From Eubacteriales bacterium mix99 (lineage in GTDB: Bacteria > Bacillota > Clostridia > Caldicoprobacterales > DTU083), in NCBI GenBank assembly GCA_038396605.1, contig CP121690.1, forward strand, positions 2,508,356-2,572,355: 64,000 nucleotides of DNA, written 5' to 3'. The notes beneath the pieces were generated by a model. The model was not told the origin of the DNA, did not search any database, and was given only the letters and a program-made list of their open reading frames with translations. The position numbers and the translations under genes are program-made. This document shows, piece after piece, positions 1-64,000 of this stretch (positions are counted from its first letter, which is position 1; every line of letters starts with the position of its first letter).

Positions 1-163
1 GAAGAATCATCGGTTCCAATCGCCCGCGGAACAGCAGAAGAGAAAACGCAGACAGTATACGATAAAGATTGTGATTCTGTTTGCACTGCTTCTGGTGGGA
101 AGCCTGCTGGAGGCTTATATCAGTCCGCTTTTTTTCAAATTGTTCCGCTGGGTTTTTGATTAA
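1..163 (+). CDS. spoIIM: Stage II sporulation protein M, C-terminal end (partial)
   Basis: Only the last 53 codons lie in the window, read from base 2 to the TAA at 161-163. After a basic stretch (QQKRKRRQ) comes one hydrophobic segment and then GSLLEAYISP, which resembles the last membrane helix and tail of SpoIIM. SpoIIM is a membrane subunit of the SpoIIDMP complex that remodels peptidoglycan during forespore engulfment. The neighbourhood supports the call, because spoIIM commonly lies next to xerD and the deoB-punA-dacF genes in spore formers. The identification rests on the short tail plus context. Confidence 0.75.
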   Translation, partial: KNHRFQSPAEQQKRKRRQYTIKIVILFALLLVGSLLEAYISPLFFKLFRWVFD

Positions 164-308
164 GCTTGCAGAGATTGCGGGAAAAAGAAGGATTTTCCTG
201 TTTCTTATTGAATACTATACCATACCCTATTACCGTCACTGCTGTGAGGAACCGCCTGCCCGTCGATCCGGGATGTCACCGATTGAGGACCATAAGGAGT
301 TTTTATCA

Positions 309-1217
309 ATGGGATTTTATTTGAATGAGTACCATGCCTATCTGAGGACAGAAAGGGATTTATCTGCAAATACCATGGAGTCCTATTCCGGAGATATTCA
401 ACAATACATAGATTTTTTGATTGCAAGGGATATTACGGATATCCGACATACATCCGACGCCGTGGTTGTTTCCTATATGCTGTTTCTAGAGGAGAAAAAC
501 AATGCCTCCTCCACTATTCTCCGAAAAATGTCCTCTTTAAGAAATTATTATCGCTATCTTATGGCGCAGCAACGGATCAAAAAGGATCCGATGAACCATT
601 TGAAGACGCCGAAGAGTGAGCGGAAAGTTCCCAGCATTCTGACCTTTGAAGAAGCAACCCGACTGCTGGATCAACCAGGCGGAAGCGACCCCAAATCCCT
701 GCGGGACAAGGCGATGCTGGAGCTTTTATATGCGACGGGCATGCGTGTTTCTGAGCTGATCTCCCTGGATGAAAAGGATCTCGATATAAAAACCGGATAC
801 ATTACCTGCGGCAGTTCTGCCAGAAAGCGAAGCATTCCCATCGCTCCTTCCGCAATGCAGCATGTGGAAAATTATCTGAATCATGCCAGAAATCAGCTGG
901 TTCAAAATGACGGGGAACCGGCGCTGTTTGTCAATGTCCACGGGAAACGAATGACCCGGCAGGGATTCTGGAAAATCGTCAGGCATTACAAGGAAACAGC
1001 ACAGATTGATAAGGACATCACGCCTCACACCCTGCGCCATTCCTTTGCCATTCATTTGATCGAAAACGGAGCGGATATCCGATCCGTACAGAAAGTGCTT
1101 GGTCATTCTGATATTTCCACAACGCAGATTTATTGTCATTTGAAGAGCGGTAACAGAAAAACGGTTTCTTCCGGTTCTTCCGAAACCCATCTTGCCGGCT
1201 CGGAATCCAGGAAATAA
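309..1217 (+). CDS. xerD: Site-specific tyrosine recombinase XerD
   Basis: A 302-residue tyrosine recombinase that with XerC resolves chromosome dimers at dif. The N-terminal SAM-like core-binding domain spans about 1-85 and the catalytic domain about 105-285. Catalytic residues are visible: Arg146 (GMRVSE), Lys near 173, His240/Arg243 (HTLRH), His266 (GHSD) and nucleophile Tyr275 (TTQIYCHL). The ATG at 309 was chosen because AAGGAG at 294-299 sits nine bases upstream; the open frame extends further back without a ribosome site. A Ser/Gly-rich tail of about 25 residues follows the catalytic Tyr, longer than typical XerD. The position after spoIIM and before deoB is usual for XerD in Bacillota, but separating XerD from XerC by sequence alone is not certain. 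Confidence 0.9.
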   Translation: MGFYLNEYHAYLRTERDLSANTMESYSGDIQQYIDFLIARDITDIRHTSDAVVVSYMLFLEEKNNASSTILRKMSSLRNYYRYLMAQQRIKKDPMNHLKTPKSERKVPSILTFEEATRLLDQPGGSDPKSLRDKAMLELLYATGMRVSELISLDEKDLDIKTGYITCGSSARKRSIPIAPSAMQHVENYLNHARNQLVQNDGEPALFVNVHGKRMTRQGFWKIVRHYKETAQIDKDITPHTLRHSFAIHLIENGADIRSVQKVLGHSDISTTQIYCHLKSGNRKTVSSGSSETHLAGSESRK

Positions 1218-1254
1218 ACTCCGGATGATTCCTGATTATTTTTATTATTTTATT
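1204..1254 (+). terminator. Possible weak terminator after xerD
   Basis: Imperfect arms at 1204-1213 and 1229-1237 (AATCcAGGAA / TTCCTGATT) overlap the end of xerD and are followed by a T-rich run to 1254. The stem is short and bulged, so this may only attenuate. Confidence 0.3.
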
Positions 1255-1278
1255 TGAACTGCTTTGATTGGTTAAGAT

Positions 1279-1347
1279 AAGGAGAGGAAAGGAACAGAAA
1301 AGGAGAGGAAAGGAACAGAAAAGGAGAGGAAAGGAACAGAAAAGGAA
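1279..1347 (+). repeat. 21-bp tandem repeat, three perfect copies, carrying Shine-Dalgarno cores before deoB
   Basis: Three identical 21-base units lie at 1279-1299, 1300-1320 and 1321-1341, with a six-base start of a fourth at 1342-1347, immediately before the deoB ATG at 1349. Each unit begins AAGGAGAGG and also contains AAAGGAAC, so the leader presents several purine-rich ribosome-binding cores in series. The unit is seven codons, so reading from an upstream ATG at 1268 would stay in frame and add a Lys/Arg-rich N-terminal tail of 27 residues. Confidence 0.95.
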
Positions 1348-1348
1348 A

Positions 1349-2545
1349 ATGAACGAGGAAAAGAAAAAATGTGCAGAAAAAGTGATTCTGATTGTGATGG
1401 ACAGCGTTGGAGTAGGAGAGCTGCCCGATGCGGCGGAATACGGCGATACCGGGAGCAATACCCTCGGCCATATCATCCGGGAAAGGAACGGACTGGATAT
1501 TCCGAATCTTATCAAGCTTGGAATTGGAAATATCCAGGGAACCGGGATTCCTTATTTTGATCCGTCTCCCATCGGCTGCTATGGAAAAGCCCGGGAAGCC
1601 TCCAGAGGAAAGGATACCACTACCGGCCACTGGGAGATTGCGGGGATTCGTCTGGACCGGCCTTTTCCGGTCTATCCGGACGGATTTCCGCCGGAAGTCA
1701 TGAAAGCTTTTCAGAAAGCCACAGGTGTACCGTCCATGTGGAATAAGCCGGCATCCGGGACAGAAATTATTCAGCGCCTGGGGGAGGAGCATCTGAAAAC
1801 AGGGAATCTGATCGTTTATACGTCAGCGGACAGCGTATTTCAGGTAGCAGCCCATGAAGACATTGTCCCTGTGGAAACCTTGTACGATTACTGCAGAGCT
1901 GCCAGAAAAATCCTGCAGGGGGAGCATGCAGTCGGCAGAGTGATTGCCCGGCCTTTTACCGGAACGCCCGGTCATTTTGTCCGGACAAAGAACCGAAGGG
2001 ACTTTTCTCTGCCTCCTTTCGGAAAGACGATTCTCGATGTCCTTTTCAATCATGGCATTCCCACGACCGGCATTGGAAAGATCGGTGATATCTTTGCGGG
2101 AAGGGGACTTGCGGCATCCCTTCATACCGGGGACAACGAGGACGGCATTCGTACCACCCTTCAGCAGATGAAGGTACGGCAGCCCGGTCTTATTTTTACC
2201 AATCTTGTTGACTTTGACATGCTTTATGGTCATCGCAATGATGTCCCCGGATATGCACGAGCCCTGGAAGCATTGGATCGAAGAATTCCGGATCTGATCG
2301 GGGCAATGAACGCAGACGATGTTCTGATCCTGACGGCAGATCACGGCTGTGATCCTACGGTACCGGGCACGGATCATACCAGGGAATATATTCCGATCCT
2401 TATGTATGGCCAATCCATAAAGCATGGAGTGAATCTGGGAACGCGGGATACCTACAGTGATATCGGCGCTACGGTTCTGGATCTGCTGGGGATTGCACCC
2501 TGTCTTCAGGGGTCCAGCTTTCAGGAACAGATTCGGATCTCATAG
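1349..2545 (+). CDS. deoB: Phosphopentomutase
   Basis: Interconverts (deoxy)ribose 1-phosphate and 5-phosphate in nucleoside salvage, linking the phosphorylase encoded next door to central metabolism. The 398-residue protein belongs to the alkaline-phosphatase-like metalloenzymes. Visible are the metal-binding start [13 protein letters not shown] near residue 15, [10 protein letters not shown] near 90 with the phosphorylated-Thr region, and C-terminal TADHGCDP and DHTREYIP metal sites. Length is normal for DeoB. The ATG at 1349 gives a standard N-terminus, and the nearest Shine-Dalgarno-like bases belong to the tandem repeat. An alternative ATG at 1268 would add a basic tail made from the repeat. 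punA follows 33 bases downstream, probably co-transcribed. Confidence 0.95.
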
Positions 2546-2578
2546 GAAAAGGATCACGGACAGAAAGAGAGGCATCAA

Positions 2579-3388
2579 ATGTACAGGGAAGCAGCAGATT
2601 TTATCCGAAAGCAACTGCCTCAGGATATGGCACCGAAAATTGGACTGGTTCTCGGCTCCGGGCTCGGTACCCTGGCAGACTCCATGGAAGATCCGATCCT
2701 TGTGGATTATGGATCGGTTCCGGGCTTTCCGCATTCCACGGTGGAGGGACACAAAGGGCGATTTGTCATCGGGGATTATCAGGGAAAGCCGATACTGATC
2801 ATGCAGGGACGTTTTCATTATTATGAAGGGAAGGAAATGGAAGAAGTCATCCTTCCGATTCGGATGATGAGAGATCTTGGCATAGGGACTCTTGTTCTCA
2901 CCAATGCCGCCGGCGGTATCAATACGGATTTCCGGCCGGGCGACATCATGCTGATCACGGACCATATCAATTTAAGCGGGACAAATCCACTGCGCGGCGA
3001 AAATTACAAAGAATTTGGCCCCAGATTTCCGGATATGAGCAATGCATATGACTCCGGGCTGAGGCAAATCACACTGGATGCCTCAGAACGGCTTGGAATT
3101 TCAATCCGAACCGGCATTTATGCCATGATGCAGGGACCCAGTTACGAAACTCCTGCAGAGATCCGAATGCTTCGCATGCTGGGTGCGGATGCTGTCGGGA
3201 TGTCCACCGTTCCGGAAGTTCTGGCAGCTGTCCATGCGCAAATGAAAGTTCTTGGAATTTCCTGTATTACCAATATGGCTGCTGGTATTTTAAAGAAATC
3301 ACTGACGCATCAGGAGGTTCTGGAGACGGCAAATCAGTCAAAAGATAAATTTATCCAGCTGATCAATGCTGTGATTGCGGCACTTTGA
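2579..3388 (+). CDS. punA: Purine-nucleoside phosphorylase
   Basis: Splits purine (deoxy)nucleosides with phosphate into base and pentose 1-phosphate, the substrate of the preceding phosphopentomutase. The 269-residue sequence is a trimeric-type PNP: GLVLGSGLG near residue 21 (phosphate loop), VPGFPHSTVEGHKG near 45, MQGRFHYYEG near 75, LVLTNAAGGI near 105, YAMMQGPSYETPAEIRML near 180 and CITNMAAG near 235. The ATG is preceded by AGAGAGG at 2566-2572. Placement between deoB and dacF matches the common Bacillota order. Substrate preference (guanosine/inosine) is a family property, not read here. Confidence 0.95.
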   Translation: MYREAADFIRKQLPQDMAPKIGLVLGSGLGTLADSMEDPILVDYGSVPGFPHSTVEGHKGRFVIGDYQGKPILIMQGRFHYYEGKEMEEVILPIRMMRDLGIGTLVLTNAAGGINTDFRPGDIMLITDHINLSGTNPLRGENYKEFGPRFPDMSNAYDSGLRQITLDASERLGISIRTGIYAMMQGPSYETPAEIRMLRMLGADAVGMSTVPEVLAAVHAQMKVLGISCITNMAAGILKKSLTHQEVLETANQSKDKFIQLINAVIAAL

Positions 3389-3393
3389 CAAAA

Positions 3394-3422
3394 GTATAAC
3401 TACCTTCCTTGTGGGAAACATA
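3394..3422 (+). promoter_or_regulatory. Candidate sigma-F-type promoter upstream of dacF
   Basis: GTATA at 3394-3398 and GGGAAACATA at 3413-3422 fit the sigma-F pattern (GYATA, then GGNNANAHTR) with one mismatch, at a 14-base spacing, about 30 bases before the dacF start. dacF is a known forespore (sigma-F) gene in B. subtilis. Short degenerate motifs occur by chance, so this is suggestive only. Confidence 0.35.
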
Positions 3423-3451
3423 TTGACAGGAAGCAAACAAGGAGGGATAGA

Positions 3452-4609
3452 ATGAAGAGATTCCGATACCGCTGTCTTATATGGTTTCTTACTTTTTTAC
3501 TGGCAATGTCAGGCGTGTCCATAGCCTGTGCGGAGCAACCCCTGGATATCGAGTCAAAATCTGCAGTATTGATGGATGATGGAACCGGTACGGTCCTGTA
3601 TGAGAAGAATTCCCGTGAAAAGTTGCAGATCGCAAGCGTAACCAAAATTATGACCATATTGCTTGCACTGGAGGAGATTGACGGGGGCAGGCTGAAGCTG
3701 GACGAACCCGTGAGTATCAGCGAAAATGCTGCATCCATGGGGGGATCTCAGGTATTCCTGCATCCCGGGGAAAAGTTGACAGTGGATGCACTGATGAAAG
3801 CGATTGTTGTAGCCTCAGCAAATGATGCCAGCGTTGCCATGGCAGAAAAAATATCCGGTGCTCACGAAACCTTTGTCAGGCGCATGAATGAAAGGGCCGG
3901 GGAACTGGGTATGACCGATACCCATTTTGTGAACGCCACAGGTCTGCCTGCAGAGAATAGTTATTCCACCGCATATGATGTCGCTTTGATGTCCAGAGAG
4001 CTTTTGAAGCATTCCCTGTTTTTCCGTTGGAGCACCATCTGGGTGGATACCCTGGAGGAAAGCCGGAATAAAACGGAATTGGCAAATACGAACCGCCTGA
4101 TCCGTTTTTATGAAGGAGCCGATGGCATTAAGACCGGATCCACTCAGGATGCAGGTTATTGCCTGTCTGCCACAACAAAGAGGGGAAATATGAGGCTGCT
4201 GTCTGTGATATTGAATGCGCCAACGACTCACTCCCGCTTTTCGGAAGCAACAAAATTGCTGGATTATGGATTTGCCGGTTATGAAACCGTACCTGTCCTG
4301 AAAAAGAATCAGGTCATTCAGGACAAGATCCCCATATCCGGTGGCAAAGGGGAAATGATTCGGGGAATTGCGCCGAAAGCCATGGGGATTCTGATCAAAT
4401 CCGGGGATCCTAAAAAGTTTGAAAAGGAGATACTGCTGGAGAAAGAACTCAGGGCACCCATAGATAAAGGACAGAAGATCGGTACATTGAAGATCCAGCA
4501 GGGGAAAAAGGTTGTACAATCCATGGATATTGTTTCCGATCAGAAGATTGAAAAAGCCGGCTTCGGGGATTATTTTATCAAAATTTTCAACAAATGGGTA
4601 AGAAAATAG
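3452..4609 (+). CDS. dacF: D-alanyl-D-alanine carboxypeptidase, DacF type
   Basis: A 385-residue penicillin-binding serine peptidase that removes the terminal D-Ala from peptidoglycan stem peptides. It has an N-terminal signal peptide ending near ACAEQ (about residue 28). The S11-family active site is complete: Ser62-x-x-Lys65 (ASVTKIM), Ser122-Ala-Asn124 and Lys227-Thr-Gly (KTGST). The C-terminal beta-rich PBP5-C-like region ends in a basic amphipathic stretch (KIFNKWVRK) likely to sit on the membrane. AAGGAGGGA precedes the ATG. Position after deoB-punA matches dacF of other spore formers, whose product acts in forespore peptidoglycan. A second paralogue lies at 7911. Confidence 0.9.
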   Translation: MKRFRYRCLIWFLTFLLAMSGVSIACAEQPLDIESKSAVLMDDGTGTVLYEKNSREKLQIASVTKIMTILLALEEIDGGRLKLDEPVSISENAASMGGSQVFLHPGEKLTVDALMKAIVVASANDASVAMAEKISGAHETFVRRMNERAGELGMTDTHFVNATGLPAENSYSTAYDVALMSRELLKHSLFFRWSTIWVDTLEESRNKTELANTNRLIRFYEGADGIKTGSTQDAGYCLSATTKRGNMRLLSVILNAPTTHSRFSEATKLLDYGFAGYETVPVLKKNQVIQDKIPISGGKGEMIRGIAPKAMGILIKSGDPKKFEKEILLEKELRAPIDKGQKIGTLKIQQGKKVVQSMDIVSDQKIEKAGFGDYFIKIFNKWVRK

Positions 4610-4695
4610 TGTCTTTTGAGAAGAAGATCCGATCCGGAAAGAAAGAAGCAGGACCAAAGATAAGAAAAAGCCAGACAGGTGAAAGAAGTTTTATT

Positions 4696-4723
4696 AAAAA
4701 AGTGTGCCCGGGCACACTTTTTT
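4696..4723 (+). terminator. Perfect 28-bp palindromic terminator
   Basis: A fully symmetric sequence: six A, then GTGTGCCC / GGGCACAC, then six T. The RNA would fold into a strong stem with a minimal loop followed by U residues, on either strand. It separates dacF from the next gene. Confidence 0.75.
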
Positions 4724-4724
4724 A

Positions 4725-4733
4725 TGTTATAAT
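4725..4733 (+). promoter_or_regulatory. Extended -10 promoter for the site-2-protease-like gene
   Basis: TGTTATAAT lies directly after the palindromic terminator: a TG dinucleotide one base before a perfect TATAAT. No good -35 box is present, as is usual for extended -10 promoters. The ATG is 32 bases further on. Confidence 0.5.
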
Positions 4734-4764
4734 AAATATAATTGTATTTTTTGGAGGAAGACAT

Positions 4765-5406
4765 ATGTTTCCAAATCCCAAGGAAATTTTGATACGTCTT
4801 CCGGCTGTGTTTTTAGCTATGTCCTTCCATGAATTCGCTCATGCATGGACTGCAGACCGCCTGGGAGATCCTACACCGCGCAGGAGTGGCCGCCTTACCC
4901 TGGATCCGTTGGTCCATGTGGATTGGGTCGGACTGCTTCTGTTCGTTTTTTTCGGGTATGGATGGGCCAGGCCTGTGACGATAAACCCCTCCAATTTCCG
5001 AAACAGGAAATGGGGCGATATTCTTGTATCCCTGGCCGGGCCTCTGGTCAACCTCCTGCTGGCAGTCCTTGCTGCTGTCGTTTATGCTGTGCTGATGGAC
5101 TTTTATGCGTCTTTCAGGTATATGAATGTGATACTTGGCATAGTGGATAACATTATCTATCTGAATGTTCTGTTTTTTCTGCTGAACCTGATTCCCATTC
5201 CGCCCTTTGATGGGTACCATGTGTTGAAGGATCTTTTGTTCCGGAAAAACGTCCGATTTTTTGCAAAATATGAACAGTACAGCATTTTTATTCTCTTTGC
5301 CTTTGTTTTGTTTGGAATATTCGATTTCACCCTCCGGAAGCCGGCTTCCCTAGTCTATCAACAGCTGGTCTCTTTCGGACTTGCCCTGATGTCCTTATTC
5401 CGATAA
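4765..5406 (+). CDS. Site-2 protease (M50) family membrane metalloprotease
   Basis: A 213-residue polytopic membrane protein of the small YwhC-like M50 group. The zinc motif HEFAH lies at 22-26 in the first hydrophobic segment, and the second metal-ligand motif NLIPIPPFDG is at 141-150 (Asp149). AGPLVNLLLA near 91-100 lies between them. These are the intramembrane zinc-protease signatures; there is no PDZ domain. The ATG at 4765 follows GGAGG at 4753-4757. It has its own extended -10 promoter after a terminator and lies 20 bases upstream of scpA, so it may be the first gene of that transcript. The substrate is unknown for this group. Confidence 0.85.
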   Translation: MFPNPKEILIRLPAVFLAMSFHEFAHAWTADRLGDPTPRRSGRLTLDPLVHVDWVGLLLFVFFGYGWARPVTINPSNFRNRKWGDILVSLAGPLVNLLLAVLAAVVYAVLMDFYASFRYMNVILGIVDNIIYLNVLFFLLNLIPIPPFDGYHVLKDLLFRKNVRFFAKYEQYSIFILFAFVLFGIFDFTLRKPASLVYQQLVSFGLALMSLFR

Positions 5407-5426
5407 GATTGCGGGGAGATGCAATA

Positions 5427-6188
5427 ATGTCGTATCTTGTAAAACTGGATCAATTTGAAGGCCCTCTGGATCTGCTCCTTCATCTGATCTCCAAGTCTAA
5501 AGTTCAGATAGAGGACGTGTCCATTACGGAGATTACGGAACAGTATCTGGAAACACTACATGAAATGAAGCAATTTGATATTGAGATTGCCAGTGAGTTT
5601 CTTGTCATGGCATCCACCCTCCTGTATATCAAATCCTGTCTTCTGATTCCTAAAAGCAAACCGGATCCGGAGGAAGGGGAGGAAACCGATCCAAAGCAGG
5701 AGCTGATTACCAGACTCCGGGAGTACCGTAGATACAAGGAGGCAGGAAATTGGCTCAGGAAAAGAGAAGTGTATTATTCCAGGGTATTCTATAAGCTTCC
5801 TGAGGAGGTTCCTGTTGAGGAAAGGAAGGAGTTCCTCCCTCCCGACGTTTCTCCTGCACTTCTGTGTCAGACCCTCGTGAAGCTTCTTGACAATGTAAAA
5901 AACATGGAGAAAAGAAAGGGAAGAGATCTTCCGGTGGTTCAGGAAATCAAGCGGGATCCCGTCCTGTTGACAGAACGGGTTACCCAGCTGAGAGAATATT
6001 TTTATCAATGTGCTCAGACCACCTTTTTTAAAATGCTTCAAAGCGGAGACCGGATCAATACGAAGGATGAAATTATTGTCACCTTCCTTGCTTTGCTGGT
6101 ATTGCTGAAAGAGAATGATATCGTCCTGCAACAGGAATATCCTTTTGAGGATATTCAGATCAATAGGAAAGGAGTCGTGTATGGATGA
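5427..6188 (+). CDS. scpA: Segregation and condensation protein A
   Basis: The kleisin subunit of the Smc-ScpAB condensin that compacts and segregates the chromosome. The 253-residue protein starts with the conserved YLVKLDQFEGPLDLLLHLI region that binds the Smc neck, followed by EFLVMASTLLYIKSCLLIP. A charged acidic middle follows, and the C-terminal winged helix (LVLLKENDIVLQQEYPFEDI) contacts the Smc head. The ATG at 5427 has GGGGAG at 5413-5418. Its stop overlaps the start of scpB by eight bases, indicating translational coupling. Confidence 0.95.
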   Translation: MSYLVKLDQFEGPLDLLLHLISKSKVQIEDVSITEITEQYLETLHEMKQFDIEIASEFLVMASTLLYIKSCLLIPKSKPDPEEGEETDPKQELITRLREYRRYKEAGNWLRKREVYYSRVFYKLPEEVPVEERKEFLPPDVSPALLCQTLVKLLDNVKNMEKRKGRDLPVVQEIKRDPVLLTERVTQLREYFYQCAQTTFFKMLQSGDRINTKDEIIVTFLALLVLLKENDIVLQQEYPFEDIQINRKGVVYG

Positions 6189-6714
6189 AAGGGAAAGGAT
6201 GGCCATCGTGGAATCCATCCTTTTTGTATCCGGCGATCCCGTGGATATCCGGGACATCGCGAAAATATTAGACATGGATCTGCGTCCGGTCCGTAAACTC
6301 ATGGGAAAATTGACAGACTGCTATGACTTTGAGCGGCGCGGTCTTCAGATTATCCGGGTGAATGATACGTATCAGCTGGCGACCCGGCCGGAGTTCAGTT
6401 CCTATATCGAAAAATATATCGGTCAGCAATCCATGCAGGGCTTGTCTCAGGCCTGTCTGGAGACCCTTGCCGTCATTGCTTACCGTCAGCCGGTTACAAA
6501 GAGCGATATGGAAGCCATTCGCGGAGTAAAATGTGATCATACCGTGACAATTCTTCAAAACCGTGGCTATATTCAGGAAGTGGACAGGCTGGATACACCG
6601 GGGCGTCCGTATCTCTATGGAACGACGGACCTTTTTCTGCGCAGTTTTGGGCTTTCCAGCATCGAAAATCTTCCCCCTCTGGACCCGGGTCAGCCGGAAT
6701 CCGGCGCTTCCTGA
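6181..6714 (+). CDS. scpB: Segregation and condensation protein B
   Basis: A 177-residue partner of ScpA that dimerises through tandem winged helices and stabilises the kleisin on Smc. Conserved parts are VESILFVSGDPVDI at the start, then SQACLETLAVIAYRQPVT and DMEAIRGVKCD, and GRPYLYGTTDLFLRSFGL near the end. The start was placed at 6181, where AAAGGAG precedes and the frame overlaps the scpA stop. Length matches short clostridial ScpB proteins. Confidence 0.95.
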   Translation: MDERERMAIVESILFVSGDPVDIRDIAKILDMDLRPVRKLMGKLTDCYDFERRGLQIIRVNDTYQLATRPEFSSYIEKYIGQQSMQGLSQACLETLAVIAYRQPVTKSDMEAIRGVKCDHTVTILQNRGYIQEVDRLDTPGRPYLYGTTDLFLRSFGLSSIENLPPLDPGQPESGAS

Positions 6715-6788
6715 CCGAACCTCTCTTCCCAACGTATTTTATTTCTGAATTGAGAAAAAATAGAAAAAAGCGTTGGGGTGATGATGGA

Positions 6789-7382
6789 TTGTACCTGTTT
6801 CTTTTTCTTGCCATACTGCTGGGATTTCTGCTTGCTCTGCTTTTGAGGAAGACGCAGCTGGAGATAAGCATTATCATTAGGAACGGGAAAAATCGTTCTT
6901 TTCTTATCCTCTGCATGCTGAAATTTATCAGAATCCGTATCAATTTGCCGGTACGGAAAGGTAAAAAGGGCAGGAGAGGAACGTTCCTGCACAAAACAGA
7001 TTCTGACAGGGAAACAAAGTTCTCTTCGGAGGATCATTTAAAGAAGATCAAAAAGATGGCGCGCTTACGGAAAAAAGCCAAACTGTCGTTGAATTATATA
7101 AAGTCCGGAATAGAAGTGGATCATCTGTCGGTTTGTACCCGATTCGGTACAGGGGATGCCGCAGTCACTGCATGGCTCAGCGGTGGACTGTATTTCGCTT
7201 TTTCCTTTATTGTCCCATATCTCAAAAACAATTACCACCTGAAAAAGCAAAAACTGCAGATTGTGCCCTATTACCGGGGCAGGATGTTCGATCTGAATCT
7301 TGACTGCATAATACAATTTAAAATAAGCCATATTATTATTGCAGGTTTCAAGATGTTGAAACAGGAATTTGAAAAAAAGTAG
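6789..7382 (+). CDS. DUF2953 domain-containing membrane protein
   Basis: About 197 residues with a strongly hydrophobic N-terminal segment (YLFLFLAILLGFLLALLL), a basic middle with the run SEDHLKKIKKMARLRKKAKL, and a C-terminal half (GTGDAAVTAW, YRGRMFDLNLDCIIQFKISHII) resembling the DUF2953 family of sporulating Bacillota. The function is unknown; the family is often found next to ytfJ/gerW, as here. The start is uncertain: a TTG at 6789 has GGGG at 6776-6779, while another in-frame TTG lies at 6750. The protein ends 12 bases before ytfJ. Confidence 0.7.
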   Translation: MYLFLFLAILLGFLLALLLRKTQLEISIIIRNGKNRSFLILCMLKFIRIRINLPVRKGKKGRRGTFLHKTDSDRETKFSSEDHLKKIKKMARLRKKAKLSLNYIKSGIEVDHLSVCTRFGTGDAAVTAWLSGGLYFAFSFIVPYLKNNYHLKKQKLQIVPYYRGRMFDLNLDCIIQFKISHIIIAGFKMLKQEFEKK

Positions 7383-7394
7383 GGCGGTGAAAAA

Positions 7395-7856
7395 ATGGTT
7401 GAGCATCCAATTGATAATATCATGAAAACCACTATGGAAAATCTCAAGGAAATGATTGATGTCAATACCATTGTGGGAGATGCAGTGGAAACATCAGAAG
7501 GTACGGTAATCATTCCTATTTCCAAGGTCTCGTTTGGTTTTGCGGCAGGAGGCGGGGAATATAAAGAAAACGGGTCTGCAGGTGCAAAAAAGAGCACAGC
7601 GGAGGATACAGAGGGAGAAATGCCCTTTGCAGGAGGAAGCGGTGCCGGAGTTTCTGTGAATCCCATTGCGTTTTTGGTTGTTGGGGAGGACCGTATCAAA
7701 TTGCTGCCGGTACAGTTCCATTCCGCTGCAGATCGAATGATTGATCTTATTCCTACTGTTGTGGAGGAACTACAGAACAGGATGGGGAAGGATAAGAAAC
7801 CAACCAGGCAAAAGGAAAAGAAAACGGAAACCATCATAACAAATGAACCACAATAA
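7395..7856 (+). CDS. ytfJ: GerW/YtfJ family sporulation protein
   Basis: A 153-residue protein beginning HPIDNIMKTTMENLKEMIDV and continuing VGDAVETSEGTVIIPISKVSFGFAAGGGEY, the hallmark of the YtfJ family (GerW in Streptomyces), followed by a variable acidic linker and the SVNPIAFLVVG motif. In B. subtilis ytfJ is expressed in the forespore and the family is linked to spore germination; the biochemical role is unknown. ATG at 7395 with GGCGGTG upstream. Its place between DUF2953 and dacB reproduces a common clostridial arrangement. Confidence 0.9.
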   Translation: MVEHPIDNIMKTTMENLKEMIDVNTIVGDAVETSEGTVIIPISKVSFGFAAGGGEYKENGSAGAKKSTAEDTEGEMPFAGGSGAGVSVNPIAFLVVGEDRIKLLPVQFHSAADRMIDLIPTVVEELQNRMGKDKKPTRQKEKKTETIITNEPQ

Positions 7857-7857
7857 G

Positions 7858-7877
7858 GCGGCTGACAAGCCGCTTTT
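7858..7877 (+). terminator. Hairpin between ytfJ and dacB
   Basis: GCGGCT (7858-7863) pairs with AGCCGC (7868-7873) over a four-base loop and is followed by TTTT. It is too weak for a sure terminator and may partially attenuate dacB. Confidence 0.5.
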
Positions 7878-7910
7878 GTTTGCTGCATTCAAAGGAAAGG
7901 AGCCGGACTT

Positions 7911-9035
7911 TTGAAAACGGGTAAAATCATACTGGCTGCTGTTTTGCTCTTCTTCTGTGCTAATTCCACTGCTCTTGCAGAGATTCCGGATTGTCCGGAA
8001 TGTACCGGGGAGGCAGCTGTCCTGATGGATGGATCCAGCGGGCGTGTCCTGTATGAGAAAGACAGCCATCGGAAGCTTCCCATGGCCAGCACGACCAAAA
8101 TCATGACAGCGATTACCGCATTGGAATACGGAAAACCGGAAGACATCGTCGTCATACCGCCGGAAGCTTCCGGCGTGGAAGGATCCTCCATCTGGCTGTC
8201 CCCGGGAGAACATCATACCCTGAAGGATCTTTTGTACGGATTGATGCTGCGGTCCGGAAACGATGCCGCCACTGCGATTGCACTTCATATCGGGGGCACT
8301 GTTGAAAACTTTGCCGATAAGATGAACGCTCTGGCCCGAAAAATTGGCGCAGAGGACAGCAACTTTTTAAATCCGCACGGATTGCCGGATGACAATCATT
8401 ATACCACGGCATGCGATCTGGCCCGTATTACGGCATATGGATTGAAGAATCCTGGTTTCCGGGAGATTGTGTCCACAAAATACCATACAATACCATGGGA
8501 CGGGCATGAATGGGACCGGGCAATGAAAAACGAGAACAAGCTCCTCTGGAACTATGAAGGAGCCAATGGAGTAAAAACCGGGTACACCAAAAAAGCCGGA
8601 AGATGCTTCGTCGGTTCTGCTGAACGGGATCATATGCAGTTAATTGCCGTAGTCCTGAATTGTGGCCCCATGTTTGAAGAAAGTGCTGCATTATTGGATT
8701 ATGGGTTTGAAAACTATAAAAAATATGATATATATAATAAAAGTGATCGGATCCGCACGGTATCCGTCGACAAGGGAAAACGCAGTGAAGTTTCTTTAGT
8801 TGCCGGAAAAGACTACGCAATTGCCCTGAAGCCGGGAGAAAAAGGAAAACTTCATATGGAAATTGTACTGCCGGAATCATTGAAAGCTCCTTTGTTTGCC
8901 GGGGAAAAGGCAGGAACGGTAAAGATATTTCTGGGGGACCATTCGATGGGCAGCATTCCCATTGTGGCGGCAAGAAACGTGGAAAAGCAGAGCTTTTGGG
9001 ATCTGTTTCGCAAAATGGTAAACATTTGGAGGTAA
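7911..9035 (+). CDS. dacB: D-alanyl-D-alanine carboxypeptidase, DacB-like
   Basis: A 374-residue S11-family penicillin-binding protein with a signal peptide ending near ALAEI (residue 24). Active-site motifs are Ser60-x-x-Lys63 (ASTTKIM), Ser115-Gly-Asn117 and Lys222-Thr-Gly (KTGYT). A PBP5-like beta domain and a C-terminal amphipathic anchor (FWDLFRKMVNIWR) follow. The start is TTG at 7911 with AAAGGAG at 7896-7902. The scpAB ... dacB ... rluB order matches B. subtilis, where DacB trims spore cortex peptidoglycan; cortex function here is inferred from that context. The spmA and spmB genes usually between dacB and rluB are missing. It is a paralogue of dacF at 3452. Confidence 0.88.
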   Translation: MKTGKIILAAVLLFFCANSTALAEIPDCPECTGEAAVLMDGSSGRVLYEKDSHRKLPMASTTKIMTAITALEYGKPEDIVVIPPEASGVEGSSIWLSPGEHHTLKDLLYGLMLRSGNDAATAIALHIGGTVENFADKMNALARKIGAEDSNFLNPHGLPDDNHYTTACDLARITAYGLKNPGFREIVSTKYHTIPWDGHEWDRAMKNENKLLWNYEGANGVKTGYTKKAGRCFVGSAERDHMQLIAVVLNCGPMFEESAALLDYGFENYKKYDIYNKSDRIRTVSVDKGKRSEVSLVAGKDYAIALKPGEKGKLHMEIVLPESLKAPLFAGEKAGTVKIFLGDHSMGSIPIVAARNVEKQSFWDLFRKMVNIWR

Positions 9036-9044
9036 GTCCCGTTG

Positions 9045-9776
9045 ATGCGGTTACAGAAATATATGGCACACTGCGGCGTCGGCTCAAGAAGAAAGTGTGA
9101 AAAAATCATAGAACAGGGCAGAGTCTGTCAGAACGGCAAAAAAGTGGATCGGATGGGAGTCATGGTGGATCCGGAGGGAGACAAGATAGCACTGGATGGA
9201 AAGCGGATTCAGATGCCACGTGAAGCCAGGGTTTATATCCTTCTCAACAAGCCCCGGGGCACCATTACTTCTGTTCATGATCAATTTAATCGGGAAACCG
9301 TATTGGATCGGATCGGTTGGAAAGGAGCCCGCATCTATCCGATAGGCAGACTGGATTACGACACGGAAGGGCTTCTGCTGTTGACCAATGACGGAGAACT
9401 GACTTTTGAAATGACACATCCAAGCCATCAGATCGAAAAGGAATACTTTTGCATCGTAAAGGGAAATCCAACGTCCGGTCAGCTGAACAGGCTGACAAAG
9501 GGAGTAGACATAGGCGGATTCATAACTTCTCCTGCCAAAGTAAAATGTCTGGGCAGGAGGCAGGGCTATGCCCGGCTGCGGATTGTGATCAGGGAAGGGA
9601 AAAATCGTCAGGTAAGGAGAATGTTTGACGCCATCGGATGTCCGGTTGTTTTTCTCAGGCGGGAAAGGATGGGCAATGTCCGGCTGGGCAACCTGAGTCC
9701 GGGGGAATGGCGTTACCTGACAGAGCGTGAGGTAACCTATCTAAAATCTTTAGCAGGGGGGAACACCAAAGAATGA
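9045..9776 (+). CDS. rluB: 23S rRNA pseudouridine synthase, RluB/RsuA family
   Basis: A 243-residue pseudouridine synthase. The S4 RNA-binding domain is at about 1-60 (MAHCGVGSRRKCEKIIEQG). The catalytic domain has GRLDYDTEGLLLLTNDGEL near 105-123 with the catalytic Asp, then REGKNRQVRRMF near 183. RluB modifies U2605-type positions of 23S rRNA; the position is inferred from family and synteny. ATG at 9045 follows GGAGG at 9028-9032 (12 bases); an adjacent TTG at 9042 is possible. The stop TGA overlaps the next ATG (ATGA). Confidence 0.9.
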   Translation: MRLQKYMAHCGVGSRRKCEKIIEQGRVCQNGKKVDRMGVMVDPEGDKIALDGKRIQMPREARVYILLNKPRGTITSVHDQFNRETVLDRIGWKGARIYPIGRLDYDTEGLLLLTNDGELTFEMTHPSHQIEKEYFCIVKGNPTSGQLNRLTKGVDIGGFITSPAKVKCLGRRQGYARLRIVIREGKNRQVRRMFDAIGCPVVFLRRERMGNVRLGNLSPGEWRYLTEREVTYLKSLAGGNTKE

Positions 9777-9949
9777 TTCGTTTCAGAAAGTTGAGGATCG
9801 GCGATCTGGATGAAATCTATCAGGATGATAAACTTCGCCCACTCATTACAGGCAAGCCAAAAGGCCGCAAGTTTACAGCCGTTGCGGAAATGGTTTGTTA
9901 TTTAACAAAAGTAATTGGAAAGAAGGCAGGAATAAAAGACTTTATATAG
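9773..9949 (+). CDS. Small translationally coupled protein of unknown function (58 aa)
   Basis: An open frame of 58 codons whose ATG shares ATGA with the rluB stop. The product begins MIRFRKLRIGDLDEIYQ, continues with DKLRPLITGKPKGRKFTAV, and ends KKAGIKDFI. It is basic, soluble-looking, and lacks a signal peptide, cysteines or a known motif. The four-base overlap and codon usage like its neighbours suggest a real gene. I do not recognise the family. About 95 bases separate it from the transcarboxylase operon. Confidence 0.55.
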   Translation: MIRFRKLRIGDLDEIYQDDKLRPLITGKPKGRKFTAVAEMVCYLTKVIGKKAGIKDFI

Positions 9950-9986
9950 AATATTAGAATTGGAAGGTTTTTTGCTATTATTTTAA

Positions 9987-10019
9987 TTGAACGGTTTCAA
10001 ACCGGTTTATCTATATACT
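9987..10019 (+). promoter_or_regulatory. Possible promoter/operator of the transcarboxylase operon
   Basis: TTGAAC at 9987-9992 is followed by the 13-base palindrome CGGTTTCAAACCG (9992-10004) and an AT-rich TATATACT (10012-10019). The -35/-10 spacing is longer than ideal (19-21 bases). The palindrome next to the -35 box could be an operator. Weak evidence. Confidence 0.3.
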
Positions 10020-10044
10020 GTTAATTACGTCTGGAGGTTTTTGA

Positions 10045-11595
10045 ATGTCTACAGAAAAAAAGCGAACGGAAATGCAGGATAAAAAACGGTTTTTGCAATT
10101 GGGCGGAGGTCAGGATAAAATCAGCAAGCAGCATGAAAAAGGTAAGCTGACCGCCAGGGAAAGAATCAGGAAACTGGTGGATCCAGGCAGCTTTGTGGAG
10201 CTGGATGCGTTTGTAACCCATCGCTGTACGGATTTTGGCATGGAGCAGGTGGATGCTTCCGCAGACGGGGTGGTGGCAGGATATGCCACAATTGACAGCC
10301 GGCCTGTTTATTTGTATTCCCAGGACTTTACTGTACTGGGGGGATCCCTTGGAGAGATGCATGCCAAAAAAATCACAAAAGTCATGGATATGGCCATGAA
10401 AATGGGTTGTCCTGTTCTATGCCTCAATGATTCCGGCGGCGCCCGGATTCAGGAGGGAATTGACGGGCTCAGCGGATATGGGGATATTTTTCTTCACAAC
10501 ACCATGGCATCCGGTGTCATCCCGCAGATTTCCGTCATTCTTGGCCCCTGTGCAGGCGGTGCGGTTTATTCCCCGGCATTGACGGACTTCATATTTATGG
10601 TGGATGATGTCAGCAAGATGTTTATCACAGGCCCACAGGTTGTTCAGGCAGCCACCGGCGAAGAAGTAACCGCCGAAGAACTGGGGGGAGCCAAAACACA
10701 CAATGAGGTAAGTGGAGTGGCTCACTTTGAATGCAGTTCCGAAGAGGAATGTTTTACAGCCATTCGTACTCTGCTGTCCTATCTTCCTCAAAACAATCTG
10801 GAGGATGCTCCGGTTGTTTCTTCCAATGATGATATCAACCGATTGTCGCCGGAGTTGAATACCATCCTTCCGGACAATTCCAGCCAGGCTTATGATATCA
10901 AGGATGTCATAAGGCAGATAACGGATAACGGAGAGTTTTTTGAAATCCAATCCCTGTTTGCCCGGAATATTGTCGTCGGTTTTGCCCGGCTTAATGGAAA
11001 GTCCGTTGGAATTGTTGCCAATCAGCCAAAAGTAAAAGCGGGTTCCCTGGATATTGATGCTTCGGACAAAGCTGCCAGGTTTATCCGGTTTTGCGACTGC
11101 TTCAATATTCCCATTATTACCTTGACGGATGTCCCTGCATTCCTGCCCGGTGTGGATCAGGAGCATGGAGGGATTATCCGCCATGGGGCGAAACTCCTTT
11201 ATGCCTATTCCGAAGCCACGGTACCGAAGGTCAATGTGATCCTGCGGAAAGCATACGGAGGCGCTTACATTGCCATGAGCAGCAAGCACCTGGGGACAGA
11301 CTTGGTATTTGCATGGCCTACTGCCGAAATTGCCGTTATGGGTCCGGAAGGGGCTGCCAACATCATATTCCATAAAGAGATCCAGGCTGCAGACAATCCA
11401 ATGGAAAAGCGGCAGGAGAAAATCCAGGAGTACCGCAATCAATTTTCCACTCCCTATAAGGCAGCTGCCAGAGGGTACATTGATGATGTGATCGAACCGG
11501 AAGCTACCAGACCTCGTTTGATCAGTGCATTGGAGATGCTGGAAAGCAAGAGGGAAAGCAGACCGCCGAAAAAGCACGGCAATTTCCCTGTCTGA
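10045..11595 (+). CDS. mmdA: Acyl-CoA carboxyltransferase subunit (transcarboxylase 12S / methylmalonyl-CoA decarboxylase alpha)
   Basis: A 516-residue biotin-dependent carboxyltransferase that moves CO2 between carboxybiotin and an acyl-CoA, probably propionyl-CoA/methylmalonyl-CoA. Two crotonase-like halves are seen: N-terminal LNDSGGARIQEG with GPCAGGAVYSPAL near 165-185, and C-terminal DVPAFLPGVDQEHGGIIRHGAKL with RKAYGGAYIAMSSKHLG and MGPEGAANI. Family length is about 510-520. ATG at 10045 follows CTGGAGG. It is first in a four-gene operon with an OadG-like subunit, a biotin carrier and a 5S pyruvate-side carboxyltransferase. No membrane beta subunit (sodium pump) is present, so a soluble transcarboxylase is more likely than a decarboxylase pump. 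Confidence 0.9.
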   Translation: MSTEKKRTEMQDKKRFLQLGGGQDKISKQHEKGKLTARERIRKLVDPGSFVELDAFVTHRCTDFGMEQVDASADGVVAGYATIDSRPVYLYSQDFTVLGGSLGEMHAKKITKVMDMAMKMGCPVLCLNDSGGARIQEGIDGLSGYGDIFLHNTMASGVIPQISVILGPCAGGAVYSPALTDFIFMVDDVSKMFITGPQVVQAATGEEVTAEELGGAKTHNEVSGVAHFECSSEEECFTAIRTLLSYLPQNNLEDAPVVSSNDDINRLSPELNTILPDNSSQAYDIKDVIRQITDNGEFFEIQSLFARNIVVGFARLNGKSVGIVANQPKVKAGSLDIDASDKAARFIRFCDCFNIPIITLTDVPAFLPGVDQEHGGIIRHGAKLLYAYSEATVPKVNVILRKAYGGAYIAMSSKHLGTDLVFAWPTAEIAVMGPEGAANIIFHKEIQAADNPMEKRQEKIQEYRNQFSTPYKAAARGYIDDVIEPEATRPRLISALEMLESKRESRPPKKHGNFPV

Positions 11596-11622
11596 TTTCT
11601 ATTAAGAAACGAGGTGTGAGAT

Positions 11623-11895
11623 TTGTTGGAGTTTTTTAAAAGGAAAAAACCGGGTTCCGGAAAATCAGGGTCTACAGCAACATACGGGAATCACGGAGAG
11701 AAATCGGCCTCTCCGGCGACAGGCTTCCGGGAATCGGAAGATGCGGATGAGTTGATTGCTGTGATTGCAGCAGCTGTCGCTTCGTCCATGAACCGCTCCA
11801 CACATGATATTGTGGTGCATTCCATAAAACGGATTCCAGTCGGCTCTCCTGTTTGGAATCAGGCAGCAAGATATGACCTGACAACAGGATTTTAA
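11623..11895 (+). CDS. Small OadG-like carboxyltransferase subunit lacking a membrane anchor
   Basis: A 90-residue protein between the 12S and biotin-carrier genes. The C-terminal half (DELIAVIAAAVASSMNRS, then IVVHSIKRIP and PVWNQAARYDL) resembles the conserved tail of OadG/MmdD delta-gamma subunits of biotin-dependent decarboxylases. In those proteins an N-terminal membrane helix comes first; here the N-terminus is a short basic, Gly/Ser-rich segment (FFKRKKPGSGKSGS) with no transmembrane stretch. It is probably an assembly subunit comparable to the short Veillonella epsilon subunit. Start TTG at 11623 or 11626 behind GAGGTGTGAG. Confidence 0.7.
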   Translation: MLEFFKRKKPGSGKSGSTATYGNHGEKSASPATGFRESEDADELIAVIAAAVASSMNRSTHDIVVHSIKRIPVGSPVWNQAARYDLTTGF

Positions 11896-11931
11896 GGCAT
11901 AACAAAAAGAATGAAATGAGGAGGAAACAGG

Positions 11932-12324
11932 ATGCGTAAATTTAATATAAAGGTAAATGGAAAGTCCTATGAAGTGGAAGTGGAAGAAGCACAGAACGGA
12001 GTGCCGGCAGCGCCCGAAGCGTCAGCACCTCACCCCGCTCCTGCTGCCAATAAGCCTGCCCCTGCTCCGGAGAAACCGGCAGCTGCTTCCCCGTCCATCG
12101 GCGCAGAGGGATCTGTTAAGATGAAGGCTCCCATGCCCGGAAATATCGTGGATGTAAAGGTGAAGCCTGGGGATGCCGTACGGAAAAGCCAGGTGGTTCT
12201 TATTCTGGAAGCCATGAAAATGGAGAATGAAATTATGGCTCCGCAGGACGGCAAAGTGGCATCGGTTCATGTAACAAAGGGAGCTACGGTAAATTCAGGA
12301 GATCTTTTGATTACATTGGACTAA
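11932..12324 (+). CDS. mmdC: Biotin carboxyl carrier protein (transcarboxylase 1.3S / MmdC)
   Basis: A 130-residue biotin carrier. The N-terminus (RKFNIKVNGKSYEVEVEE) is the small beta domain typical of this class. A Pro/Ala-rich flexible linker spans about 25-58, and the lipoyl-like biotinyl domain at 62-130 carries EAMKMEN with biotinylated Lys96. It shuttles carboxylate between the 5S and 12S active sites encoded on either side. AGGAGG precedes the ATG. No biotin carboxylase gene lies nearby, consistent with a transcarboxylase, which needs no ATP-dependent carboxylation. Confidence 0.92.
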   Translation: MRKFNIKVNGKSYEVEVEEAQNGVPAAPEASAPHPAPAANKPAPAPEKPAAASPSIGAEGSVKMKAPMPGNIVDVKVKPGDAVRKSQVVLILEAMKMENEIMAPQDGKVASVHVTKGATVNSGDLLITLD

Positions 12325-12348
12325 TGCTTCAAAAGGAGGAAGTATATT

Positions 12349-13746
12349 ATGGCAAAGGTAAAAATTATGGAGACTGCCCTCCGGGATGCGCCTCAATCTC
12401 TTATCGCCACAAGGATGACCACAGATGAGATTCTGCCCATTGTTGGGCTCATGGATCAGGCTGGTTATTATTCCATGGAAATGTGGGGAGGCGCAACATT
12501 TGACACTTGTCTCCGGTTTTTGAATGAAGATCCATGGGAACGTCTGCGTAAAATACGAAAAAAGGTTAAGAATACAAAGCTTCAGATGCTGCTGCGTGGC
12601 CAGAATATTCTGGGCTATAAGCATTATCCGGATGATGTTCTCATTGAATTTATAAAAAGAGCGGTTGGAAATGGAATCGACGTGATCCGTATTTTTGATG
12701 CGTTGAATGATGTGCGCAATCTGGAGACTGCAATCACCACTACGGTAAAGGAAGGCGCTCATGCTCAGGCTGCCCTGTCCTATACCACCAGTCCGATTCA
12801 CAACATTCAGTATTATATCGAAACTGCAAAGAAGCTGGAGTCCATGGGCGCAAATTCCATTTGTATCAAGGACATGGCTGGATTATTGAAGCCTTACGAT
12901 GCGTATCAGCTGGTCAGCGGACTGAAAAAGGAAATTCATATTCCCATTGAACTGCACACGCATTGTACAACTGGGCTGGCTTCCATGACTTACCTGAAAG
13001 GCATTGAAGCAGGCGCTGATATCGTGGACTGCGCCATTTCGCCATTGTCCATGGGTACCTCCCAGCCGCCGACGGAGTCTCTGGTGGCTACTCTTCAGGG
13101 GACACCCTATGATACCGGACTGAATATGGACGTCCTGAATCAGGCTGCCGATTACTTTAAGACTCTTCGTGGGAAGTACATGAAAAATGGGTTGTTGAAT
13201 CCCAAAGTGCTTTCGGTTGATGTCAATGGATTGATTTACCAGGTACCGGGCGGTATGTTATCCAATCTTTTATCCCAATTGAAACAGCAGGGTGAGGAAG
13301 ATAAGTATGATGATGTGCTGAAGGAAGTCCCACGGGTTCGTGCAGATCTCGGATATCCGCCGCTGGTTACCCCAACCAGTCAGATTGTCGGCACACAGGC
13401 TGTTCTCAACGTCATTACCGGAGAAAGATATAAAATGGTTACCAAGGAGACAAAGGCTTATGTACGCGGCGAATACGGAAGATCGCCTGCACCCATCAGC
13501 GATGAGATCCGTCACAAACTTATTGGAAATGAAGAGCCTATCACATGCCGTCCGGCAGATCTTTTGAAACCGGGCCTGGAAGAATATCGGAATGCGATTA
13601 AAGGATATATGGAGCAGGAAGAGGATGTACTCTCCTATGCTTTGTTCCCACAGGTTGCAGAAAAGTTTTTCAAACAGCGTCAGGCAGAGAAATATAGGAT
13701 AGACAGTACGATGCTGGATCAGGAAGATAAAGTTCATCCCGTCTGA
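12349..13746 (+). CDS. Pyruvate/oxaloacetate carboxyltransferase (transcarboxylase 5S-like)
   Basis: A 465-residue HMGL-like TIM-barrel carboxyltransferase, with residues 1-300 the barrel and the rest the conserved PYC_OADA region (GGMLSNLLSQLK, PPLVTPTSQIVGTQAVLNV). Metal and carbamyl-lysine residues are visible: Asp13, Lys174 (KDMAG), His203 and His205 (HTHCTTG). It ends without a biotinyl domain, like transcarboxylase 5S and unlike full-length OadA. The catalytic-loop motif reads RDAPQSL; family members I recall read RDAHQSL, so His is replaced by Pro15. Strong AAAGGAGG before the ATG. It probably exchanges CO2 between pyruvate/oxaloacetate and carboxybiotin. Confidence 0.9.
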   Translation: MAKVKIMETALRDAPQSLIATRMTTDEILPIVGLMDQAGYYSMEMWGGATFDTCLRFLNEDPWERLRKIRKKVKNTKLQMLLRGQNILGYKHYPDDVLIEFIKRAVGNGIDVIRIFDALNDVRNLETAITTTVKEGAHAQAALSYTTSPIHNIQYYIETAKKLESMGANSICIKDMAGLLKPYDAYQLVSGLKKEIHIPIELHTHCTTGLASMTYLKGIEAGADIVDCAISPLSMGTSQPPTESLVATLQGTPYDTGLNMDVLNQAADYFKTLRGKYMKNGLLNPKVLSVDVNGLIYQVPGGMLSNLLSQLKQQGEEDKYDDVLKEVPRVRADLGYPPLVTPTSQIVGTQAVLNVITGERYKMVTKETKAYVRGEYGRSPAPISDEIRHKLIGNEEPITCRPADLLKPGLEEYRNAIKGYMEQEEDVLSYALFPQVAEKFFKQRQAEKYRIDSTMLDQEDKVHPV

Positions 13747-13754
13747 TAAAAGAG

Positions 13755-13788
13755 AAAAGGGCCTTTGGTGGAAGAGGGCCCTTTTTTT
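13755..13788 (+). terminator. Terminator of the transcarboxylase operon
   Basis: AAAAGGGCC (13755-13763) pairs with GGCCCTTTT (13777-13785), followed by more T residues, just after the last stop codon. A clear Rho-independent form. Confidence 0.85.
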
Positions 13789-13886
13789 ATCAAAAAGGGA
13801 TATGGTAACGCAATGACAACATCTGGCTTTCTCTATAATAAGTATATATAATGGAAGAACTGTTCAATCCAAAAGGAGGAAGATGT

Positions 13887-14831
13887 TTGAATTCGTATTA
13901 TGTCATTGACAGTCATTGTGATACGGTGATGAAGGTTGCGGATCAGGGAGCCCGACTGGACCGCGCGGGTCAATCCCATGTGACGATCCCGGGGCTCAGG
14001 GAGGGAAGGGTTGGTGTGCAGTTCTTTGCCGCATGGGTCGGACCAAAGAACAGGTATTCCCCGTGCCTTCAGCGGGGGCTTCAGTTAGTCGATGCCTATT
14101 ATGGTATGCTGGACCGCTATCCGGAGGATTTCCTGCCGGTTTACCGGTTTCAGGACATCAATAAAGCGCAGGAACAGCATAAAATTGGTTGCCTTCTTAC
14201 CGTGGAGGGCGGCGATGTCCTGGAGGGAGAGCCGGTAAACTTACGAATTCTTTATCGGCTTGGCGTCCGTGCGTTGACCCTGACTTGGAACTTTCGCAAT
14301 GAAATTGCAGATGGAGTGATGGAGGATATGGCTCTGGGAGGGTTATCCGGATTCGGGCACGAGGTGGTCCGGGAAATGAATCGGCTGGGTATGCTGGTGG
14401 ATGTATCCCACCTGTCCGAACGGGGGTTCCATGATGTGATGGAAGTTTCCGAAAAGCCTATTGCAGCCACTCACTCCAATGCATGGTCTGTGTGCAGGCA
14501 TCCAAGAAATCTGAAGGATGATCAGATCAAGCTTCTTGCACAAAGGAAAGGTGTCATGGGGATGAATTTTTATCCTTCGTTTCTATCTTCGGGAGGTGCC
14601 GGCTTGTCGGATATTATTCATCATATTGAATATATTGCTGCGTTGGCAGGTATTGATGTCATTGGGTTTGGTTCCGATTTTGACGGAATTGGGGAAACGC
14701 CGGAAGGGATTCCCGGTCCGGAAGGATATGGTGGGATCATCAATGAATTGCTGAAGTTGAATTACCGGGAAGAGGATGTCCGAAAAATTGCATGCGGCAA
14801 TTATCTGCGGCTGTTAAGGGAGATCCTGTGA
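13887..14831 (+). CDS. Membrane dipeptidase (peptidase family M19)
   Basis: A 314-residue renal-dipeptidase-type metalloenzyme that splits dipeptides, often with D- or dehydro-residues at the C-terminal side. Zinc ligands are recognisable: HxD in IDSHCDTV near the start, Glu in LTVEGGD near 102, and His in VDVSHLS and AATHSN. A final GFGSDFDGIGETP motif follows. There is no signal peptide. The start is taken as TTG at 13887 because AAAGGAGG at 13873-13879 lies seven bases upstream; an in-frame ATG at 13851 has no ribosome site. The PHP gene follows 46 bases later. Confidence 0.88.
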   Translation: MNSYYVIDSHCDTVMKVADQGARLDRAGQSHVTIPGLREGRVGVQFFAAWVGPKNRYSPCLQRGLQLVDAYYGMLDRYPEDFLPVYRFQDINKAQEQHKIGCLLTVEGGDVLEGEPVNLRILYRLGVRALTLTWNFRNEIADGVMEDMALGGLSGFGHEVVREMNRLGMLVDVSHLSERGFHDVMEVSEKPIAATHSNAWSVCRHPRNLKDDQIKLLAQRKGVMGMNFYPSFLSSGGAGLSDIIHHIEYIAALAGIDVIGFGSDFDGIGETPEGIPGPEGYGGIINELLKLNYREEDVRKIACGNYLRLLREIL

Positions 14832-14877
14832 GATAATGTATGGGAGACAGACAGAACGGCATAGAGGTGAGAAGAAA

Positions 14878-15768
14878 ATGAACGAAAGGAACCCTGCGGG
14901 AAGGGCAGATCTTCATAATCATACCACGGCTTCCGATGGACTGCTTACTTCGGCACAGCTGGTTGATTTCGCTGCCCAAAAAGGATTGAAGGCAGTCGCC
15001 ATAACGGATCACGATACGACGGACGGTATAGAAGAGGGGCAGGAAGCGGGATATACATTCCATATAACGGTCGTACCGGGAATTGAACTGAATACACAGA
15101 TGGATCGAAAAGAGATTCACATACTGGGATATTTTATTGATAGGACTTCGCCTGTTTTACAGCACTGGCTGACAGAAATGAAAGAGGATCGAAAGATCCG
15201 TGCAAGGAAAATGGTGGATCGATTGACCAGCCTGTATGGTTTTCACATTACCTACGAAGATGTTCTGCGGCAGGCAGGGAAAGGTGGTTTGGGCAGACCC
15301 CATATTGGCCGTGCCCTGATGGAAAAGGGAATTGTGCGGGATGTTTCGGAAGCATTCAAAAAATATCTGGGTACCGATTGTCCTGCATATGTGGATCGTA
15401 CCCCGCTTTCCCCGGCAGAAGGGATAGCAATGATCGAAAAGGCAGGAGGAGTTCCTGTACTGGCTCATCCGGGGCTTTTGCCGGATCAGGGGTTGCTGGA
15501 GCCTTTATGTAAAATGGGAATAAAGGGGATCGAAGTTTATCACAGTAAACACACACAGGAAGACAGCTTGCGTTATTCCCGCTTCGCTCAGGTCCATGGA
15601 TTGTTGATCACCGGAGGAAGCGACTGCCATGGCGAACTGCATAACGGAATACCCACGGTAGGAGATGTTACGGTGGATACGGGTGTGGTGGAGGCTTTGA
15701 AAAGTTTGTCTGCAATTGGACACCATGATATAAATGATATGAATAAGCAAATAGATAAATATTCATAA
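14878..15768 (+). CDS. PHP-domain metal-dependent phosphoesterase (TrpH/YciV-like)
   Basis: A 296-residue PHP protein. Motif I DLHNHTTASDG is near residue 11, motif II AITDHDTTDG near 45 and PGIELNT near 68. An inserted helical region around 95-160 carries GRPHIGRALM, and C-terminal PVLAHPGL, GIEVYHSKHT and GGSDCHG follow. This arrangement is that of the 3',5'-nucleoside-bisphosphate phosphatase / 5'-3' RNase AM group, so a small-RNA or pAp phosphatase role is likely but not proven. The ATG at 14878 has GAGGTGA upstream. Confidence 0.85.
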   Translation: MNERNPAGRADLHNHTTASDGLLTSAQLVDFAAQKGLKAVAITDHDTTDGIEEGQEAGYTFHITVVPGIELNTQMDRKEIHILGYFIDRTSPVLQHWLTEMKEDRKIRARKMVDRLTSLYGFHITYEDVLRQAGKGGLGRPHIGRALMEKGIVRDVSEAFKKYLGTDCPAYVDRTPLSPAEGIAMIEKAGGVPVLAHPGLLPDQGLLEPLCKMGIKGIEVYHSKHTQEDSLRYSRFAQVHGLLITGGSDCHGELHNGIPTVGDVTVDTGVVEALKSLSAIGHHDINDMNKQIDKYS

Positions 15769-15773
15769 TTAGG

Positions 15774-15802
15774 TAGACATAATCTTGATTTCATGATACA
15801 AT
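15774..15802 (+). promoter_or_regulatory. Sigma-A promoter of the aminotransferase-purB pair
   Basis: TAGACA (15774-15779) and TACAAT (15797-15802) are separated by 17 bases, each one mismatch from consensus, and lie 57 bases before the ATG at 15859. Confidence 0.5.
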
Positions 15803-15858
15803 ATGGTGAATATGATGGATTTGTATTTACAACTTTCATAATGGAGGTAATCCAACCC

Positions 15859-17052
15859 ATGATTTTATCAAAAAAGGCCTGTGGGATATCAGAATCCCTT
15901 ACCTTGTCCATTGATGCCAAAGCCAAGAAAATGAAATCAGAAGGTTATGATGTAGTGGGATTTGGAGCGGGAGAGCCTGATTTTCCCACTCCTGATTTTA
16001 TTGTACAGGCAGCCAGGGAGGCATTGGATAAAGGCTTTACAAAATATACTCCTTCTTCGGGGACCCTGCAGTTGAGACAGGCAATCTGTAAAAAGTTTGA
16101 GAGAGAGAATCATATTACCTATACCCCGGATGAGGTGATTGTATCAAATGGTGCAAAACATTCCCTGTACAATATTTTTCAGGCGATCCTGAATCCGGGA
16201 GATGAAGTAATTATCCCGGGGCCGTATTGGCTCAGTTATCCGGAAATGGTCCGGATGGCGGATGGTGTTCCTGTAGTTGTGGATGTCAGGGAGGAGGATG
16301 GCTTCAGAGTTTCTGCAGATGATCTCAGAAAGGTGATTACACCTGGAACAAAGGCTTTTGTTTTGAACAATCCAGGCAACCCATGCGGATGCGTTTATCG
16401 GCAGAAGGAATTGCAGGCAATTGCGGATCTGGCAGTGGAGAACCGGTTCTTTATTATTTCTGATGAAATATATGAATCCCTGATTTATGACGGACAAAAG
16501 CATATCAGTATTGCATCGCTGAACGATTCAGTCCGGGATCTGACGTTTACGGTAAATGGCATGTCCAAAGCTTATGCCATGACCGGATGGCGAATTGGAT
16601 ATGCTGCCGGCCCGAAAGAGGCAATCCGGGTGATGGGAAATATACAGTCCCATTCAACGTCCAATCCCAACTCCATTGCCCAGTATGCCAGCACCGTCGC
16701 ATTGAATGCGCCAAAAGACTGTGTTCAGGAAATGGTGAAGGAATTCGACAAAAGGCGGTTGTATATGATGGAGCGGATCCGTTCCATTCCTTATTTGTCC
16801 TGTAAAAAGCCGGAAGGTGCGTTTTATATCATGTTGAATATCCGCCAATGCTTCGGGAAACACCATGGGGATACCCTGATTCATGATTCCCTGAGCTTTT
16901 CCGATTCTTTGCTGGAATCCAGGATGGTAACCGTGGTTCCGGGTATTGCTTTTGGTGCTGATTCCTTTGTAAGGCTGTCTTATGCCAACTCCATGGATAA
17001 TATCCGCAGGGGGTTGGATCGAATGGAAGAGTTTGTAAACGAACTGGCTTAA
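15859..17052 (+). CDS. Class I pyridoxal-phosphate aminotransferase (aspartate aminotransferase type)
   Basis: A 397-residue fold-type I aminotransferase of the AspC/AspB-Ib group: VVGFGAGEPDFPTPD near 30, TKYTPSSGTLQLRQAI near 65, NNPGNPCGCVY near 175, SDEIYESLIYDG near 205 and the PLP-binding Lys in VNGMSKAYAMTGWRIGY near 237. It likely exchanges amino groups between aspartate and 2-oxoglutarate, although related enzymes act on aromatic or other residues. The start at 15859 (TGGAGG 15842-15847) was preferred over an upstream in-frame ATG. purB follows 38 bases downstream; aspartate feeds the purine step before PurB, so co-expression makes sense. Confidence 0.85.
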   Translation: MILSKKACGISESLTLSIDAKAKKMKSEGYDVVGFGAGEPDFPTPDFIVQAAREALDKGFTKYTPSSGTLQLRQAICKKFERENHITYTPDEVIVSNGAKHSLYNIFQAILNPGDEVIIPGPYWLSYPEMVRMADGVPVVVDVREEDGFRVSADDLRKVITPGTKAFVLNNPGNPCGCVYRQKELQAIADLAVENRFFIISDEIYESLIYDGQKHISIASLNDSVRDLTFTVNGMSKAYAMTGWRIGYAAGPKEAIRVMGNIQSHSTSNPNSIAQYASTVALNAPKDCVQEMVKEFDKRRLYMMERIRSIPYLSCKKPEGAFYIMLNIRQCFGKHHGDTLIHDSLSFSDSLLESRMVTVVPGIAFGADSFVRLSYANSMDNIRRGLDRMEEFVNELA

Positions 17053-17090
17053 TATTTCATATAAAAATACAGTAAGAAGGAGACAGACAA

Positions 17091-18518
17091 TTGGAGGTAT
17101 ATGAAAACCCTCTTATCACACGATATGCATCCCGCAAAATGGCTGAGAATTTTTCCGACAAAAAGAAGTTCACTACATGGAGGAAGCTCTGGATTATTCT
17201 TGCGGAGACAGAAAAGGAATTGGGACTGCCCATCACTGAGGATCAAATCAATGAACTAAAATCCCACGAAACGGATCTGAACCTGGATGTGGCAGCGCAA
17301 CGGGAAAAGGAAGTCCGCCATGATGTAATGGCCCATATTTATGCATATGGTCAGCAATGCCCGAAAGCCAGGCCGATTATTCATCTGGGAGCCACCAGCT
17401 GTTATGTTGATGACAATACAGATGCCATTTTGATGAGAGACGGGCTGCAGATTCTTCGGGGAAAATTGCTGGCCTGTATGGAACGATTGGCTGATTTTGC
17501 ATGGAAATACAAAGAACTGCCCACTTTGGGATTTACCCATTTACAGCCGGCCCAGCTCACTACGGTGGGGAAGCGTGCCTGTCTGTGGCTCCAGGATTTG
17601 ATGCTGGATCTGGAGGAGATGGAAGATGTGCTGAAAGCAATCCGCCTTCGTGGCGCCAAAGGGACGACCGGCACCCAGGCCAGCTTTCTGACGCTCTTTG
17701 AAGGTGATCAGGAAAAGGTGAAGGAGCTGGATGAAAGGATCGTGGAAAAGCTGGGATTTCATGAGGCTTATCCGGTAACCGGGCAAACCTATCCCCGCAA
17801 GCTGGACAGCAGGATATTGAATCTGTTGAGTTCCATTGCCCAAAGTGCATACAAATTCAGCAACGATCTTCGGTTGCTGCAGCATATGAAAGAGATTGAG
17901 GAACCTTTTGAAAGTCATCAAATCGGTTCTTCTGCCATGGCTTACAAAAGAAATCCCATGCGTTCGGAAAGAATATCTTCCCTTTCCCGGCTGGTGATCG
18001 TCAATTCCCTGAATTCGGCGATTACGGCATCCACTCAATGGCTGGAGCGGACGCTGGATGATTCTGCAAACAGGAGAATATCCATCCCACAGGCCTTTTT
18101 GGCAGTGGATGGCATTCTGAATCTCTATATGAATATCATTGGCGGCCTGGTGGTTTATCCGCAGGTGATTCATAAGCACATTATGGAGGAACTTCCCTTT
18201 ATGGCAACGGAATATATTTTGATGGAAGCAGTGAAAAAGGGCGGAGACCGACAGGAACTGCATGAAAAAATAAGGGTGTATTCCATGGAAGCAGGTGCCC
18301 GTGTTAAGGAAAAAGGGGAAAGCAACGATCTGATGGACCGGATTGCTGCAGATCCTGCATTTGGTTTTACACGGAAGGAACTGGCGGATATTATGAACCC
18401 ATCCAATTTTATAGGCAGGGCATCGGATCAGGTAAAAGACTTCCTTTCCGATTTTGTTCGTCCGATATTGGAGAAAAACAAAGACCAAATCGGTGAGGAA
18501 GAAGAACTGAAAGTTTAA
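17091..18518 (+). CDS. purB: Adenylosuccinate lyase
   Basis: A 475-residue fumarase/aspartase-superfamily lyase that releases fumarate from SAICAR and adenylosuccinate in purine synthesis. Features: YENPLITRYASRKM at the start, PIIHLGATSCYVDDNTDA near 85, THLQPAQLTTVGKR near 150 (catalytic His), GAKGTTGTQASF near 190 and signature SSAMAYKRNPMRSERI near 280. The length is at the eukaryote-like/clostridial end of the family. The start is TTG at 17091 behind GAAGGAGA; no suitable ATG is near. A terminator follows at 18605. Confidence 0.93.
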   Translation: MEVYENPLITRYASRKMAENFSDKKKFTTWRKLWIILAETEKELGLPITEDQINELKSHETDLNLDVAAQREKEVRHDVMAHIYAYGQQCPKARPIIHLGATSCYVDDNTDAILMRDGLQILRGKLLACMERLADFAWKYKELPTLGFTHLQPAQLTTVGKRACLWLQDLMLDLEEMEDVLKAIRLRGAKGTTGTQASFLTLFEGDQEKVKELDERIVEKLGFHEAYPVTGQTYPRKLDSRILNLLSSIAQSAYKFSNDLRLLQHMKEIEEPFESHQIGSSAMAYKRNPMRSERISSLSRLVIVNSLNSAITASTQWLERTLDDSANRRISIPQAFLAVDGILNLYMNIIGGLVVYPQVIHKHIMEELPFMATEYILMEAVKKGGDRQELHEKIRVYSMEAGARVKEKGESNDLMDRIAADPAFGFTRKELADIMNPSNFIGRASDQVKDFLSDFVRPILEKNKDQIGEEEELKV

Positions 18519-18547
18519 AGATGGGCAAAATAGACAGAATAATAAGA

Positions 18548-18571
18548 TGGAATAGAAGGTGGAATAGAAGG
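18548..18571. repeat. 12-bp perfect tandem duplication
   Basis: TGGAATAGAAGG occurs twice head to tail (18548-18559, 18560-18571) in the spacer after purB. A small palindrome, TGGATTCCGAATCCA, follows within a few bases. No function is evident. Confidence 0.9.
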
Positions 18572-18604
18572 CAATGGATTCCGAATCCAATCAATCCGGA
18601 GAAT

Positions 18605-18635
18605 AAAAAAAGAGTGGCTCTGTCCACTCTTTTTT
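18605..18635. terminator. Bidirectional terminator between purB and tRNA-Trp
   Basis: A-rich AAAAAAGAGTGG (18605-18616) pairs with CCACTCTTTTTT (18624-18635). It has A and T tracts on both sides, so it can end purB on the + strand and tRNA-Trp on the - strand. Confidence 0.85.
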
Positions 18636-18710
18636 GGCAGGGGAGACGCGACTCGAACACGCAACCAATGGTTTTGGAGACCACTACTCTACCAATTGAG
18701 CTACTCCCCT
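18635..18710 (-). tRNA. tRNA-Trp (anticodon CCA)
   Basis: Read on the - strand: acceptor AGGGGAG/CTCCCCT, D-arm AGCTCAATTGGTAGAGT, anticodon loop CTCCAAA giving CCA, T-loop TTCGAGT, discriminator G and an encoded CCA end. 76 nucleotides; full cloverleaf. Confidence 0.97.
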
Positions 18711-18748
18711 ATGAATATTGACGATCTCTTCTTTGTGCAACAATAGTT

Positions 18749-18777
18749 ATTATAATGCATCTGGACAAAGAAGTCAA
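18749..18777 (-). promoter_or_regulatory. Sigma-A promoter of tRNA-Trp
   Basis: On the - strand TTGACT (18772-18777) and TATAAT (18749-18754) are spaced by exactly 17 bases, about 40 bases upstream of the tRNA. A near-consensus strong promoter. Confidence 0.85.
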
Positions 18778-18823
18778 TGGATACGAACGAAAATACTGTA
18801 TTTGGGGCAGAAAGGAATCTTCC

Positions 18824-19285
18824 ATGAACAAAAAAAATGTTGAAATATATACAGATGGCGCTTGCAGTGGAAATCCGGGACCAGGTGGATGGGGTGCTGT
18901 TTTGATTTACAAAGGAGTCGAGCGGGAGATGTCCGGATTTGAACGGGATACCACCAACAACCGTATGGAACTAACCGGACCGATTAAAGCGCTGCGGGCT
19001 TTAAGACAGCCATGTGCAGTGAAGTTATACACGGATAGCGCTTATGTCTTTAATGCGTTTACGCGAAACTGGATCAGAAAATGGCAACAAAACGGATGGA
19101 AAACCAGTCAGAAACAGCCAGTGGAAAATCAGGATCTCTGGAAGGCATTGCTTGATCTGACACAAATTCATCAGGTGAAATGGTGCAAAGTAAAAGGGCA
19201 CAGCGATAACGAGAAGAACAATCGATGCGATGAACTGGCAAAAAAGGCGGTAGCCGGTCAAAAAGGCATTGCTGACAGAGCATAG
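18824..19285 (+). CDS. rnhA: Ribonuclease HI
   Basis: A 153-residue RNase H that cuts the RNA strand of RNA-DNA hybrids, for example primers and R-loops. The catalytic carboxylates are visible: Asp11 (YTDGACSGNPGPGGW), Glu49 (NNRMEL), Asp71 (YTDSAYV) and a C-terminal Asp in NNRCDELAK. The basic handle segment WIRKWQQNGWKTS is present, as in E. coli RNase HI. The ATG at 18824 follows AGAAAGGA. A long hairpin follows the gene. Confidence 0.95.
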   Translation: MNKKNVEIYTDGACSGNPGPGGWGAVLIYKGVEREMSGFERDTTNNRMELTGPIKALRALRQPCAVKLYTDSAYVFNAFTRNWIRKWQQNGWKTSQKQPVENQDLWKALLDLTQIHQVKWCKVKGHSDNEKNNRCDELAKKAVAGQKGIADRA

Positions 19286-19316
19286 ACATCCTTGAAATAC
19301 AGCAATAAGGAAGGAG

Positions 19317-19357
19317 CTTTTCTGGTTTACATATTATATTTATGTAAACCAGAAAAG
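19317..19357. terminator. Long 17-bp perfect stem-loop after rnhA
   Basis: Perfect inverted arms at 19317-19333 and 19341-19357 (CTTTTCTGGTTTACATA and its complement) enclose a seven-base loop. A TTTT follows after a G. It probably ends rnhA transcription; the arms are longer than in ordinary terminators, and no transposase is linked to them. Confidence 0.6.
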
Positions 19358-19891
19358 TTTTGATGATAGATTATAAGCGGGGTTTATAGCGTATTAAGTT
19401 TAGATGTTAGAATCATTGGAATTGGAATCCGATGGCAAAAACAAATATTCGAAATTGTGGAACAGGGATTGCCGGTTTGGATGAGTGGAATGCGGCAGCG
19501 TATCGATCGTCAGTAAAGATAGTAATCAAAATAGGATTAGGATATAATGATAATACTCTGTAAGGTTCGGCTCATTTGTAGCAAAAAAGAGGAGTATACT
19601 ACTATGCGCAAAATACAAGTTTTGCGTACAGTACGATGTTTTTGATTATAGAATTGAATAATGGTTGTTTCATGCTGTAGGCAGGCTTTCCCCCATCTCT
19701 TCCGTTCAGAGATTCAAAGGGATTTAAACAGAATCAAATATTTATGATACAATACAGGTAGCTGCACAGGATCCATCAATCAATCGTAAGGAATTCATTC
19801 ATAAGATATTATTCAGACGATGAAGTATTCTTTTTGATGATTGATGATTTCAAATGATATAATTATGATTATGATAAGGAAGGCTGATTTT
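19358..19891. other. Gene-poor stretch ahead of the recombinase gene
   Basis: No long open frame. It is AT-rich with many short repeats of GAT and ATGAT near the recombinase start. Inside it, 19604-19645 encodes a 13-codon mini-ORF (ATG CGC AAA ... TGA) with AAGAGGAG upstream. The mini-ORF holds an inverted repeat CGCAAAA (19607-19613) / TTTTGCG (19620-19626). TACAAT-like boxes occur near 19750. It may be a long 5' leader of the recombinase gene, or the scar of a lost gene. Confidence 0.5.
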
Positions 19892-20950
19892 ATGGCGGAT
19901 ACTACTTCATACAGTGAAAAAAAAGGTCAGCGGAATGTCATAAAACTACGAAAGATTCTAAGGGATCTCCCCTCCTTCTGCAAGGAATATTTCCGTGGTA
20001 CGGAGACGACTACTTCCATCTTGACAAGAGTCAATTATGCCTATGATCTTCGACTGTTTTTTGAATTCCTTACAAAGGAAGTTCCGGAGTTCAAGGATAA
20101 AGTCCCTCAGCAGCTCACAATTGAAGATTTGAAAAAAGTGGAAGCCGTTCATTTGGAAATGTTCCTCGAGCATATGTCGCTCTATAACCGAACAGAAGAT
20201 GAGTTCACTGTCGAGAATCATGAACCCGGCAAAGCCAGAAAACTTTCCGCGATCCGCTCCTGCTTCTCTCACTTTTACAAAAAGGGCTACCTGGATCGAA
20301 ATGTAGCGGAATTGGTCGATATTCCAAAAATCCACGAAAAAGCAATTATCCGGTTGGATGTCGATGAGGTGGCCAGGCTGCTGGATTCGGTTGAGAATGG
20401 TGAAGGCCTGACAAAAACCCAGAAAAGGTATCATAAATATACCCGCCAGAGGGATCTCACCCTGTTGACGCTCTTTCTGGGAACGGGTATCCGCATCAGT
20501 GAATGCGTTGGCCTGAACATTACGGATTTTGACTTCCATACCAATGGATTTAAAATCACCCGTAAAGGCGGTGATCAGGTACTTCTCTACTTCAGTGACG
20601 AGGTCCGCAAGGCTTTGCTGGACTACCTGAAGGAGAGGAAAAAAATAACCCCTCTTCCGGGTCATGAGGATGCCTTTTTTCTATCGCTGCAGCGAAAACG
20701 GTTAAGCAATCGTGCCATTCAGAATCTGGTCAAAAAATACGCCCGAATTATAAGTCCATTGAAAAAGATATCCCCTCATAAGCTTCGCAGTACTTATGGT
20801 ACGACTCTTTACCGGGAGACAGGTGATATTTATCTGGTGGCAGATGTACTTGGGCATAAGGATGTAAATACGACCAGAAAGCACTATGCTGCCATCAGCG
20901 ATGATAAAAGGCGGATGGCAGCCCGGGTGGTTAAATTGAGAGACGAATAA
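19892..20950 (+). CDS. Tyrosine recombinase (XerC-like) next to the SOS module
   Basis: A 352-residue tyrosine recombinase with an N-terminal core-binding domain (about 30-135, including KLSAIRSCFSHFYKKGYL) and a catalytic domain from about 155. The full catalytic set is present: Arg201 (GTGIRISE), Lys225 (TRKGG), His296/Arg299 (HKLRS), His322 (GHKDV) and Tyr332 (KHYAA). The ATG at 19892 follows AAGGAAGG. It is only distantly similar to XerD at 309 and is longer. It may be the XerC partner or a separate lineage that travels with lexA/yneA. No att-like repeats or cargo genes surround it, so there is no sign of a mobile element. Confidence 0.85.
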   Translation: MADTTSYSEKKGQRNVIKLRKILRDLPSFCKEYFRGTETTTSILTRVNYAYDLRLFFEFLTKEVPEFKDKVPQQLTIEDLKKVEAVHLEMFLEHMSLYNRTEDEFTVENHEPGKARKLSAIRSCFSHFYKKGYLDRNVAELVDIPKIHEKAIIRLDVDEVARLLDSVENGEGLTKTQKRYHKYTRQRDLTLLTLFLGTGIRISECVGLNITDFDFHTNGFKITRKGGDQVLLYFSDEVRKALLDYLKERKKITPLPGHEDAFFLSLQRKRLSNRAIQNLVKKYARIISPLKKISPHKLRSTYGTTLYRETGDIYLVADVLGHKDVNTTRKHYAAISDDKRRMAARVVKLRDE

Positions 20951-20959
20951 ATCATGGAA

Positions 20960-21295
20960 TCAGGGAACAGGGATCAGAAGCTGCTGACCTGCTGCGATAT
21001 TGGGGGTCCTTAGCTGATTTCGTTCCTTGATTTCATCCACATAGTCCCGTATATCCCTTCCCGGGGGCAAATAGGCGGATGCAATTGTCCAGAGGGTATC
21101 TCCCTCTTCAACGTCCCATACAAGACAGTGGCTCGATGTGTCCATGGCATTGCCTTTGAACAGGAAGAAAGACATTGTGGACAGTAACAAAGTGAGTACC
21201 AATGTAATAAAAAAACTCAATCGCCATCCGGATCGGATATGCCAGGTCCTCTTTTTACCAACGCGTTTGTTTGCGGAATGCAATTTTGACTCCAT
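20960..21295 (-). CDS. YneA-like LysM membrane protein (SOS cell-division inhibitor candidate)
   Basis: A 111-residue protein with a basic cytoplasmic N-terminus (NKRVGKKRTWHIRSGWR), one transmembrane helix (LSFFITLVLTLLLSTMSFFLF), and an extracellular LysM-type domain (VEEGDTLWTIASAYLP ... NQLRTPNIAAGQQLLIPVP). That architecture and the location divergent from lexA match YneA, which blocks division during the SOS response. The ATG at 21295 has GGAGGTG at 21301-21307. Two LexA-type boxes lie directly upstream, which supports damage-induced expression. The sequence is diverged, so the function is inferred. Confidence 0.75.
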   Translation of the reverse strand: MESKLHSANKRVGKKRTWHIRSGWRLSFFITLVLTLLLSTMSFFLFKGNAMDTSSHCLVWDVEEGDTLWTIASAYLPPGRDIRDYVDEIKERNQLRTPNIAAGQQLLIPVP

Positions 21296-21307
21296 ATTTA
21301 CACCTCC

Positions 21308-21321
21308 GGAACGTATGTTCT
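21308..21321 (-). promoter_or_regulatory. LexA box 1 upstream of the yneA-like gene
   Basis: GGAACGTATGTTCT matches the Gram-positive SOS box CGAACNNNNGTTCG in the eight central conserved positions and lies just upstream of the ribosome-binding site. Confidence 0.65.
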
Positions 21322-21339
21322 CCATACCAGGATTATATG

Positions 21340-21353
21340 CGAACATGTGTTCC
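21340..21353 (-). promoter_or_regulatory. LexA box 2 upstream of the yneA-like gene
   Basis: CGAACATGTGTTCC matches CGAACNNNNGTTCG at nine of ten fixed positions. Together with box 1 (centre-to-centre 32 bases) it forms a two-site operator. Confidence 0.8.
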
Positions 21354-21473
21354 TTGTCAAGGCTTTTTTAGAATTTTCATATGAAAACTGAAAGCTAAAT
21401 AAAGCTAAATAAACCAGGAAAAAAGAATCGTTCACCAGGAATTAGGTATCAAATCAGGAATCATTGGAAAATC

Positions 21474-21487
21474 CGAACATTTGTTTG
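21474..21487 (+). promoter_or_regulatory. LexA box 3 at the lexA promoter
   Basis: CGAACATTTGTTTG matches the SOS box at nine of ten fixed positions and overlaps the -35 element of the lexA promoter, as expected for autoregulation. Confidence 0.8.
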
Positions 21488-21513
21488 AATTTGCTTCCCT
21501 GCTATGTTATAAT
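21485..21513 (+). promoter_or_regulatory. lexA promoter
   Basis: TTGAAT (21485-21490) and TATAAT (21508-21513) with 17-base spacing and a TG one base before the -10. LexA box 3 covers the -35. Confidence 0.8.
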
Positions 21514-21552
21514 TTTCTTGGAGAAAAGATCATAAGGATTGAGGTGTTGAGC

Positions 21553-22167
21553 ATGTCGAAACCCCTTAGCGATAAGCAAAGGAGAATTCTTGAATATCTG
21601 AAACAGGAAATCCGCACCAAGGGCTATCCCCCGTCTGTTCGCGAAATTGGCGAAGCTGTGGGGCTGAAGTCTACTTCCACTGTTCACGGATATCTGGAGC
21701 GGCTAGAGAAGAAAGGCCTTATTCGCAGAGACCCCAGCAAACCCAGAGCGATAGAAATATTGGATCAGTCTACCTGCTTTACCAAAAAAGAAGTCGTCAA
21801 TGTACCGATTGTAGGGCAGGTTACAGCAGGACAACCGATTCTTGCCGTGGAAAACATAGAAGACACCTTCCCCATTCCTACGGATTATCTACATAACAGT
21901 GATGCTTTCATGCTTTCCGTCCGTGGAGAGAGCATGATTGGGGCAGGAATCCTCAATGGGGATTATGTGATTGTTCAAAAGCAATCGACCGCGGAGAATG
22001 GTGAAATTGTCGTTGCCCTGATAGAAGATGAGGCGACGGTAAAGACATTCTATAAGGAAAAGGATGTCTTTCGCCTGCAGCCGGAAAATCCCCAAATGGA
22101 TCCCATTTATGTTCAGGATGTCAGGATCCTGGGGAAAGTCATCGGCGTGATCCGGATGTTCCGGTAA
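21553..22167 (+). CDS. lexA: SOS-response repressor LexA
   Basis: A 204-residue repressor and autoprotease. The N-terminal winged helix (residues 1-70, [22 protein letters not shown]) binds SOS boxes. The C-terminal S24 domain has the Ala92-Gly93 cleavage site in VTAGQP, nucleophile Ser127 ([10 protein letters not shown]) and Lys164 (ATVKTF). RecA filaments trigger self-cleavage. ATG at 21553 with GAGGTG at 21541-21546. It is transcribed away from the yneA-like gene, with three LexA boxes in the shared region. Confidence 0.97.
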
Positions 22168-22187
22168 GTAAGTCACCGGGCAGAGGA

Positions 22188-23477
22188 TCAAAGCTGAATA
22201 AAGCCCTCCTCGTACATTCTTGTAAGCACTTTCATCATTGCCAGTTTGACATGTGCATAGGTCAGACCTCCCTGCAGATAGGCAATATAGGGTTCCCGGA
22301 TGGGGGCATCTGCGCTGAGTTCAATGGAAGCCCCCTGCACGAAAGTGCCTGCTGCCATAATGACCTGATGCTCATAGCCAGGCATATCCCAGGGATAGGG
22401 TACCACATGTCCGTCAACGGGAGATGCAGATTGAATCGCCTGACAGAAAGCGATCAGCTCCCTCGCGGATCGGAATTCAATGGATTGAATGATGTCCGAT
22501 CGATGTTCCTCCCATTCCGGCAGGACCCGATATCCCAACTGGTGGAATATCCTTCCGGCCAGGACAGCTCCCTTCAGGGCCTCTGCCACAGTGTGTGGCG
22601 CAAGGAACAGCCCCTGATAATACAGGATATACCCATACGGAAAGGAACCTTCTTCTTTTCCGATTCCAGGGGAGGTTAACCTCTGTGACAAAAGATCAAT
22701 GGCCCGTTTGGTACCGACAGCGTAGGCTCCTGTTGGTGCCAGACCACCTCCTGGATTTTTAATCAGGGATCCCACCGTCAGATCGGCATTCACACTGCTG
22801 GGTTCCCTTTCTTCCGTAAATTCTCCATAGCAGTTGTCTACCAGGATGAATACATCCGGACGAAGACTCCTGATAAAGGATATGGTATCCCCTATTTCTG
22901 AGACGGTCAGGGATTTTCTCCATCCATATCCCTTGGATCTTTGAATGAGGATCGTTTTGATCCGCTTATTTTCCAGCTTTTCTTTTATTTTGTCACGATC
23001 GATGTTGCCCTCCGGGGAAAAGTCCACTTCCTGATAGGAAACATTCCATTCCCGGAGCGATCCCGGGACAGCTTCCCGGATGCCAATAACGTCATTCAGG
23101 GTATCATAGGGACATCCGGTAACCGACAAAAGGATATCGCCTGGCCGTAACAGGGCAAACAGGCTGTCACTCAATACATGGGTCCCCGACACCCACTGGG
23201 GCCGTACCAGCGCACTCTCCCCTCCAAAAATATCACGATAGACCTCATCCAGTGCATCTCTCCCGTCATCTCCATATCCATAACCGGTGGTACCGATAAA
23301 ATGTCTCGGACTGATCCTGTGCTTTCCAAATACATTGAGTATTCTTGCCTGATGATATTCTGCCATTTCATTCAAATCAGTAAACTTCTTTTGGATATCC
23401 CGTTGGGCATTCCGGACAAAGGACAGTGCTTTTGGATGGATATGCATTTCGTTCAGGTAATAATCTGAATAATTCAT
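22188..23477 (-). CDS. ynbB: YnbB-type PLP-dependent protein (aluminium resistance / methionine gamma-lyase family)
   Basis: A 429-residue fold-type I PLP protein annotated in other genomes as aluminium resistance protein or methionine gamma-lyase family protein. Visible are GTTGYGYGDDGRDALDEVYRD near 62, ALVRPQWVSGTHVL near 88, ILVDNCYGEF near 215 and the probable PLP lysine in GSLIKNPGGGLAPTGAY near 242. Its true substrate is not established. ATG with GAGGTGA upstream. In B. subtilis ynbB also lies in the miaA-hfq region. It is convergent with lexA, 20 bases apart. Confidence 0.85.
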   Translation of the reverse strand: MNYSDYYLNEMHIHPKALSFVRNAQRDIQKKFTDLNEMAEYHQARILNVFGKHRISPRHFIGTTGYGYGDDGRDALDEVYRDIFGGESALVRPQWVSGTHVLSDSLFALLRPGDILLSVTGCPYDTLNDVIGIREAVPGSLREWNVSYQEVDFSPEGNIDRDKIKEKLENKRIKTILIQRSKGYGWRKSLTVSEIGDTISFIRSLRPDVFILVDNCYGEFTEEREPSSVNADLTVGSLIKNPGGGLAPTGAYAVGTKRAIDLLSQRLTSPGIGKEEGSFPYGYILYYQGLFLAPHTVAEALKGAVLAGRIFHQLGYRVLPEWEEHRSDIIQSIEFRSARELIAFCQAIQSASPVDGHVVPYPWDMPGYEHQVIMAAGTFVQGASIELSADAPIREPYIAYLQGGLTYAHVKLAMMKVLTRMYEEGFIQL

Positions 23478-23539
23478 TTGTCACCTCATGCAGTTTTTGT
23501 ATTGATCTTTCATCATCGCGATCATCGCGCATACAGAAA

Positions 23540-23562
23540 GGAACCAGCCAAAGGATGGTTCC
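23540..23562 (-). terminator. Hairpin between hfq and ynbB
   Basis: GGAACCA (23540-23546) pairs with TGGTTCC (23556-23562); on the - strand it is followed by TTTCT only. Probably a weak terminator after hfq. Confidence 0.45.
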
Positions 23563-23613
23563 GTTTCTTTTCATCCTGAATTTATCTATGGGACGGACGT
23601 ACTTTCTGCCGGA

Positions 23614-23865
23614 TTACTCTTCTTCCGGCTCCTGTATGGCATTCCCGAAAGAAACAGGACGGGCAGGGGTAATGGTGGAAATCGCATGCTTGTACATCAT
23701 CATTTGCTTTCCATCGCTCTCCATGATAATGATAAAATTATCAAATCCCTTCACTATGCCCTTCAACTGAAATCCATTGGTCAGATGAACGGTAACAGGA
23801 ACATGTTCCTTTCTGGCCTGATTCAGGAATACATCCTGTAAGACAATGGTTGATTTTGATGCCAT
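23614..23865 (-). CDS. hfq: RNA chaperone Hfq
   Basis: An 83-residue Sm-like protein forming hexameric rings that bind sRNAs and mRNAs. The Sm1 motif ([20 protein letters not shown]) and the Sm2 part ([11 protein letters not shown]) are conserved, and the C-terminus is short and acidic (EPEEE) as in Gram-positive Hfq. The start MASKST at 23865 was chosen because AGGGTGG lies upstream; an in-frame ATG four codons earlier lacks a site. It follows miaA in the usual miaA-hfq order, separated by about 130 bases holding a tandem duplication. Confidence 0.95.
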
Positions 23866-23897
23866 CTTATAAACCACCCTTTCCTATCTTTTTCTAT

Positions 23898-23939
23898 TGG
23901 TACCCTAATACGGAAAACTGGTACCCTAATACGGAAAAC
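23898..23939. repeat. 21-bp perfect tandem duplication between miaA and hfq
   Basis: TGGTACCCTAATACGGAAAAC is present twice without interruption (23898-23918 and 23919-23939), about 30 bases upstream of the hfq start on the - strand. No protein is encoded. It lies in the hfq leader or promoter region. Confidence 0.92.
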
Positions 23940-23997
23940 GAATTTTCAGCCTGTGTTTCCGCTGTTACAGATATCATTATACACCATCTGTTGCCAT

Positions 23998-24945
23998 TTA
24001 GAAAGACCATTTTTTCTCAATATCGGAAATTATCTGGTCACAAAGGAAGGATCTATCTTCCGACTGATTTCCATCCAGCCAATGAATTCTCTTCTCTCTC
24101 TGAAACCACGTCAGCTGGCGTTTTGCAAATCTTCTGGTATTCCTTTTCAGCAGTTCCACTGCTTCCTCCCAGGTGGATCGTCCCTCCAGATAATGGAGGA
24201 TCTCCTTGTAACCCAGGCCCTGCATGGAAACCAGATCTCCCCGATAGCCCATATCCAACAGTTTCTTTACTTCCTTTACCAATCCGGACTGTATCATCCG
24301 ATCCACTCTTTTGTTGATTCTTTCATACAGTTTTGATCGGCCCATAGTCAATCCGTAAAGCATCCAGTCATAACAGGGAGATTCCATATTATGATAATCC
24401 TGGCGAAATTCCATCATGGTCTTTCCGGTAACATGATAGACTTCCAGAGCGCGTATCGTCCTTCTTGTATCATTGGGATGCAGCCTTGCTGCCGTGTCCG
24501 GATCGGTCTGTTCCAGAAGATCATGTAAGTATTGGTTATCATGCTGTTCCAGCACCTTGTTTAAATGGCTCCGATATTCCGGATCCTCCGCTGCATCCGT
24601 AAAACCCATGGGATACAGAATGGAATTGATATATAAACCGGTGCCCCCAGCCAGGATGGGCAGCTTTTTCCCTGCGTTGATTTTTCGTATGCTTTCCCCT
24701 GCACCTTTCTGGAAAAGAGCCGCATTGAACGCTTCATCCGGCTCCACAACATCCATCATGTAATGAGGAATCCCCTGCCGTTCCTCCAGGGTCGGCTTTG
24801 CCGTTCCGATATTCATGTATCGGTAAATCTGCATGGAATCTGCGGATACAATTTCTCCATGAATTCCTTTCGCCAGCCGGATTGCCAGATCGGTTTTACC
24901 AACCCCTGTCGGCCCCACAATCACAACCAAAGGTATCTTTTTCAT
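23998..24945 (-). CDS. miaA: tRNA dimethylallyltransferase
   Basis: A 315-residue enzyme that adds dimethylallyl to A37 of tRNAs reading UNN codons. P-loop GPTGVGKT is near residue 11, followed by SADSMQIYRYMNIGTAKP, GGTGLYINSIL near 100, PNDTRRTIRALEV near 157, LVSMQGLGYKEI near 245 and TRRFAKRQLTWF near 275. MiaB, which converts this i6A to ms2i6A, is encoded at 33862. It starts 16 bases after the mutL stop, so mutS-mutL-miaA form one transcript. Confidence 0.96.
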   Translation of the reverse strand: MKKIPLVVIVGPTGVGKTDLAIRLAKGIHGEIVSADSMQIYRYMNIGTAKPTLEERQGIPHYMMDVVEPDEAFNAALFQKGAGESIRKINAGKKLPILAGGTGLYINSILYPMGFTDAAEDPEYRSHLNKVLEQHDNQYLHDLLEQTDPDTAARLHPNDTRRTIRALEVYHVTGKTMMEFRQDYHNMESPCYDWMLYGLTMGRSKLYERINKRVDRMIQSGLVKEVKKLLDMGYRGDLVSMQGLGYKEILHYLEGRSTWEEAVELLKRNTRRFAKRQLTWFQREKRIHWLDGNQSEDRSFLCDQIISDIEKKWSF

Positions 24946-24961
24946 TGCTTATATCGTCCTT

Positions 24962-26851
24962 TTACACTATTCTCTTGAATTTTTTCTCCAGTTCATATCG
25001 GCTTATTGTGATCAGGATCGGCCTTCCATGAGGACAGGTCAATGGAATTTTTTTACGGCTCAGATCTCTCAACAGGCTCCGGATTTCATTTTCTGATAAT
25101 TTATCATTGGCCTTTACGGCTTTCTTACAGGACATCCGGATGATGTCCTCCTTCTGCAGGAGCAGTCTGGTATTGCCTGCCTTGTAATCCGGCTGATCCA
25201 GCAATTCCCGGAACAAGTCCCTTATACCGGACTCCTTTACTAAAACAGGGACAGCCCGGACAAGAAAAGACTTTCCCCCAAAAGGCTCCATGTCAAAACC
25301 GACGGAAGAAAGATTCTGCAGGCTCTCCGACAAAACCAGATACTCGTCATGGGTGACTTCCAATACATAAGGGGGAGATAATTGCTGGCTGAGTACTTCC
25401 TGTTTCTGTATGGCATCCTTAAACTTTTCATAAAGCAAGCGCTCATGGGCAGCATGTTGATCAATAATGTAAAGATTCGTATCCGTTTCTGCCAGAATAA
25501 AAGTAGAAAAAGCGCTCCCTATAATATTCATCTTCATAAAACGACAGGCATCCATAGGATTGTCATCTTTGCCTGCATTCATACCGGAAGTCCGGAGATC
25601 CTCCTCTTCCTTTCGGATATACATGGGCCTGGAAGCCATTTCTTCCTTCATCTGCAGAGGAATGTCTTTCTGCATCTGTGAGAGGTCTTCTGCAGCGGAT
25701 TCCCCGTCCTTCGAAACGGTGGTGGAATGGTCCGGTTCGGAATGATCCGCATCCGGGGAATCCATATCCGAGAAGGATGAGGATGACACGGATGGCAACG
25801 CATCCAGCTGGACGGACTCCGGTTGATTTTCCTGCACATTCACAGAAGGTATATAGGGCTTCTCTTCCAGAAATCCTTTCAGATACTTCAGAAGGAGTTG
25901 ATAGATTTCCTTCTGGTCCCGGAATCGGATTTCGGTTTTGGATGGGTGAACATTTACATCAATGTCCCTGGAAGGCAAATGGATGCTTAAAACGCACCAG
26001 GGAAAATGATTGATCATGGTCTGATCCCGGGCGGCTTCCTCCACGCACTGGGACAATAGCGGGCTTTTGATATATCTCCCGTTTACAAAGAAGGATTGAT
26101 GACTGCGGTTGGTTCTGGCAAGGGAAGGTTTCCCCACATAGCCAGAAACGGACAGGCTGCTTCCAGCCGGTTTCGCATCTATTGCGATCAGCTCATTTTT
26201 TACATCCTTTCCATATATGGTAAGGATCGCATCCAAAAGGCAATTTGTTCCCGGAGAGTGATAAATAATTTTCCCATTGCTGATATACTTGAAGGAGATT
26301 TCAGGGTGAGCCAGAATCAGTTTGGCAGTCAGCTCACTGATGGCGGCAGTTTCACTTCGTGGAGATTTCAGAAACTTCAACCTGGCCGGAGCATTGTAGA
26401 ACAGGTTGCGGACAAGAATCGTCGTACCTTCCGGACATCCTGCCTCTTCCACGCGGATCATCTCGCCTCCATGATTGACCAGGCGATATCCGGATAACGC
26501 ATTTCTTTGCCTTGTCATCATTTCCATCTGAGAAACAGAGCAGATACTTGCCAGGGCTTCTCCCCGAAAGCCAAGGGTTTGAATGTTGCTTAAGTCGTCT
26601 GCATCGGATATCTTGCTGGTGGCATGCCGCTGAAAGGACGCTTTTGCATCGTCTTCCTCCATGCCTGTTCCGTTGTCTGTCACACGGAGAAAGGAAATGC
26701 CTCCATTTTCCACTTCCAGGGTGATGGCCTTTGCATCTGCATCAATGGAATTTTCCATCAGTTCCTTGACAATGGAAGCCGGCCGCTCCACCACTTCGCC
26801 GGCCGCGATCTGATTCACTATAAAATGATCCAGTTTATGTATGATCGGCAT
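24962..26851 (-). CDS. mutL: DNA mismatch repair protein MutL
   Basis: A 629-residue GHKL ATPase that links mismatch recognition to strand removal. N-terminal ATPase motifs: GEVVERPASIVKELMENSIDA, VTDNGTGM, TLGFRGEALASICSV and ATTILVRNLFYNAPARLKFL. A variable acidic linker spans about 345-435. The C-terminal dimerisation domain contains IDQHAAHERLLYEKF, which resembles the DQHA(X)2E(X)4E metal site of endonuclease MutLs, and CPHGRPILI. ATG at 26851 with GGGGAGGAGGGG before it. It overlaps the mutS stop by 17 bases. Confidence 0.96.
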   Translation of the reverse strand: MPIIHKLDHFIVNQIAAGEVVERPASIVKELMENSIDADAKAITLEVENGGISFLRVTDNGTGMEEDDAKASFQRHATSKISDADDLSNIQTLGFRGEALASICSVSQMEMMTRQRNALSGYRLVNHGGEMIRVEEAGCPEGTTILVRNLFYNAPARLKFLKSPRSETAAISELTAKLILAHPEISFKYISNGKIIYHSPGTNCLLDAILTIYGKDVKNELIAIDAKPAGSSLSVSGYVGKPSLARTNRSHQSFFVNGRYIKSPLLSQCVEEAARDQTMINHFPWCVLSIHLPSRDIDVNVHPSKTEIRFRDQKEIYQLLLKYLKGFLEEKPYIPSVNVQENQPESVQLDALPSVSSSSFSDMDSPDADHSEPDHSTTVSKDGESAAEDLSQMQKDIPLQMKEEMASRPMYIRKEEEDLRTSGMNAGKDDNPMDACRFMKMNIIGSAFSTFILAETDTNLYIIDQHAAHERLLYEKFKDAIQKQEVLSQQLSPPYVLEVTHDEYLVLSESLQNLSSVGFDMEPFGGKSFLVRAVPVLVKESGIRDLFRELLDQPDYKAGNTRLLLQKEDIIRMSCKKAVKANDKLSENEIRSLLRDLSRKKIPLTCPHGRPILITISRYELEKKFKRIV

Positions 26852-29513
26852 GTTTCCCCTCCTCCCCTGTTGCTTTTGCTTTCTGTACCAGCCGATACAG
26901 AATATCAATGGCTTCCATTGGTGTGATATGATTGATATCCAGACTGCGCAATTCCCTTTCCACCTCGGAAGGCTCCGAAGGCGGGGAATCTAATGTCTGC
27001 GTAGAATTTTCCGACTCATTGCCGTCCGGCTCGTCGCAGGCACTTGCGATTTCTTCCTCTGTCCCGGACTGGTGTATTCTGTCATCTTCCTCCAGCTGTT
27101 TCAATATCTTCTTTGCCCGCTCCACCACGGCATCCGGCAGGCCAGCCAGTTTTGCCACCTGAATGCCAAAGCTCCGGTCCGCCCCGCCCCGAACAATTTT
27201 ACGCAGGAACAGAATATCATCTCCCTGCTCTTTCACCGCAACCCGGTAATTTTTGACTCCCGGAAGGCTGCCTTCCAGTTCTGTCAGTTCATGATAATGT
27301 GTGGCAAACAGGGTTTTTGCCTTTAAAGACGGCTCTTCACAGATATGCTCCACTACGGCATAGGCAATGCTGAGGCCATCAAAGGTACTGGTGCCACGGC
27401 CAATTTCGTCCAGAATCAGCAGACTTTTGGATGTGGCATTATTGAGGATATTGGCGACTTCGCTCATTTCCACCATAAAGGTGCTCTGTCCGGATGCCAG
27501 ATCATCCGATGCGCCAACCCGTGTAAAGATCCGATCCACCAGTCCAATTTTTGCCTCTCTCGCCGGAACAAAGCAACCGATCTGAGCCAGTAGCACAATC
27601 AGGGCAACCTGGCGCATGTAGGTGCTTTTCCCTGCCATATTTGGTCCGGTAATGATCATGAAATGATCTTCCCCTGTTTTCATGTCGGTGTCGTTGGGGA
27701 CAAACAAACCGTGAGGAAGCGCTTTTTCCACAACAGGATGCCGCCCGTCCCGGATTTGAAGAACACCGTCTTCCCGGATCTCCGGCCGGACGTAATCGTT
27801 TTCGTAGGATACCCGTGCCAGAGAATACAAAGCATCCAGAACGGCAAGGATCCCTGCGACATTCTGAATTCTGGAAACCTGCGCCGCTGTCTGCTCCCGG
27901 ATCTCCGTAAACAGCCGATACTCCAGACGAATGCTTTTATCCTCTGCACCCATAATGGTGTTTTCCATTTCCTTCAGCTCCGGGGTAATGTATCGTTCTG
28001 AATTGGCAAGGGTCTGCTTTCGCATATAGGAATCCGGGACCAGACTCAGATTGGGTTTGGTCACATCGATGTAATAACCAAAAACCTTGTTGAACCCTAT
28101 TTTTAAGTTCCGGATCCCCGTCTGTTCCCGTTCCTGCTGTTCCAGAGATGCAATCCATTTTTTGCCATCCGTCATGGCCAACCGGTACTGATCCAGTTCT
28201 TCATTCCAACCGTCCTTGATCAGGCTGCCCTCCCGGAGGGAGATGGGCGGGTCTTCAAAGATGGATTTTTCGAGAAGTCCCTGGATATTCTCCAGCACAT
28301 CCATTTTTTCATGAAACTCTGCCAGCAGACGGCTCCTGCACTGTGCCAGAAGATCTTTTACTGCCGGCAGAATGGCAAGCGAATCCTTCAGGGAAAGCAT
28401 ATCCCTGGCATTTGCATTGCCAAAGGTAATCCGGCTTACCAACCTTTCCAGATCATGAACTTTCCCCAGCTGTTCTCTTATCTCATCCATCCAAAGTGGA
28501 TGATGGATCATCTCTTCCACTGCATTGAGACGGTCTTCCACTGCCTCTTTTTGTATCAGGGGCTGCTGTACCCACTGTCGGAGCATTCTTCCTCCCATGG
28601 CGGTGTTCGTTTGATCCAGGAGCCACAGTACAGATCCCTTTTTTCCCTTCCCCCGTATGGTCTCGGTCAGTTCCAGATTTCTGCGGGCTGCTGCGTCCAG
28701 CATCATATAGGATTGAGGAAAATAAGCCTTGATCCGGTTGATGTGCTGCAGGGCATTTTTCTGGGTTTCCGACAAATATTCCAATAAAGCTCCTGCCGCA
28801 CAAATTCCCGGCTTCATGCCCTGACACCCAAAACCATCCAGAGACTGTACCCTGAAATGTTCCAGCAGACATCGGTATGCATTGGACCATTGGTATGCCC
28901 ACTCATGATAAGAGGTGATAAAGGGGGAAAACCGGCTTCGTATGGTGTTCAGGAAAGAAGAATCCGATGAAAGATCTTCACTGATCAGGATTTCACTGGG
29001 CTGGATTCTTGCCATCTCATCCAGCAATTTGTCCTCCACGTTGCCGGACGTAATCTCCGAAATAAAAAATTCACCGGTTGAAACATCCACACCGGAAAGA
29101 CCGTAAGCATTTCCATCCTTCTTCAGGGAAAGCAGAAAGTTATTTGTTTTCTCTTCCAGCATGGAGCTTTCCAGAACGGTCCCGGGAGTTACCACCCGGA
29201 TAACCTGGCGCTCCACCAACCCTTTTGCCTCCGAAGGATCCTGGGTTTGTTCGCATATCGCCACCTTATGCCCGTTTTCAATCAGCTTTGCAATATAGCT
29301 GTCCACGGCATGATACGGAACCCCGCACATGGGTGCTCTTTCCTTCAGACCGCAGTCCTTTCCCGTCAGGGCAATTTCCAGCTCTTTGGATGCCAGAATG
29401 GCATCCTCAAAAAACATTTCATAAAAATCACCCAATCGGAAAAAAAGTATGGTGTCCTTGTATTGTTCCTTTATCTGAAAATATTGCTGCATCATCGGAG
29501 TCAAACCAGCCAT
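26835..29513 (-). CDS. mutS: DNA mismatch repair protein MutS
   Basis: An 892-residue mismatch-binding ATPase. Mismatch-binding domain I begins FFRLGDFYEMFFEDA near residue 20 with the Phe-x-Glu wedge. The core and clamp domains follow, and the ATPase has Walker A TGPNMAGKSTYMRQ near 610, LILDEIGRGTSTFDGLS near 690 and ATHYHELTEL near 730. The C-terminus is acidic. The start MAGLTPMMQQYF at 29513 has GGGAGG seven bases upstream, and longer in-frame starts lack a site. First gene of mutS-mutL-miaA. Confidence 0.97.
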   Translation of the reverse strand: MAGLTPMMQQYFQIKEQYKDTILFFRLGDFYEMFFEDAILASKELEIALTGKDCGLKERAPMCGVPYHAVDSYIAKLIENGHKVAICEQTQDPSEAKGLVERQVIRVVTPGTVLESSMLEEKTNNFLLSLKKDGNAYGLSGVDVSTGEFFISEITSGNVEDKLLDEMARIQPSEILISEDLSSDSSFLNTIRSRFSPFITSYHEWAYQWSNAYRCLLEHFRVQSLDGFGCQGMKPGICAAGALLEYLSETQKNALQHINRIKAYFPQSYMMLDAAARRNLELTETIRGKGKKGSVLWLLDQTNTAMGGRMLRQWVQQPLIQKEAVEDRLNAVEEMIHHPLWMDEIREQLGKVHDLERLVSRITFGNANARDMLSLKDSLAILPAVKDLLAQCRSRLLAEFHEKMDVLENIQGLLEKSIFEDPPISLREGSLIKDGWNEELDQYRLAMTDGKKWIASLEQQEREQTGIRNLKIGFNKVFGYYIDVTKPNLSLVPDSYMRKQTLANSERYITPELKEMENTIMGAEDKSIRLEYRLFTEIREQTAAQVSRIQNVAGILAVLDALYSLARVSYENDYVRPEIREDGVLQIRDGRHPVVEKALPHGLFVPNDTDMKTGEDHFMIITGPNMAGKSTYMRQVALIVLLAQIGCFVPAREAKIGLVDRIFTRVGASDDLASGQSTFMVEMSEVANILNNATSKSLLILDEIGRGTSTFDGLSIAYAVVEHICEEPSLKAKTLFATHYHELTELEGSLPGVKNYRVAVKEQGDDILFLRKIVRGGADRSFGIQVAKLAGLPDAVVERAKKILKQLEEDDRIHQSGTEEEIASACDEPDGNESENSTQTLDSPPSEPSEVERELRSLDINHITPMEAIDILYRLVQKAKATGEEGKHADHT

Positions 29514-29717
29514 AAACAACCTCCCACTCCTAAGCTTCCTGCTATTTATTATAACCTGTACCAAGCGAGCCTGCAAGTTTCTCCATTCTTCCGCAGAATC
29601 CGGAATGACCGGAATGCATTTGTTGAATCATGATGATTGCCTCTTTTTCGCTGCATAAACCAGCTGATATTGAACAATCTAAGCAGGAATGGAATTTTGG
29701 CCTTATGGGAGAATCAA

Positions 29718-31331
29718 ATGAAAATAAGGAAACGGAATAAAAACCCCAAAAACAGAAAATCCATGGAAGAAAGGCAGTCCTACACCTCCAGAAGTGAAGA
29801 CAGGGTAAGTCTGACGCTGTCCAGGGATGGGAATGAAAACCTAGAGAAATTCAAGGCATTTCTGGAGGAAAGCTCCGATGCGGTTTTTCGTCAATTTGAG
29901 CTTGGGACCAGCGGAATTTCCTGTGCTTTGGTTTATATTGACGGCCTGGTGGATAATGTAGTGATTCAGCAGATGATCATGAGGCCCATGATGATTGAAC
30001 TGTCAAAACTGGAGAAAACAGGAATTACAATAGGCAAAGAAAATGCTTATAATTTTGTGGAAAATAATGTAATTCCTGTGGGGGAGGTTCAGGAAGCAGA
30101 TACCCTGGACAAAGCCATGCGTTTTGTTATGTCCGGGGAAGTGGTATTGATCCTGGACGGATACGATAAAGTTCTCATTATCAATGCACGTGGATGGCCG
30201 GACCGTGGTATCTCCGATCCGGATACGGAAGGTGTCATCCGGGGCGCAAAAGAGGGTTTTACGGAAACTTTGCGAACCAATACGGCTCTTCTGAGAAGAA
30301 AATGCAAGGATCCCAATATGGTGATCCGCACCATACAGCTGGGCAGAAGGAGTAAAACAGATGTCGCTTATGTCTATATCAAGGGGATTACCGATCCGGA
30401 TTTGATTACAGAGCTGGAGGAGAGACTGAGCAAAATCGATATCGATCAGATTTTCAGTTCCGGTCACCTGGAGCAGCTGATTGAGGACAGTTCCAACTCG
30501 CCTCTTCCCCAAATGCAGGCGACGGAGCGGCCGGATAAAACCGTAGCCAATCTGATGGAAGGGAGAATTGCCATTCTCACGGATAACAGTCCATTTGCCC
30601 TGCTGATCCCCGCAACGTTTGCGCAGTTTTTTCAAAGCCCGGAAGATTATAGTGAAAGATGGATTACTTCCTCCTTTATTCGAACACTGCGCTGGATTGC
30701 TTCTTTCCTGGCAGTATTTACCCCGGCTGTCTATATTGCTCTGGTGAGTTTTCATTCGGGCCTGATACCGATACGGCTGGCTCTTTCCATTGCCGCTACC
30801 AGATCCGGAGTCCCATTTCCATCCATTGTGGAGGCAATTATCATGGAGACCACGATTGAGCTGTTGAGGGAATCCGGCGCGAGGCTTCCGAAGCCAATCG
30901 GTCAGACGATCGGCATTGTAGGGGGGCTTATCATAGGGGAGGCAGCGGTCAATGCAGGTTTGACCAGCCCAACCATGGTAATCGTTGTTTCCCTGACTGC
31001 CATTGCGTCCTTTGTCATACCAACTTACAGCGCGGCAATCGGCCTCCGGACAATGCGCTTTCCACTGATGCTTCTTGCAGGGACGATGGGCCTCTATGGA
31101 GTCATGTTAGGCTTTATCGCAATCAACATTCATCTGATATCCATGAAAAGCTTTGGAATGAGCTACATGACGCCTCAGTCCCCGCTGATTCTGCAAGATC
31201 TGAAGGATTTTATTATCCGGGGACCTGCCAAAAAGATGAAAAAAAGACCGGTTCAATCCTATGCAATTGATATGGTGCGAATGGATATGGATGAGAGGGA
31301 GAATCATGAAGAAACCACAGGGATTGAGTAA
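29718..31331 (+). CDS. gerKA: GerA-family spore germination protein, A subunit
   Basis: A 537-residue A subunit of a germinant receptor in the spore inner membrane. The soluble N-terminal domain of about 280 residues contains SSDAVFRQFELG, VILIDGYD-like and GWPDRGISDPDTEGVIRGAKEGFTE regions. A membrane domain of about five helices carries EDYSERW, PAVYIALVSFH and ATRSGVPFPSIVEAIIMETTIELLRE. The ATG at 29718 has GGGAG six bases upstream. It overlaps the B-subunit gene by 26 bases. Receptor class (GerA, GerB or GerK) and germinant cannot be read from sequence, so the symbol is a family label. Confidence 0.88.
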   Translation: MKIRKRNKNPKNRKSMEERQSYTSRSEDRVSLTLSRDGNENLEKFKAFLEESSDAVFRQFELGTSGISCALVYIDGLVDNVVIQQMIMRPMMIELSKLEKTGITIGKENAYNFVENNVIPVGEVQEADTLDKAMRFVMSGEVVLILDGYDKVLIINARGWPDRGISDPDTEGVIRGAKEGFTETLRTNTALLRRKCKDPNMVIRTIQLGRRSKTDVAYVYIKGITDPDLITELEERLSKIDIDQIFSSGHLEQLIEDSSNSPLPQMQATERPDKTVANLMEGRIAILTDNSPFALLIPATFAQFFQSPEDYSERWITSSFIRTLRWIASFLAVFTPAVYIALVSFHSGLIPIRLALSIAATRSGVPFPSIVEAIIMETTIELLRESGARLPKPIGQTIGIVGGLIIGEAAVNAGLTSPTMVIVVSLTAIASFVIPTYSAAIGLRTMRFPLMLLAGTMGLYGVMLGFIAINIHLISMKSFGMSYMTPQSPLILQDLKDFIIRGPAKKMKKRPVQSYAIDMVRMDMDERENHEETTGIE

Positions 31332-32403
31332 TTTTCAGATTACAGCCGTTGTGACACAGAGCATAATCGGGCTCATCATGCTGGGGATTGCACGCCGGGC
31401 CGCCCGTATGGCCGGAATCGACGGAGTATTTGTTACTTTGATAACAGGTGTTCTGTCCGCTGCTGTCGCAGCTGTTATGATCCTTCTTGGCAATCGTTTT
31501 CCCAATCAGACTGTGATTGAATTTTCACAGGAGATACTTGGAAAATTTCTTGGCAGGCTGTTTGGCGCTTTCTTTGTTTTCTATACCATGCTGGTGACAG
31601 CTGTGACGGTCCGGGGGTTTGCGGATGCATTGATAATGCTGTTACTGCCCAAAACTCCGATTGAATTTGTCATGATCACCATGCTGATTCTCTGTTCTTA
31701 TTGCGTTGCAGGCGGAATCAGTTCGGTGGCTAGAATCAATGAAATTTTTCTGCCTCCGGTGATTATCGTTATCTCATTGGTTATATTGATGAATATAGGA
31801 GACGTGGATTTATTTCGGTATCGTGCTGTCTTTTCCAATGGAATCAAGCCTATTTTGAGTGGAATAGCTGAAATATCCACAGCGTATCTTGGTTACGAGA
31901 TCCTTTTTTTCCTTTCCCCCGTGGTAAAGAACAAGGATAAGATGATGCCATATGGCCTGGCAGGAATTGCAATCCCCCTGGTTCTCTATTCCGGCCTGGT
32001 TTTTGTATCCATTGGCATTGATGGCGCTTCGGCAACTGCAGATATCATTTATCCGACGATACAGCTGGCCAGGCGTATTTCCCTGTTCGGGTCCGCTGTG
32101 GAGAAATTCGATATTCTCTTTATTCTGCTGTGGATTCTGTCAATATTCACTACAATTATTACATTTCTGTATATGGCATCCATTTCTGTAACCCGTCTGG
32201 CCGGCCTCCGAAATTACAAACCTTTTATCTTTATGTTGATTCCATTGATCTATATGATTGCCATTCTTCCGGCAAACATTGTGGATATCAATACAGTGGT
32301 CACGCTATCCGATTATATCGGAACGGCTGTGGTGCTCAGCTGTATCCCCATGCTGCTGCTATCCATCCTTCGAAAAAAGGGGGGAAAGAAAAATGGTTCG
32401 TAA
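31306..32403 (+). CDS. gerKB: GerA-family spore germination protein, B subunit (amino-acid permease-like)
   Basis: A 365-residue integral membrane protein with about ten helices, related to APC-type permeases and thought to hold the germinant-binding pocket. It begins with a cytoplasmic tail and QITAVVTQSIIGLIMLGIARR, and includes LVILMNIGDVDLFRY and EISTAYLGYEILFFL, both typical of the Spore_permease family. ATG at 31306 with AGAGGGA. It overlaps both neighbours in translation and ends ten bases after the C-subunit start, so the three genes are co-translated. Confidence 0.88.
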   Translation: MKKPQGLSNFQITAVVTQSIIGLIMLGIARRAARMAGIDGVFVTLITGVLSAAVAAVMILLGNRFPNQTVIEFSQEILGKFLGRLFGAFFVFYTMLVTAVTVRGFADALIMLLLPKTPIEFVMITMLILCSYCVAGGISSVARINEIFLPPVIIVISLVILMNIGDVDLFRYRAVFSNGIKPILSGIAEISTAYLGYEILFFLSPVVKNKDKMMPYGLAGIAIPLVLYSGLVFVSIGIDGASATADIIYPTIQLARRISLFGSAVEKFDILFILLWILSIFTTIITFLYMASISVTRLAGLRNYKPFIFMLIPLIYMIAILPANIVDINTVVTLSDYIGTAVVLSCIPMLLLSILRKKGGKKNGS

Positions 32404-33535
32404 AAAGCTTGTCCTTTTTCTTTTTTTGATTCCTTCCCTGCTTTTAACGGCAACATCCTGCTGGGACCGGATTGAAATTGAGGATCGGGCCATTATAATC
32501 GGCATGGCCATGGATCTGGCAGAAGATGAGGAAAAGATCGTGGTTACCTTTCAAATTGCTCAGCCACGGGCCTATGTGGCGGAGTCCCAGGGCAGCGTGG
32601 AAGGGTATTACAATGTCACAAAAACAGCGGAAGATCTGGCCGGTGCCAGAAATAAGCTTTCCAGGAGCATCAACACGATTCCAACGCTGGAACAGTGTCA
32701 GGTGGTACTCGTGGGAGATAAGCTGGCACAAAAAGGCCTGAGTAATTATATGGACTTTTTGCTGCGGACTAATGAAGCCAGAAGGCAGCTTCAGATAGGT
32801 GTGGTGGAGGGATTGGCCCGACATATGCTGGAAATAAAGTTCAAATCCGACCTGGCTCCCTCCTTTGTGATATCGGAAATGATGAGTCAAAATAGTACAT
32901 ACAACTTTCGGATGACAGATTATATGAGCCTGGAAAAGCTGCATACGGCTTTTATCGAAAATAACGACTTTATTCTTTCCCAGATCAAACAAACGGGAAA
33001 TGGGTTGTATATGGCCGGCGGCGCTGTTATTAAAGGCTTTAAACTGGCGGGATGGCTCAGTGGGGAAGAAATGATTGGCGCCCGATTTATAAGGGGAGAT
33101 GCCTCTTCCGGATACCTGACGGTGGATATGCCTTCTTTCATGGGGAAAAAGATCATGCTGAGAGTTTATGAGACGAAATCGGACTTTCATCCGGAAATAA
33201 GAGACGATAAACTGGTGGCTGTTCTGAATCTCCGTCTGGAAGGCGACATTGACGAAATTGTCAATCCCAATGGAAACTGGACCAGTAAAAAACTAATTAA
33301 CCAGTGTTCCACTCAGATCGAGAAATATGTAAGGACGATCGTCAATGATGCGTTCCATAAGTCCCGGCGTGTTTATAACAGTGAGCCTTTTCGCCTGAAG
33401 GAAAAGCTAAAATGTTATTATCCGGCCTACTGGAAAGCCAATTCGGCAAATTGGGATGAAATCTATCAGGCAGCGGAGCTGGAGACAAATATTGAGGTCA
33501 ATATCCGAAGGGTAGGAGAAATCAGAAGCCCCTGA
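32393..33535 (+). CDS. gerKC: GerA-family spore germination lipoprotein, C subunit
   Basis: A 380-residue Ger(x)C lipoprotein. The signal peptide ends in a lipobox-like LLTATSC with Cys24 for diacylglyceryl anchoring, followed by WDRIEIEDRAIIIGMAMDL, the typical Ger(x)C start. LSRSINTIPTLEQCQVVLVG and EARRQLQIGVVEG belong to the first domain, and the C-terminal domain ends PAYWKANSANWDEIYQ. ATG at 32393 with GGGGG upstream. It completes an A-B-C receptor operon placed between mutS and miaB. Confidence 0.88.
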   Translation: MVRKKLVLFLFLIPSLLLTATSCWDRIEIEDRAIIIGMAMDLAEDEEKIVVTFQIAQPRAYVAESQGSVEGYYNVTKTAEDLAGARNKLSRSINTIPTLEQCQVVLVGDKLAQKGLSNYMDFLLRTNEARRQLQIGVVEGLARHMLEIKFKSDLAPSFVISEMMSQNSTYNFRMTDYMSLEKLHTAFIENNDFILSQIKQTGNGLYMAGGAVIKGFKLAGWLSGEEMIGARFIRGDASSGYLTVDMPSFMGKKIMLRVYETKSDFHPEIRDDKLVAVLNLRLEGDIDEIVNPNGNWTSKKLINQCSTQIEKYVRTIVNDAFHKSRRVYNSEPFRLKEKLKCYYPAYWKANSANWDEIYQAAELETNIEVNIRRVGEIRSP

Positions 33536-33549
33536 AAACGGACTTTCTG

Positions 33550-33756
33550 TCAGGAAAAGAGCGTGGAAATCAGCAAAAGGACCAAACCGCCTCCGATATA
33601 AAAATACCCAACGTATTTTCCGATTTTGTATTCCACCGGATACCGGTCGTCTTTCAGCAAGTGGGGGTAAACAAAAGAAAGGATCAGCCCGCAGATCACT
33701 GCCAGTCCGACAAAATACGAGGTCGACCATAATTTCAGAAAATGAAGCAATGCCAT
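33550..33756 (-). CDS. Small two-helix membrane protein, CLC_0170-like
   Basis: A 68-residue protein with two transmembrane segments (YFVGLAVICGLILSFVYP and YVGYFYIGGGLVLLLISTLF) joined by a charged loop (LLKDDRYPVEYKIGK). Size and layout resemble the uncharacterised CLC_0170 family of clostridia, an identification from memory of the family shape only. ATG at 33756 with AAGGAGGG upstream. It is convergent with the germination operon and divergent from miaB. The function is unknown. Confidence 0.65.
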   Translation of the reverse strand: MALLHFLKLWSTSYFVGLAVICGLILSFVYPHLLKDDRYPVEYKIGKYVGYFYIGGGLVLLLISTLFS

Positions 33757-33801
33757 GGAAACCCTCCTTTTAAAGTGAGTATTCCCGAAAGCCTCAGGAA
33801 C

Positions 33802-33830
33802 TTGCACAAAAGGCAAACAATCGATATAAT
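33802..33830 (+). promoter_or_regulatory. miaB promoter
   Basis: TTGCAC (33802-33807) and perfect TATAAT (33825-33830) with 17-base spacing, 31 bases before the ATG. Confidence 0.65.
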
Positions 33831-33861
33831 AAATTTATTATGATTGGAAAGGGAGACAAAT

Positions 33862-35280
33862 ATGCCGGCTGAAAACCATGCTTTTGCTGTTTCGAAAAAA
33901 GAGAAGGAGAAACATGCCATAGCGATTCTGCAACAACAGATACTCGGTTCCGGATTGAAATACCATATTATAACTTATGGCTGTCAGATGAATGTGCATG
34001 ATTCCGAAATGTTGGCCGGAATGCTGTCGGAAATCGGTTATGAGGAGACCGATCAACAGCAGGAAGCGGATTTGATCCTGTTCAATACCTGTTGTGTCCG
34101 GGACAATGCCGAGCGCAGAGTCTATGGCAATGTAGGAGCCTTAAAGTCATACAAACAGGAAAATCCCGACCGGATCATCGGCGTCTGCGGATGCATGATG
34201 CAGCAGCCGGATGTATCTGCCGATCTCGTCCGGAAGTTTCCCTTTATTGATCTGGTTTTTGGAACGCACAGTCTTCCCCACTTCCCTTCCCTGCTGCTGC
34301 AGGCTTTGGAGTCCAGGAAAACAGTAGTGGAGATTCCGGATACCGAAGGAGAGCTCAGCGAATCCGAATCCATTCCTCTGAAACGGGCTGCCGGTACAGG
34401 CGCATGGGTCACCATCATGCATGGATGCAACAACTTCTGCAGTTATTGCATTGTTCCTTACGTTCGTGGGAGGGAAAGAAGCCGTCGGCCGGAAAATATT
34501 CTGGAAGAAATCCGTCAGCTTGCACGGGAGGGATACCGGGAAGTCACCCTGCTGGGACAGAATGTGAATTCCTATGGAAAGGATCTGGAAACCCCTGTTC
34601 CGTTCCACACTCTGCTCAGGGAGATCAATCAAATAAACGGGATGGAAAGAATCCGGTTCATGACATCCCATCCCAAGGACCTGTCCGATGACCTGATCCT
34701 TGCCATGGCAGAATGCGACAAGGTATGTGAGCATCTCCACCTACCCGTTCAGGCAGGCAGTGACCGGATCCTTCAGGCAATGAATCGGAGATATACTGCG
34801 CAAAGCTATTGCACTTTGGTGGACAGGGCCCGCCAGGCCATACCGGATATTGCACTGACCACGGATATCATTGTTGGTTTTCCGGGGGAAACGGAAGAGG
34901 ATTTTCAGGAGACCCTGGATCTCGTGGAGCGGATTCAGTATGATTCTGCCTATACTTTCCTATATTCCTCGCGGTTCGGTACTCCTGCCGCAAAGCGGAA
35001 GGATCCGCTGAGCCTGGAGGAAAAAAAGGAAAGGCTTTATCGGTTGAATGCGTTGCAAAATAAAATAAGCAGGAAAAAAAACCAGGAATATGATGGACGG
35101 GTTGTGGAAGTGCTGGTGGAGGGTTCCAGTAAAAACAATCCGGATGTTCTTACCGGCAGGACCCGGTCCAATAAGACCGTGAATTTCAGGGGCAGTGCGG
35201 AACTTGCCGGGCAATTGGCCATGGTTCGGATTGCCAGGGCTCATTCCTGGTCTCTGGAGGGGGAGGCGATCGAAAAATGA
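33862..35280 (+). CDS. miaB: tRNA-2-methylthio-N6-dimethylallyladenosine synthase
   Basis: A 472-residue radical-SAM methylthiotransferase acting on i6A37 made by MiaA. The N-terminal UPF0004 domain binds the auxiliary cluster through Cys41 (YGCQMN), Cys77 (NTCCVRDNAE) and Cys111 (VCGCM). The radical-SAM cluster is Cys189/193/196 (GCNNFCSYCIVPY). A TRAM RNA-binding domain ends the protein (VVEVLVEGSS ... GRTRSNKTVNF). ATG at 33862 with AAAGGGA; a TTG six codons earlier is less likely. The stop overlaps the next start (ATGA), pairing it with a RicA-type protein as in B. subtilis. Confidence 0.96.
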   Translation: MPAENHAFAVSKKEKEKHAIAILQQQILGSGLKYHIITYGCQMNVHDSEMLAGMLSEIGYEETDQQQEADLILFNTCCVRDNAERRVYGNVGALKSYKQENPDRIIGVCGCMMQQPDVSADLVRKFPFIDLVFGTHSLPHFPSLLLQALESRKTVVEIPDTEGELSESESIPLKRAAGTGAWVTIMHGCNNFCSYCIVPYVRGRERSRRPENILEEIRQLAREGYREVTLLGQNVNSYGKDLETPVPFHTLLREINQINGMERIRFMTSHPKDLSDDLILAMAECDKVCEHLHLPVQAGSDRILQAMNRRYTAQSYCTLVDRARQAIPDIALTTDIIVGFPGETEEDFQETLDLVERIQYDSAYTFLYSSRFGTPAAKRKDPLSLEEKKERLYRLNALQNKISRKKNQEYDGRVVEVLVEGSSKNNPDVLTGRTRSNKTVNFRGSAELAGQLAMVRIARAHSWSLEGEAIEK

Positions 35281-35732
35281 CCAAAGAGACAGAGGTTTCC
35301 CGTTCGGAACTCATGAAGCTGGCCAGAGAGCTGGGACAGGCTCTGGCGCAGTCCCAGGAAATACTGGACTACAGGGATGCGGAGAAGGAAATGGCAGACG
35401 ATGAAGAAGCCAGCCATCTGATGCGGGTTTACCGGAAAACATATCAGGAGCGGATTCAACTGCAGACAGATCCGGAGAATAAAAAGAAAGAAATTGCAAG
35501 CCTGTCTGATTCCCTGGAAAAAGCGGACAGGGACAGGAAAGCCAACTCGCTGATTGCAAAGTACGATCAGACGGGAAATGCCTTTCAGGACCTGATCTAT
35601 CAGATCAATCAGGTCCTGAAGTTCTACTGCATGGAGCCGGATGAGGATTCCCAATTTGGGCCGGCAGGTGGCTGCAGGGGATGCAAAGGCTGTCCGAAAG
35701 CCCGGATGGGAATCAATACTCCTCCGTCATAA
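35277..35732 (+). CDS. YlbF/YmcA (RicA/RicF) family protein with C-terminal cysteine cluster
   Basis: A 151-residue helical protein of the YlbF/YmcA family (LMKLARELGQALAQSQEILDYRDAEKEM). In B. subtilis YmcA (RicA) lies just after miaB and with RicF and RicT forms a complex binding [4Fe-4S] clusters that affects RNase Y processing and competence/sporulation phosphorelay. Here the tail has CRGCKGCP, three cysteines in C-x2-C-x2-C spacing, after a flexible GPAGG, likely cluster ligands. The frame overlaps miaB by four bases. Confidence 0.82.
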   Translation: MTKETEVSRSELMKLARELGQALAQSQEILDYRDAEKEMADDEEASHLMRVYRKTYQERIQLQTDPENKKKEIASLSDSLEKADRDRKANSLIAKYDQTGNAFQDLIYQINQVLKFYCMEPDEDSQFGPAGGCRGCKGCPKARMGINTPPS

Positions 35733-36879
35733 AATTGTTCCTGGGAGGAAAGAGTGCACCAAGGCTTGTCATCACCCATTCCTCCCTGCATTCCAAACGC
35801 CCTTCCGCCAGGGAAGAATCAGCGGTACAGAAGCCCCAAAGCAATTGGGAAAGAGTGCGGATATCCATATGGACATCCGGCTCTTTCCCGGTGGCTGTAA
35901 TGTCCAGAGCAGCACCTTTTTCTTTCAGAAAATAGCATCCATTGTTGCCTGGAATCATCGGATCGGATACCTGGAGAACAAAAGGATCTGCGGAAAAAGG
36001 GATTCCGGATAAAGCGCCGATGATATTGTGGATCCTTCCCATGACGAACGTTTCCTTTTCCATTTTCCCCCGTGAGTCCTTCATGGATAAATAGGTGGTA
36101 TCCGTGGAAGGAGCTTTCCACACGATCCGGCTTATCTGTCCCATGTGATGAAAGGCCAGTTGAAGCAAAGCCTCCTTGGCTTCCGGATTTTGATAAATAA
36201 GCTCACGGATACAGAGTTTCTTATTACAAATGGTATACAGGATATATCCGGTTGTGATGTTGTCCTGCAGATAGCGAAAGCCCATGCCATGATCCAGCTC
36301 CAGGTCCCGAAGAATCTTCTCCCAGTTGTTCTGGTTTCGAATGAAATAACCATGAAATCCCTTCATAAAACGCAGATAACAATCGGACAGAATCTTTCTG
36401 TCGCAGATCCCCAATCTCCGATAACTTCCGGTCAGTTTGCCGGTGGTTTTCAACACTTCCATTTTCCGATAGGTCAGCAGATCATAACAGATCTCCCACC
36501 CGTATTTTCGATAGAAATCATATTGAAAAGGCAAAAGAATGGAACAGTGGATATTGCGTTTCCGCAGGATCGTATCGACATATTGCAGCAGCCGGGCTGC
36601 ATGTCCTCTTCCCCGGTACTCCGGCCGGGTTGCAACTCCCACGATATAGCTTACGTCAATCGGCCTGTCCCGAAGCTGCATCCGATAGGGCAACAGCTGA
36701 AGGCAGGAACAAACCCGGTCCCCCTCCACTGTAACCAAAGTGTTTTTTGGCTTATAGCAAAATTGAAAGAAAAAATCAATGAACTCCGGGCTGTCATCAA
36801 AACAGTATGCCCATAAGTCCCGTACCTGTGAAGTTTCCTGGTCCAGGGCCAGTCGTGTAACGGTATTTCCGTTTTTCAT
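35713..36879 (-). CDS. GNAT-type acetyltransferase, Eis-like
   Basis: A 388-residue protein with an N-terminal GNAT fold: YIVGVATRPEYRGRGHAARLL near 77 is the acetyl-CoA pyrophosphate loop, followed by SILLPFQYDFYRKYGWE. A second GNAT-like region and a C-terminal sterol-carrier-like domain (about 285-388) complete the layout of Eis/enhanced intracellular survival acetyltransferases. The natural substrate is unknown; relatives acetylate amines of aminoglycosides or proteins. The start at 36879 has GGAGG five bases upstream; another ATG four codons earlier is possible. Its 3' end overlaps the tail of the YlbF-family gene on the other strand. Confidence 0.8.
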   Translation of the reverse strand: MKNGNTVTRLALDQETSQVRDLWAYCFDDSPEFIDFFFQFCYKPKNTLVTVEGDRVCSCLQLLPYRMQLRDRPIDVSYIVGVATRPEYRGRGHAARLLQYVDTILRKRNIHCSILLPFQYDFYRKYGWEICYDLLTYRKMEVLKTTGKLTGSYRRLGICDRKILSDCYLRFMKGFHGYFIRNQNNWEKILRDLELDHGMGFRYLQDNITTGYILYTICNKKLCIRELIYQNPEAKEALLQLAFHHMGQISRIVWKAPSTDTTYLSMKDSRGKMEKETFVMGRIHNIIGALSGIPFSADPFVLQVSDPMIPGNNGCYFLKEKGAALDITATGKEPDVHMDIRTLSQLLWGFCTADSSLAEGRLECREEWVMTSLGALFPPRNNFMTEEY

Positions 36880-36950
36880 TGTAACCTCCATTCTGTCGCT
36901 GTCCGCAAGACAAGCTGGAATAAGAATGGGCGCGGGTTCCCTGCGGTTTT

Positions 36951-37841
36951 TTATATATAAAATCCGGTATACTTCTTGATCATCCTTACCGGATGATAGG
37001 ATTCCTTTGCCTTGCGCATTCCCTGAATCCCCATATCTTCTTCCCGATTGATGTAGGGAATATGGAACCAGGCCTTTGCGGTAAACAGCTGATTCATAAT
37101 GGGAAAGGAGCCGTCATAATCCGTATTCGCCTTTTCAATATGCGTGACTGCCATGTTGGGATTTAGCAGTTCCCCAAGGGTAAATGCCTGTACCGAACCA
37201 TTGATGCGCAGTACTCCCCCGGTGACCTTCAGGGCACGATAATTGGTCAAAATATCATAAACAGCTCTCTTTTCCTCCAGGATACTTTCGTCCCCTTCCT
37301 TTCCGGAAATCCATACCAGTTCAGTGTCCAGACATTCGGAGAGGTTGGTGTCGTTCAATGCTTCATACTGGTATTCATAGCTTTTCTTGAATTTGTTGAT
37401 GTGGTTTCGTTTCTGTCGGAACTTCTTTCCCTTCAGTTCGATTAATTCCTTCGTGGAATAGACATAATCATAATTGCTGCGGTCCTCACAGAAGATCAAT
37501 TTACCCGGAAGAGCTTCTTCCATTTCTCTTTTCCGGTCTTCGGTAACCGCTTTCAGAACCAGTGGAAATCCCTCACTATGGAAACAGTCTGCCAGAACAG
37601 GCAGGACCTTATCATAGGTGCCTTCCCCCATACACAGGGGAGAAAAAGCATAGGGATACAAATGACGATATTTCGCTACAATACATAAATAATCCTGGAT
37701 CATTGTATATTTCAATTGATCGGAATTTCTCCAGATAAACAGATCAGTAAAAGTGGATTCGGAGCTTTCATAATTCCTGGCGGCAAAATATTGGTCAAAC
37801 AGGGCCTTATCTTTCAGTTCGATGTCCTTGAATGTTATCAC
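36951..37841 (-). CDS. DUF2156 (phosphatidylglycerol lysyltransferase C-terminal-like) protein
   Basis: A 296-residue soluble protein of two GNAT-like halves matching the DUF2156 family: ITFKDIELKDKALFDQYF at the start, RSNYDYVYSTKELIELKGKKFRQKRN split around 125-150, and C-terminal YINREEDMGIQGMRKAKESYHP. Related domains in MprF transfer aminoacyl groups from tRNA to lipids, but this protein has no membrane part, so its role is unknown. Start GTG at 37841 with AGGAGGT. It sits upstream of the Eis-like gene on the same strand and may be co-transcribed with it. Confidence 0.82.
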   Translation of the reverse strand: MITFKDIELKDKALFDQYFAARNYESSESTFTDLFIWRNSDQLKYTMIQDYLCIVAKYRHLYPYAFSPLCMGEGTYDKVLPVLADCFHSEGFPLVLKAVTEDRKREMEEALPGKLIFCEDRSNYDYVYSTKELIELKGKKFRQKRNHINKFKKSYEYQYEALNDTNLSECLDTELVWISGKEGDESILEEKRAVYDILTNYRALKVTGGVLRINGSVQAFTLGELLNPNMAVTHIEKANTDYDGSFPIMNQLFTAKAWFHIPYINREEDMGIQGMRKAKESYHPVRMIKKYTGFYI

Positions 37842-37889
37842 AAAGATACCTCCTATTCATCCTGCCTCCTATTATACACGTTTTTACAG

Positions 37890-37921
37890 GCTAAAACAAA
37901 AGGGCCCTTTGCAGGGCCCTT
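37890..37921 (-). terminator. Terminator of the cyanophycin genes
   Basis: AAGGGCCC (37900-37907) and GGGCCCTT (37914-37921) around a six-base loop; on the - strand followed by TTGTTTT. Directly after the cphA stop. Confidence 0.85.
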
Positions 37922-37932
37922 ACCGACATCTA

Positions 37933-40584
37933 TCAGGCTTTTGCCAGTGTAATTTCAGATGATTCCCGTTCTTTTACCCTGACTCTTTTTGATGTCTCCT
38001 CATTGATTATTTTCATCAAGCTCTCCAGCTTCTCATAAAAAATCACAATGATATCGCCGGCAATGGCGTGATCCATTGCATGGCGAAGCGCTTCTTCTTC
38101 CTTCCGGATCAGGGATGCAGCACTTTTTGGAAGGCCCGCCGAAAGGACGCCGGACAATAACAGTTGTGAGATTTCTCCCGGTTTACGGCCTCTTAAGTCC
38201 TTATCCTCCTTGATAATAATCCGGTCAAAAGACTTTCCGGCAATAAATCCTATTTTCTTTACGGCAGAATCCTCCCGATCCCCCGGAGTGCCAATGATTC
38301 CGATCAGTCGGGATCCACCCATCTTCCGGACGGCTTCTGTAGTCCTTTCGTATCCTGCAATATTATGTCCATAATCCACCACGACCCGGAAATCCCGGAT
38401 GTTAAAAATATTGAATCTGCCTGGATTATGGATTTCATCGCAGTAGAAAGAGGTCATGGCGCTTTCGATAACATGCAGCGGAATCTTCAGGGCATAGGCG
38501 GCACTGAAAGCCGCCAGCGAATTTTCAATATTATAGATCAGCTTGCCTCCGAAGGTGGCAGGAATCTGTTCCACCGACAGACTTTTCAGCAATCCATTCC
38601 CCGTCGCAAGGGTAATATAATGATCCTTGAGAAAGACGGCGATCCCTCCTGCCGAAATATGTTTATGAACAATCAGGTTGTCTTCCTGCCGTGAAAAATA
38701 TATTACATTTGCCTTTGTCTGCTCAGCAGCCTGGACCACCAGGGGATCGTCTGCATTCAGGACAGCATACCCGTTGCTTTTGACGGCTTCCACAACCAAC
38801 GACTTTACATGAAGCAGATCTTCCAGAGTTTCCACCCCATCCAGGCCCAGATGATCTTCACTGATATTGGTCAGGACTCCGACATCTGCCAGATCATATC
38901 CCAGGCCGGAACGTATCAATCCTCCGCGGGCCGTCTCCAGGACGGCTGCATCCACTGCCTTGTCCGTCAGGATGATTTGAGCGCTTTCCGGACCGGTTGT
39001 ATCTCCCTTCAAAATGCACTGGTCATTGATGTAAATACCATCGGTTGTTGTCATTCCAACAGTTTGACCGCAGGATTTCAGAATATGTGCTATCATTCTG
39101 GTTGTGGTTGTCTTTCCATTGGTCCCGGTAATCGAAAAAATGGGGATAGAATGTCTGCTCCCATATGGGAAAAGCATATCCACAATGGCGTTTCCAACTT
39201 TTCTTGGTTCTCCCCTGGATGGGAAAAGATGCATCCGGATACCGGGAGAGGCATTTACTTCGAGGACGGCTCCCTGTCCGTGCAGCAGGGGTTTGCTGAT
39301 ATTGGCACATGCGATATCCACCCCGGCGATGTCCAGTCCAAGAATTCTCGCTGCCCGGATGGCGAGCTCCTGATTGTATGGATGTATTTTTTCCGTGCAG
39401 TCCATGGCTTCTCCGCCTGTGCTGAGGTTTCCGTTGGCTTTGAGGTAAATCCGTACCCCTTCCCTCGGAATGCTTTTCGGGGAGTATCCCTGTTTTTTCA
39501 ATATATTCTGACTGATCTCGTCAATGATAATTTTGGTAAGGGGCTTTTCGTGACCGGTTCCCCGTCTTTCATCCCTGTTTTTCTGCTGCACCAGTTCGGC
39601 TATGGTCTGCCTTCCGTTGCCCATGACAAAGGCAGGCATCCGGAGAGATACGGCAGATACCTGATCCCCTATGACCAGTACCCGATAATCCTTGCCTTTC
39701 ACAAACTCCTCCACCAAAACGTTTTCATTGATTTTGGCTGCAATGGGAAATGCTTCTGCAACTTCTTCCGGAGACTGAATGTTCAGGGACACCCCTTTCC
39801 CCTGGTTTCCGTTGACTGGTTTGATTACCACAGGCCATCCGATTTTCCTTGCTGCTTTTACAGCTTCCTCTGCCGTCAGGCAGACAACTCCCCCCGGAAC
39901 AGGGATCCCTGCCCGGCTGAGCAGTTCCTTGGTTACGGTCTTGTCACAGGCCATGTCTGCGGAAATGCAGCTGGTACTGTCCGACAGGGTTCCTTCTATT
40001 TTCTTATTGTATTTTCCATATCCCAGCTGAATAATGCTTCCCTTGCCGATCCTTGTTACCGGAATGCCTCTGTCCACGGCGGCATTAACAATAGCCTGTG
40101 TACTGGGCCCAGGTCCATAACGGGACATCAGTTCCCTGATTTGCTTCAATCCGGGATTCAAATCGAACGGTTCCCCGGAGCAGAGGGCATTTGCCATCTG
40201 AACAGCCACCTTTCCTGCTTCCAGACCGGAATGCTCTTCCTGGTAAGCGAACAGTACCGTATAGCTGCTGCTGTCACCGATCTGCCTTGCCCTGCCGAAC
40301 GAGACGGATTGACCGACAAGATTCAGAATTTCCAATGTACTGTGTTCAATAACATGAGCCAGATAGGTCCCTTCCTCCAGCCTTTTCTGAAATCCGCCTT
40401 CAAATCCAAGCGAACAATGATGAGTGCGAAGTCCAGGCAGCAATTCCAGGATCCGCTCATTAAAGTCACAAATTTGCACGGTCGGGATATCACGCCACTC
40501 CTCCAAATCAACAATTATTTTGATTACTTTTTGATGGCTGTATATATTTCGCCCGGAATAGGCTTTCCATTCACGTATCTGCAA
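37933..40584 (-). CDS. cphA: Cyanophycin synthetase
   Basis: An 883-residue ATP-dependent ligase that builds cyanophycin (multi-L-arginyl-poly-L-aspartate), a nitrogen and carbon reserve. The N-terminal domain spans about 1-160. The ATP-grasp domain (about 220-480) contains WPVVIKPVNGNQGKGV and EVNASPGIRMH. The Mur-ligase-like domain starts SITGTNGKTTTTRMI near 490 and includes NISEDHLG and ETARGGLIRSGLGYD. Family length is about 870-900. Start TTG at 40584 with AAGGAGG eight bases upstream. The cyanophycinase gene lies immediately upstream on the same strand, so synthesis and breakdown are co-transcribed. Confidence 0.95.
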   Translation of the reverse strand: MQIREWKAYSGRNIYSHQKVIKIIVDLEEWRDIPTVQICDFNERILELLPGLRTHHCSLGFEGGFQKRLEEGTYLAHVIEHSTLEILNLVGQSVSFGRARQIGDSSSYTVLFAYQEEHSGLEAGKVAVQMANALCSGEPFDLNPGLKQIRELMSRYGPGPSTQAIVNAAVDRGIPVTRIGKGSIIQLGYGKYNKKIEGTLSDSTSCISADMACDKTVTKELLSRAGIPVPGGVVCLTAEEAVKAARKIGWPVVIKPVNGNQGKGVSLNIQSPEEVAEAFPIAAKINENVLVEEFVKGKDYRVLVIGDQVSAVSLRMPAFVMGNGRQTIAELVQQKNRDERRGTGHEKPLTKIIIDEISQNILKKQGYSPKSIPREGVRIYLKANGNLSTGGEAMDCTEKIHPYNQELAIRAARILGLDIAGVDIACANISKPLLHGQGAVLEVNASPGIRMHLFPSRGEPRKVGNAIVDMLFPYGSRHSIPIFSITGTNGKTTTTRMIAHILKSCGQTVGMTTTDGIYINDQCILKGDTTGPESAQIILTDKAVDAAVLETARGGLIRSGLGYDLADVGVLTNISEDHLGLDGVETLEDLLHVKSLVVEAVKSNGYAVLNADDPLVVQAAEQTKANVIYFSRQEDNLIVHKHISAGGIAVFLKDHYITLATGNGLLKSLSVEQIPATFGGKLIYNIENSLAAFSAAYALKIPLHVIESAMTSFYCDEIHNPGRFNIFNIRDFRVVVDYGHNIAGYERTTEAVRKMGGSRLIGIIGTPGDREDSAVKKIGFIAGKSFDRIIIKEDKDLRGRKPGEISQLLLSGVLSAGLPKSAASLIRKEEEALRHAMDHAIAGDIIVIFYEKLESLMKIINEETSKRVRVKERESSEITLAKA

Positions 40585-40590
40585 AAGAAT

Positions 40591-41400
40591 TTACCTCCTT
40601 AAGATAGGGACACGGTTTCGTATATCAAATTCGTATCCATGAGGAAGAATATGAAGGGTAACGTCGGTCAGTGCCAGAATATCATCCGGGTAGGATTCGG
40701 AAACATTGGTATAGCTTAAGCGAACCCCATCCAGAATCGTAACGGCATTGGAGCCGATTACTTCAAAGGTTTCATCCGGATAAACCACGACAGCCGTGTC
40801 TTCGTCGATACCGATTCCAAGGATATGGGGATTTTGCGCAATGGCTGCCAGGAGTCGCCCGGTCCTGCCTCTCTGTGCAAAATGCTGGTCAATGACGACA
40901 CCGCTCAGAAAACCCAGACCAGGTGCCATTTTGACCGTGCATTTTTTCGGCGCCTGATCGTCATTTCCGGAAGTAATCATTACCTCGCTGATGGCGGAGG
41001 CACCGGCACTGGTTCCTGCAAGAATCAGCCCATCGGAAAAAGCTTCCTTCAAAAACCAATCAGTCCTGGTTCCGCCAATCAAACTCGTAATCTTCAATTG
41101 ATCCCCTCCGGTAAAAAACACACATGTCGCACCTTCCAAACGGTGCAGCGTTGCCGGATCATCGGCATCTTCGCGCATTTCAATATGCAGTGCATCAATG
41201 TTCGAAACATGCAGTCGGGAGAACAATTTTTTATATTCCTTCCCTACTTCTGATGGAAATTCCGTCGCGACGGTCAAAATAACGATTTTACCCGCCTCTT
41301 CCCCGGAAAGCTCGGCAACCTTTGTGAGAATGGTGCAGTCTTTCTCCTTGTCCTCTGCACCACCTATAATGATAAGAGTTCCTTTTTTATGCCCTTCCAT
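40591..41400 (-). CDS. cphB: Cyanophycinase
   Basis: A 269-residue serine exopeptidase of family S51 that releases beta-Asp-Arg dipeptides from cyanophycin. Visible are GTLIIIGGAEDKEKD at the start, FFTGGDQLKITSLIGGT near 96, nucleophile Ser131 in LAGTSAGASAISEVMI, and GLGFLSGVVIDQHFAQRGRTGRL near 160-180 with the active-site His. ATG at 41400 with AGGAGG at 41407-41412. It is separated from cphA by six bases. Confidence 0.95.
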   Translation of the reverse strand: MEGHKKGTLIIIGGAEDKEKDCTILTKVAELSGEEAGKIVILTVATEFPSEVGKEYKKLFSRLHVSNIDALHIEMREDADDPATLHRLEGATCVFFTGGDQLKITSLIGGTRTDWFLKEAFSDGLILAGTSAGASAISEVMITSGNDDQAPKKCTVKMAPGLGFLSGVVIDQHFAQRGRTGRLLAAIAQNPHILGIGIDEDTAVVVYPDETFEVIGSNAVTILDGVRLSYTNVSESYPDDILALTDVTLHILPHGYEFDIRNRVPILRR

Positions 41401-41492
41401 TCTGAACCTCCTGTTTTGATACATATATTCTTCCAGTAAAGCCTCGGTTTTATACTCAAACTGGGAACTTTTAGTATATCAGTGAAAACCAT

Positions 41493-41521
41493 ATAAAAAG
41501 AGCACCCAAAAGGATGCTCTT
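41493..41521 (-). terminator. Terminator after the 170-residue membrane protein gene
   Basis: AAGAGCA (41498-41504) pairs with TGCTCTT (41515-41521) and is followed on the - strand by a T tract. It separates that gene from cphB. Confidence 0.8.
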
Positions 41522-41628
41522 ACCTGCATATAAGTACTGTCTTATGTTTTTGAATTGCTTCTCCTATCGGCTGCTTTTCACTCTGTTCATTCACAGCCCG
41601 AAACTTCCGTTAAATGCCTGGACTTCCA

Positions 41629-42141
41629 TTAACCATCCCGTTTGGAAAGCTTGCCCCGCATTGCATCCTTTTTCTGAATGGATTCCAGAACCTTTTTTCG
41701 TCTCCGTATCCCATCCAGATAGCTGACACCGGATACAACCGGAAACATCAGGATAAACACAATGGCAACATAGGGCATGACATTCTCAAATGCCACAAAC
41801 AGTTTGACATAGGGAATTAACCAACATCGCAAAGCGATTTCAATGGGTTGGTAAATCAACGAACCAACATACAACAGGATGCCGGGAATGGATGCAATCA
41901 ATCCGGAGAGAAAGCCCTTCGTTTTTTGGAACGTGCCCCTCTTCAGATCATTTTGGCCATAATAGCTGGCATCCGCATAGATCACCACCCAAAATAGGAA
42001 GATAAAGAAAATGCCCATTGCCCATTGATAGATCTCATTTTTTGGAAAAATACTGAACAATAAAAAATAAAGGAATAATTGTATCACCGTCATCAGTGCA
42101 TGGGTGCCCAGCAGTTTCCATCCAAATTTTCCGTACCCCAT
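41629..42141 (-). CDS. Membrane protein of unknown function
   Basis: A 170-residue protein with four predicted transmembrane stretches (THALMTVIQLFLYFLLFSIF, WAMGIFFIFLFWVVIYA, GLIASIPGILLYVGSLIY, VMPYVAIVFILMFPVVSGVSYL) and a strongly basic C-terminal tail (GIRRRKKVLESIQKKDAMRGK). I do not recognise the family. ATG at 42141 with GGGGAG upstream. It lies 111 bases downstream of the folate-cycle ligase gene on the same strand and is followed by a terminator. Confidence 0.7.
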   Translation of the reverse strand: MGYGKFGWKLLGTHALMTVIQLFLYFLLFSIFPKNEIYQWAMGIFFIFLFWVVIYADASYYGQNDLKRGTFQKTKGFLSGLIASIPGILLYVGSLIYQPIEIALRCWLIPYVKLFVAFENVMPYVAIVFILMFPVVSGVSYLDGIRRRKKVLESIQKKDAMRGKLSKRDG

Positions 42142-42252
42142 ATCCGGTTCTCCCCTTTTTCATTCTTATCTGAAAGCAACAAATTTTCAATTCCATTCTA
42201 TTTTACACGAAAACAGGCTGGATTTCCAGTACTGATTGCTGTTGCTTTCCTG

Positions 42253-42822
42253 CTATTTCCTCCCGATCCAATCGGAATCCGTAATAATTCCATCCATTGG
42301 TACGTCAAATGGATCCGCCGGCAGTTGATCCACCAGCTGAAAGGCAAAACCAATCCCGATTTTCGCAGCGTCCCTGCGCATTTTCGGCAGAAAGCGATCA
42401 TAATAACCGGCTCCGTATCCCAATCGGTTGAATTTCCGGTCAAATGCCAGTCCCGGGATGACAGCCAGATCAATTTCCTCCACACGTATCTGCCTCCGGA
42501 ACTGCTTTGGAGGCTCCGGGATCCCAAAATAGCCGGGCATCAGGTCGTCAGGGCTCTGTATTTCGCAGGGCAGGATTCTTTTTTTATTGGGTACGCATAC
42601 TGGCACGACAACCCGTTTGCCCGTTTCCAGCGCTGTCCGGATCAGGCCCAGTGTATCTGCTTCACTGCGAAAGCTTGCGTATGTCAGAAGAACCTCTGCC
42701 TTTTCATATGCCTCCAGGGCAGTCAGATGTCTTTCAATGGATTGGCTCCTGGATTGCCTTTCCCTATCCGGAATCCGATCCCTTGCGGAAGCCATGTTCC
42801 GCCTGATTTCCCGCTTGTTCAT
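42253..42822 (-). CDS. 5-formyltetrahydrofolate cyclo-ligase
   Basis: A 189-residue enzyme converting 5-formyl-THF to 5,10-methenyl-THF with ATP. It starts NKREIRRNMASARDRI, has VLLTYASFRSEADTLGLI and VVVPVCVP in the middle, and the signature DLAVIPGLAFDRKFNRLGYGAGYYDRFL (positions about 120-147) with the ATP-binding G-x-G-x-G-x-Y-D. Its ATG overlaps the alr stop by four bases, so the pair is translationally coupled. Confidence 0.93.
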   Translation of the reverse strand: MNKREIRRNMASARDRIPDRERQSRSQSIERHLTALEAYEKAEVLLTYASFRSEADTLGLIRTALETGKRVVVPVCVPNKKRILPCEIQSPDDLMPGYFGIPEPPKQFRRQIRVEEIDLAVIPGLAFDRKFNRLGYGAGYYDRFLPKMRRDAAKIGIGFAFQLVDQLPADPFDVPMDGIITDSDWIGRK

Positions 42823-43961
42823 TTCATTTCTTCCTTAGAATGAGAATGGATATAAAGTCTTGGCACTCTTTCGCTGATGGATGTCAGGATTTCATAGGAA
42901 ATCGTTCCACATAAATCTGCCAGGTCATCCGCCGTAATGGCTTCTCCATCCTGTTCTCCAATGAGAATGACCGGATCTCCTGTAACAATTCCCGGTATAT
43001 CGGTGATGTCCACCATGGTCTGGTCCATGCAGATCCGCCCGACCACAGGTGCCCGTTTTCCATGGATCAGAACACTTCCACGGTTGCTCAGCAGCCGGTT
43101 GTAGCCATCTGCATATCCCACCGGCAGGGTTGCAATCGTTCTTGTATCCCGTGCAACGTAAGTCCGTCCATAACTGATGCTGCACCCCGCTTCCACCGTT
43201 TTTATATGGACAATCCGGGTTTCCCATTGCAATACGGGCAGGAGCCGGATCGTTTCCTTTCGTTCGGTCGGGAATGGAAAGTAGCCATACATACTGATCC
43301 CGCCCCTTACCAGGTTGTAGTTGGCGTCCGGAAACCGGAAAATCCCGGCACTGTTGGAGGCATGGACCGTGCGGAGAGGAAATCCGCTATTTTGCAGAAA
43401 CCGGATCATAAGATGAAACTTTTTGATTTGTTCCCGGGTAAATGCAGGATCCTCTTCGTCAGCCGAAGCAAAGTGGGTAAAAGCTCCTTCAATGGACAGA
43501 TTTTTCATGTCTTTCAGTTCGTCTGCTGCATCCTGCAGCTCCTTCCGACTCCTAAAACCGATTCGGCCCATTCCGGTATCCAGCTTCAGATGGACCTTCG
43601 CTGTTTTACCTGCTTTTTTTGCTGCCTGATTCAGACAACGGGCTGTGGGAAGGGACGGTACTGCCTGGGTCAGTCCATATTGAAGAACGGCTGTGCATTG
43701 TTCTTCATCGATTTCCCCCAGGACCAGAATCGGTGCGGCTATTCCTGCTTCCCTCAATTCCGCTCCCTCTTCCGGCAGGGCAACGCCTAACTGGGAGGCA
43801 CCGGCTGCAATGGCACCGGCTGCAATTTCCTTTGCACCATGGCCATAGGCATTTGCCTTGACAATTGCCATAAACTCGGTTTCCGGTAAAATCAGGGATC
43901 GCAGGCCCTGTATATTATGTTTCAGTCTTGACAGGTCAATTCGTGCAATCGTTGGTCTCAT
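42819..43961 (-). CDS. alr: Alanine racemase
   Basis: A 380-residue PLP enzyme making D-alanine for peptidoglycan. PLP Lys lies in MAIVKANAYGHGA near residue 36. LDTGMGRIGFR follows near 130, HASNSAGIFRFPDANYNLVRGGISMYG near 200, and the catalytic Tyr in GCSISYGRTYVARDTR near 260. C-terminal beta domain contains VVGRICMDQTMVDIT. In spore formers alanine racemase also dampens L-alanine germination. ATG at 43961 with AGGAGG 12 bases upstream. It starts one base past the iorB stop. Confidence 0.95.
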   Translation of the reverse strand: MRPTIARIDLSRLKHNIQGLRSLILPETEFMAIVKANAYGHGAKEIAAGAIAAGASQLGVALPEEGAELREAGIAAPILVLGEIDEEQCTAVLQYGLTQAVPSLPTARCLNQAAKKAGKTAKVHLKLDTGMGRIGFRSRKELQDAADELKDMKNLSIEGAFTHFASADEEDPAFTREQIKKFHLMIRFLQNSGFPLRTVHASNSAGIFRFPDANYNLVRGGISMYGYFPFPTERKETIRLLPVLQWETRIVHIKTVEAGCSISYGRTYVARDTRTIATLPVGYADGYNRLLSNRGSVLIHGKRAPVVGRICMDQTMVDITDIPGIVTGDPVILIGEQDGEAITADDLADLCGTISYEILTSISERVPRLYIHSHSKEEMK

Positions 43962-43962
43962 A

Positions 43963-44550
43963 TTATTTCGTTTCCTCCTGTATGGCATATCCCATGGAGA
44001 AAGCTTTCCGGTTGGCTTCCACAGTTTTTGGGGGCACGGTTTCTTCTATTGCTTTCTGCCATGTTTCCGGAGAGGCTTCCAGATATCTGGCCAAAGCACC
44101 AAGAAGCGCAGTATTCGTTACTTTCAGATTGCCGACTTGCTCTGCAATCTTCATTCCAGGAATCCAAGCCAGTTGTCCGCACCGGAATTTCAATTTTTGG
44201 GAAAGCCCTTCAGGATATTTGGATATGCCCATAATAACCGGCATGGGATCGATTTCCTGATCGTTTACTACCAGGATTCCGTTGTCCCGCAGATAAGGAA
44301 GCCAGCGATAAGCCTCCAGTTTCTCAAAGGCCAGTATGATGTCAGCCTGTCCACGTTCCACCAGGGGCGATGAAACGTGATGCCCGAATCGGACATGTGT
44401 CACGACGCTTCCACCCCGCTGCGCCATGCCATGAACTTCGGATATTTTCACATCAACACCACAATTCATTGCCAGTTGACCCAATATTCTGCTGGCCAGG
44501 AGCGTCCCCTGCCCCCCGACCCCTACAATCAGTATATTCGTGTCCTTCAT
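43963..44550 (-). CDS. iorB: Indolepyruvate ferredoxin oxidoreductase, beta subunit
   Basis: A 195-residue gamma-type domain of a 2-oxoacid:ferredoxin oxidoreductase. NILIVGVGGQGTLLASRILGQ at 5-25, KISEVHGMAQRGGSVVTHVRFG near 45 and ALLGALARYLE near 150 are typical of IorB. With IorA it oxidises aryl pyruvates from aromatic amino-acid transamination to aryl-acetyl-CoA and reduces ferredoxin. ATG at 44550 overlaps the iorA stop by four bases; GGGAGG lies upstream. Confidence 0.93.
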   Translation of the reverse strand: MKDTNILIVGVGGQGTLLASRILGQLAMNCGVDVKISEVHGMAQRGGSVVTHVRFGHHVSSPLVERGQADIILAFEKLEAYRWLPYLRDNGILVVNDQEIDPMPVIMGISKYPEGLSQKLKFRCGQLAWIPGMKIAEQVGNLKVTNTALLGALARYLEASPETWQKAIEETVPPKTVEANRKAFSMGYAIQEETK

Positions 44551-46280
44551 TCTTTGCTGCCTCCCTCTATGGCATGGAACCGGCATACATTCTGACACAA
44601 GCCGCACCCATTGCACAATTGCTGGTTGATCCCGATCCGGTTTTCCTTTTTCAAAATAGCCGGACAACCAAGACGGAGACAGGATCCACAGGACTTGCAG
44701 CTCTCATGATCTATGAAACAGGGCAATCCGGATTTTTTGGATAACAGGACACAGGGCCTCTGGAAAAAGATCACGGAAGGCTCTTCCCTTTTGGTTTCTT
44801 CCTTTAGGATTTTCTCGGCCTGTTCGATATCAAAAGGATCCACTACCCGGACATTCGGGATGCCGATTGCCTTTACCAGAGCGTATAAATTCAATATCGG
44901 AGCCGGATCCCCCTTGATGTTTTTGCCGGTAGCCGGATGATCCTGATGGCCGGTCATCCCGGTTGTTGAATTGTCGAGAATCACTACTGTCGTAATTCCC
45001 TGATTGTATACCACATCGATCAGCCCGGTAATCCCGGAATGAATGAACGTGGAATCCCCTATCACTGCAATCAGTTTCCTGGAAAAATCCCGGCCTCTTG
45101 CCTTTTCCATTCCCAAAGCCATGCCAATGCTGGCTCCCATGCAGATACTGGCATCCACGCTGTTCAGCGGTGGGAGGGCACCGAGGGTGTAGCAGCCAAT
45201 GTCTCCCACGACCGTCAGATTCAGACGCTTCATCACATAATAGGCTCCGCGGTGCGGACATCCGGGACACAAAGCGGGCGGTCTTTCCGGCAATTCTTCC
45301 GGGAAGCCGGAGAACCGGGGCGTTATCCCGGTGATTTTTTCCTTAATAATCCAGGCGCTGAGCTCCCCCTGTCTGGAAAAAAGCTCCTTTCCGATTACGG
45401 ATATTCCCCGGCTTTTGATTTCGTCTTCCAGTATTGGCTCCAGCTCTTCGACAACGTATAGCTTTTTTACCCTGGATGCAAATTCCTTAATCCGTTTTAT
45501 AGGCAGTGGATGCACCATGCCAAGCTTTAGAATGGAAGCATCCGGAAGAGCTTCCGCTGCATATTGATAGGCTATGCCGGCTGCAATAATTCCAATGGAA
45601 GGGTCCTTGCTCTCCATCCGGTTGACAGAAAGTTGTTCTGCTGCTTCCGACAGCTCCGCTTCCCGCTTTTCCACAACGATATGCCTCTTCCGTGCCATAC
45701 CCGGCATCATGACATATTTCGCGGAATCCTTATAATATGCCTTCCTACCGACCTCTTGTCGCTCCTTTAGAGTTACAATACTCTGGGAATGGGATACGCG
45801 GGTCGTCATTCGGATCAGTACCGGTGTATCATAAGCCTCACTGATGCGGTATGCCAGTTTGGTAAAATCCTTTGCTTCCTGACTGTCTGCGGGCTCCAGC
45901 ATCGGGATATGAGCCGCTTTCGCATAATATCTGCTGTCCTGTTCATTCTGGGAACTGTGCATGCCGGGATCATCTGCTGTGACGATGACCAGCCCTCCGT
46001 TCACTCCGGTATAAGCAACGGTAAACAGGGGATCTGCCGCAACATTCAGTCCCACATGCTTCATGCATACCAAAGCCCGGGCTCCTCCAATGGAAGCGCC
46101 TATCGCTGTTTCCAATGCAACCTTTTCATTGGGTGACCACTCTGCGTACACCTCATCATACTTTGCAATTGTCTCCGCTATTTCGGTACTTGGTGTGCCC
46201 GGATAAGCAGCTGCCACCCGGACACCGGCTTCATATGCACCTCTGGCCACTCCTTCGTTGCCCAACATCAATTTTTTCAC
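44547..46280 (-). CDS. iorA: Indolepyruvate ferredoxin oxidoreductase, alpha subunit
   Basis: A 577-residue thiamine-diphosphate enzyme. The N-terminal pyrimidine-binding domain reads LGNEGVARGAYEAGVRVAAAYPGTPS. The TPP site is GDIGCYTLGALPPLNSVDASICMGASIGMALG, with GDSTFIHSG and LDNSTTGMTGHQDHP. The C-terminus has two ferredoxin motifs, CKSCGSCLRLGCP and CNGCGLCQNVC, the first degenerate in spacing as in known IorA. Start GTG at 46280 with GGGGGA six bases upstream. First of the iorA-iorB-alr-formyl-THF ligase operon. Amino-acid fermentation is a likely context. Confidence 0.94.
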   Translation of the reverse strand: MKKLMLGNEGVARGAYEAGVRVAAAYPGTPSTEIAETIAKYDEVYAEWSPNEKVALETAIGASIGGARALVCMKHVGLNVAADPLFTVAYTGVNGGLVIVTADDPGMHSSQNEQDSRYYAKAAHIPMLEPADSQEAKDFTKLAYRISEAYDTPVLIRMTTRVSHSQSIVTLKERQEVGRKAYYKDSAKYVMMPGMARKRHIVVEKREAELSEAAEQLSVNRMESKDPSIGIIAAGIAYQYAAEALPDASILKLGMVHPLPIKRIKEFASRVKKLYVVEELEPILEDEIKSRGISVIGKELFSRQGELSAWIIKEKITGITPRFSGFPEELPERPPALCPGCPHRGAYYVMKRLNLTVVGDIGCYTLGALPPLNSVDASICMGASIGMALGMEKARGRDFSRKLIAVIGDSTFIHSGITGLIDVVYNQGITTVVILDNSTTGMTGHQDHPATGKNIKGDPAPILNLYALVKAIGIPNVRVVDPFDIEQAEKILKEETKREEPSVIFFQRPCVLLSKKSGLPCFIDHESCKSCGSCLRLGCPAILKKENRIGINQQLCNGCGLCQNVCRFHAIEGGSKE

Positions 46281-46394
46281 ATAATTCCCCCATGACCCTG
46301 AACTGATATTGTATTTATTCTATACCATAATTTTCGCGAACTCAAGATAAACGGACAGAAAGAAAGTAAAATGTAAAAGGAAAGCAGGGAAAAG

Positions 46395-46421
46395 AAAAAA
46401 GGAAGGACAGCAGGTCCTTCC
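46395..46421 (-). terminator. Terminator after the DUF1540 gene
   Basis: GGAAGGAC (46401-46408) pairs with GTCCTTCC (46414-46421); on the - strand a T-rich tract follows. Confidence 0.85.
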
Positions 46422-46428
46422 CTGGAAC

Positions 46429-46602
46429 TTACTCCTGTATATAAGTGGAACAGTCTGTTTCCGTGGTGTTCTGGGCGTGCGGCGGCTGTATTTCGATTTC
46501 TGCTGCCTGGCAGTAATCTCCGGGTTTGTGATAATAGCAGGAGTTTACCACACATTTGACGCCCTGCAGATGTTGCTGCGTTTTTTCCGATTTTCCATAC
46601 AT
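46429..46602 (-). CDS. DUF1540 domain-containing small cysteine protein
   Basis: A 57-residue protein with four conserved cysteines: VKCVVNSCYYHKPGDYC followed by a terminal TDCSTYIQE. That is the DUF1540 pattern, a small probable metal-binding family common in sporulating clostridia with no known function. ATG at 46602 with AGGAGG at 46613-46618. It is monocistronic, with a terminator right behind it. Confidence 0.85.
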   Translation of the reverse strand: MYGKSEKTQQHLQGVKCVVNSCYYHKPGDYCQAAEIEIQPPHAQNTTETDCSTYIQE

Positions 46603-46755
46603 TTCTGTATCGCCTCCTCTTTTCTTATATATAGTATCCATTGATTTGAGATCAAATATTACAACAATAGTAATGAAATATATGGAAAATTACAGGCGAA
46701 AAATAAATGGATTGGATGCCGTGGCGACCAATTGGCGCCCCCCTATTTTGGGCAT

Positions 46756-46787
46756 AAAAAAAAGGAATTCCTAAAACCCGGAATCCC
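46756..46787 (-). terminator. Terminator of the tRNA array
   Basis: On the - strand GGGATTCC pairs with GGAATTCC and eight T residues follow (A tract at 46756-46763). It comes 12 bases after tRNA-Lys. Confidence 0.85.
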
Positions 46788-46799
46788 CAGAACCATCTG

Positions 46800-46875
46800 T
46801 GGTGGACCATCAGGGACTCGAACCCTGGACACCCTGATTAAGAGTCAGGTGCTCTGCCAACTGAGCTAATGGTCC
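46800..46875 (-). tRNA. tRNA-Lys (anticodon CUU)
   Basis: Acceptor GGACCAT/ATGGTCC, D-arm GCTCAGTTGGCAGAGC, anticodon stem-loop CTGA-CTCTTAA-TCAG, T-stem CAGGG/CCCTG, discriminator A, encoded CCA. Last gene of the array. Complete cloverleaf, 76 nt. Confidence 0.97.
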
Positions 46876-46920
46876 ATATGAAACTATGGTACTTATAAAA
46901 GCGGATACAAAACTGAAACT

Positions 46921-46997
46921 TGGCGCGCCCAGTAGGATTCGAACCTACGACCTCCAGATTCGAAGTCTGTCACTCTATCCAGCTGAGCTATGGGCGC
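46921..46997 (-). tRNA. tRNA-Arg (anticodon UCG)
   Basis: Acceptor GCGCCCA with matching 3' strand, anticodon loop CTTCGAA, T-loop TTCGAAT, encoded CCA. 77 nt. Confidence 0.97.
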
Positions 46998-47003
46998 AAA
47001 CAA

Positions 47004-47078
47004 TGGAGCGGAAGACGAGATTCGAACTCGCGACATTCGCCATGGCAAGGCGACGCTCTACCACTGAGCCACTCCCGC
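47004..47078 (-). tRNA. tRNA-Gly (anticodon GCC)
   Basis: Acceptor GCGGGAG/CTTCCGC with two wobble or A-T pairs, anticodon loop TTGCCAT, T-loop TTCGAAT, discriminator T, encoded CCA. 75 nt. Confidence 0.97.
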
Positions 47079-47136
47079 TTATTTTCAGGAACATCAGCCA
47101 TTATAGCGCATCTCGTGAAAAATGGCAAGTACGAAT

Positions 47137-47221
47137 TGGTGCGGACGAAGAGATTTGAACTCCCACGCCATAAGGCACTAGATCCTAAGTCTAGCGCGTC
47201 TGCCAATTCCGCCACGCCCGC
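47137..47221 (-). tRNA. tRNA-Leu (anticodon UAG)
   Basis: Acceptor GCGGGCG/CGTCCGC, anticodon stem-loop CTAGA-CTTAGGA-TCTAG, a long class II variable arm (TGCCTTATGGCGT), T-loop TTCAAAT, encoded CCA. 85 nt. Confidence 0.97.
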
Positions 47222-47264
47222 ATATCTCCCGGCCGTTTTATTCGCTTTGCACTCGCTATTCCTC

Positions 47265-47340
47265 TGATGACCCCTCAGCGATTCGAATACCGGACACCCT
47301 GATTAAGAGTCAGGTGCTCTGCCGACTGTGCTGATGGGCC
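47265..47340 (-). tRNA. Diverged tRNA-Lys-like gene (anticodon CUU), probably a decaying duplicate
   Basis: It aligns without gaps to tRNA-Lys at 46800-46875 and shares an identical 32-base central segment including the whole anticodon arm. Differences cluster in the acceptor, D and T arms. The acceptor still pairs in six of seven positions (GGCCCAT with AGGGGTC), but the universal T8 is C, one D-stem pair is lost, the G53-C61 pair is A-C, and the 3' end reads TCA instead of CCA. It may be a pseudogene or a specialised tRNA. Confidence 0.75.
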
Positions 47341-47343
47341 ATA

Positions 47344-47419
47344 TGGCTGGGGCGGCAGGACTCGAACCTACGAATCCGGGAGTCAAAGTCCCGTGCCTTA
47401 CCGTCTTGGCTACGCCCCA
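47344..47419 (-). tRNA. tRNA-Gln (anticodon UUG)
   Basis: Acceptor TGGGGCG/CGCCCCA, anticodon stem-loop CGGGA-CTTTGAC-TCCCG, T-loop TTCGAGT, discriminator G, encoded CCA. 76 nt. Confidence 0.97.
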
Positions 47420-47445
47420 AAATAATAACAGCAGACATCACTTAA

Positions 47446-47522
47446 TGGGGTGAGTGGTGGGATTCGAACCCACGACCTCCAGAGCCACAATCTGGCGCTC
47501 TAACCAGCTGAACTACACCCAC
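47446..47522 (-). tRNA. tRNA-His (anticodon GUG)
   Basis: Acceptor GTGGGTG/CACTCAC, anticodon loop TTGTGGC, discriminator C opposite an encoded extra G at 47523 (position -1), encoded CCA. 77 nt without G-1. Confidence 0.97.
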
Positions 47523-47545
47523 CATAATATAATAATCCTGATTAT

Positions 47546-47622
<77 letters not shown>

Positions 47623-47626
47623 ATAA

Positions 47627-47700
<74 letters not shown>

Positions 47701-47721
47701 ACTTCATGCTGACAAGTTAAT

Positions 47722-47750
47722 ATGTTATCATATTTAACCATTGATGTCAA
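47722..47750 (-). promoter_or_regulatory. Promoter of the nine-tRNA array
   Basis: On the - strand consensus TTGACA (47745-47750), a 17-base spacer and TAACAT (47722-47727), about 20 bases before the first tRNA. Confidence 0.8.
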
Positions 47751-47853
47751 CAAAAACTTACTGGAATTCCATGTAAACCATTCGTCTGTTCCCAGCCGGG
47801 ACAACAAAAATAGTATAGCGCAACATCCTGGTTTCGTCAAGGCCAAAAATAAA

Positions 47854-48465
47854 TCAGTCTTCTCTTCCCTGCGCACGCAGGAGAGAAATCATGGAATGTA
47901 GGGCAATGGCTCTGTGGCTTATCCGGTTTTTTTCTTTCAAAGATAATTCTGCCATGCTTTTATTGTGATATCTGTCTGGCAGGAAAAGAGGGTCGTAGCC
48001 GAATCCCCCGTTTCCGGACGGAGAAAGTCCAATCTTCCCGATACATTTGCCTTCCGTCTGCAGATACTTTCCATCTGGGTAATACAGGGTGATCACACAG
48101 CGAAAGCAGGCTTTCCTTTTTTCTTCCGGGACCTGCTTCATTCTGGCAAGGAGTTTTTCGTTGTTTTGCTGATCTGTTGCACCCTCACCGGCGAACCTTG
48201 CAGAATATACCCCGGGTTGTCCCCCCAAAGACTCCACTTCAAGGCCGGAATCGTCTGCCAGAGTAATTTCACCGATTCTTTTTCCGATTTCACTGGCTTT
48301 CTTGTAGGAGTTCCCTGCAAAATCAGGTTGATCCTCTTCCACCACAACGTTCAGTCCTGCTTCCTTCAGGGACAGGACTTCAAACCCCAACCTGGAAAAC
48401 AAACTCCGGAATTCCTTTACTTTTCCTGCATTATTGCTGGCGATGAGCAGCTTTTTCTTTTTCAT
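47854..48465 (-). CDS. rdgB: XTP/dITP pyrophosphatase (RdgB/HAM1 family)
   Basis: A 203-residue nucleotide-pool cleaning enzyme that hydrolyses XTP and dITP to monophosphates. [18 protein letters not shown] at the start, [26 protein letters not shown] near 68-93 and [14 protein letters not shown] near 152 are family signatures, with SHRAIALH near the end. ATG at 48465 overlaps the rph stop by four bases. Order gerM-rph-rdgB is as in B. subtilis. Confidence 0.95.
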
Positions 48466-49205
48466 GACCGGTCTCCCACCAATCTGCAGAGATCCCCCAG
48501 GGCCTTTTTCTGTATTTCAATCAATTCTTCCGTGCCGTTCTGACCCATCTGTAAAAGCTCCATCAGGTCTTCCCGGCTGAATGGGCTTTCCTCCCCGGTT
48601 CCCTGAACCTCCACGAATTTCCCATTGTCTGTCATAACAATATTCATATCCACCTTGGCATGGGAATCCTCATCATAGCAGAGGTCCAATATCCGATTTC
48701 CATCATGTATTCCCACACTGACTGCTGCGACATAACTGTGAATCGGACTTTTCCTCAGCATACCCTGCTCCATCATCCATTGGATACAGTACACCAAAGC
48801 GATAAAGCTGCCGGTGATGGATGCCGTTCGGGTACCGCCATCTGCCTGGATCACATCGCAGTCGATCCAGATGGTTCGTTCTCCAAGGCCTTTCAATTCA
48901 ACAACGGAACGAAGGGAACGGCCGATCAGTCTCTGAATTTCCTGGGTTCTGCCCTCCACTCTGCCCCTTCTTGACTCCCGGACCTTACGTACCTGGGTGG
49001 CTGCAGGAATCATGGCATATTCCCCGGTAATCCAGCCCTTTCCGGTTCCCCTCAAAAAGGGAGGCACCTTATCCTCCACCATGGCCGTACAGATGACTCT
49101 GGTCCTTCCGCATTCGATTAATACCGAACCATTTGCATGACAGATATAATCTGTTGTGATTTGGATCGGTCTCATTTGATTGTTGGCTCTTCCGTCTGAT
49201 CTCAT
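48462..49205 (-). CDS. rph: Ribonuclease PH
   Basis: A 247-residue phosphorolytic 3' exoribonuclease that trims tRNA precursors. [16 protein letters not shown] at the start, [51 protein letters not shown] and [19 protein letters not shown] are typical RNase PH motifs. Length is normal. ATG at 49205 with AAGGAGAAA upstream. It lies 75 bases downstream of gerM. Confidence 0.96.
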
Positions 49206-49280
49206 ATCTTTTTCTCCTTTGTGATAAATGATGGAACAAAGCTCAGACAGCCATTTTTCGACGGTCTGAGCCTGATCCCG

Positions 49281-50303
49281 TTATTCATATTCGTTGGCAA
49301 ATACCGGTGTGCTGTCCAGTGGCGTACTCTCTGCATAATCCTTTCCTTCCACAAGAACCTTTACCTGCTTCACTTCCGGAAACTGCATGGCCGCCATTTT
49401 TATTGCTCTCATTACCATGGCTTCACTGTCCCTGGAATTTGCCAGATCCCTGAGCTCCTTGCTGAAGTTCAGATAGGTCGTCCCCTTCTCCATCTGTGCT
49501 CCCAGAAGTTTGGTATCCGGAGGAATATCAATGGTCATATTGTCTTTATCCTTTGGCCCATTCAGCAGTTCCTGAATTGCAGTTTCCAGTGTCGTATTTT
49601 CGGATGACGTAATTCTCGTCACCGGAATCAGATAATCATACTGGCTGGGGGAGGTGCTTTGGTAGAATACGGTTACCTTTGCTCCCTGAGCCGTGGCATC
49701 GTCCGACATCTCAACATTGACATCCGATGGGCCAATGGGATCCTTTACTTTTGTTCCATGTTCCATGGAGTCAACGACCTTGCCGTCAAAAAGAAACTGC
49801 ACCTTATCGATGGTAGAAAATCCTGATAGGGTCAAAACAATGCCCTGAATCATATTGTTCTCTGCAGTGGCATCCTTGCAATCCAATACCGCACGATTCA
49901 GATCCAGCATGGCAACACGGTCCCTGATGGACATGCCCAGCACCTTGGCATCCGCAGGAAGCAGGGGCTTTAAGCCCATCATCATCAGGTCCTCCTGTTG
50001 CTCCGGGGTATCCGTCATAACATTCAGGGTAGCTTTTGCAATTCCTTCCACCCATGGTATCTTACGCATAACAGGAACCAAATATCCCGCATCATCCTGA
50101 TAGTAAACGACAGTCTCCCGGATCAGTTCATTTGTTTCCCCGCTCTTTTCCTTCTTTTCCCCGCTCTTTTCGCCTGTTTGTTCGTCTGTTGCCGTTGGGA
50201 TGTCTTTGGAATTTACTTTGCCTTCCTTCTTTTGGTTGCAACTGGCAAATACCAATGTAAGAATCAACAGCATTGCAGTCAGGAACCAGACTTTTTTTTG
50301 CAA
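49281..50303 (-). CDS. gerM: GerM-domain lipoprotein (sporulation/germination)
   Basis: A 340-residue secreted lipoprotein. The signal peptide ends in a lipobox LVFASC (Cys22), then comes a charged linker containing EKSGEKKEKSGE encoded by a 21-bp-period duplication, and two GerMN domains (about 65-180 and 195-325), each with the pattern LIPVxRxIPW or TRITSSENTTLETAIQELLNGP. In B. subtilis GerM is needed for sporulation/germination and helps localise the SpoIIIAH-SpoIIQ channel. Start TTG at 50303 behind GGGGAG. Next to rph as in B. subtilis. It is divergent from rqcH. Confidence 0.88.
   Translation of the reverse strand: MQKKVWFLTAMLLILTLVFASCNQKKEGKVNSKDIPTATDEQTGEKSGEKKEKSGETNELIRETVVYYQDDAGYLVPVMRKIPWVEGIAKATLNVMTDTPEQQEDLMMMGLKPLLPADAKVLGMSIRDRVAMLDLNRAVLDCKDATAENNMIQGIVLTLSGFSTIDKVQFLFDGKVVDSMEHGTKVKDPIGPSDVNVEMSDDATAQGAKVTVFYQSTSPSQYDYLIPVTRITSSENTTLETAIQELLNGPKDKDNMTIDIPPDTKLLGAQMEKGTTYLNFSKELRDLANSRDSEAMVMRAIKMAAMQFPEVKQVKVLVEGKDYAESTPLDSTPVFANEYE
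50136..50177. repeat. 21-bp-period imperfect tandem duplication inside gerM
   Basis: TTCCCCGCTCTTTT begins at 50136 and again at 50157, exactly 21 bases apart. It encodes the repeated Glu-Lys-Ser-Gly-Glu linker of the GerM lipoprotein on the - strand. The copies diverge after 14 bases. Confidence 0.8.
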
Positions 50304-50557
50304 AGCGATCTCCCCCCTTGTCTTATCTTAATACTATTTATATTAGGCAAGCAGGGGTTGTATGTATCCTTAAAATCAATTTCACACTGAAATTATTCTA
50401 TCACATTTAATCCAAACGGGACACTGTTCTGAAAAAGATCTTCCAAATCTGTTCCTTCCCGGCAAACTGGTGTATAATAAACATGACAGGAAATCAGGAT
50501 TAAAAAGAAATCATGGATAAGAACAGCATTATCCAATGGAATGCGGGAGGAATTGAA

Positions 50558-52309
50558 ATGTCACTGGATGGGGTCCTGCTCAACGGCCTGGCAGGCGAAT
50601 TACAGACAGTCCTGGAAAATGGGCGTATTGACCGGATATATCAGCCGGAAACGGATGAAATACATATTCTGATTCGAAATAATGGTCAGAATTACAGATT
50701 ATTGCTGTCTGCCAGCTCCGGTCATCCCAGGATTCACCTGACCCGTCAGGACAAAACAAACCCACTTTCTCCCCCCATGTTCTGTATGGTGCTCCGAAAG
50801 CATCTGATTGGCGGAAGGCTTCTGTCGATTTCGCAACCTGGATTTGACAGAATTCTGATCCTCCATTTTGAAAGCCTGGATGAAATGGGAGATTGGACAA
50901 GGAAGAAGTTGATCATAGAGATCATGGGAAGACACAGCAATATTATTTTCACAAATCAGGATGGGAAAATCCTGGACAGTGTCAAGCATGTCAGCAAAAA
51001 TATCAGCCGTGTAAGGGAAGTACTGCCCGGAAAGTATTATACAGATCCGCCTTCCCATGGAAAATCAGATCCCCGCAAGGCAGGAAGGGAGCAGGTTCTG
51101 TCTTTGCTGACCTCGCAGAATCACAATGTCCGGCCGGAACGGATTTTGGCCGATTACTTTACCGGGATCTCCCGAACCACGGCAGAGGAGATTTGCCGCA
51201 TGGCGGCCCGTGAATCCGGCGGGCAGCAGGCAGACTGCGCGGAAAGGATTGCTTCTGCCTTTACAGACTTTTTTTCAAAGGTCCGGGAGGGATTGTTTCA
51301 GCCAATCCTTGTACTTGGAGAGCAGAACAAGCCGAAGGATATCCTGCCGTTTCCCTACGGGATTTTTCCCTCCGGACAGATGAAATCCTATCCATCCTTT
51401 TCTGATGCGCTGGATGACTACTTTATCACCCGGGACCGCATGGAACGAATCCAGCAGCGAACTTCCCATCTTCGTAAGGTGATCCGGAATAATATGGATC
51501 GCTGCACGAAAAAACTGGCTATGGAGTCGGCGGAAATAGAAAAGGCACAGGACAGCGAAGTTTATCGATTGTATGGTGAGCTGATCACCTCCAACCTTTA
51601 CAGGATATCCCCTGGTGAAAGGGAAGTAACACTGGAGAACTACCATGACCCGGATGGAAAACGTGTCCGGATTCCCATGGATCCTGCCAGGTCGCCTTCC
51701 CAAAATGCCCAGGCCTACTTTAAAAAGTATAACAAGTACAGGACGGTCGTTGCAAAGCAAACGAAGTTCCGAAGGGAAACCCGGGAGGAAATCACCTATC
51801 TGGAAAGCCTGGCGGAGCATTTGTCCATGTGCTCCGATGAGGCGGATATATCAGCTATCCGGGAGGAACTGATACGGGAAGGGTATCTTCGGAGGAACTC
51901 CGGGAAGAAGAAACCGCAGCGGCATGAGGTTTCCCTTCCCCATCATTATCTGTCCTCGGATGGCTACGAAATATTTGTAGGCAAAAACAATATGCAGAAT
52001 GATCATCTTACCCTGAAAACAGCCGCCGGAAAGGATCTCTGGCTGCATACCAAGGTCATACCCGGATCCCATGTCATTGTCAAGACAGCAGGGCGTTCGG
52101 TTCCGGATACCACTCTGCAGGAAGCTGCCAACCTGGCAGCCTATTACAGCAAAGGCAGGACTTCTGCCAATGTACCCGTGGATTACTGTCCCAGAAAGCA
52201 TGTAAAAAAGCCGGGTGGAGCAAAGCCGGGGATGGTGATCTATGAGCAGTATCAAACCATGTATGTCACTCCGTCAGAAGAAAAAGTACAGAGGATGAAG
52301 AAGCTTTGA
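50558..52309 (+). CDS. rqcH: Rqc2/RqcH ribosome quality-control protein (NFACT, fibronectin-binding family)
   Basis: A 583-residue NFACT protein that binds stalled 50S subunits and adds C-terminal alanine tails. NFACT-N begins MSLDGVLLNGLAGELQ, with RIHLTRQDKTNPLSPPMFCMVLRKHLIGGRL near 60-90. The helix-hairpin-helix region has LADYFTGISRTTAEEICR near 200. Two coiled-coil helices span about 270-435. NFACT-R at 465-575 contains YEIFVGKNNMQNDHLTLKTAAGKDLWLHTKVIPGSHV, given in parts. ATG at 50558 with GGGAGG at 50545-50550. It is isolated on the + strand, between gerM and the pyrimidine attenuator region. Confidence 0.92.
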   Translation: MSLDGVLLNGLAGELQTVLENGRIDRIYQPETDEIHILIRNNGQNYRLLLSASSGHPRIHLTRQDKTNPLSPPMFCMVLRKHLIGGRLLSISQPGFDRILILHFESLDEMGDWTRKKLIIEIMGRHSNIIFTNQDGKILDSVKHVSKNISRVREVLPGKYYTDPPSHGKSDPRKAGREQVLSLLTSQNHNVRPERILADYFTGISRTTAEEICRMAARESGGQQADCAERIASAFTDFFSKVREGLFQPILVLGEQNKPKDILPFPYGIFPSGQMKSYPSFSDALDDYFITRDRMERIQQRTSHLRKVIRNNMDRCTKKLAMESAEIEKAQDSEVYRLYGELITSNLYRISPGEREVTLENYHDPDGKRVRIPMDPARSPSQNAQAYFKKYNKYRTVVAKQTKFRRETREEITYLESLAEHLSMCSDEADISAIREELIREGYLRRNSGKKKPQRHEVSLPHHYLSSDGYEIFVGKNNMQNDHLTLKTAAGKDLWLHTKVIPGSHVIVKTAGRSVPDTTLQEAANLAAYYSKGRTSANVPVDYCPRKHVKKPGGAKPGMVIYEQYQTMYVTPSEEKVQRMKKL

Positions 52310-52435
52310 GAAGCCATCATATTTTGCGGCTGCCGGGCTGAACAAGTGGGGAATGGTTCTTGCACACCTTCCAACATTTGCACCAGTTCGTCTCATTTCC
52401 AATGGAATCAGGGAAGGTGGTCCGGCCAGCCACAC
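52310..52435. other. Short region beyond the orphan attenuator, no intact gene
   Basis: No gene of its own is evident. On the - strand, immediately after the terminator, an open stretch reads VWLAGPPSLIPLEM, which by eye resembles the GPPTLIP segment of some aspartate carbamoyltransferases, the enzyme encoded by pyrB; the similarity stops after about 15 codons and no start codon or ribosome site is present. It may be a relic or coincidence. Confidence 0.3.
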
Positions 52436-52566
52436 AAAAATGCCCTGACAGTCTATATGTCAAGGCATGGGGAAAATATATGGGCTCGTATGAATAGCAG
52501 AACGCTGCTCATACCATATATATACTCCTACCCTTGACAGCCTCACTGGACTGCACTTAAAGGGGA
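52436..52566 (-). promoter_or_regulatory. PyrR attenuator 3, orphan (no downstream pyrimidine gene)
   Basis: On the - strand just after uraA: a PyrR-binding-loop sequence (CTTTAAGTGCAGTCCAGTGAGGCTG split with TCAAGGG; arms near 52531-52566), an intervening region able to form an antiterminator with GAGCAGCGTTCTGCT, and a terminator GCCTTGACA/TGTCAGGGC plus T run at 52436-52466. In B. subtilis the equivalent element precedes pyrB. Here only 126 non-coding bases and then the 3' end of rqcH on the opposite strand follow. Confidence 0.8.
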
Positions 52567-52590
52567 TGGATTTATCTGTTGTAATGAATT

Positions 52591-53982
52591 TTATACACTT
52601 CGCTCTTTTTTGTTTCCGATATTCAGAATTAAGTTCATCAGGATACCGAATATGGAAGCGCCGGCGACACAGGGAATCTCCATTCCAAAGATTGGTATGT
52701 TGCCGCCAAAGGCATATTGGCCGCCAATACCGATTATCATAATGACAGCGATCACGGCAATATTCCGGGAGCAGAACAGATCGATCTTTTTCTCCACCAT
52801 AATGGCCACTCCCTGTGCTGCAATGGTACCGAACAGGTAGATTTCCAGACCGCCAATCACTGCGGTGGGAATGGAATAAATCGCATTGATCAATGGGGTA
52901 AAGCAGGAAATAATCATGGCCAGAACCGATGCAGCAATCAGAACCGGGACGGAAAACACCTTGCTGATGGCCATGGTGCTGATATTCTCGCCATAGTTTG
53001 TTCCGGCCGGTCCTCCTATGAAGCCGGAAACAATATCACCGATTCCATCCCCGATCAGGTTCCGCCCCAGCATATCTGCCAGATTGTATTTCTTATTGCT
53101 ATGCTTTTCCCTGGCCAGGTTGTTTACATAAATATCAAGCTGATAAATATGAGCCGTGGATTCCGGTATGGTGGCAATTGCAATGGGCATAATGGCTGCG
53201 ACCGCCATCCAGTTTGGTTTTGGAAAGGTGAAAATGGGAAGGGAAAAGATTCCTTTTCCGATTTCTTCAGCCGGCAGGGTTTTAAATAAATTGATACCAG
53301 TGGTCCACTGTATAATGCCTGCAGTCAGACATCCCAGTGCCGGACCCAGAATCAGGGGAAGCTGACCCCATATTCCTTTCAGATAAACGGAAAACAAAAT
53401 GGTTGAAATCAATGTCACAAGGGAAACGATCCATGCCATGTTGGTGGCCGTGGCGATTTGAGACTTTGCCACCCGGATCGTACCCAGGGCATCCACGGAA
53501 ATGGAAGCGGCGTCTGACATAGCATTCCCTGCCAGGGTTAAACCAATAATCATTGCAATGGGACCGGTTACTGTGGCAGGAAGGACCTTTTCGATGGAAT
53601 CCCTGCCGAAGCGATTGACAATCAGACCTGCCGCTATGGAAATAAAGCCTGACAGGACAATGCCAAACTGGGCCATTGCAATCTTCTCATCCAGTACATA
53701 ACCGGAGAGAGCTTTGGAGCTCATCAGACCGCTGATGGCAGCAACATAGGAAAAGCTGGATCCGTAATAAAGAGGAATCTTTTTTCCGGTCATCAGCAGG
53801 AAGCATATGGTTGCCAGCCCGCTGGCAAAAATAGTGGTGGAAATATGAAAGCCGGTAATGATTGCTACGGCTACGGTTGCCGGGAACATGACGATAACTT
53901 GCTGCAGTGCGTAGAGAAGCAGTTTCCAGAATGGGGGCCGCTCGTCCGGTAAATAACTGATGGTTTTTGAATGGTTACGCAT
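52591..53982 (-). CDS. uraA: Uracil permease / NCS2 nucleobase transporter
   Basis: A 463-residue NCS2-family nucleobase:proton symporter with about 14 helices. The start WKLLLYALQQVIVMFPATVAVA is the conserved first helix. Later motifs include YYGSSFSYVAAISG near 80, VLPATVTGPIAMIIGLTLAG near 145, IPESTAHIYQLDIY near 275 with the substrate-binding Glu, and GFIGGPAGTNYGENIS near 320. ATG with AGGAGG six bases upstream. It lies between two PyrR attenuators, so it is pyrimidine-regulated; this placement equals pyrP of B. subtilis and supports uracil as substrate. Confidence 0.93.
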   Translation of the reverse strand: MRNHSKTISYLPDERPPFWKLLLYALQQVIVMFPATVAVAIITGFHISTTIFASGLATICFLLMTGKKIPLYYGSSFSYVAAISGLMSSKALSGYVLDEKIAMAQFGIVLSGFISIAAGLIVNRFGRDSIEKVLPATVTGPIAMIIGLTLAGNAMSDAASISVDALGTIRVAKSQIATATNMAWIVSLVTLISTILFSVYLKGIWGQLPLILGPALGCLTAGIIQWTTGINLFKTLPAEEIGKGIFSLPIFTFPKPNWMAVAAIMPIAIATIPESTAHIYQLDIYVNNLAREKHSNKKYNLADMLGRNLIGDGIGDIVSGFIGGPAGTNYGENISTMAISKVFSVPVLIAASVLAMIISCFTPLINAIYSIPTAVIGGLEIYLFGTIAAQGVAIMVEKKIDLFCSRNIAVIAVIMIIGIGGQYAFGGNIPIFGMEIPCVAGASIFGILMNLILNIGNKKERSV

Positions 53983-54043
53983 AAAAAGCCTCCTGATAAT
54001 ATAATCTCTCCTGCCTGGTCATTTCATCCTGTGAAATGGTCAT

Positions 54044-54133
54044 AAAAAATGCCTTGACGTCCTCTGTCAAGGCACAATGGTTCACTTGAACCGTTTTGCC
54101 CTTGTCAGTCTCGCAGGACTGTCTTTAAAGGGG
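54044..54133 (-). promoter_or_regulatory. PyrR attenuator 2, between pyrR and uraA
   Basis: On the - strand: CTTTAAAGACAGTCCTG plus CGAGACTGACAAGGG (about 54099-54133) is a PyrR binding loop; then a terminator GTGCCTTGAC/GTCAAGGCA with six T residues (54044-54073). The stem-loop pair is that of UMP-controlled attenuation by PyrR. Confidence 0.88.
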
Positions 54134-54177
54134 TTCTCTTTTCTTATTTTATGGAATATTTTACGGAATAATGGAAT

Positions 54178-54850
<673 letters not shown>

Positions 54851-54870
54851 ATCATTTTTTTACTTTGCCA

Positions 54871-54899
54871 AGTATACCATATTGTTTGAAACCTGTCCA
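54871..54899 (-). promoter_or_regulatory. pyrR promoter
   Basis: On the - strand TGGACA (54894-54899), 17 bases, then TATACT (54871-54876) with a TG one base ahead of the -10. Confidence 0.75.
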
Positions 54900-54906
54900 G
54901 TACCCG

Positions 54907-55830
54907 CTAAAATTTTTTTGATTGTTGTCGCAATATTTTCAGCAACTTCTCAAAATAATCCGGAAGAGGTGCTGAAAATTCCATATACTTTCCCGTTCGG
55001 GGATGAATCAAAGACAATCGGGCTGCATGAAGAGCCTGACCGTCCAGGGAAAACTTCTGATGATGCCTTCCATATAGCGGATCTCCCATAATCGGATGAC
55101 CGATATGGCTGAGATGAACCCGTATCTGATGAGTCCGGCCGGTTTCCAGCTTACATTCCAGATAGGTGCAGAAACCAAATCGTTCCAGGACCCGAAAGTG
55201 GGTCACTGCATTCCGTCCTGATGCAACAACCGCCATTTTCTTTCGATTGGCCGGATTCCGACCCATGGGGGCACAGATGGTACCGGAATCCTGCTTGATA
55301 TTATCCTCGGCAAGAGCCAGATATTGTCTGGAAACTTCTTTTTTCTGCAGTTGCTCTGCCAGCTTGCTGTGAGCAAAGTTGTTTTTTGCTATCACAAGAA
55401 GTCCGGAGGTATCCTTATCAATCCGATGAACAATCCCGGGCCGGAATTTCCCGTTGAGATCGGATAATTCGTCATAGTGATATAACAGGGCATTGACCAG
55501 AGTGCCTGACTCATGGCCTGGAGCAGGATGAACCACCATGCCCTGAGGCTTGTTGATGACAGCAATGTCCCCGTCTTCATAAACAATGTTCAGATCTATA
55601 TTTTCCGGTACAACTCTTATTTCCTTCGGAGGGGACAGAACAACGACAATCCGTTCACCTGCCCGGATCCGATGGTTTGCCTTTGCAGGCCCTGCATCCA
55701 CGGTAACCAAGCCGTTTCGGATGAACTTCTGAAAATGGTTTCTGGAATACTGCGGCAATTTCTCTGCAAGATATTGATCCAGTCTCCGTCCATTATCTTC
55801 CGGGGCGGGCATCAAATGAATCCTTTCCAC
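54907..55830 (-). CDS. rluD: 23S rRNA pseudouridine synthase, RluD family
   Basis: A 307-residue RluA-family pseudouridine synthase with an N-terminal S4 domain (RRLDQYLAEKLPQYSRNHFQKFI near 14-36) and the catalytic motif RIDKDTSGLLVIAKN near 140 (catalytic Asp), then ETGRTHQIRVHLSHIGHPIMGD near 220-241. Start GTG at 55830 chosen from AAGGCGGTG just upstream; ATG at 55860 would overlap less plausibly with lspA. Synteny lspA-rluD-pyrR equals lspA-ylyB-pyrR of B. subtilis. The exact uridines modified are not certain. Confidence 0.9.
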   Translation of the reverse strand: MERIHLMPAPEDNGRRLDQYLAEKLPQYSRNHFQKFIRNGLVTVDAGPAKANHRIRAGERIVVVLSPPKEIRVVPENIDLNIVYEDGDIAVINKPQGMVVHPAPGHESGTLVNALLYHYDELSDLNGKFRPGIVHRIDKDTSGLLVIAKNNFAHSKLAEQLQKKEVSRQYLALAEDNIKQDSGTICAPMGRNPANRKKMAVVASGRNAVTHFRVLERFGFCTYLECKLETGRTHQIRVHLSHIGHPIMGDPLYGRHHQKFSLDGQALHAARLSLIHPRTGKYMEFSAPLPDYFEKLLKILRQQSKKF

Positions 55831-55843
55831 TCCATCACCGCCT

Positions 55844-56293
55844 TCACGATTTGGATACATCCATAAAAAGTATCTGAATGGCAAGCAGAACCGTACCGCA
55901 CACCACTGCGGTATCTGCTATGTTGAACACCGGAAAATCAATAAAAACAAGCTGAAACATATCCACCACATAGCCAAAAAGGATACGGTCCAACAAATTT
56001 CCGATGGCGCCGCCCAGAATAACAGCAAGGCAGATTTTGCTCAGCAGGCTGTCCTCCCGATGAGTGATCAGATAAATTACAATGGCTGCGATAATCACCA
56101 ATGGCAAAACGATCAGGAACCACCTCTTGTTTTGCAGGATTCCAAAGGCTGCCCCCCGGTTTTCCACATAAGTCAGGCTGAAAACCCCTTTCCATATGGG
56201 AACGGATTGAAGTGGTTTCAGATAATGAACTGCCAGATATTTTGTGATTCGATCTGCTGCTGTAAGAAAAAGAACAATAAATATTTCCAGCAT
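55844..56293 (-). CDS. lspA: Lipoprotein signal peptidase
   Basis: A 149-residue four-helix aspartic peptidase that cleaves prolipoproteins after lipidation. DRITKYLAVHYL near 14, VENRGAAFG near 43, GGAIGNLLDRILFGYVVDM near 94 and FPVFNIADTAVVCG near 119 hold the two catalytic Asp residues. ATG at 56293 with AGGAGG. Substrates here include the GerM and GerKC lipoproteins. Confidence 0.96.
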   Translation of the reverse strand: MLEIFIVLFLTAADRITKYLAVHYLKPLQSVPIWKGVFSLTYVENRGAAFGILQNKRWFLIVLPLVIIAAIVIYLITHREDSLLSKICLAVILGGAIGNLLDRILFGYVVDMFQLVFIDFPVFNIADTAVVCGTVLLAIQILFMDVSKS

Positions 56294-56360
56294 GAAGAGC
56301 CTCCTTTATATTCGGTACCCGCTTATTATACCATAAGGAGGCTTCCGCAGGCATTCCCCA

Positions 56361-57098
56361 TCAATTGCTTTCCTTCTTTTTCTTCCGCCCTTTTTCCGCG
56401 GAATAATCTGCTTCCTTTATCGGCTTTTCGGATAGATCCGTATCATTATCCTGGGTACCCGGTAATTGCTGCCGATAAACCGCATTGCTGATGCGGTCCA
56501 CGTCTTCCACATATCCCTGATCTTCCTGGTTTTCGGACCAGGTGTGCCGATAATCCACAGGGCCGTTGGAGGCAACATCCTGTGGACCACTTGAGCTGCC
56601 ATAAGCCTGTGTGTCCTTCAAAGCGTCCTCTCCGTCATAGGAAGCGCTTTTATTTCCAGAAGAAAAATGCGGGATTGCAGGTTCCTGGAAATTCTGTTCC
56701 ACCTTTCGGTTCCATTTTTCTTTCCTGGTTTCTGCTCTTCGTTGCTCTTCGCATTCCATGCACAATCTGGTTTCCGGCATGGCATCCAGTCTCTCAAAGC
56801 TGATTTCCCTGCCGCAGGATTCGCAGAACCCATATTTCCCTTTCTCCATTCGTTTTATGGCGGCATTTACTTCACTGATCTGCCGTATGGAATGTCTGCC
56901 CAGAGCGATCTGCTTTTCCTGTTCATAAGTTTCACTGCCAATGTCTGCCGGATGGTTATCATAGTAAGACAGTTCCCCTGATGATTCTCTCAGGGAATCA
57001 TCCAGTCCGAGTTCCTTGTGCAGGGAGAAAGCTTCCTTCTGCTGCTCCATCTTTTTCTGAAGCTTGTCTTTCAAATAATTCTGCTCATTGTTTTTCAT
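56361..57098 (-). CDS. TraR/DksA-type C4 zinc-finger protein (YteA/YlyA-like)
   Basis: A 245-residue protein. The N-terminal helical part (NYLKDKLQKKMEQQKEAFSL) is followed by HPADIGSETYEQEKQIALG and INAAIKRMEKGKYGFCESCG-type sequence; the zinc finger uses CESC and CMEC near 95-118. The acidic, disordered C-terminal half ends in a KKKKE tail. It belongs to the YteA/YlyA sporulation-associated group; YlyA in B. subtilis binds RNA polymerase and modulates spore genes. The position beside lspA matches ylyA. Start at 57098, seven bases after GGAGG. Confidence 0.85.
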   Translation of the reverse strand: MKNNEQNYLKDKLQKKMEQQKEAFSLHKELGLDDSLRESSGELSYYDNHPADIGSETYEQEKQIALGRHSIRQISEVNAAIKRMEKGKYGFCESCGREISFERLDAMPETRLCMECEEQRRAETRKEKWNRKVEQNFQEPAIPHFSSGNKSASYDGEDALKDTQAYGSSSGPQDVASNGPVDYRHTWSENQEDQGYVEDVDRISNAVYRQQLPGTQDNDTDLSEKPIKEADYSAEKGRKKKKESN

Positions 57099-57116
57099 AT
57101 CCATTCCTCCTGAAAC

Positions 57117-57146
57117 TGCCGGATGCAAAAACTTGTGCATCCGGCA
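57117..57146. other. Strong stem-loop in the yteA-like leader
   Basis: TGCCGGATGCA (57117-57127) and its complement (57136-57146) form an 11-bp perfect stem just before the AGGAGG of the zinc-finger gene. No T tract follows on the - strand, so it is not a standard terminator. It might regulate translation or protect the mRNA end. Confidence 0.6.
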
Positions 57147-57151
57147 TAAAT

Positions 57152-57186
57152 ACAAAAAAATAAAAGGACATATTTCAGTATGTCCT
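57152..57186 (-). terminator. Terminator after divIVA
   Basis: AGGACATA (57165-57172) pairs with TATGTCCT (57179-57186); on the - strand a T-rich tract (TTTATTTTTTTG) follows. Confidence 0.75.
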
Positions 57187-57199
57187 CCCTGGAAAATTG

Positions 57200-57682
57200 C
57201 TATTCTTTTGTTTCAGGTGATATTGAATCGTCTGCTGCGGCAACATCACTGGAGATCAGTTCGATCTGTGTCTCCAGCAAAGAACGATATTTGGACTGGA
57301 AAAGCTTCATTTGCTTTTGAGCTTCCTGATATTCCTTTCGGATCTCTATTACCTGGTCGTTGGCACTTTCCACAACGTGATGTGCCTGCTCTTCTGCATC
57401 CTTTTGTATCATCCCGGCTTTTTGCTGTGCAAGCGCCGTTACTTCATCCGCTGTCTTCTGCGCGGTTACCAGGGTATCCTTTAAGGTCTGTTCCATGGTT
57501 TTATATTGATTGACCTGATCCTCCAATGCATGAACCTTATCCTTCAGGTCAATATTCTCCTTATGAAGCTTTTCGAACTCATCCACAATGGCATCCAGAA
57601 ATTCGTCAACTTCATCTTCTTGATACCCTCTGAATTTTCTGGCAAATTCCTTGTTGTGAATATCCATCGGTGTCAGTGACAT
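57200..57682 (-). CDS. divIVA: DivIVA-family cell-division/polarity protein
   Basis: A 160-residue coiled-coil protein that marks curved membranes. The N-terminal LTPMDIHNKEFARKFRGYQEDEVDEFLD is the conserved lipid-binding and tetramer motif, followed by long heptad repeats (about 30-135) and an acidic tail. In spore formers DivIVA anchors the chromosome at the pole. ATG at 57682 with AAGGAAGG. Between yggT and divIVA the usual ylmH S4-domain gene is missing. Confidence 0.94.
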   Translation of the reverse strand: MSLTPMDIHNKEFARKFRGYQEDEVDEFLDAIVDEFEKLHKENIDLKDKVHALEDQVNQYKTMEQTLKDTLVTAQKTADEVTALAQQKAGMIQKDAEEQAHHVVESANDQVIEIRKEYQEAQKQMKLFQSKYRSLLETQIELISSDVAAADDSISPETKE

Positions 57683-57812
57683 AAGAATTCTTCCTTCCTT
57701 TCAATATGATATGAATTTTCAGATGACAAGGAACGGTCGCTTTCCTGCTGCATATCACTTTTTCGTGCGAACCATGCCGGAGTATAAAAAAGCATAGAAT
57801 TTCCCTACATTA

Positions 57813-58115
57813 CTAAAATCCTCCTACGCTTTCCGATAACAGGTTCAACAGGCGGGATAAAACCCACAATGTAATCAGGGAAAGCATAGGAGACATATCC
57901 ACAGGCATCCCCAAAACACCGGTCTTCTTCAGCAACCGCCGGAAAGGGCCGTTGATCGGCTCTGTTATTCTGGTAAGCAGCTTCACGGCCCTGGATTCCT
58001 GATCCCCTGGGTGTGTAAAAATCGTGAGGGCAGACTGGATAAGGATGAGCCATGACCAGATATCCAGAAAGAGTACGATTCTTTTCAGGAGGGAAGCTAC
58101 GAACAGACCGGCCAA
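57813..58115 (-). CDS. YggT-family membrane protein (YlmG)
   Basis: A 100-residue protein with two hydrophobic stretches flanking a conserved central segment: IVLFLDIWSWLILIQSALTIF, then LLTRITEPINGPFRRLL and SPMLSLITLWVLSRLL. YlmG/YggT members support membrane or division functions that are not well defined. Start TTG at 58115 behind AGGAGAG. It lies 12 bases after sepF. Confidence 0.88.
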   Translation of the reverse strand: MAGLFVASLLKRIVLFLDIWSWLILIQSALTIFTHPGDQESRAVKLLTRITEPINGPFRRLLKKTGVLGMPVDMSPMLSLITLWVLSRLLNLLSESVGGF

Positions 58116-58127
58116 GTTTGAACTCTC

Positions 58128-58604
58128 CTATTCCTTATCCGCGCTGGTACCAAGTGTATAAAAGCTTTTCCCCTTGAAATCTTCCGGAATGTTTCCTACA
58201 ATGTCAATATTGCTGGGGACCAGAACAAAAATACTCTTTGACACTTTTTGGATTGTACCATCCAGGGCATAGACTGCTCCGCTCATGAAATCCAGAACCC
58301 TCTGGGCCAGTTCCTGTTCCAGGGAATCCAGATTCACAATGATGGGTTTCCGATTCTTGAGATTATCAACGATATTCTGGGTGTCGTCGTAAGTCAGTGC
58401 CTGATAGACCACTACTTTAACATAAGAAGATTGATGAATATTCACTACCTTGCCTTTCTTGTTTTTTGCCTGAAATGTAGGCTCAATCAAATCTTCCCTG
58501 GATGTACCCTGGGATTCTTCTGCCGTTTCCTCTTCGGGCTCTTCCATGATATCCTCTTCCAGACCGATAAAGTTCAAAAACTTGTTCATGAATTTTCCTG
58601 CCAT
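58128..58604 (-). CDS. sepF: Cell division protein SepF
   Basis: A 158-residue FtsZ-bundling protein and membrane tether. The N-terminal amphipathic helix (NKFLNFIGLEEDI) binds membrane, the middle is acidic, and the core (VVVYQALTYDDTQNIVDNLKNRKPIIVNLDSLEQELAQRVLDFMSGAVYALDG in parts) is the SepF fold. ATG at 58604 with GGAGGA. Its first 19 bases overlap the yggS 3' end. Confidence 0.95.
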   Translation of the reverse strand: MAGKFMNKFLNFIGLEEDIMEEPEEETAEESQGTSREDLIEPTFQAKNKKGKVVNIHQSSYVKVVVYQALTYDDTQNIVDNLKNRKPIIVNLDSLEQELAQRVLDFMSGAVYALDGTIQKVSKSIFVLVPSNIDIVGNIPEDFKGKSFYTLGTSADKE

Positions 58605-59293
58605 TCCGTTGTCCTCCTTTTTCCAAATAACGCGGTACCGATACGTACCATATTGGATCCTTCCTCGACAGCTGTTTCAAAATCGTTGGACATCCCCATG
58701 GAAAGGTATTGCATATCGGTATGTGGATAATTACATTGCTTCACTTCATCAAACAACTGTTTCATGATGGTAAAATACGGTCTTACAGACTCCGGATCTT
58801 CCGCATAGGGAGCGATCATCATCAGACCCATCACTTTGATATTTTTCAGGTTGAATATGGACTCGATGAAAGGAGAAACCTCTTCCACGGGAAGACCGGA
58901 TTTACTTGTCTCGTTGGCCGGATTCACCTGGACCAAAACCGGCATGACCCTGCCGATCTTCTGTGCACGATGGTCAATTTCCCTGGCAAGCGGCAGGCTT
59001 TCCAGAGACTGGATCATGGCTGCCTTATCAATGATATACTTCACCTTGTTACGCTGCAAAGTACCAATGACATGCCATTTTGCACCGCTTATCCGATCGT
59101 ATTTTGTCATCATCTCCTGGACACGGTTTTCTCCAATGTCGTGTAATCCACAGGAAATCGCCTCCTGTATCGTCTCCGGATCCACAGTCTTTGTTGCACC
59201 GACCAGAGTTACATTTTCGTTTGCCCGGTTGGATTTCCGGAGAGCTGCACCGATTTTCTGATGGATCCGTTTGATATTTTGTTCTACATCCAT
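58586..59293 (-). CDS. YggS-family pyridoxal-phosphate homeostasis protein (YlmE)
   Basis: A 235-residue PLP-binding TIM-barrel protein without known catalysis that balances vitamin B6 pools and amino acids. TLVGATKTVDPETIQEAI near 29 contains the PLP Lys, HDIGENRVQE near 51 and GLMMIAPYAED near 155 are typical, and the terminus has YLSMGMSNDFETAVEEGSNMVRIG split around 195-220. It lies upstream of sepF as ylmE does in B. subtilis. Confidence 0.93.
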   Translation of the reverse strand: MDVEQNIKRIHQKIGAALRKSNRANENVTLVGATKTVDPETIQEAISCGLHDIGENRVQEMMTKYDRISGAKWHVIGTLQRNKVKYIIDKAAMIQSLESLPLAREIDHRAQKIGRVMPVLVQVNPANETSKSGLPVEEVSPFIESIFNLKNIKVMGLMMIAPYAEDPESVRPYFTIMKQLFDEVKQCNYPHTDMQYLSMGMSNDFETAVEEGSNMVRIGTALFGKRRTTEWQENS

Positions 59294-59297
59294 AACA

Positions 59298-60536
59298 TCA
59301 CTCCCGCCCTCTGCCCGTCATCACCTGGTCATGAAGCTTCAGTACCAGATTATCTGAAACGGACTCCACAACAGCTTGTCCATTGGACAAAGCCCGAACT
59401 GTTACCTCAATAAAAAGGTTCTCACTTCCATTCTTTAAAAAGACACCTCGTTTCCCGTCATGAACCATCAGGGCCTTTTCCGGTACGCAAAGACCTTCGG
59501 CTGATTTCTGGATATGAATGGGTAGAATTCGCTTGCTCATGACTTTTTCCACCCCGCCCGAAAACTCCATTATAAAAAAGGAGTTTCCATTTTCCCTGTG
59601 GACCTGACAGATCCTTGCAGGCAGAGGATCTTTCCCTTCCAGGGATACCTGTATTTCCTCCCCCGTGTTGAAGTAAATATCCTTATCCTCGGATGGAACA
59701 ACGGCATACCATTTACTGTGAGGGTCCACCATTCTGAAAAAAGGCTGCTCTGCCTTTGCTTCTTTCCCCTTCTTATTTTTTTCTTCCGGAGAAGGCTGTT
59801 CCAGTATTTGCTTGAAGTCCCCCTTCGTTAGCTGATCCGCTGTATCGATACCCAGGATGTTTTCGTATCCATCCAGCTGAAAGCTGATCAATCCGGTCTC
59901 CGGCGCTTTGACGGAAACCGTCCAGGCTTTCATTTGCTTCCGGATATCTGCTTCCTCATTGTAGAGCCCTTTCAGGTAAGAATCCGGCTTCGTTTGCAGA
60001 TCCAACAGCTTTTGCTTCTGCGCCAGCAGGGTACGAAGCTGATTTTCTTTCTGCGCAATGGAATCCCAATCGTTCTTCCGGATCATTTCCTGAACACTCA
60101 GAACCAATGTATTGCTATCCGTCTTCAGCTTTTCCATATCGCCATCCAGAACCTGGCCGGGCAATTGGTTCTGCTGATACTGGGTGATTTTCTCCTGAAC
60201 GGTATAAAGCTGTCCCGCCTTATCTGGATCGTAACTTTCTTTATACAATACAGCCACTGGCTGGTCCTTTTGAACGGCAGCACCATTTGCTGCAAGAGGT
60301 ACCGCTTTTCCATAGGAGGGAGCCGTGTACATGGATTCTTTCCGTATAATAACGGCGGGGCTGCGGACTGTCATACGGACTTCACCATAGTCCACGGATG
60401 TATAGGCGGAAGCAATTGGAGAACCCTTCTCTGCCAAATAAGTATAAATACAGAAGACTGCTGAAAGCAGCAATGCCAGGAAGACAAAAAATCGGAACTT
60501 TACCTTGCGCCGGCCAATCACCAAGAATGCTGCCAT
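59298..60536 (-). CDS. HlyD-like membrane-anchored adaptor protein
   Basis: A 412-residue protein with one N-terminal transmembrane helix (FFVFLALLLSAVFCIYTYL), then a lipoyl/barrel-type domain (YTAPSYGKAVPLAANGAAVQKDQPVAVLY near 70-100), a helical hairpin of about 120-215 with many Gln/Lys residues, and a beta-rich C-terminal part. This resembles HlyD/periplasmic-adaptor folds found in Gram-positives, often lying just before yggS and sepF in clostridia. No exporter gene is nearby, so the role is unknown, possibly in envelope growth. ATG at 60536 with GGAAGG upstream; GTG at 60542 is less likely. Confidence 0.75.
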   Translation of the reverse strand: MAAFLVIGRRKVKFRFFVFLALLLSAVFCIYTYLAEKGSPIASAYTSVDYGEVRMTVRSPAVIIRKESMYTAPSYGKAVPLAANGAAVQKDQPVAVLYKESYDPDKAGQLYTVQEKITQYQQNQLPGQVLDGDMEKLKTDSNTLVLSVQEMIRKNDWDSIAQKENQLRTLLAQKQKLLDLQTKPDSYLKGLYNEEADIRKQMKAWTVSVKAPETGLISFQLDGYENILGIDTADQLTKGDFKQILEQPSPEEKNKKGKEAKAEQPFFRMVDPHSKWYAVVPSEDKDIYFNTGEEIQVSLEGKDPLPARICQVHRENGNSFFIMEFSGGVEKVMSKRILPIHIQKSAEGLCVPEKALMVHDGKRGVFLKNGSENLFIEVTVRALSNGQAVVESVSDNLVLKLHDQVMTGRGRE

Positions 60537-60642
60537 AAACACAATCCTTCCAAATTTTTTACTTTACTATGGTATATAGTTCTCTGTAAAACAAGAAAAT
60601 CCTTCCGTAATATAAAAAAAGCTTTACTTTTATAAAATCCAT

Positions 60643-61077
60643 TTACTTTTCAGCATTCTTTTTTATGGTTTTATAAATTCGGATTTGATTTCCTGTCTGA
60701 TTGAACATGATATCATCACAAATTGCCCGGATCAGCTTCAATCCACGTCCCCGCTCCGAATAGGGATCCATATCACAGGGATACCCTTCCCTGAAAAAAC
60801 GTCGATAATCAAATCCCGCCCCTTCGTCCTGGATTGTGATTTCAATTGTGCCGGAATCAACGGCTTCGATCCGAACAGTAATTGTCTTGTCACAAAGCCT
60901 TTTATTGCCGTGTACCGTCCCGTTGGCAATCAACTCGTTCAATATAAGACGAAATTCGTATTCCTCTTCATCTGACAAGCTTCTCCAGGTTTTGATGCAA
61001 TTCACCATTTTGTGAATCATGGCCCTGATACAATTTGAATCACACCCAGTAATTCTTTTACAGAACAAAATGCTCAC
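60643..61077 (-). CDS. RsbW-like anti-sigma kinase with intact ATPase motifs
   Basis: A 144-residue GHKL-type ATPase. All ATP motifs are present: N-box Glu48/Asn52 (ILNELIANGTVHGN), G1 DEGAGFD near 84 and G2 SERGRGLKLI near 108. It is shaped like Ser/Thr anti-sigma kinases such as RsbW/SpoIIAB. The start GTG at 61077 has GGGAGG six bases upstream. It follows the sigma gene by 90 bases on the same strand, forming the last gene of the cluster, unlike the usual RsbV-RsbW-sigma order. It may supply the phosphorylation lacking in the eroded RsbW at 61925. Confidence 0.8.
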   Translation of the reverse strand: MSILFCKRITGCDSNCIRAMIHKMVNCIKTWRSLSDEEEYEFRLILNELIANGTVHGNKRLCDKTITVRIEAVDSGTIEITIQDEGAGFDYRRFFREGYPCDMDPYSERGRGLKLIRAICDDIMFNQTGNQIRIYKTIKKNAEK

Positions 61078-61166
61078 AGGATTGCCTCCCAATTTTCAAA
61101 GCTGCCTTTATTATTCTACCCTCTTTCCCTTGCTGTGAAACAGGCGGGTACGTGCGGGCGTTTGTT

Positions 61167-61928
61167 CTAACTGTCTTTTTTCAGATATCTGCGGAAACGT
61201 TCCAGTATTCTGCGCTCCATCCTGGAAATATACATTTGGGAAACTCCCATCTCCTCTGCTATTTCCCTCTGGCTTTTTCCGTCGTAAAAGCGCTCGGTAA
61301 TGACTTTCCTTTCCGTATCGTTCAGCGTCTCCATCACCCGGTCAACAAAATCCTTGTCCTCTATCCGGCGATAGTCTTTTTCTTCCCGCCCAATGATCGA
61401 CATGAGGTCGGTTTCCCCCTCCGTGTCAATATAATAATCCAGGGAAGCTGCTTTTGTCTCATAATTGGATTCCATGAGCTCCAGAACCCTTTCAGAAGTA
61501 ATGCCCAGATATTCGCCGATTTCCGTTGGAGTCGGGGAATGACCCAATTGGTTGGAAAGGTATGTCCTGGCGCTTTCTGTTTTTTTGACAAGTTCGCTTT
61601 CCTTTCGTGGCAGTCGTATGATCCGGCTCCTGTCCCGAAAGTAATTCTTGATTTCCCCTACGATGGTCGGGGTGGCAAAGCTGGAAAATTTGTACCCCTT
61701 TGTAATGTCATATCGTTCCAGGGCCTTTAGCAAGGCAAGGGACGCGACTTGATACAAATCATCATATTCGATGCCTCTGTTGGAGAATTTCTTTGAGAGA
61801 ATCTCAGCGATATACAAGTATCTGCCGGCAAGTTCATTCCGCAGGTCGATGTCCCGGGTTTTACAGTACTCAGCCAGCAAGAGGCCATCCTGTTCCTCCT
61901 TCTTCCGGGCTTCGGCATTTTCTTTCAT
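61167..61928 (-). CDS. SigB/SigF/SigG-family RNA polymerase sigma factor
   Basis: A 253-residue sigma-70 factor. Region 2 (LNELAGRYLYIAEILSKKF ... DDLYQVASLALLKALERYD ... FATPTIVGEIKNYFRD) and region 4 (TLNDTERKVITERFYDGKSQREIAEEMGVSQMYISRMERRI in parts) are complete, and region 3 has LGHSPTPTEIGEYLGI. It is closer by eye to SigB (SKKF.NRG, LPRKESELVKK) than to SigF. ATG overlaps the RsbW-like stop by four bases. The target regulon, stress or sporulation, is not known. Confidence 0.82.
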   Translation of the reverse strand: MKENAEARKKEEQDGLLLAEYCKTRDIDLRNELAGRYLYIAEILSKKFSNRGIEYDDLYQVASLALLKALERYDITKGYKFSSFATPTIVGEIKNYFRDRSRIIRLPRKESELVKKTESARTYLSNQLGHSPTPTEIGEYLGITSERVLELMESNYETKAASLDYYIDTEGETDLMSIIGREEKDYRRIEDKDFVDRVMETLNDTERKVITERFYDGKSQREIAEEMGVSQMYISRMERRILERFRRYLKKDS

Positions 61929-62317
61929 TCAAGATTTCCCCCACCTGTTTTATAAATTGAAAAGCCCCGTATGACTCCCTGATCCATATCTTTGCTTACA
62001 TGGTCTGTAACGGATTCAATAATGAACAGACTGAGTTCGGTTTCCTTTTTCACGGAATCCTTGTTGCCGATTCCATCGATGGCCTTTACATGTACTGTCA
62101 TACTGTGACGGTCCTCATGGATCAGGAAATCGAACGTCAGGAAAGAAATCCCGGAAATTTGGTTAATCAGATAGATACCCGCTTCCGAGACAGACACTTT
62201 CAGGTCTTCGATCTCATCCAAGCGAAAATCCAGCCGATTGGCAATGGCGGAGGTGGTTAATCTGGCAACGGATATATAATCCGGCTTTGCCGGCAGTTTT
62301 AAATTTATCTCATCCAT
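61925..62317 (-). CDS. rsbW: RsbW-like anti-sigma factor with eroded ATP-binding site
   Basis: A 130-residue protein with good N-terminal similarity to RsbW (LPAKPDYISVARLTTSAIANRL, then RLDEIEDLKVSVSEA). After Glu45 the N-box reads SEAGIYLINQ, so the ATP-coordinating Asn is Tyr49. The G1 motif (DxGxGFD in active kinases) reads IDGIGNKD, and the G2 Gly-rich loop is replaced by KETELSLFII. The kinase site therefore looks lost, while the sigma-binding surface may remain. ATG at 62317 behind GGGGTGAG. It is translationally coupled to the sigma gene by ATGA. Confidence 0.75.
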   Translation of the reverse strand: MDEINLKLPAKPDYISVARLTTSAIANRLDFRLDEIEDLKVSVSEAGIYLINQISGISFLTFDFLIHEDRHSMTVHVKAIDGIGNKDSVKKETELSLFIIESVTDHVSKDMDQGVIRGFSIYKTGGGNLE

Positions 62318-62321
62318 CTTC

Positions 62322-62639
62322 TCACCCCTGTGCCTCAATGATAAATACCTTGTCCAGCCCGGTGATCCGGAATATCTTCTGAATATACGGCTTCAGATTC
62401 CGGATGGTAATGCTTCCGCCGTAATCCTTTACGTGGCGGAGCGCACTGATCAGTACTCCCAGCCCGGTACTGTCAATATACTTCAGATCTTTACAGTCAA
62501 CCTGTATATCTCCCTTTCTTTGTTTCAGCAAGTCCAGCAGCTTTGACTTCAGCTCGGGTGCATTATAAATATCGATCTCTCCGGAAAGAGAGATGTTCCA
62601 GGATTTGTCCTGTTCCTTCCATTCTTGCAGGATATCCAT
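62322..62639 (-). CDS. rsbV: RsbV-like STAS anti-anti-sigma factor
   Basis: A 105-residue STAS-domain protein. The phosphorylatable Ser57 sits in YIDSTGLGVLI, followed by KDYGGSITIRNLKPYIQKIF and ITGLDKVFIIEA, matching RsbV. In partner switching, unphosphorylated RsbV binds RsbW and frees the sigma factor. ATG at 62639 with AAGGAG eight bases upstream; an in-frame GTG inside the ribosome site is unusable. First gene of the operon. Confidence 0.85.
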   Translation of the reverse strand: MDILQEWKEQDKSWNISLSGEIDIYNAPELKSKLLDLLKQRKGDIQVDCKDLKYIDSTGLGVLISALRHVKDYGGSITIRNLKPYIQKIFRITGLDKVFIIEAQG

Positions 62640-62704
62640 AGGATTCACTCCTTATCTTGTCAATTAACCCTTTTTACAACACGATTCATCATGTTACACT
62701 GTGT

Positions 62705-62713
62705 ATTATAACA
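62705..62713 (-). promoter_or_regulatory. Extended -10 promoter of the sigma operon
   Basis: On the - strand TGTTATAAT (62705-62713), about 65 bases before the rsbV ATG. There is no clear -35 box, and I see no SigB-type GTTTAA/GGGTAT pair at proper spacing. Confidence 0.45.
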
Positions 62714-62742
62714 CAATAAATGAAAATGGGAAGAAGAAATGG

Positions 62743-62771
62743 TTGACAGTATGAATGAAATGCTGTATATT
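62743..62771 (+). promoter_or_regulatory. Promoter of the four-tRNA cluster
   Basis: Consensus TTGACA (62743-62748), 17-base spacer, TATATT (62766-62771), 25 bases before tRNA-Pro. Confidence 0.85.
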
Positions 62772-62796
62772 ATTGTAGGTCGTCTGAAAAGTCCTG

Positions 62797-62873
62797 CGGG
62801 GCGTAGCGCAGTTTGGTAGCGCACCTGGTTTGGGACCAGGGGGTCGCAGGTTCGAATCCTGTCGCCCCGACCA
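62797..62873 (+). tRNA. tRNA-Pro (anticodon UGG)
   Basis: Acceptor CGGGGCG/CGCCCCG, anticodon stem-loop CTGG-TTTGGGA-CCAG, T-loop TTCGAAT, discriminator A, encoded CCA. 77 nt. Confidence 0.97.
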
Positions 62874-62876
62874 TAA

Positions 62877-62951
62877 GACCCCTTGGTCAAGCGGTTAAGA
62901 CATCGCCCTTTCACGGCGGTAACAGGAGTTCAAATCTCCTAGGGGTCACCA
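62877..62951 (+). tRNA. tRNA-Glu (anticodon UUC)
   Basis: Acceptor GACCCCT/AGGGGTC, anticodon loop CTTTCAC, T-loop TTCAAAT, encoded CCA. 75 nt. Confidence 0.97.
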
Positions 62952-62961
62952 TTTTTACCAT

Positions 62962-63038
62962 GGGCCTTTAGCTCAGTTGGTCAGAGCAACCGGCTCATAA
63001 CCGGTCGGTCCGGGGTTCAAGTCCCTGAAGGCCCACCA
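62962..63038 (+). tRNA. tRNA-Met (anticodon CAU), elongator type
   Basis: Acceptor GGGCCTT/AAGGCCC, fully paired first position, anticodon stem-loop ACCGG-CTCATAA-CCGGT, T-loop TTCAAGT, encoded CCA. A paired 1-72 and lack of the GGG/CCC stem argue against an initiator. A tRNA-Ile with lysidine cannot be excluded by sequence alone. 77 nt. Confidence 0.9.
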
Positions 63039-63040
63039 TT

Positions 63041-63116
63041 GCCTCGGTAGCTCAGTCGGTAGAGCAGTAGACTGAAAATCTATGTGTCGGTGGTTCAATT
63101 CCGCCCCGAGGCACCA
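63041..63116 (+). tRNA. tRNA-Phe (anticodon GAA)
   Basis: Acceptor GCCTCGG/CCGAGGC, anticodon stem-loop TAGA-CTGAAAA-TCTA, T-loop TTCAATT, discriminator A, encoded CCA. 76 nt. Confidence 0.97.
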
Positions 63117-63133
63117 TCCATTTTAGAAGCGTT

Positions 63134-63162
63134 AAAAAAAGGCTGTAGTACAGCCTTTTTTA
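63134..63162. terminator. Bidirectional terminator between the tRNA cluster and spoVAE
   Basis: GGCTGTA (63141-63147) and TACAGCC (63149-63155) with A and T tracts on the two sides. It can serve the + strand tRNAs and the - strand spoVA transcript. Confidence 0.85.
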
Positions 63163-63180
63163 TTTATTTTCCAATTGTTT

Positions 63181-63534
63181 TTATCCCTTCGGATGAAAGA
63201 TCAGTGATGCAATAAAGCCAAAAATAATCGCGGCAGAGATGCCAGCACTTGTTACTTCAAATATCCCGGTCAGAACGCCGATGATGCCATCTCTCTCCGC
63301 TTCGGCCATGGCTCCCTTAAGCAGGGAATTTCCAAAGCTGCAGATAGGAGTGGTGGCTCCTGCACCGGCAAATTCCACCAGGGGATCATACAGGCCCAGT
63401 CCTCCAAGGACAGCACCCGCAACCACCAATGCCGTCATGGTATGCGCCGGAGTCATATGAAATACATCCATCATAATCTGGCCTATTGCACAAATTCCTC
63501 CGCCTACCAGGAAAGCCCATAAATATTCTGTCAT
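63181..63534 (-). CDS. spoVAE: Stage V sporulation protein AE
   Basis: A 117-residue membrane protein of the SpoVA channel that moves dipicolinic acid into and out of the spore. [20 protein letters not shown] at the start, [20 protein letters not shown] and [21 protein letters not shown] in the middle are SpoVAE hallmarks. About four hydrophobic segments. ATG at 63534 with AAAGGAGG. It follows spoVAD by 12 bases, in the normal spoVA C-D-E order. Confidence 0.96.
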
Positions 63535-63546
63535 TTTCAGCCTCCT

Positions 63547-64000
63547 TTACTGTATAGACTCAATCGATACCGCATGAGCAATACATGGTATGCTCTCCTT
63601 TTGCTGATAGGACAAAGGCGACATCAGGGCGCCTGTCGCGGTAATCAGGATTTTTTTCAGTTCCCCCCGCCTCATCCGGTTCAATAAATGTCCGTAAGTA
63701 ACGGTTGCACTGCAGGCACAGCCGCTGCCGCCGGAAAATACTTTGGCATTTTTCCCGTAAATCAGCATCCCGCAGTCCGTATACAAACCTTCCCGCAACT
63801 GGATTCCATGTTTCTGAAAGAGTTCGTTGGCTAAGGCATAGCCGGTAAATCCAAGATCGCCTGTTGCGATCAGATCGTAATAGTCCGGTCCGACATTCAT
63901 CTCCTTCAAATGGGTTTCTATGGTATCCACTGCAGCAGGAGCCATTGCCTCTCCCATATTGAATGGATCCTTGACGCCCATATCCACAACATGGCCGATG
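63547..64000 (-). CDS. spoVAD: Stage V sporulation protein AD, C-terminal part (runs off the window)
   Basis: The last 150 codons of SpoVAD, a thiolase-fold protein that binds dipicolinic acid in the spore inner membrane. Seen: DPFNMGEAMAPAAVDTI, LIATGDLGFTGYALANELF, CGMLIYG, FSGGSGCACSATVTYGHLL, then ILITATGALMSPLSYQQKESIPCIAHAVSIE in parts. The frame is open to the window end with residues GHVVDMGVKD, so the start is outside. Usual length is about 335 residues. Confidence 0.96.
   Translation of the reverse strand, partial: IGHVVDMGVKDPFNMGEAMAPAAVDTIETHLKEMNVGPDYYDLIATGDLGFTGYALANELFQKHGIQLREGLYTDCGMLIYGKNAKVFSGGSGCACSATVTYGHLLNRMRRGELKKILITATGALMSPLSYQQKESIPCIAHAVSIESIQ

Follow-up and report, generated by a model that had tools for sequence, protein, structure and literature searches.

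An orphan PyrR attenuator behind uraA in Eubacteriales bacterium mix99, a well-preserved relic of pyrimidine operon loss

The pyr operon of Bacillus subtilis contains three attenuation regions, AR1-AR3, located before pyrR, pyrP and pyrB, and the loop bound by PyrR has the consensus ARUCCAGAGAGGYU (both from PMC7430163). Here we analyzed a 64,000-nucleotide stretch of the Eubacteriales bacterium mix99 chromosome, hereafter the window. The locus is similar to that of B. subtilis in that it has three PyrR attenuators, in the order pyrR, permease, third element, with the same hairpin logic. Unlike in B. subtilis, what lies behind the third attenuator (att3) is not a pyrB operon but just a deletion scar and a convergent rqcH. 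Likewise, att3 resembles other RF00515 PyrR binding sites in being full-length and above the gathering score, but it sits behind the last gene of its operon, whereas the usual element precedes a gene. A literature search at the level of titles and abstract openings found no published report of an orphan PyrR attenuator. Based on sequence comparisons, att3 is almost certainly the leader attenuator of a pyrimidine biosynthetic operon that once lay between uraA and rqcH.

Three PyrR attenuators and the anatomy of the third

The genome (G000) is a single contig of 3.13 Mb with an estimated completeness of 97.8%. On the minus strand of the window the order is rluD, att1, pyrR, att2, uraA and att3, with rqcH converging from the opposite side. 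The three attenuators that a preliminary description had placed before pyrR, before uraA and after uraA are all present. The first, att1 (54749-54848), scores 33.7 bits against RF00515 (E 0.036), well under the gathering score of 54; att2 (54042-54135) reaches 49.5 bits, also under that score; and att3 (52432-52567) exceeds it with 56.3 bits over model positions 1-115. A whole-genome scan with RF00515 at E<=0.001 returned only att3 and att2; the same scan misses the weak att1, and other sites as weak may exist elsewhere.

The genome encodes the PyrR protein that such elements call for. Its gene, pyrR (54178-54714, minus strand), specifies a pyr attenuation protein/UPRTase (NCBIfam NF003549, 252 bits, cut-off 138) that looks normal and has PyrR proteins as its top PDB matches. 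The uracil-permease-type gene uraA (52591-53982, minus strand) passes the Pfam cut-off for the Xan_ur_permease family, and the best NCBIfam match of its product is 'uracil permease', at 228 bits below the model cut-off of 477. The convergent gene end reported earlier behind the third attenuator also stands: it belongs to an rqcH-type gene (50513-52309, plus strand) whose NFACT protein passes the Pfam cut-offs and scores below the NCBIfam RqcH_arch cut-off.

Predicted folds give att3 a complete set of anti-antiterminator, antiterminator and terminator. The putative PyrR-binding anti-antiterminator hairpin (52531-52564, minus strand), identified from folds and consensus comparison, displays the loop AGUCCAGUGAGGCU, which by eye agrees with the published consensus at 13 of 14 positions. 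The intrinsic terminator (52440-52468, minus strand), located by folding and a terminator scan, has a stem of 11 pairs with a U-tract behind it. The 5′ arm of the stem, CCUUGACA, is predicted to pair alternatively with UGUCAAGG of the upstream hairpin, which would form the antiterminator. When progressively longer 5′ pieces were folded, the anti-antiterminator was predicted first, the antiterminator at 120 nt and the terminator once the 3′ arm was included (136 nt). Folding of the whole element gave a z-score of -3.32 relative to dinucleotide shuffles, with 2 of 200 shuffles equally good.

The deletion scar and the proper place of the operon

The preliminary description saw no pyrimidine gene behind the third attenuator, and indeed no intact gene follows att3. 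What it characterized as 126 non-coding bases is not featureless; the stretch holds in-frame scraps of pyrB and pyrE. Read in the direction of uraA, positions 52435-52373 (minus strand) contain 21 codons, VWLAGPPSLIPLEMRRTGANV, which by blastx resemble PyrB at approximately residues 185-205. Identity is up to 62% over 21 residues (G024), and the best E-value was obtained with G015 (58% over 19). Positions 52367-52317 (minus strand) read VCKNHSPLVQPGSRKI, 16 codons followed by a stop, and are 62.5% identical over 16 residues to the PyrE C-terminus in G009, G013, G025 and G029. The stop of this relic falls on the exact protein end in G009, G012, G017 and G026, and 1-5 residues short of it in the remaining PyrE proteins among the matches listed. 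A nucleotide search (blastn) of the scar against relatives gave just short, weak matches; it was the translated comparison that revealed the scraps.

With 21 and 16 residues, the scraps are short, identities in the 30 best matches are about 38-62% for PyrB and 38-64% for PyrE, and the best blastx E-values, 1.6e-4 and 0.003, respectively, are modest alone and come from a small custom database. In an earlier blastx control against all ORFs of the loci, the best PyrB score was equalled or exceeded in 1 of 1000 shuffles and 92 of 1000 window pieces, and the best PyrE score in 3 and 102, respectively. That database included neighboring genes (rph, rdgB) with homologues in the window, which partly spoiled the control, and the test was therefore repeated with pyrB and pyrE profiles alone, for which 21 PyrB and 15 PyrE sequences were used. 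The pyrB relic scored 27.0 bits and the pyrE relic 30.9 bits, against best scores of 22.0 and 20.3 among 1500 dinucleotide shuffles. Best scores among 1500 other window pieces were fairly close (25.1 for PyrB and 26.2 for PyrE), and none of the 1500 sequences in any of these controls scored as high as the relic.

Both scraps lie in the order and on the strand of the operon, with 5 bases between them. Only 7 bases separate the stop of the pyrE relic from that of rqcH; in relatives, the spacing between pyrE and rqcH ranges from a short overlap up to about 600 bases (setting G021 aside). Such a scar would be expected from the loss of everything from about codon 206 of pyrB to codon 174 of pyrE. 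Since the pyrB scrap starts right behind the U-tract of the att3 terminator, a second deletion would have removed the beginning of pyrB. Between them, these deletions would have spared the attenuator, 21 codons of pyrB and approximately the last 16 codons of pyrE with the stop. Our impression is that the loss was fairly recent, because the scraps are still recognizable.

The original location of the operon is indicated by other members of the order. The sample comprised 30 genomes, 13 from f1, to which the window belongs, and 17 from three further families, f2-f4. At this locus, pyrB follows pyrR or pyrR and a permease in 14 of these 17: directly after pyrR in 7/7 genomes of f2 and 4/4 of f4, and after pyrR and a permease in 3/6 of f3. 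All 14 of these pyrB genes pass the TIGR00670 cut-off. In every one of the 12 genomes read to the distal end of the operon, pyrD and PyrE-type genes come next and then a convergent rqcH (G018 and G024 were not read to rqcH, and G021 has two other ORFs before it). PyrE in these genomes was recognized by mutual similarity and by likeness to family members matching TIGR00336, and the genes that we take to be pyrC, pyrF, carB and pyrK of these operons were named from sequence and gene order. No pyrB above the TIGR00670 cut-off was found in the other three f3 genomes; in two of them (G020 and G023) rqcH follows the permease at a distance of about 1.15 kb and 0.5 kb, respectively, and the third (G028) was read just 139 bases beyond the permease.

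By this synteny across the order, the proper place of the operon is between pyrR or the permease and rqcH, and we infer that it was lost from this place more than once. The locus shares with the f2 and f4 arrangement the upstream pyrR (with rluD before it where read), the convergent rqcH downstream where read, and a leader of the same sequence type. It differs in that the operon is deleted here and that att3 comes after a permease gene equipped with an attenuator as well. An intermediate order of pyrR, attenuator, uraA, attenuator and pyrB was absent among the genomes read.

Profile searches returned no pyrB, pyrD or pyrE above cut-off in the single-contig genome, and the pyrB model matched in 14/14 genomes used as a positive control. 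The sole carbamoyltransferase match is ornithine carbamoyltransferase, argF (447.5 bits, cut-off 280.85), and the sole carB above cut-off stops about 117 bases before it. The pyrF_sub2 model was uninformative, with no match above cut-off in the 13 family genomes, carriers of pyr genes included. The uracil salvage gene upp is retained (304.8 bits). Based on this gene content, we predict pyrimidine auxotrophy, with uptake and salvage as the organism's source of pyrimidines. The preliminary description had left open whether the pyr genes were deleted or moved. Deletion has direct support from the operon standing at exactly the same place in other families, from the scraps behind att3 and from the lack of pyrB, pyrD and pyrE above cut-off; relocation is unsupported for this genome and is wrong here.

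The locus in the window's own family

Within f1, convergent rqcH faces uraA, or another permease in G003, in 9/9 genomes read at the locus (G000, G001, G002, G003, G005, G008, G009, G011 and G012; G004, G006, G007 and G010 were not read). An earlier question was whether relatives conserve the orphan attenuator, and none of the other eight genomes read at the locus has kept it. G001, a draft assembly from the same genus, is 92-95% identical in pyrR, uraA and rqcH; about 11 bases, both stop codons counted, are all that separates the final sense codons of its uraA and rqcH, with neither an attenuator nor a visible terminator there. Given this absence, att3 is dispensable. G001 may have lost the operon independently, or further pieces of it may have gone later.

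The stem pattern GCCYTGACN{2,14}GTCARGGC occurs at 7 places in the 13 family genomes: three in uraA leaders, three just after uraA (G000, G002 and G005) and one at an unrelated site (G011). The reverse of the pattern, used as a control, was found once, in G000, where the stem pattern itself is found just in att3 and the uraA leader. By eye, similar imperfect hairpins follow uraA in G008, G009, G011 and G012, and none follows the permease gene in G001 and G003. The plain terminators after uraA in relatives are probably all that survives there of the same attenuator, retained since a 3′ end is useful. This suggests a next stage of decay in which the terminator half alone survives as the 3′ end of the permease gene. 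Blastx of the matching gaps in G001, G002, G003, G005, G008, G009, G011, G012, G020 and G023 (E<=1, at most the 8 best matches per genome) yielded no convincing pyrB or pyrE scraps; the strong matches of G003 were to the C-terminus of its own permease. A similar ORF of about 100 amino acids lies between the permease and rqcH in G002, G003, G005 and G020 (L049, L051, L053 and L169; by eye), and a Pfam search of the G002 copy gave no match.

Seven of the 13 family genomes searched do have pyr genes, which lie elsewhere than this locus wherever the locus was read. In these seven, pyrB and pyrD are above cut-off, and pyrE is above cut-off in four and below it (62-74 bits) in three. PyrB of G003, G005 and G006 is just 34-35% identical to PyrB of G016, while that of G009 and G012 is 66% identical; the low values suggest loss and re-acquisition of the pathway. 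G009 (L057, 7166-9002) and G012 (L060, 979-2631) have extra pyrR copies directly before pyrB at another locus, 63-64% identical to the pyrR of the window; the G009 copy is preceded by a PyrR element. In G008, which has no pyrB, pyrD or pyrE above cut-off, a PyrR attenuator of 46.2 bits (L055, G008:C58, 7389-7502, minus strand) precedes two ORFs that we take to be cytosine-permease-like and cytosine-deaminase-like, which would place salvage under PyrR control.

Present role of att3 and related elements elsewhere

With just scraps of pyrB and pyrE behind it, att3 is a relic leader and not a working leader of an intact pyrimidine gene. The function left to it would be termination of the pyrR-uraA transcript. 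Judging from its anatomy and the known B. subtilis mechanism, the anti-antiterminator would hold and the terminator would form when UMP-bound PyrR is present. Without UMP-bound PyrR, the antiterminator could form, and readthrough may then cross the scar and continue antisense to rqcH. The present role of att3 is likely that of a 3′ terminator of pyrR-uraA, and this terminator is perhaps still PyrR-responsive.

One alternative is that selection has kept att3 as a PyrR-controlled 3′ terminator, so that low UMP leads to readthrough from pyrR-uraA and antisense RNA over rqcH. Every switch part is intact, a scan found no second minus-strand terminator-like site between uraA and rqcH, and uraA would be transcribed mainly when PyrR is idle, which is also the condition for readthrough at att3. 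Nevertheless, G001 lives without attenuator or visible terminator here, and where a terminator follows uraA in other genomes of the family, it appears by eye to be the plain hairpin alone. Intact parts are equally expected after a recent loss, as the readable scraps suggest, and a recent loss would explain the intact switch without selection. We regard maintenance by selection as unlikely.

It is less probable still that att3 does not descend from the pyrB leader but was copied from the leader of uraA, with a second permease gene, since lost, as one conceivable source. The orphan has the same loop and terminator type as uraA leaders in the family, to which it is 80-89% identical across about 34 bases around the loop, and permeases have been swapped at this locus (the G003 permease is just 31% identical to the UraA of the window). 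However, the scar right behind att3 derives from pyrB and pyrE, not from a permease. The loop region is also somewhat closer to leaders before pyrB or permease-pyrB in the other families (84-97% identical, most 89-94%; 13 of 14 with a match) than to its own uraA leader (80%), a difference of a few bases.

More speculative is the idea that the abandoned att3 was recruited as a metabolite-gated 3′ end, through which starvation would open antisense transcription into rqcH and link pyrimidine status to ribosome quality control; we consider this highly improbable. Least probable of all is a short terminated RNA acting as a sponge that titrates PyrR, to which the near-consensus loop and one weak promoter-like site (9/12) upstream within uraA (52760-52733) might point, but promoter-like sites are no more frequent than in shuffles (10 versus a mean of 7.1, sd 2.7), the sponge would amount to at most one copy per operon transcript, in cis to the target it should relieve, and the element has not been retained in the eight other family genomes read, its absence from same-genus G001 arguing against an important role. 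Neither the sponge nor the antisense gate has positive support.

Taken together, att3 is a well-preserved relic of gene loss and not a new kind of regulator; the element is of an ordinary kind, and it is its preservation that is unusually clear. The locus offers a clean case in which an operon is lost, its RNA switch is intact, and scraps of the first and last genes mark the deletion. Considered with relatives devoid of pyr genes, it points to repeated origins of pyrimidine auxotrophy in the order. It also serves as a warning that RNA-family annotation alone may assign regulation to genes that are already gone.

A class-wide PyrR scan of 393 genomes, with stricter filters and few candidates scored per genome, showed by eye no second element about 1.6 kb downstream among the matches listed. 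At 80 uraA loci, a loose match to the loop, with up to 3 mismatches permitted, was found downstream of uraA in three (L088, L122 and L143). The class-level genomes also include at least four with tandem PyrR elements on one strand, 12-17 bases apart (G065:C38:37150-37356, G155:C30:121356-121583, G251:C1:1780881-1781093 and G403:C31:61457-61675), which are possibly double attenuators.
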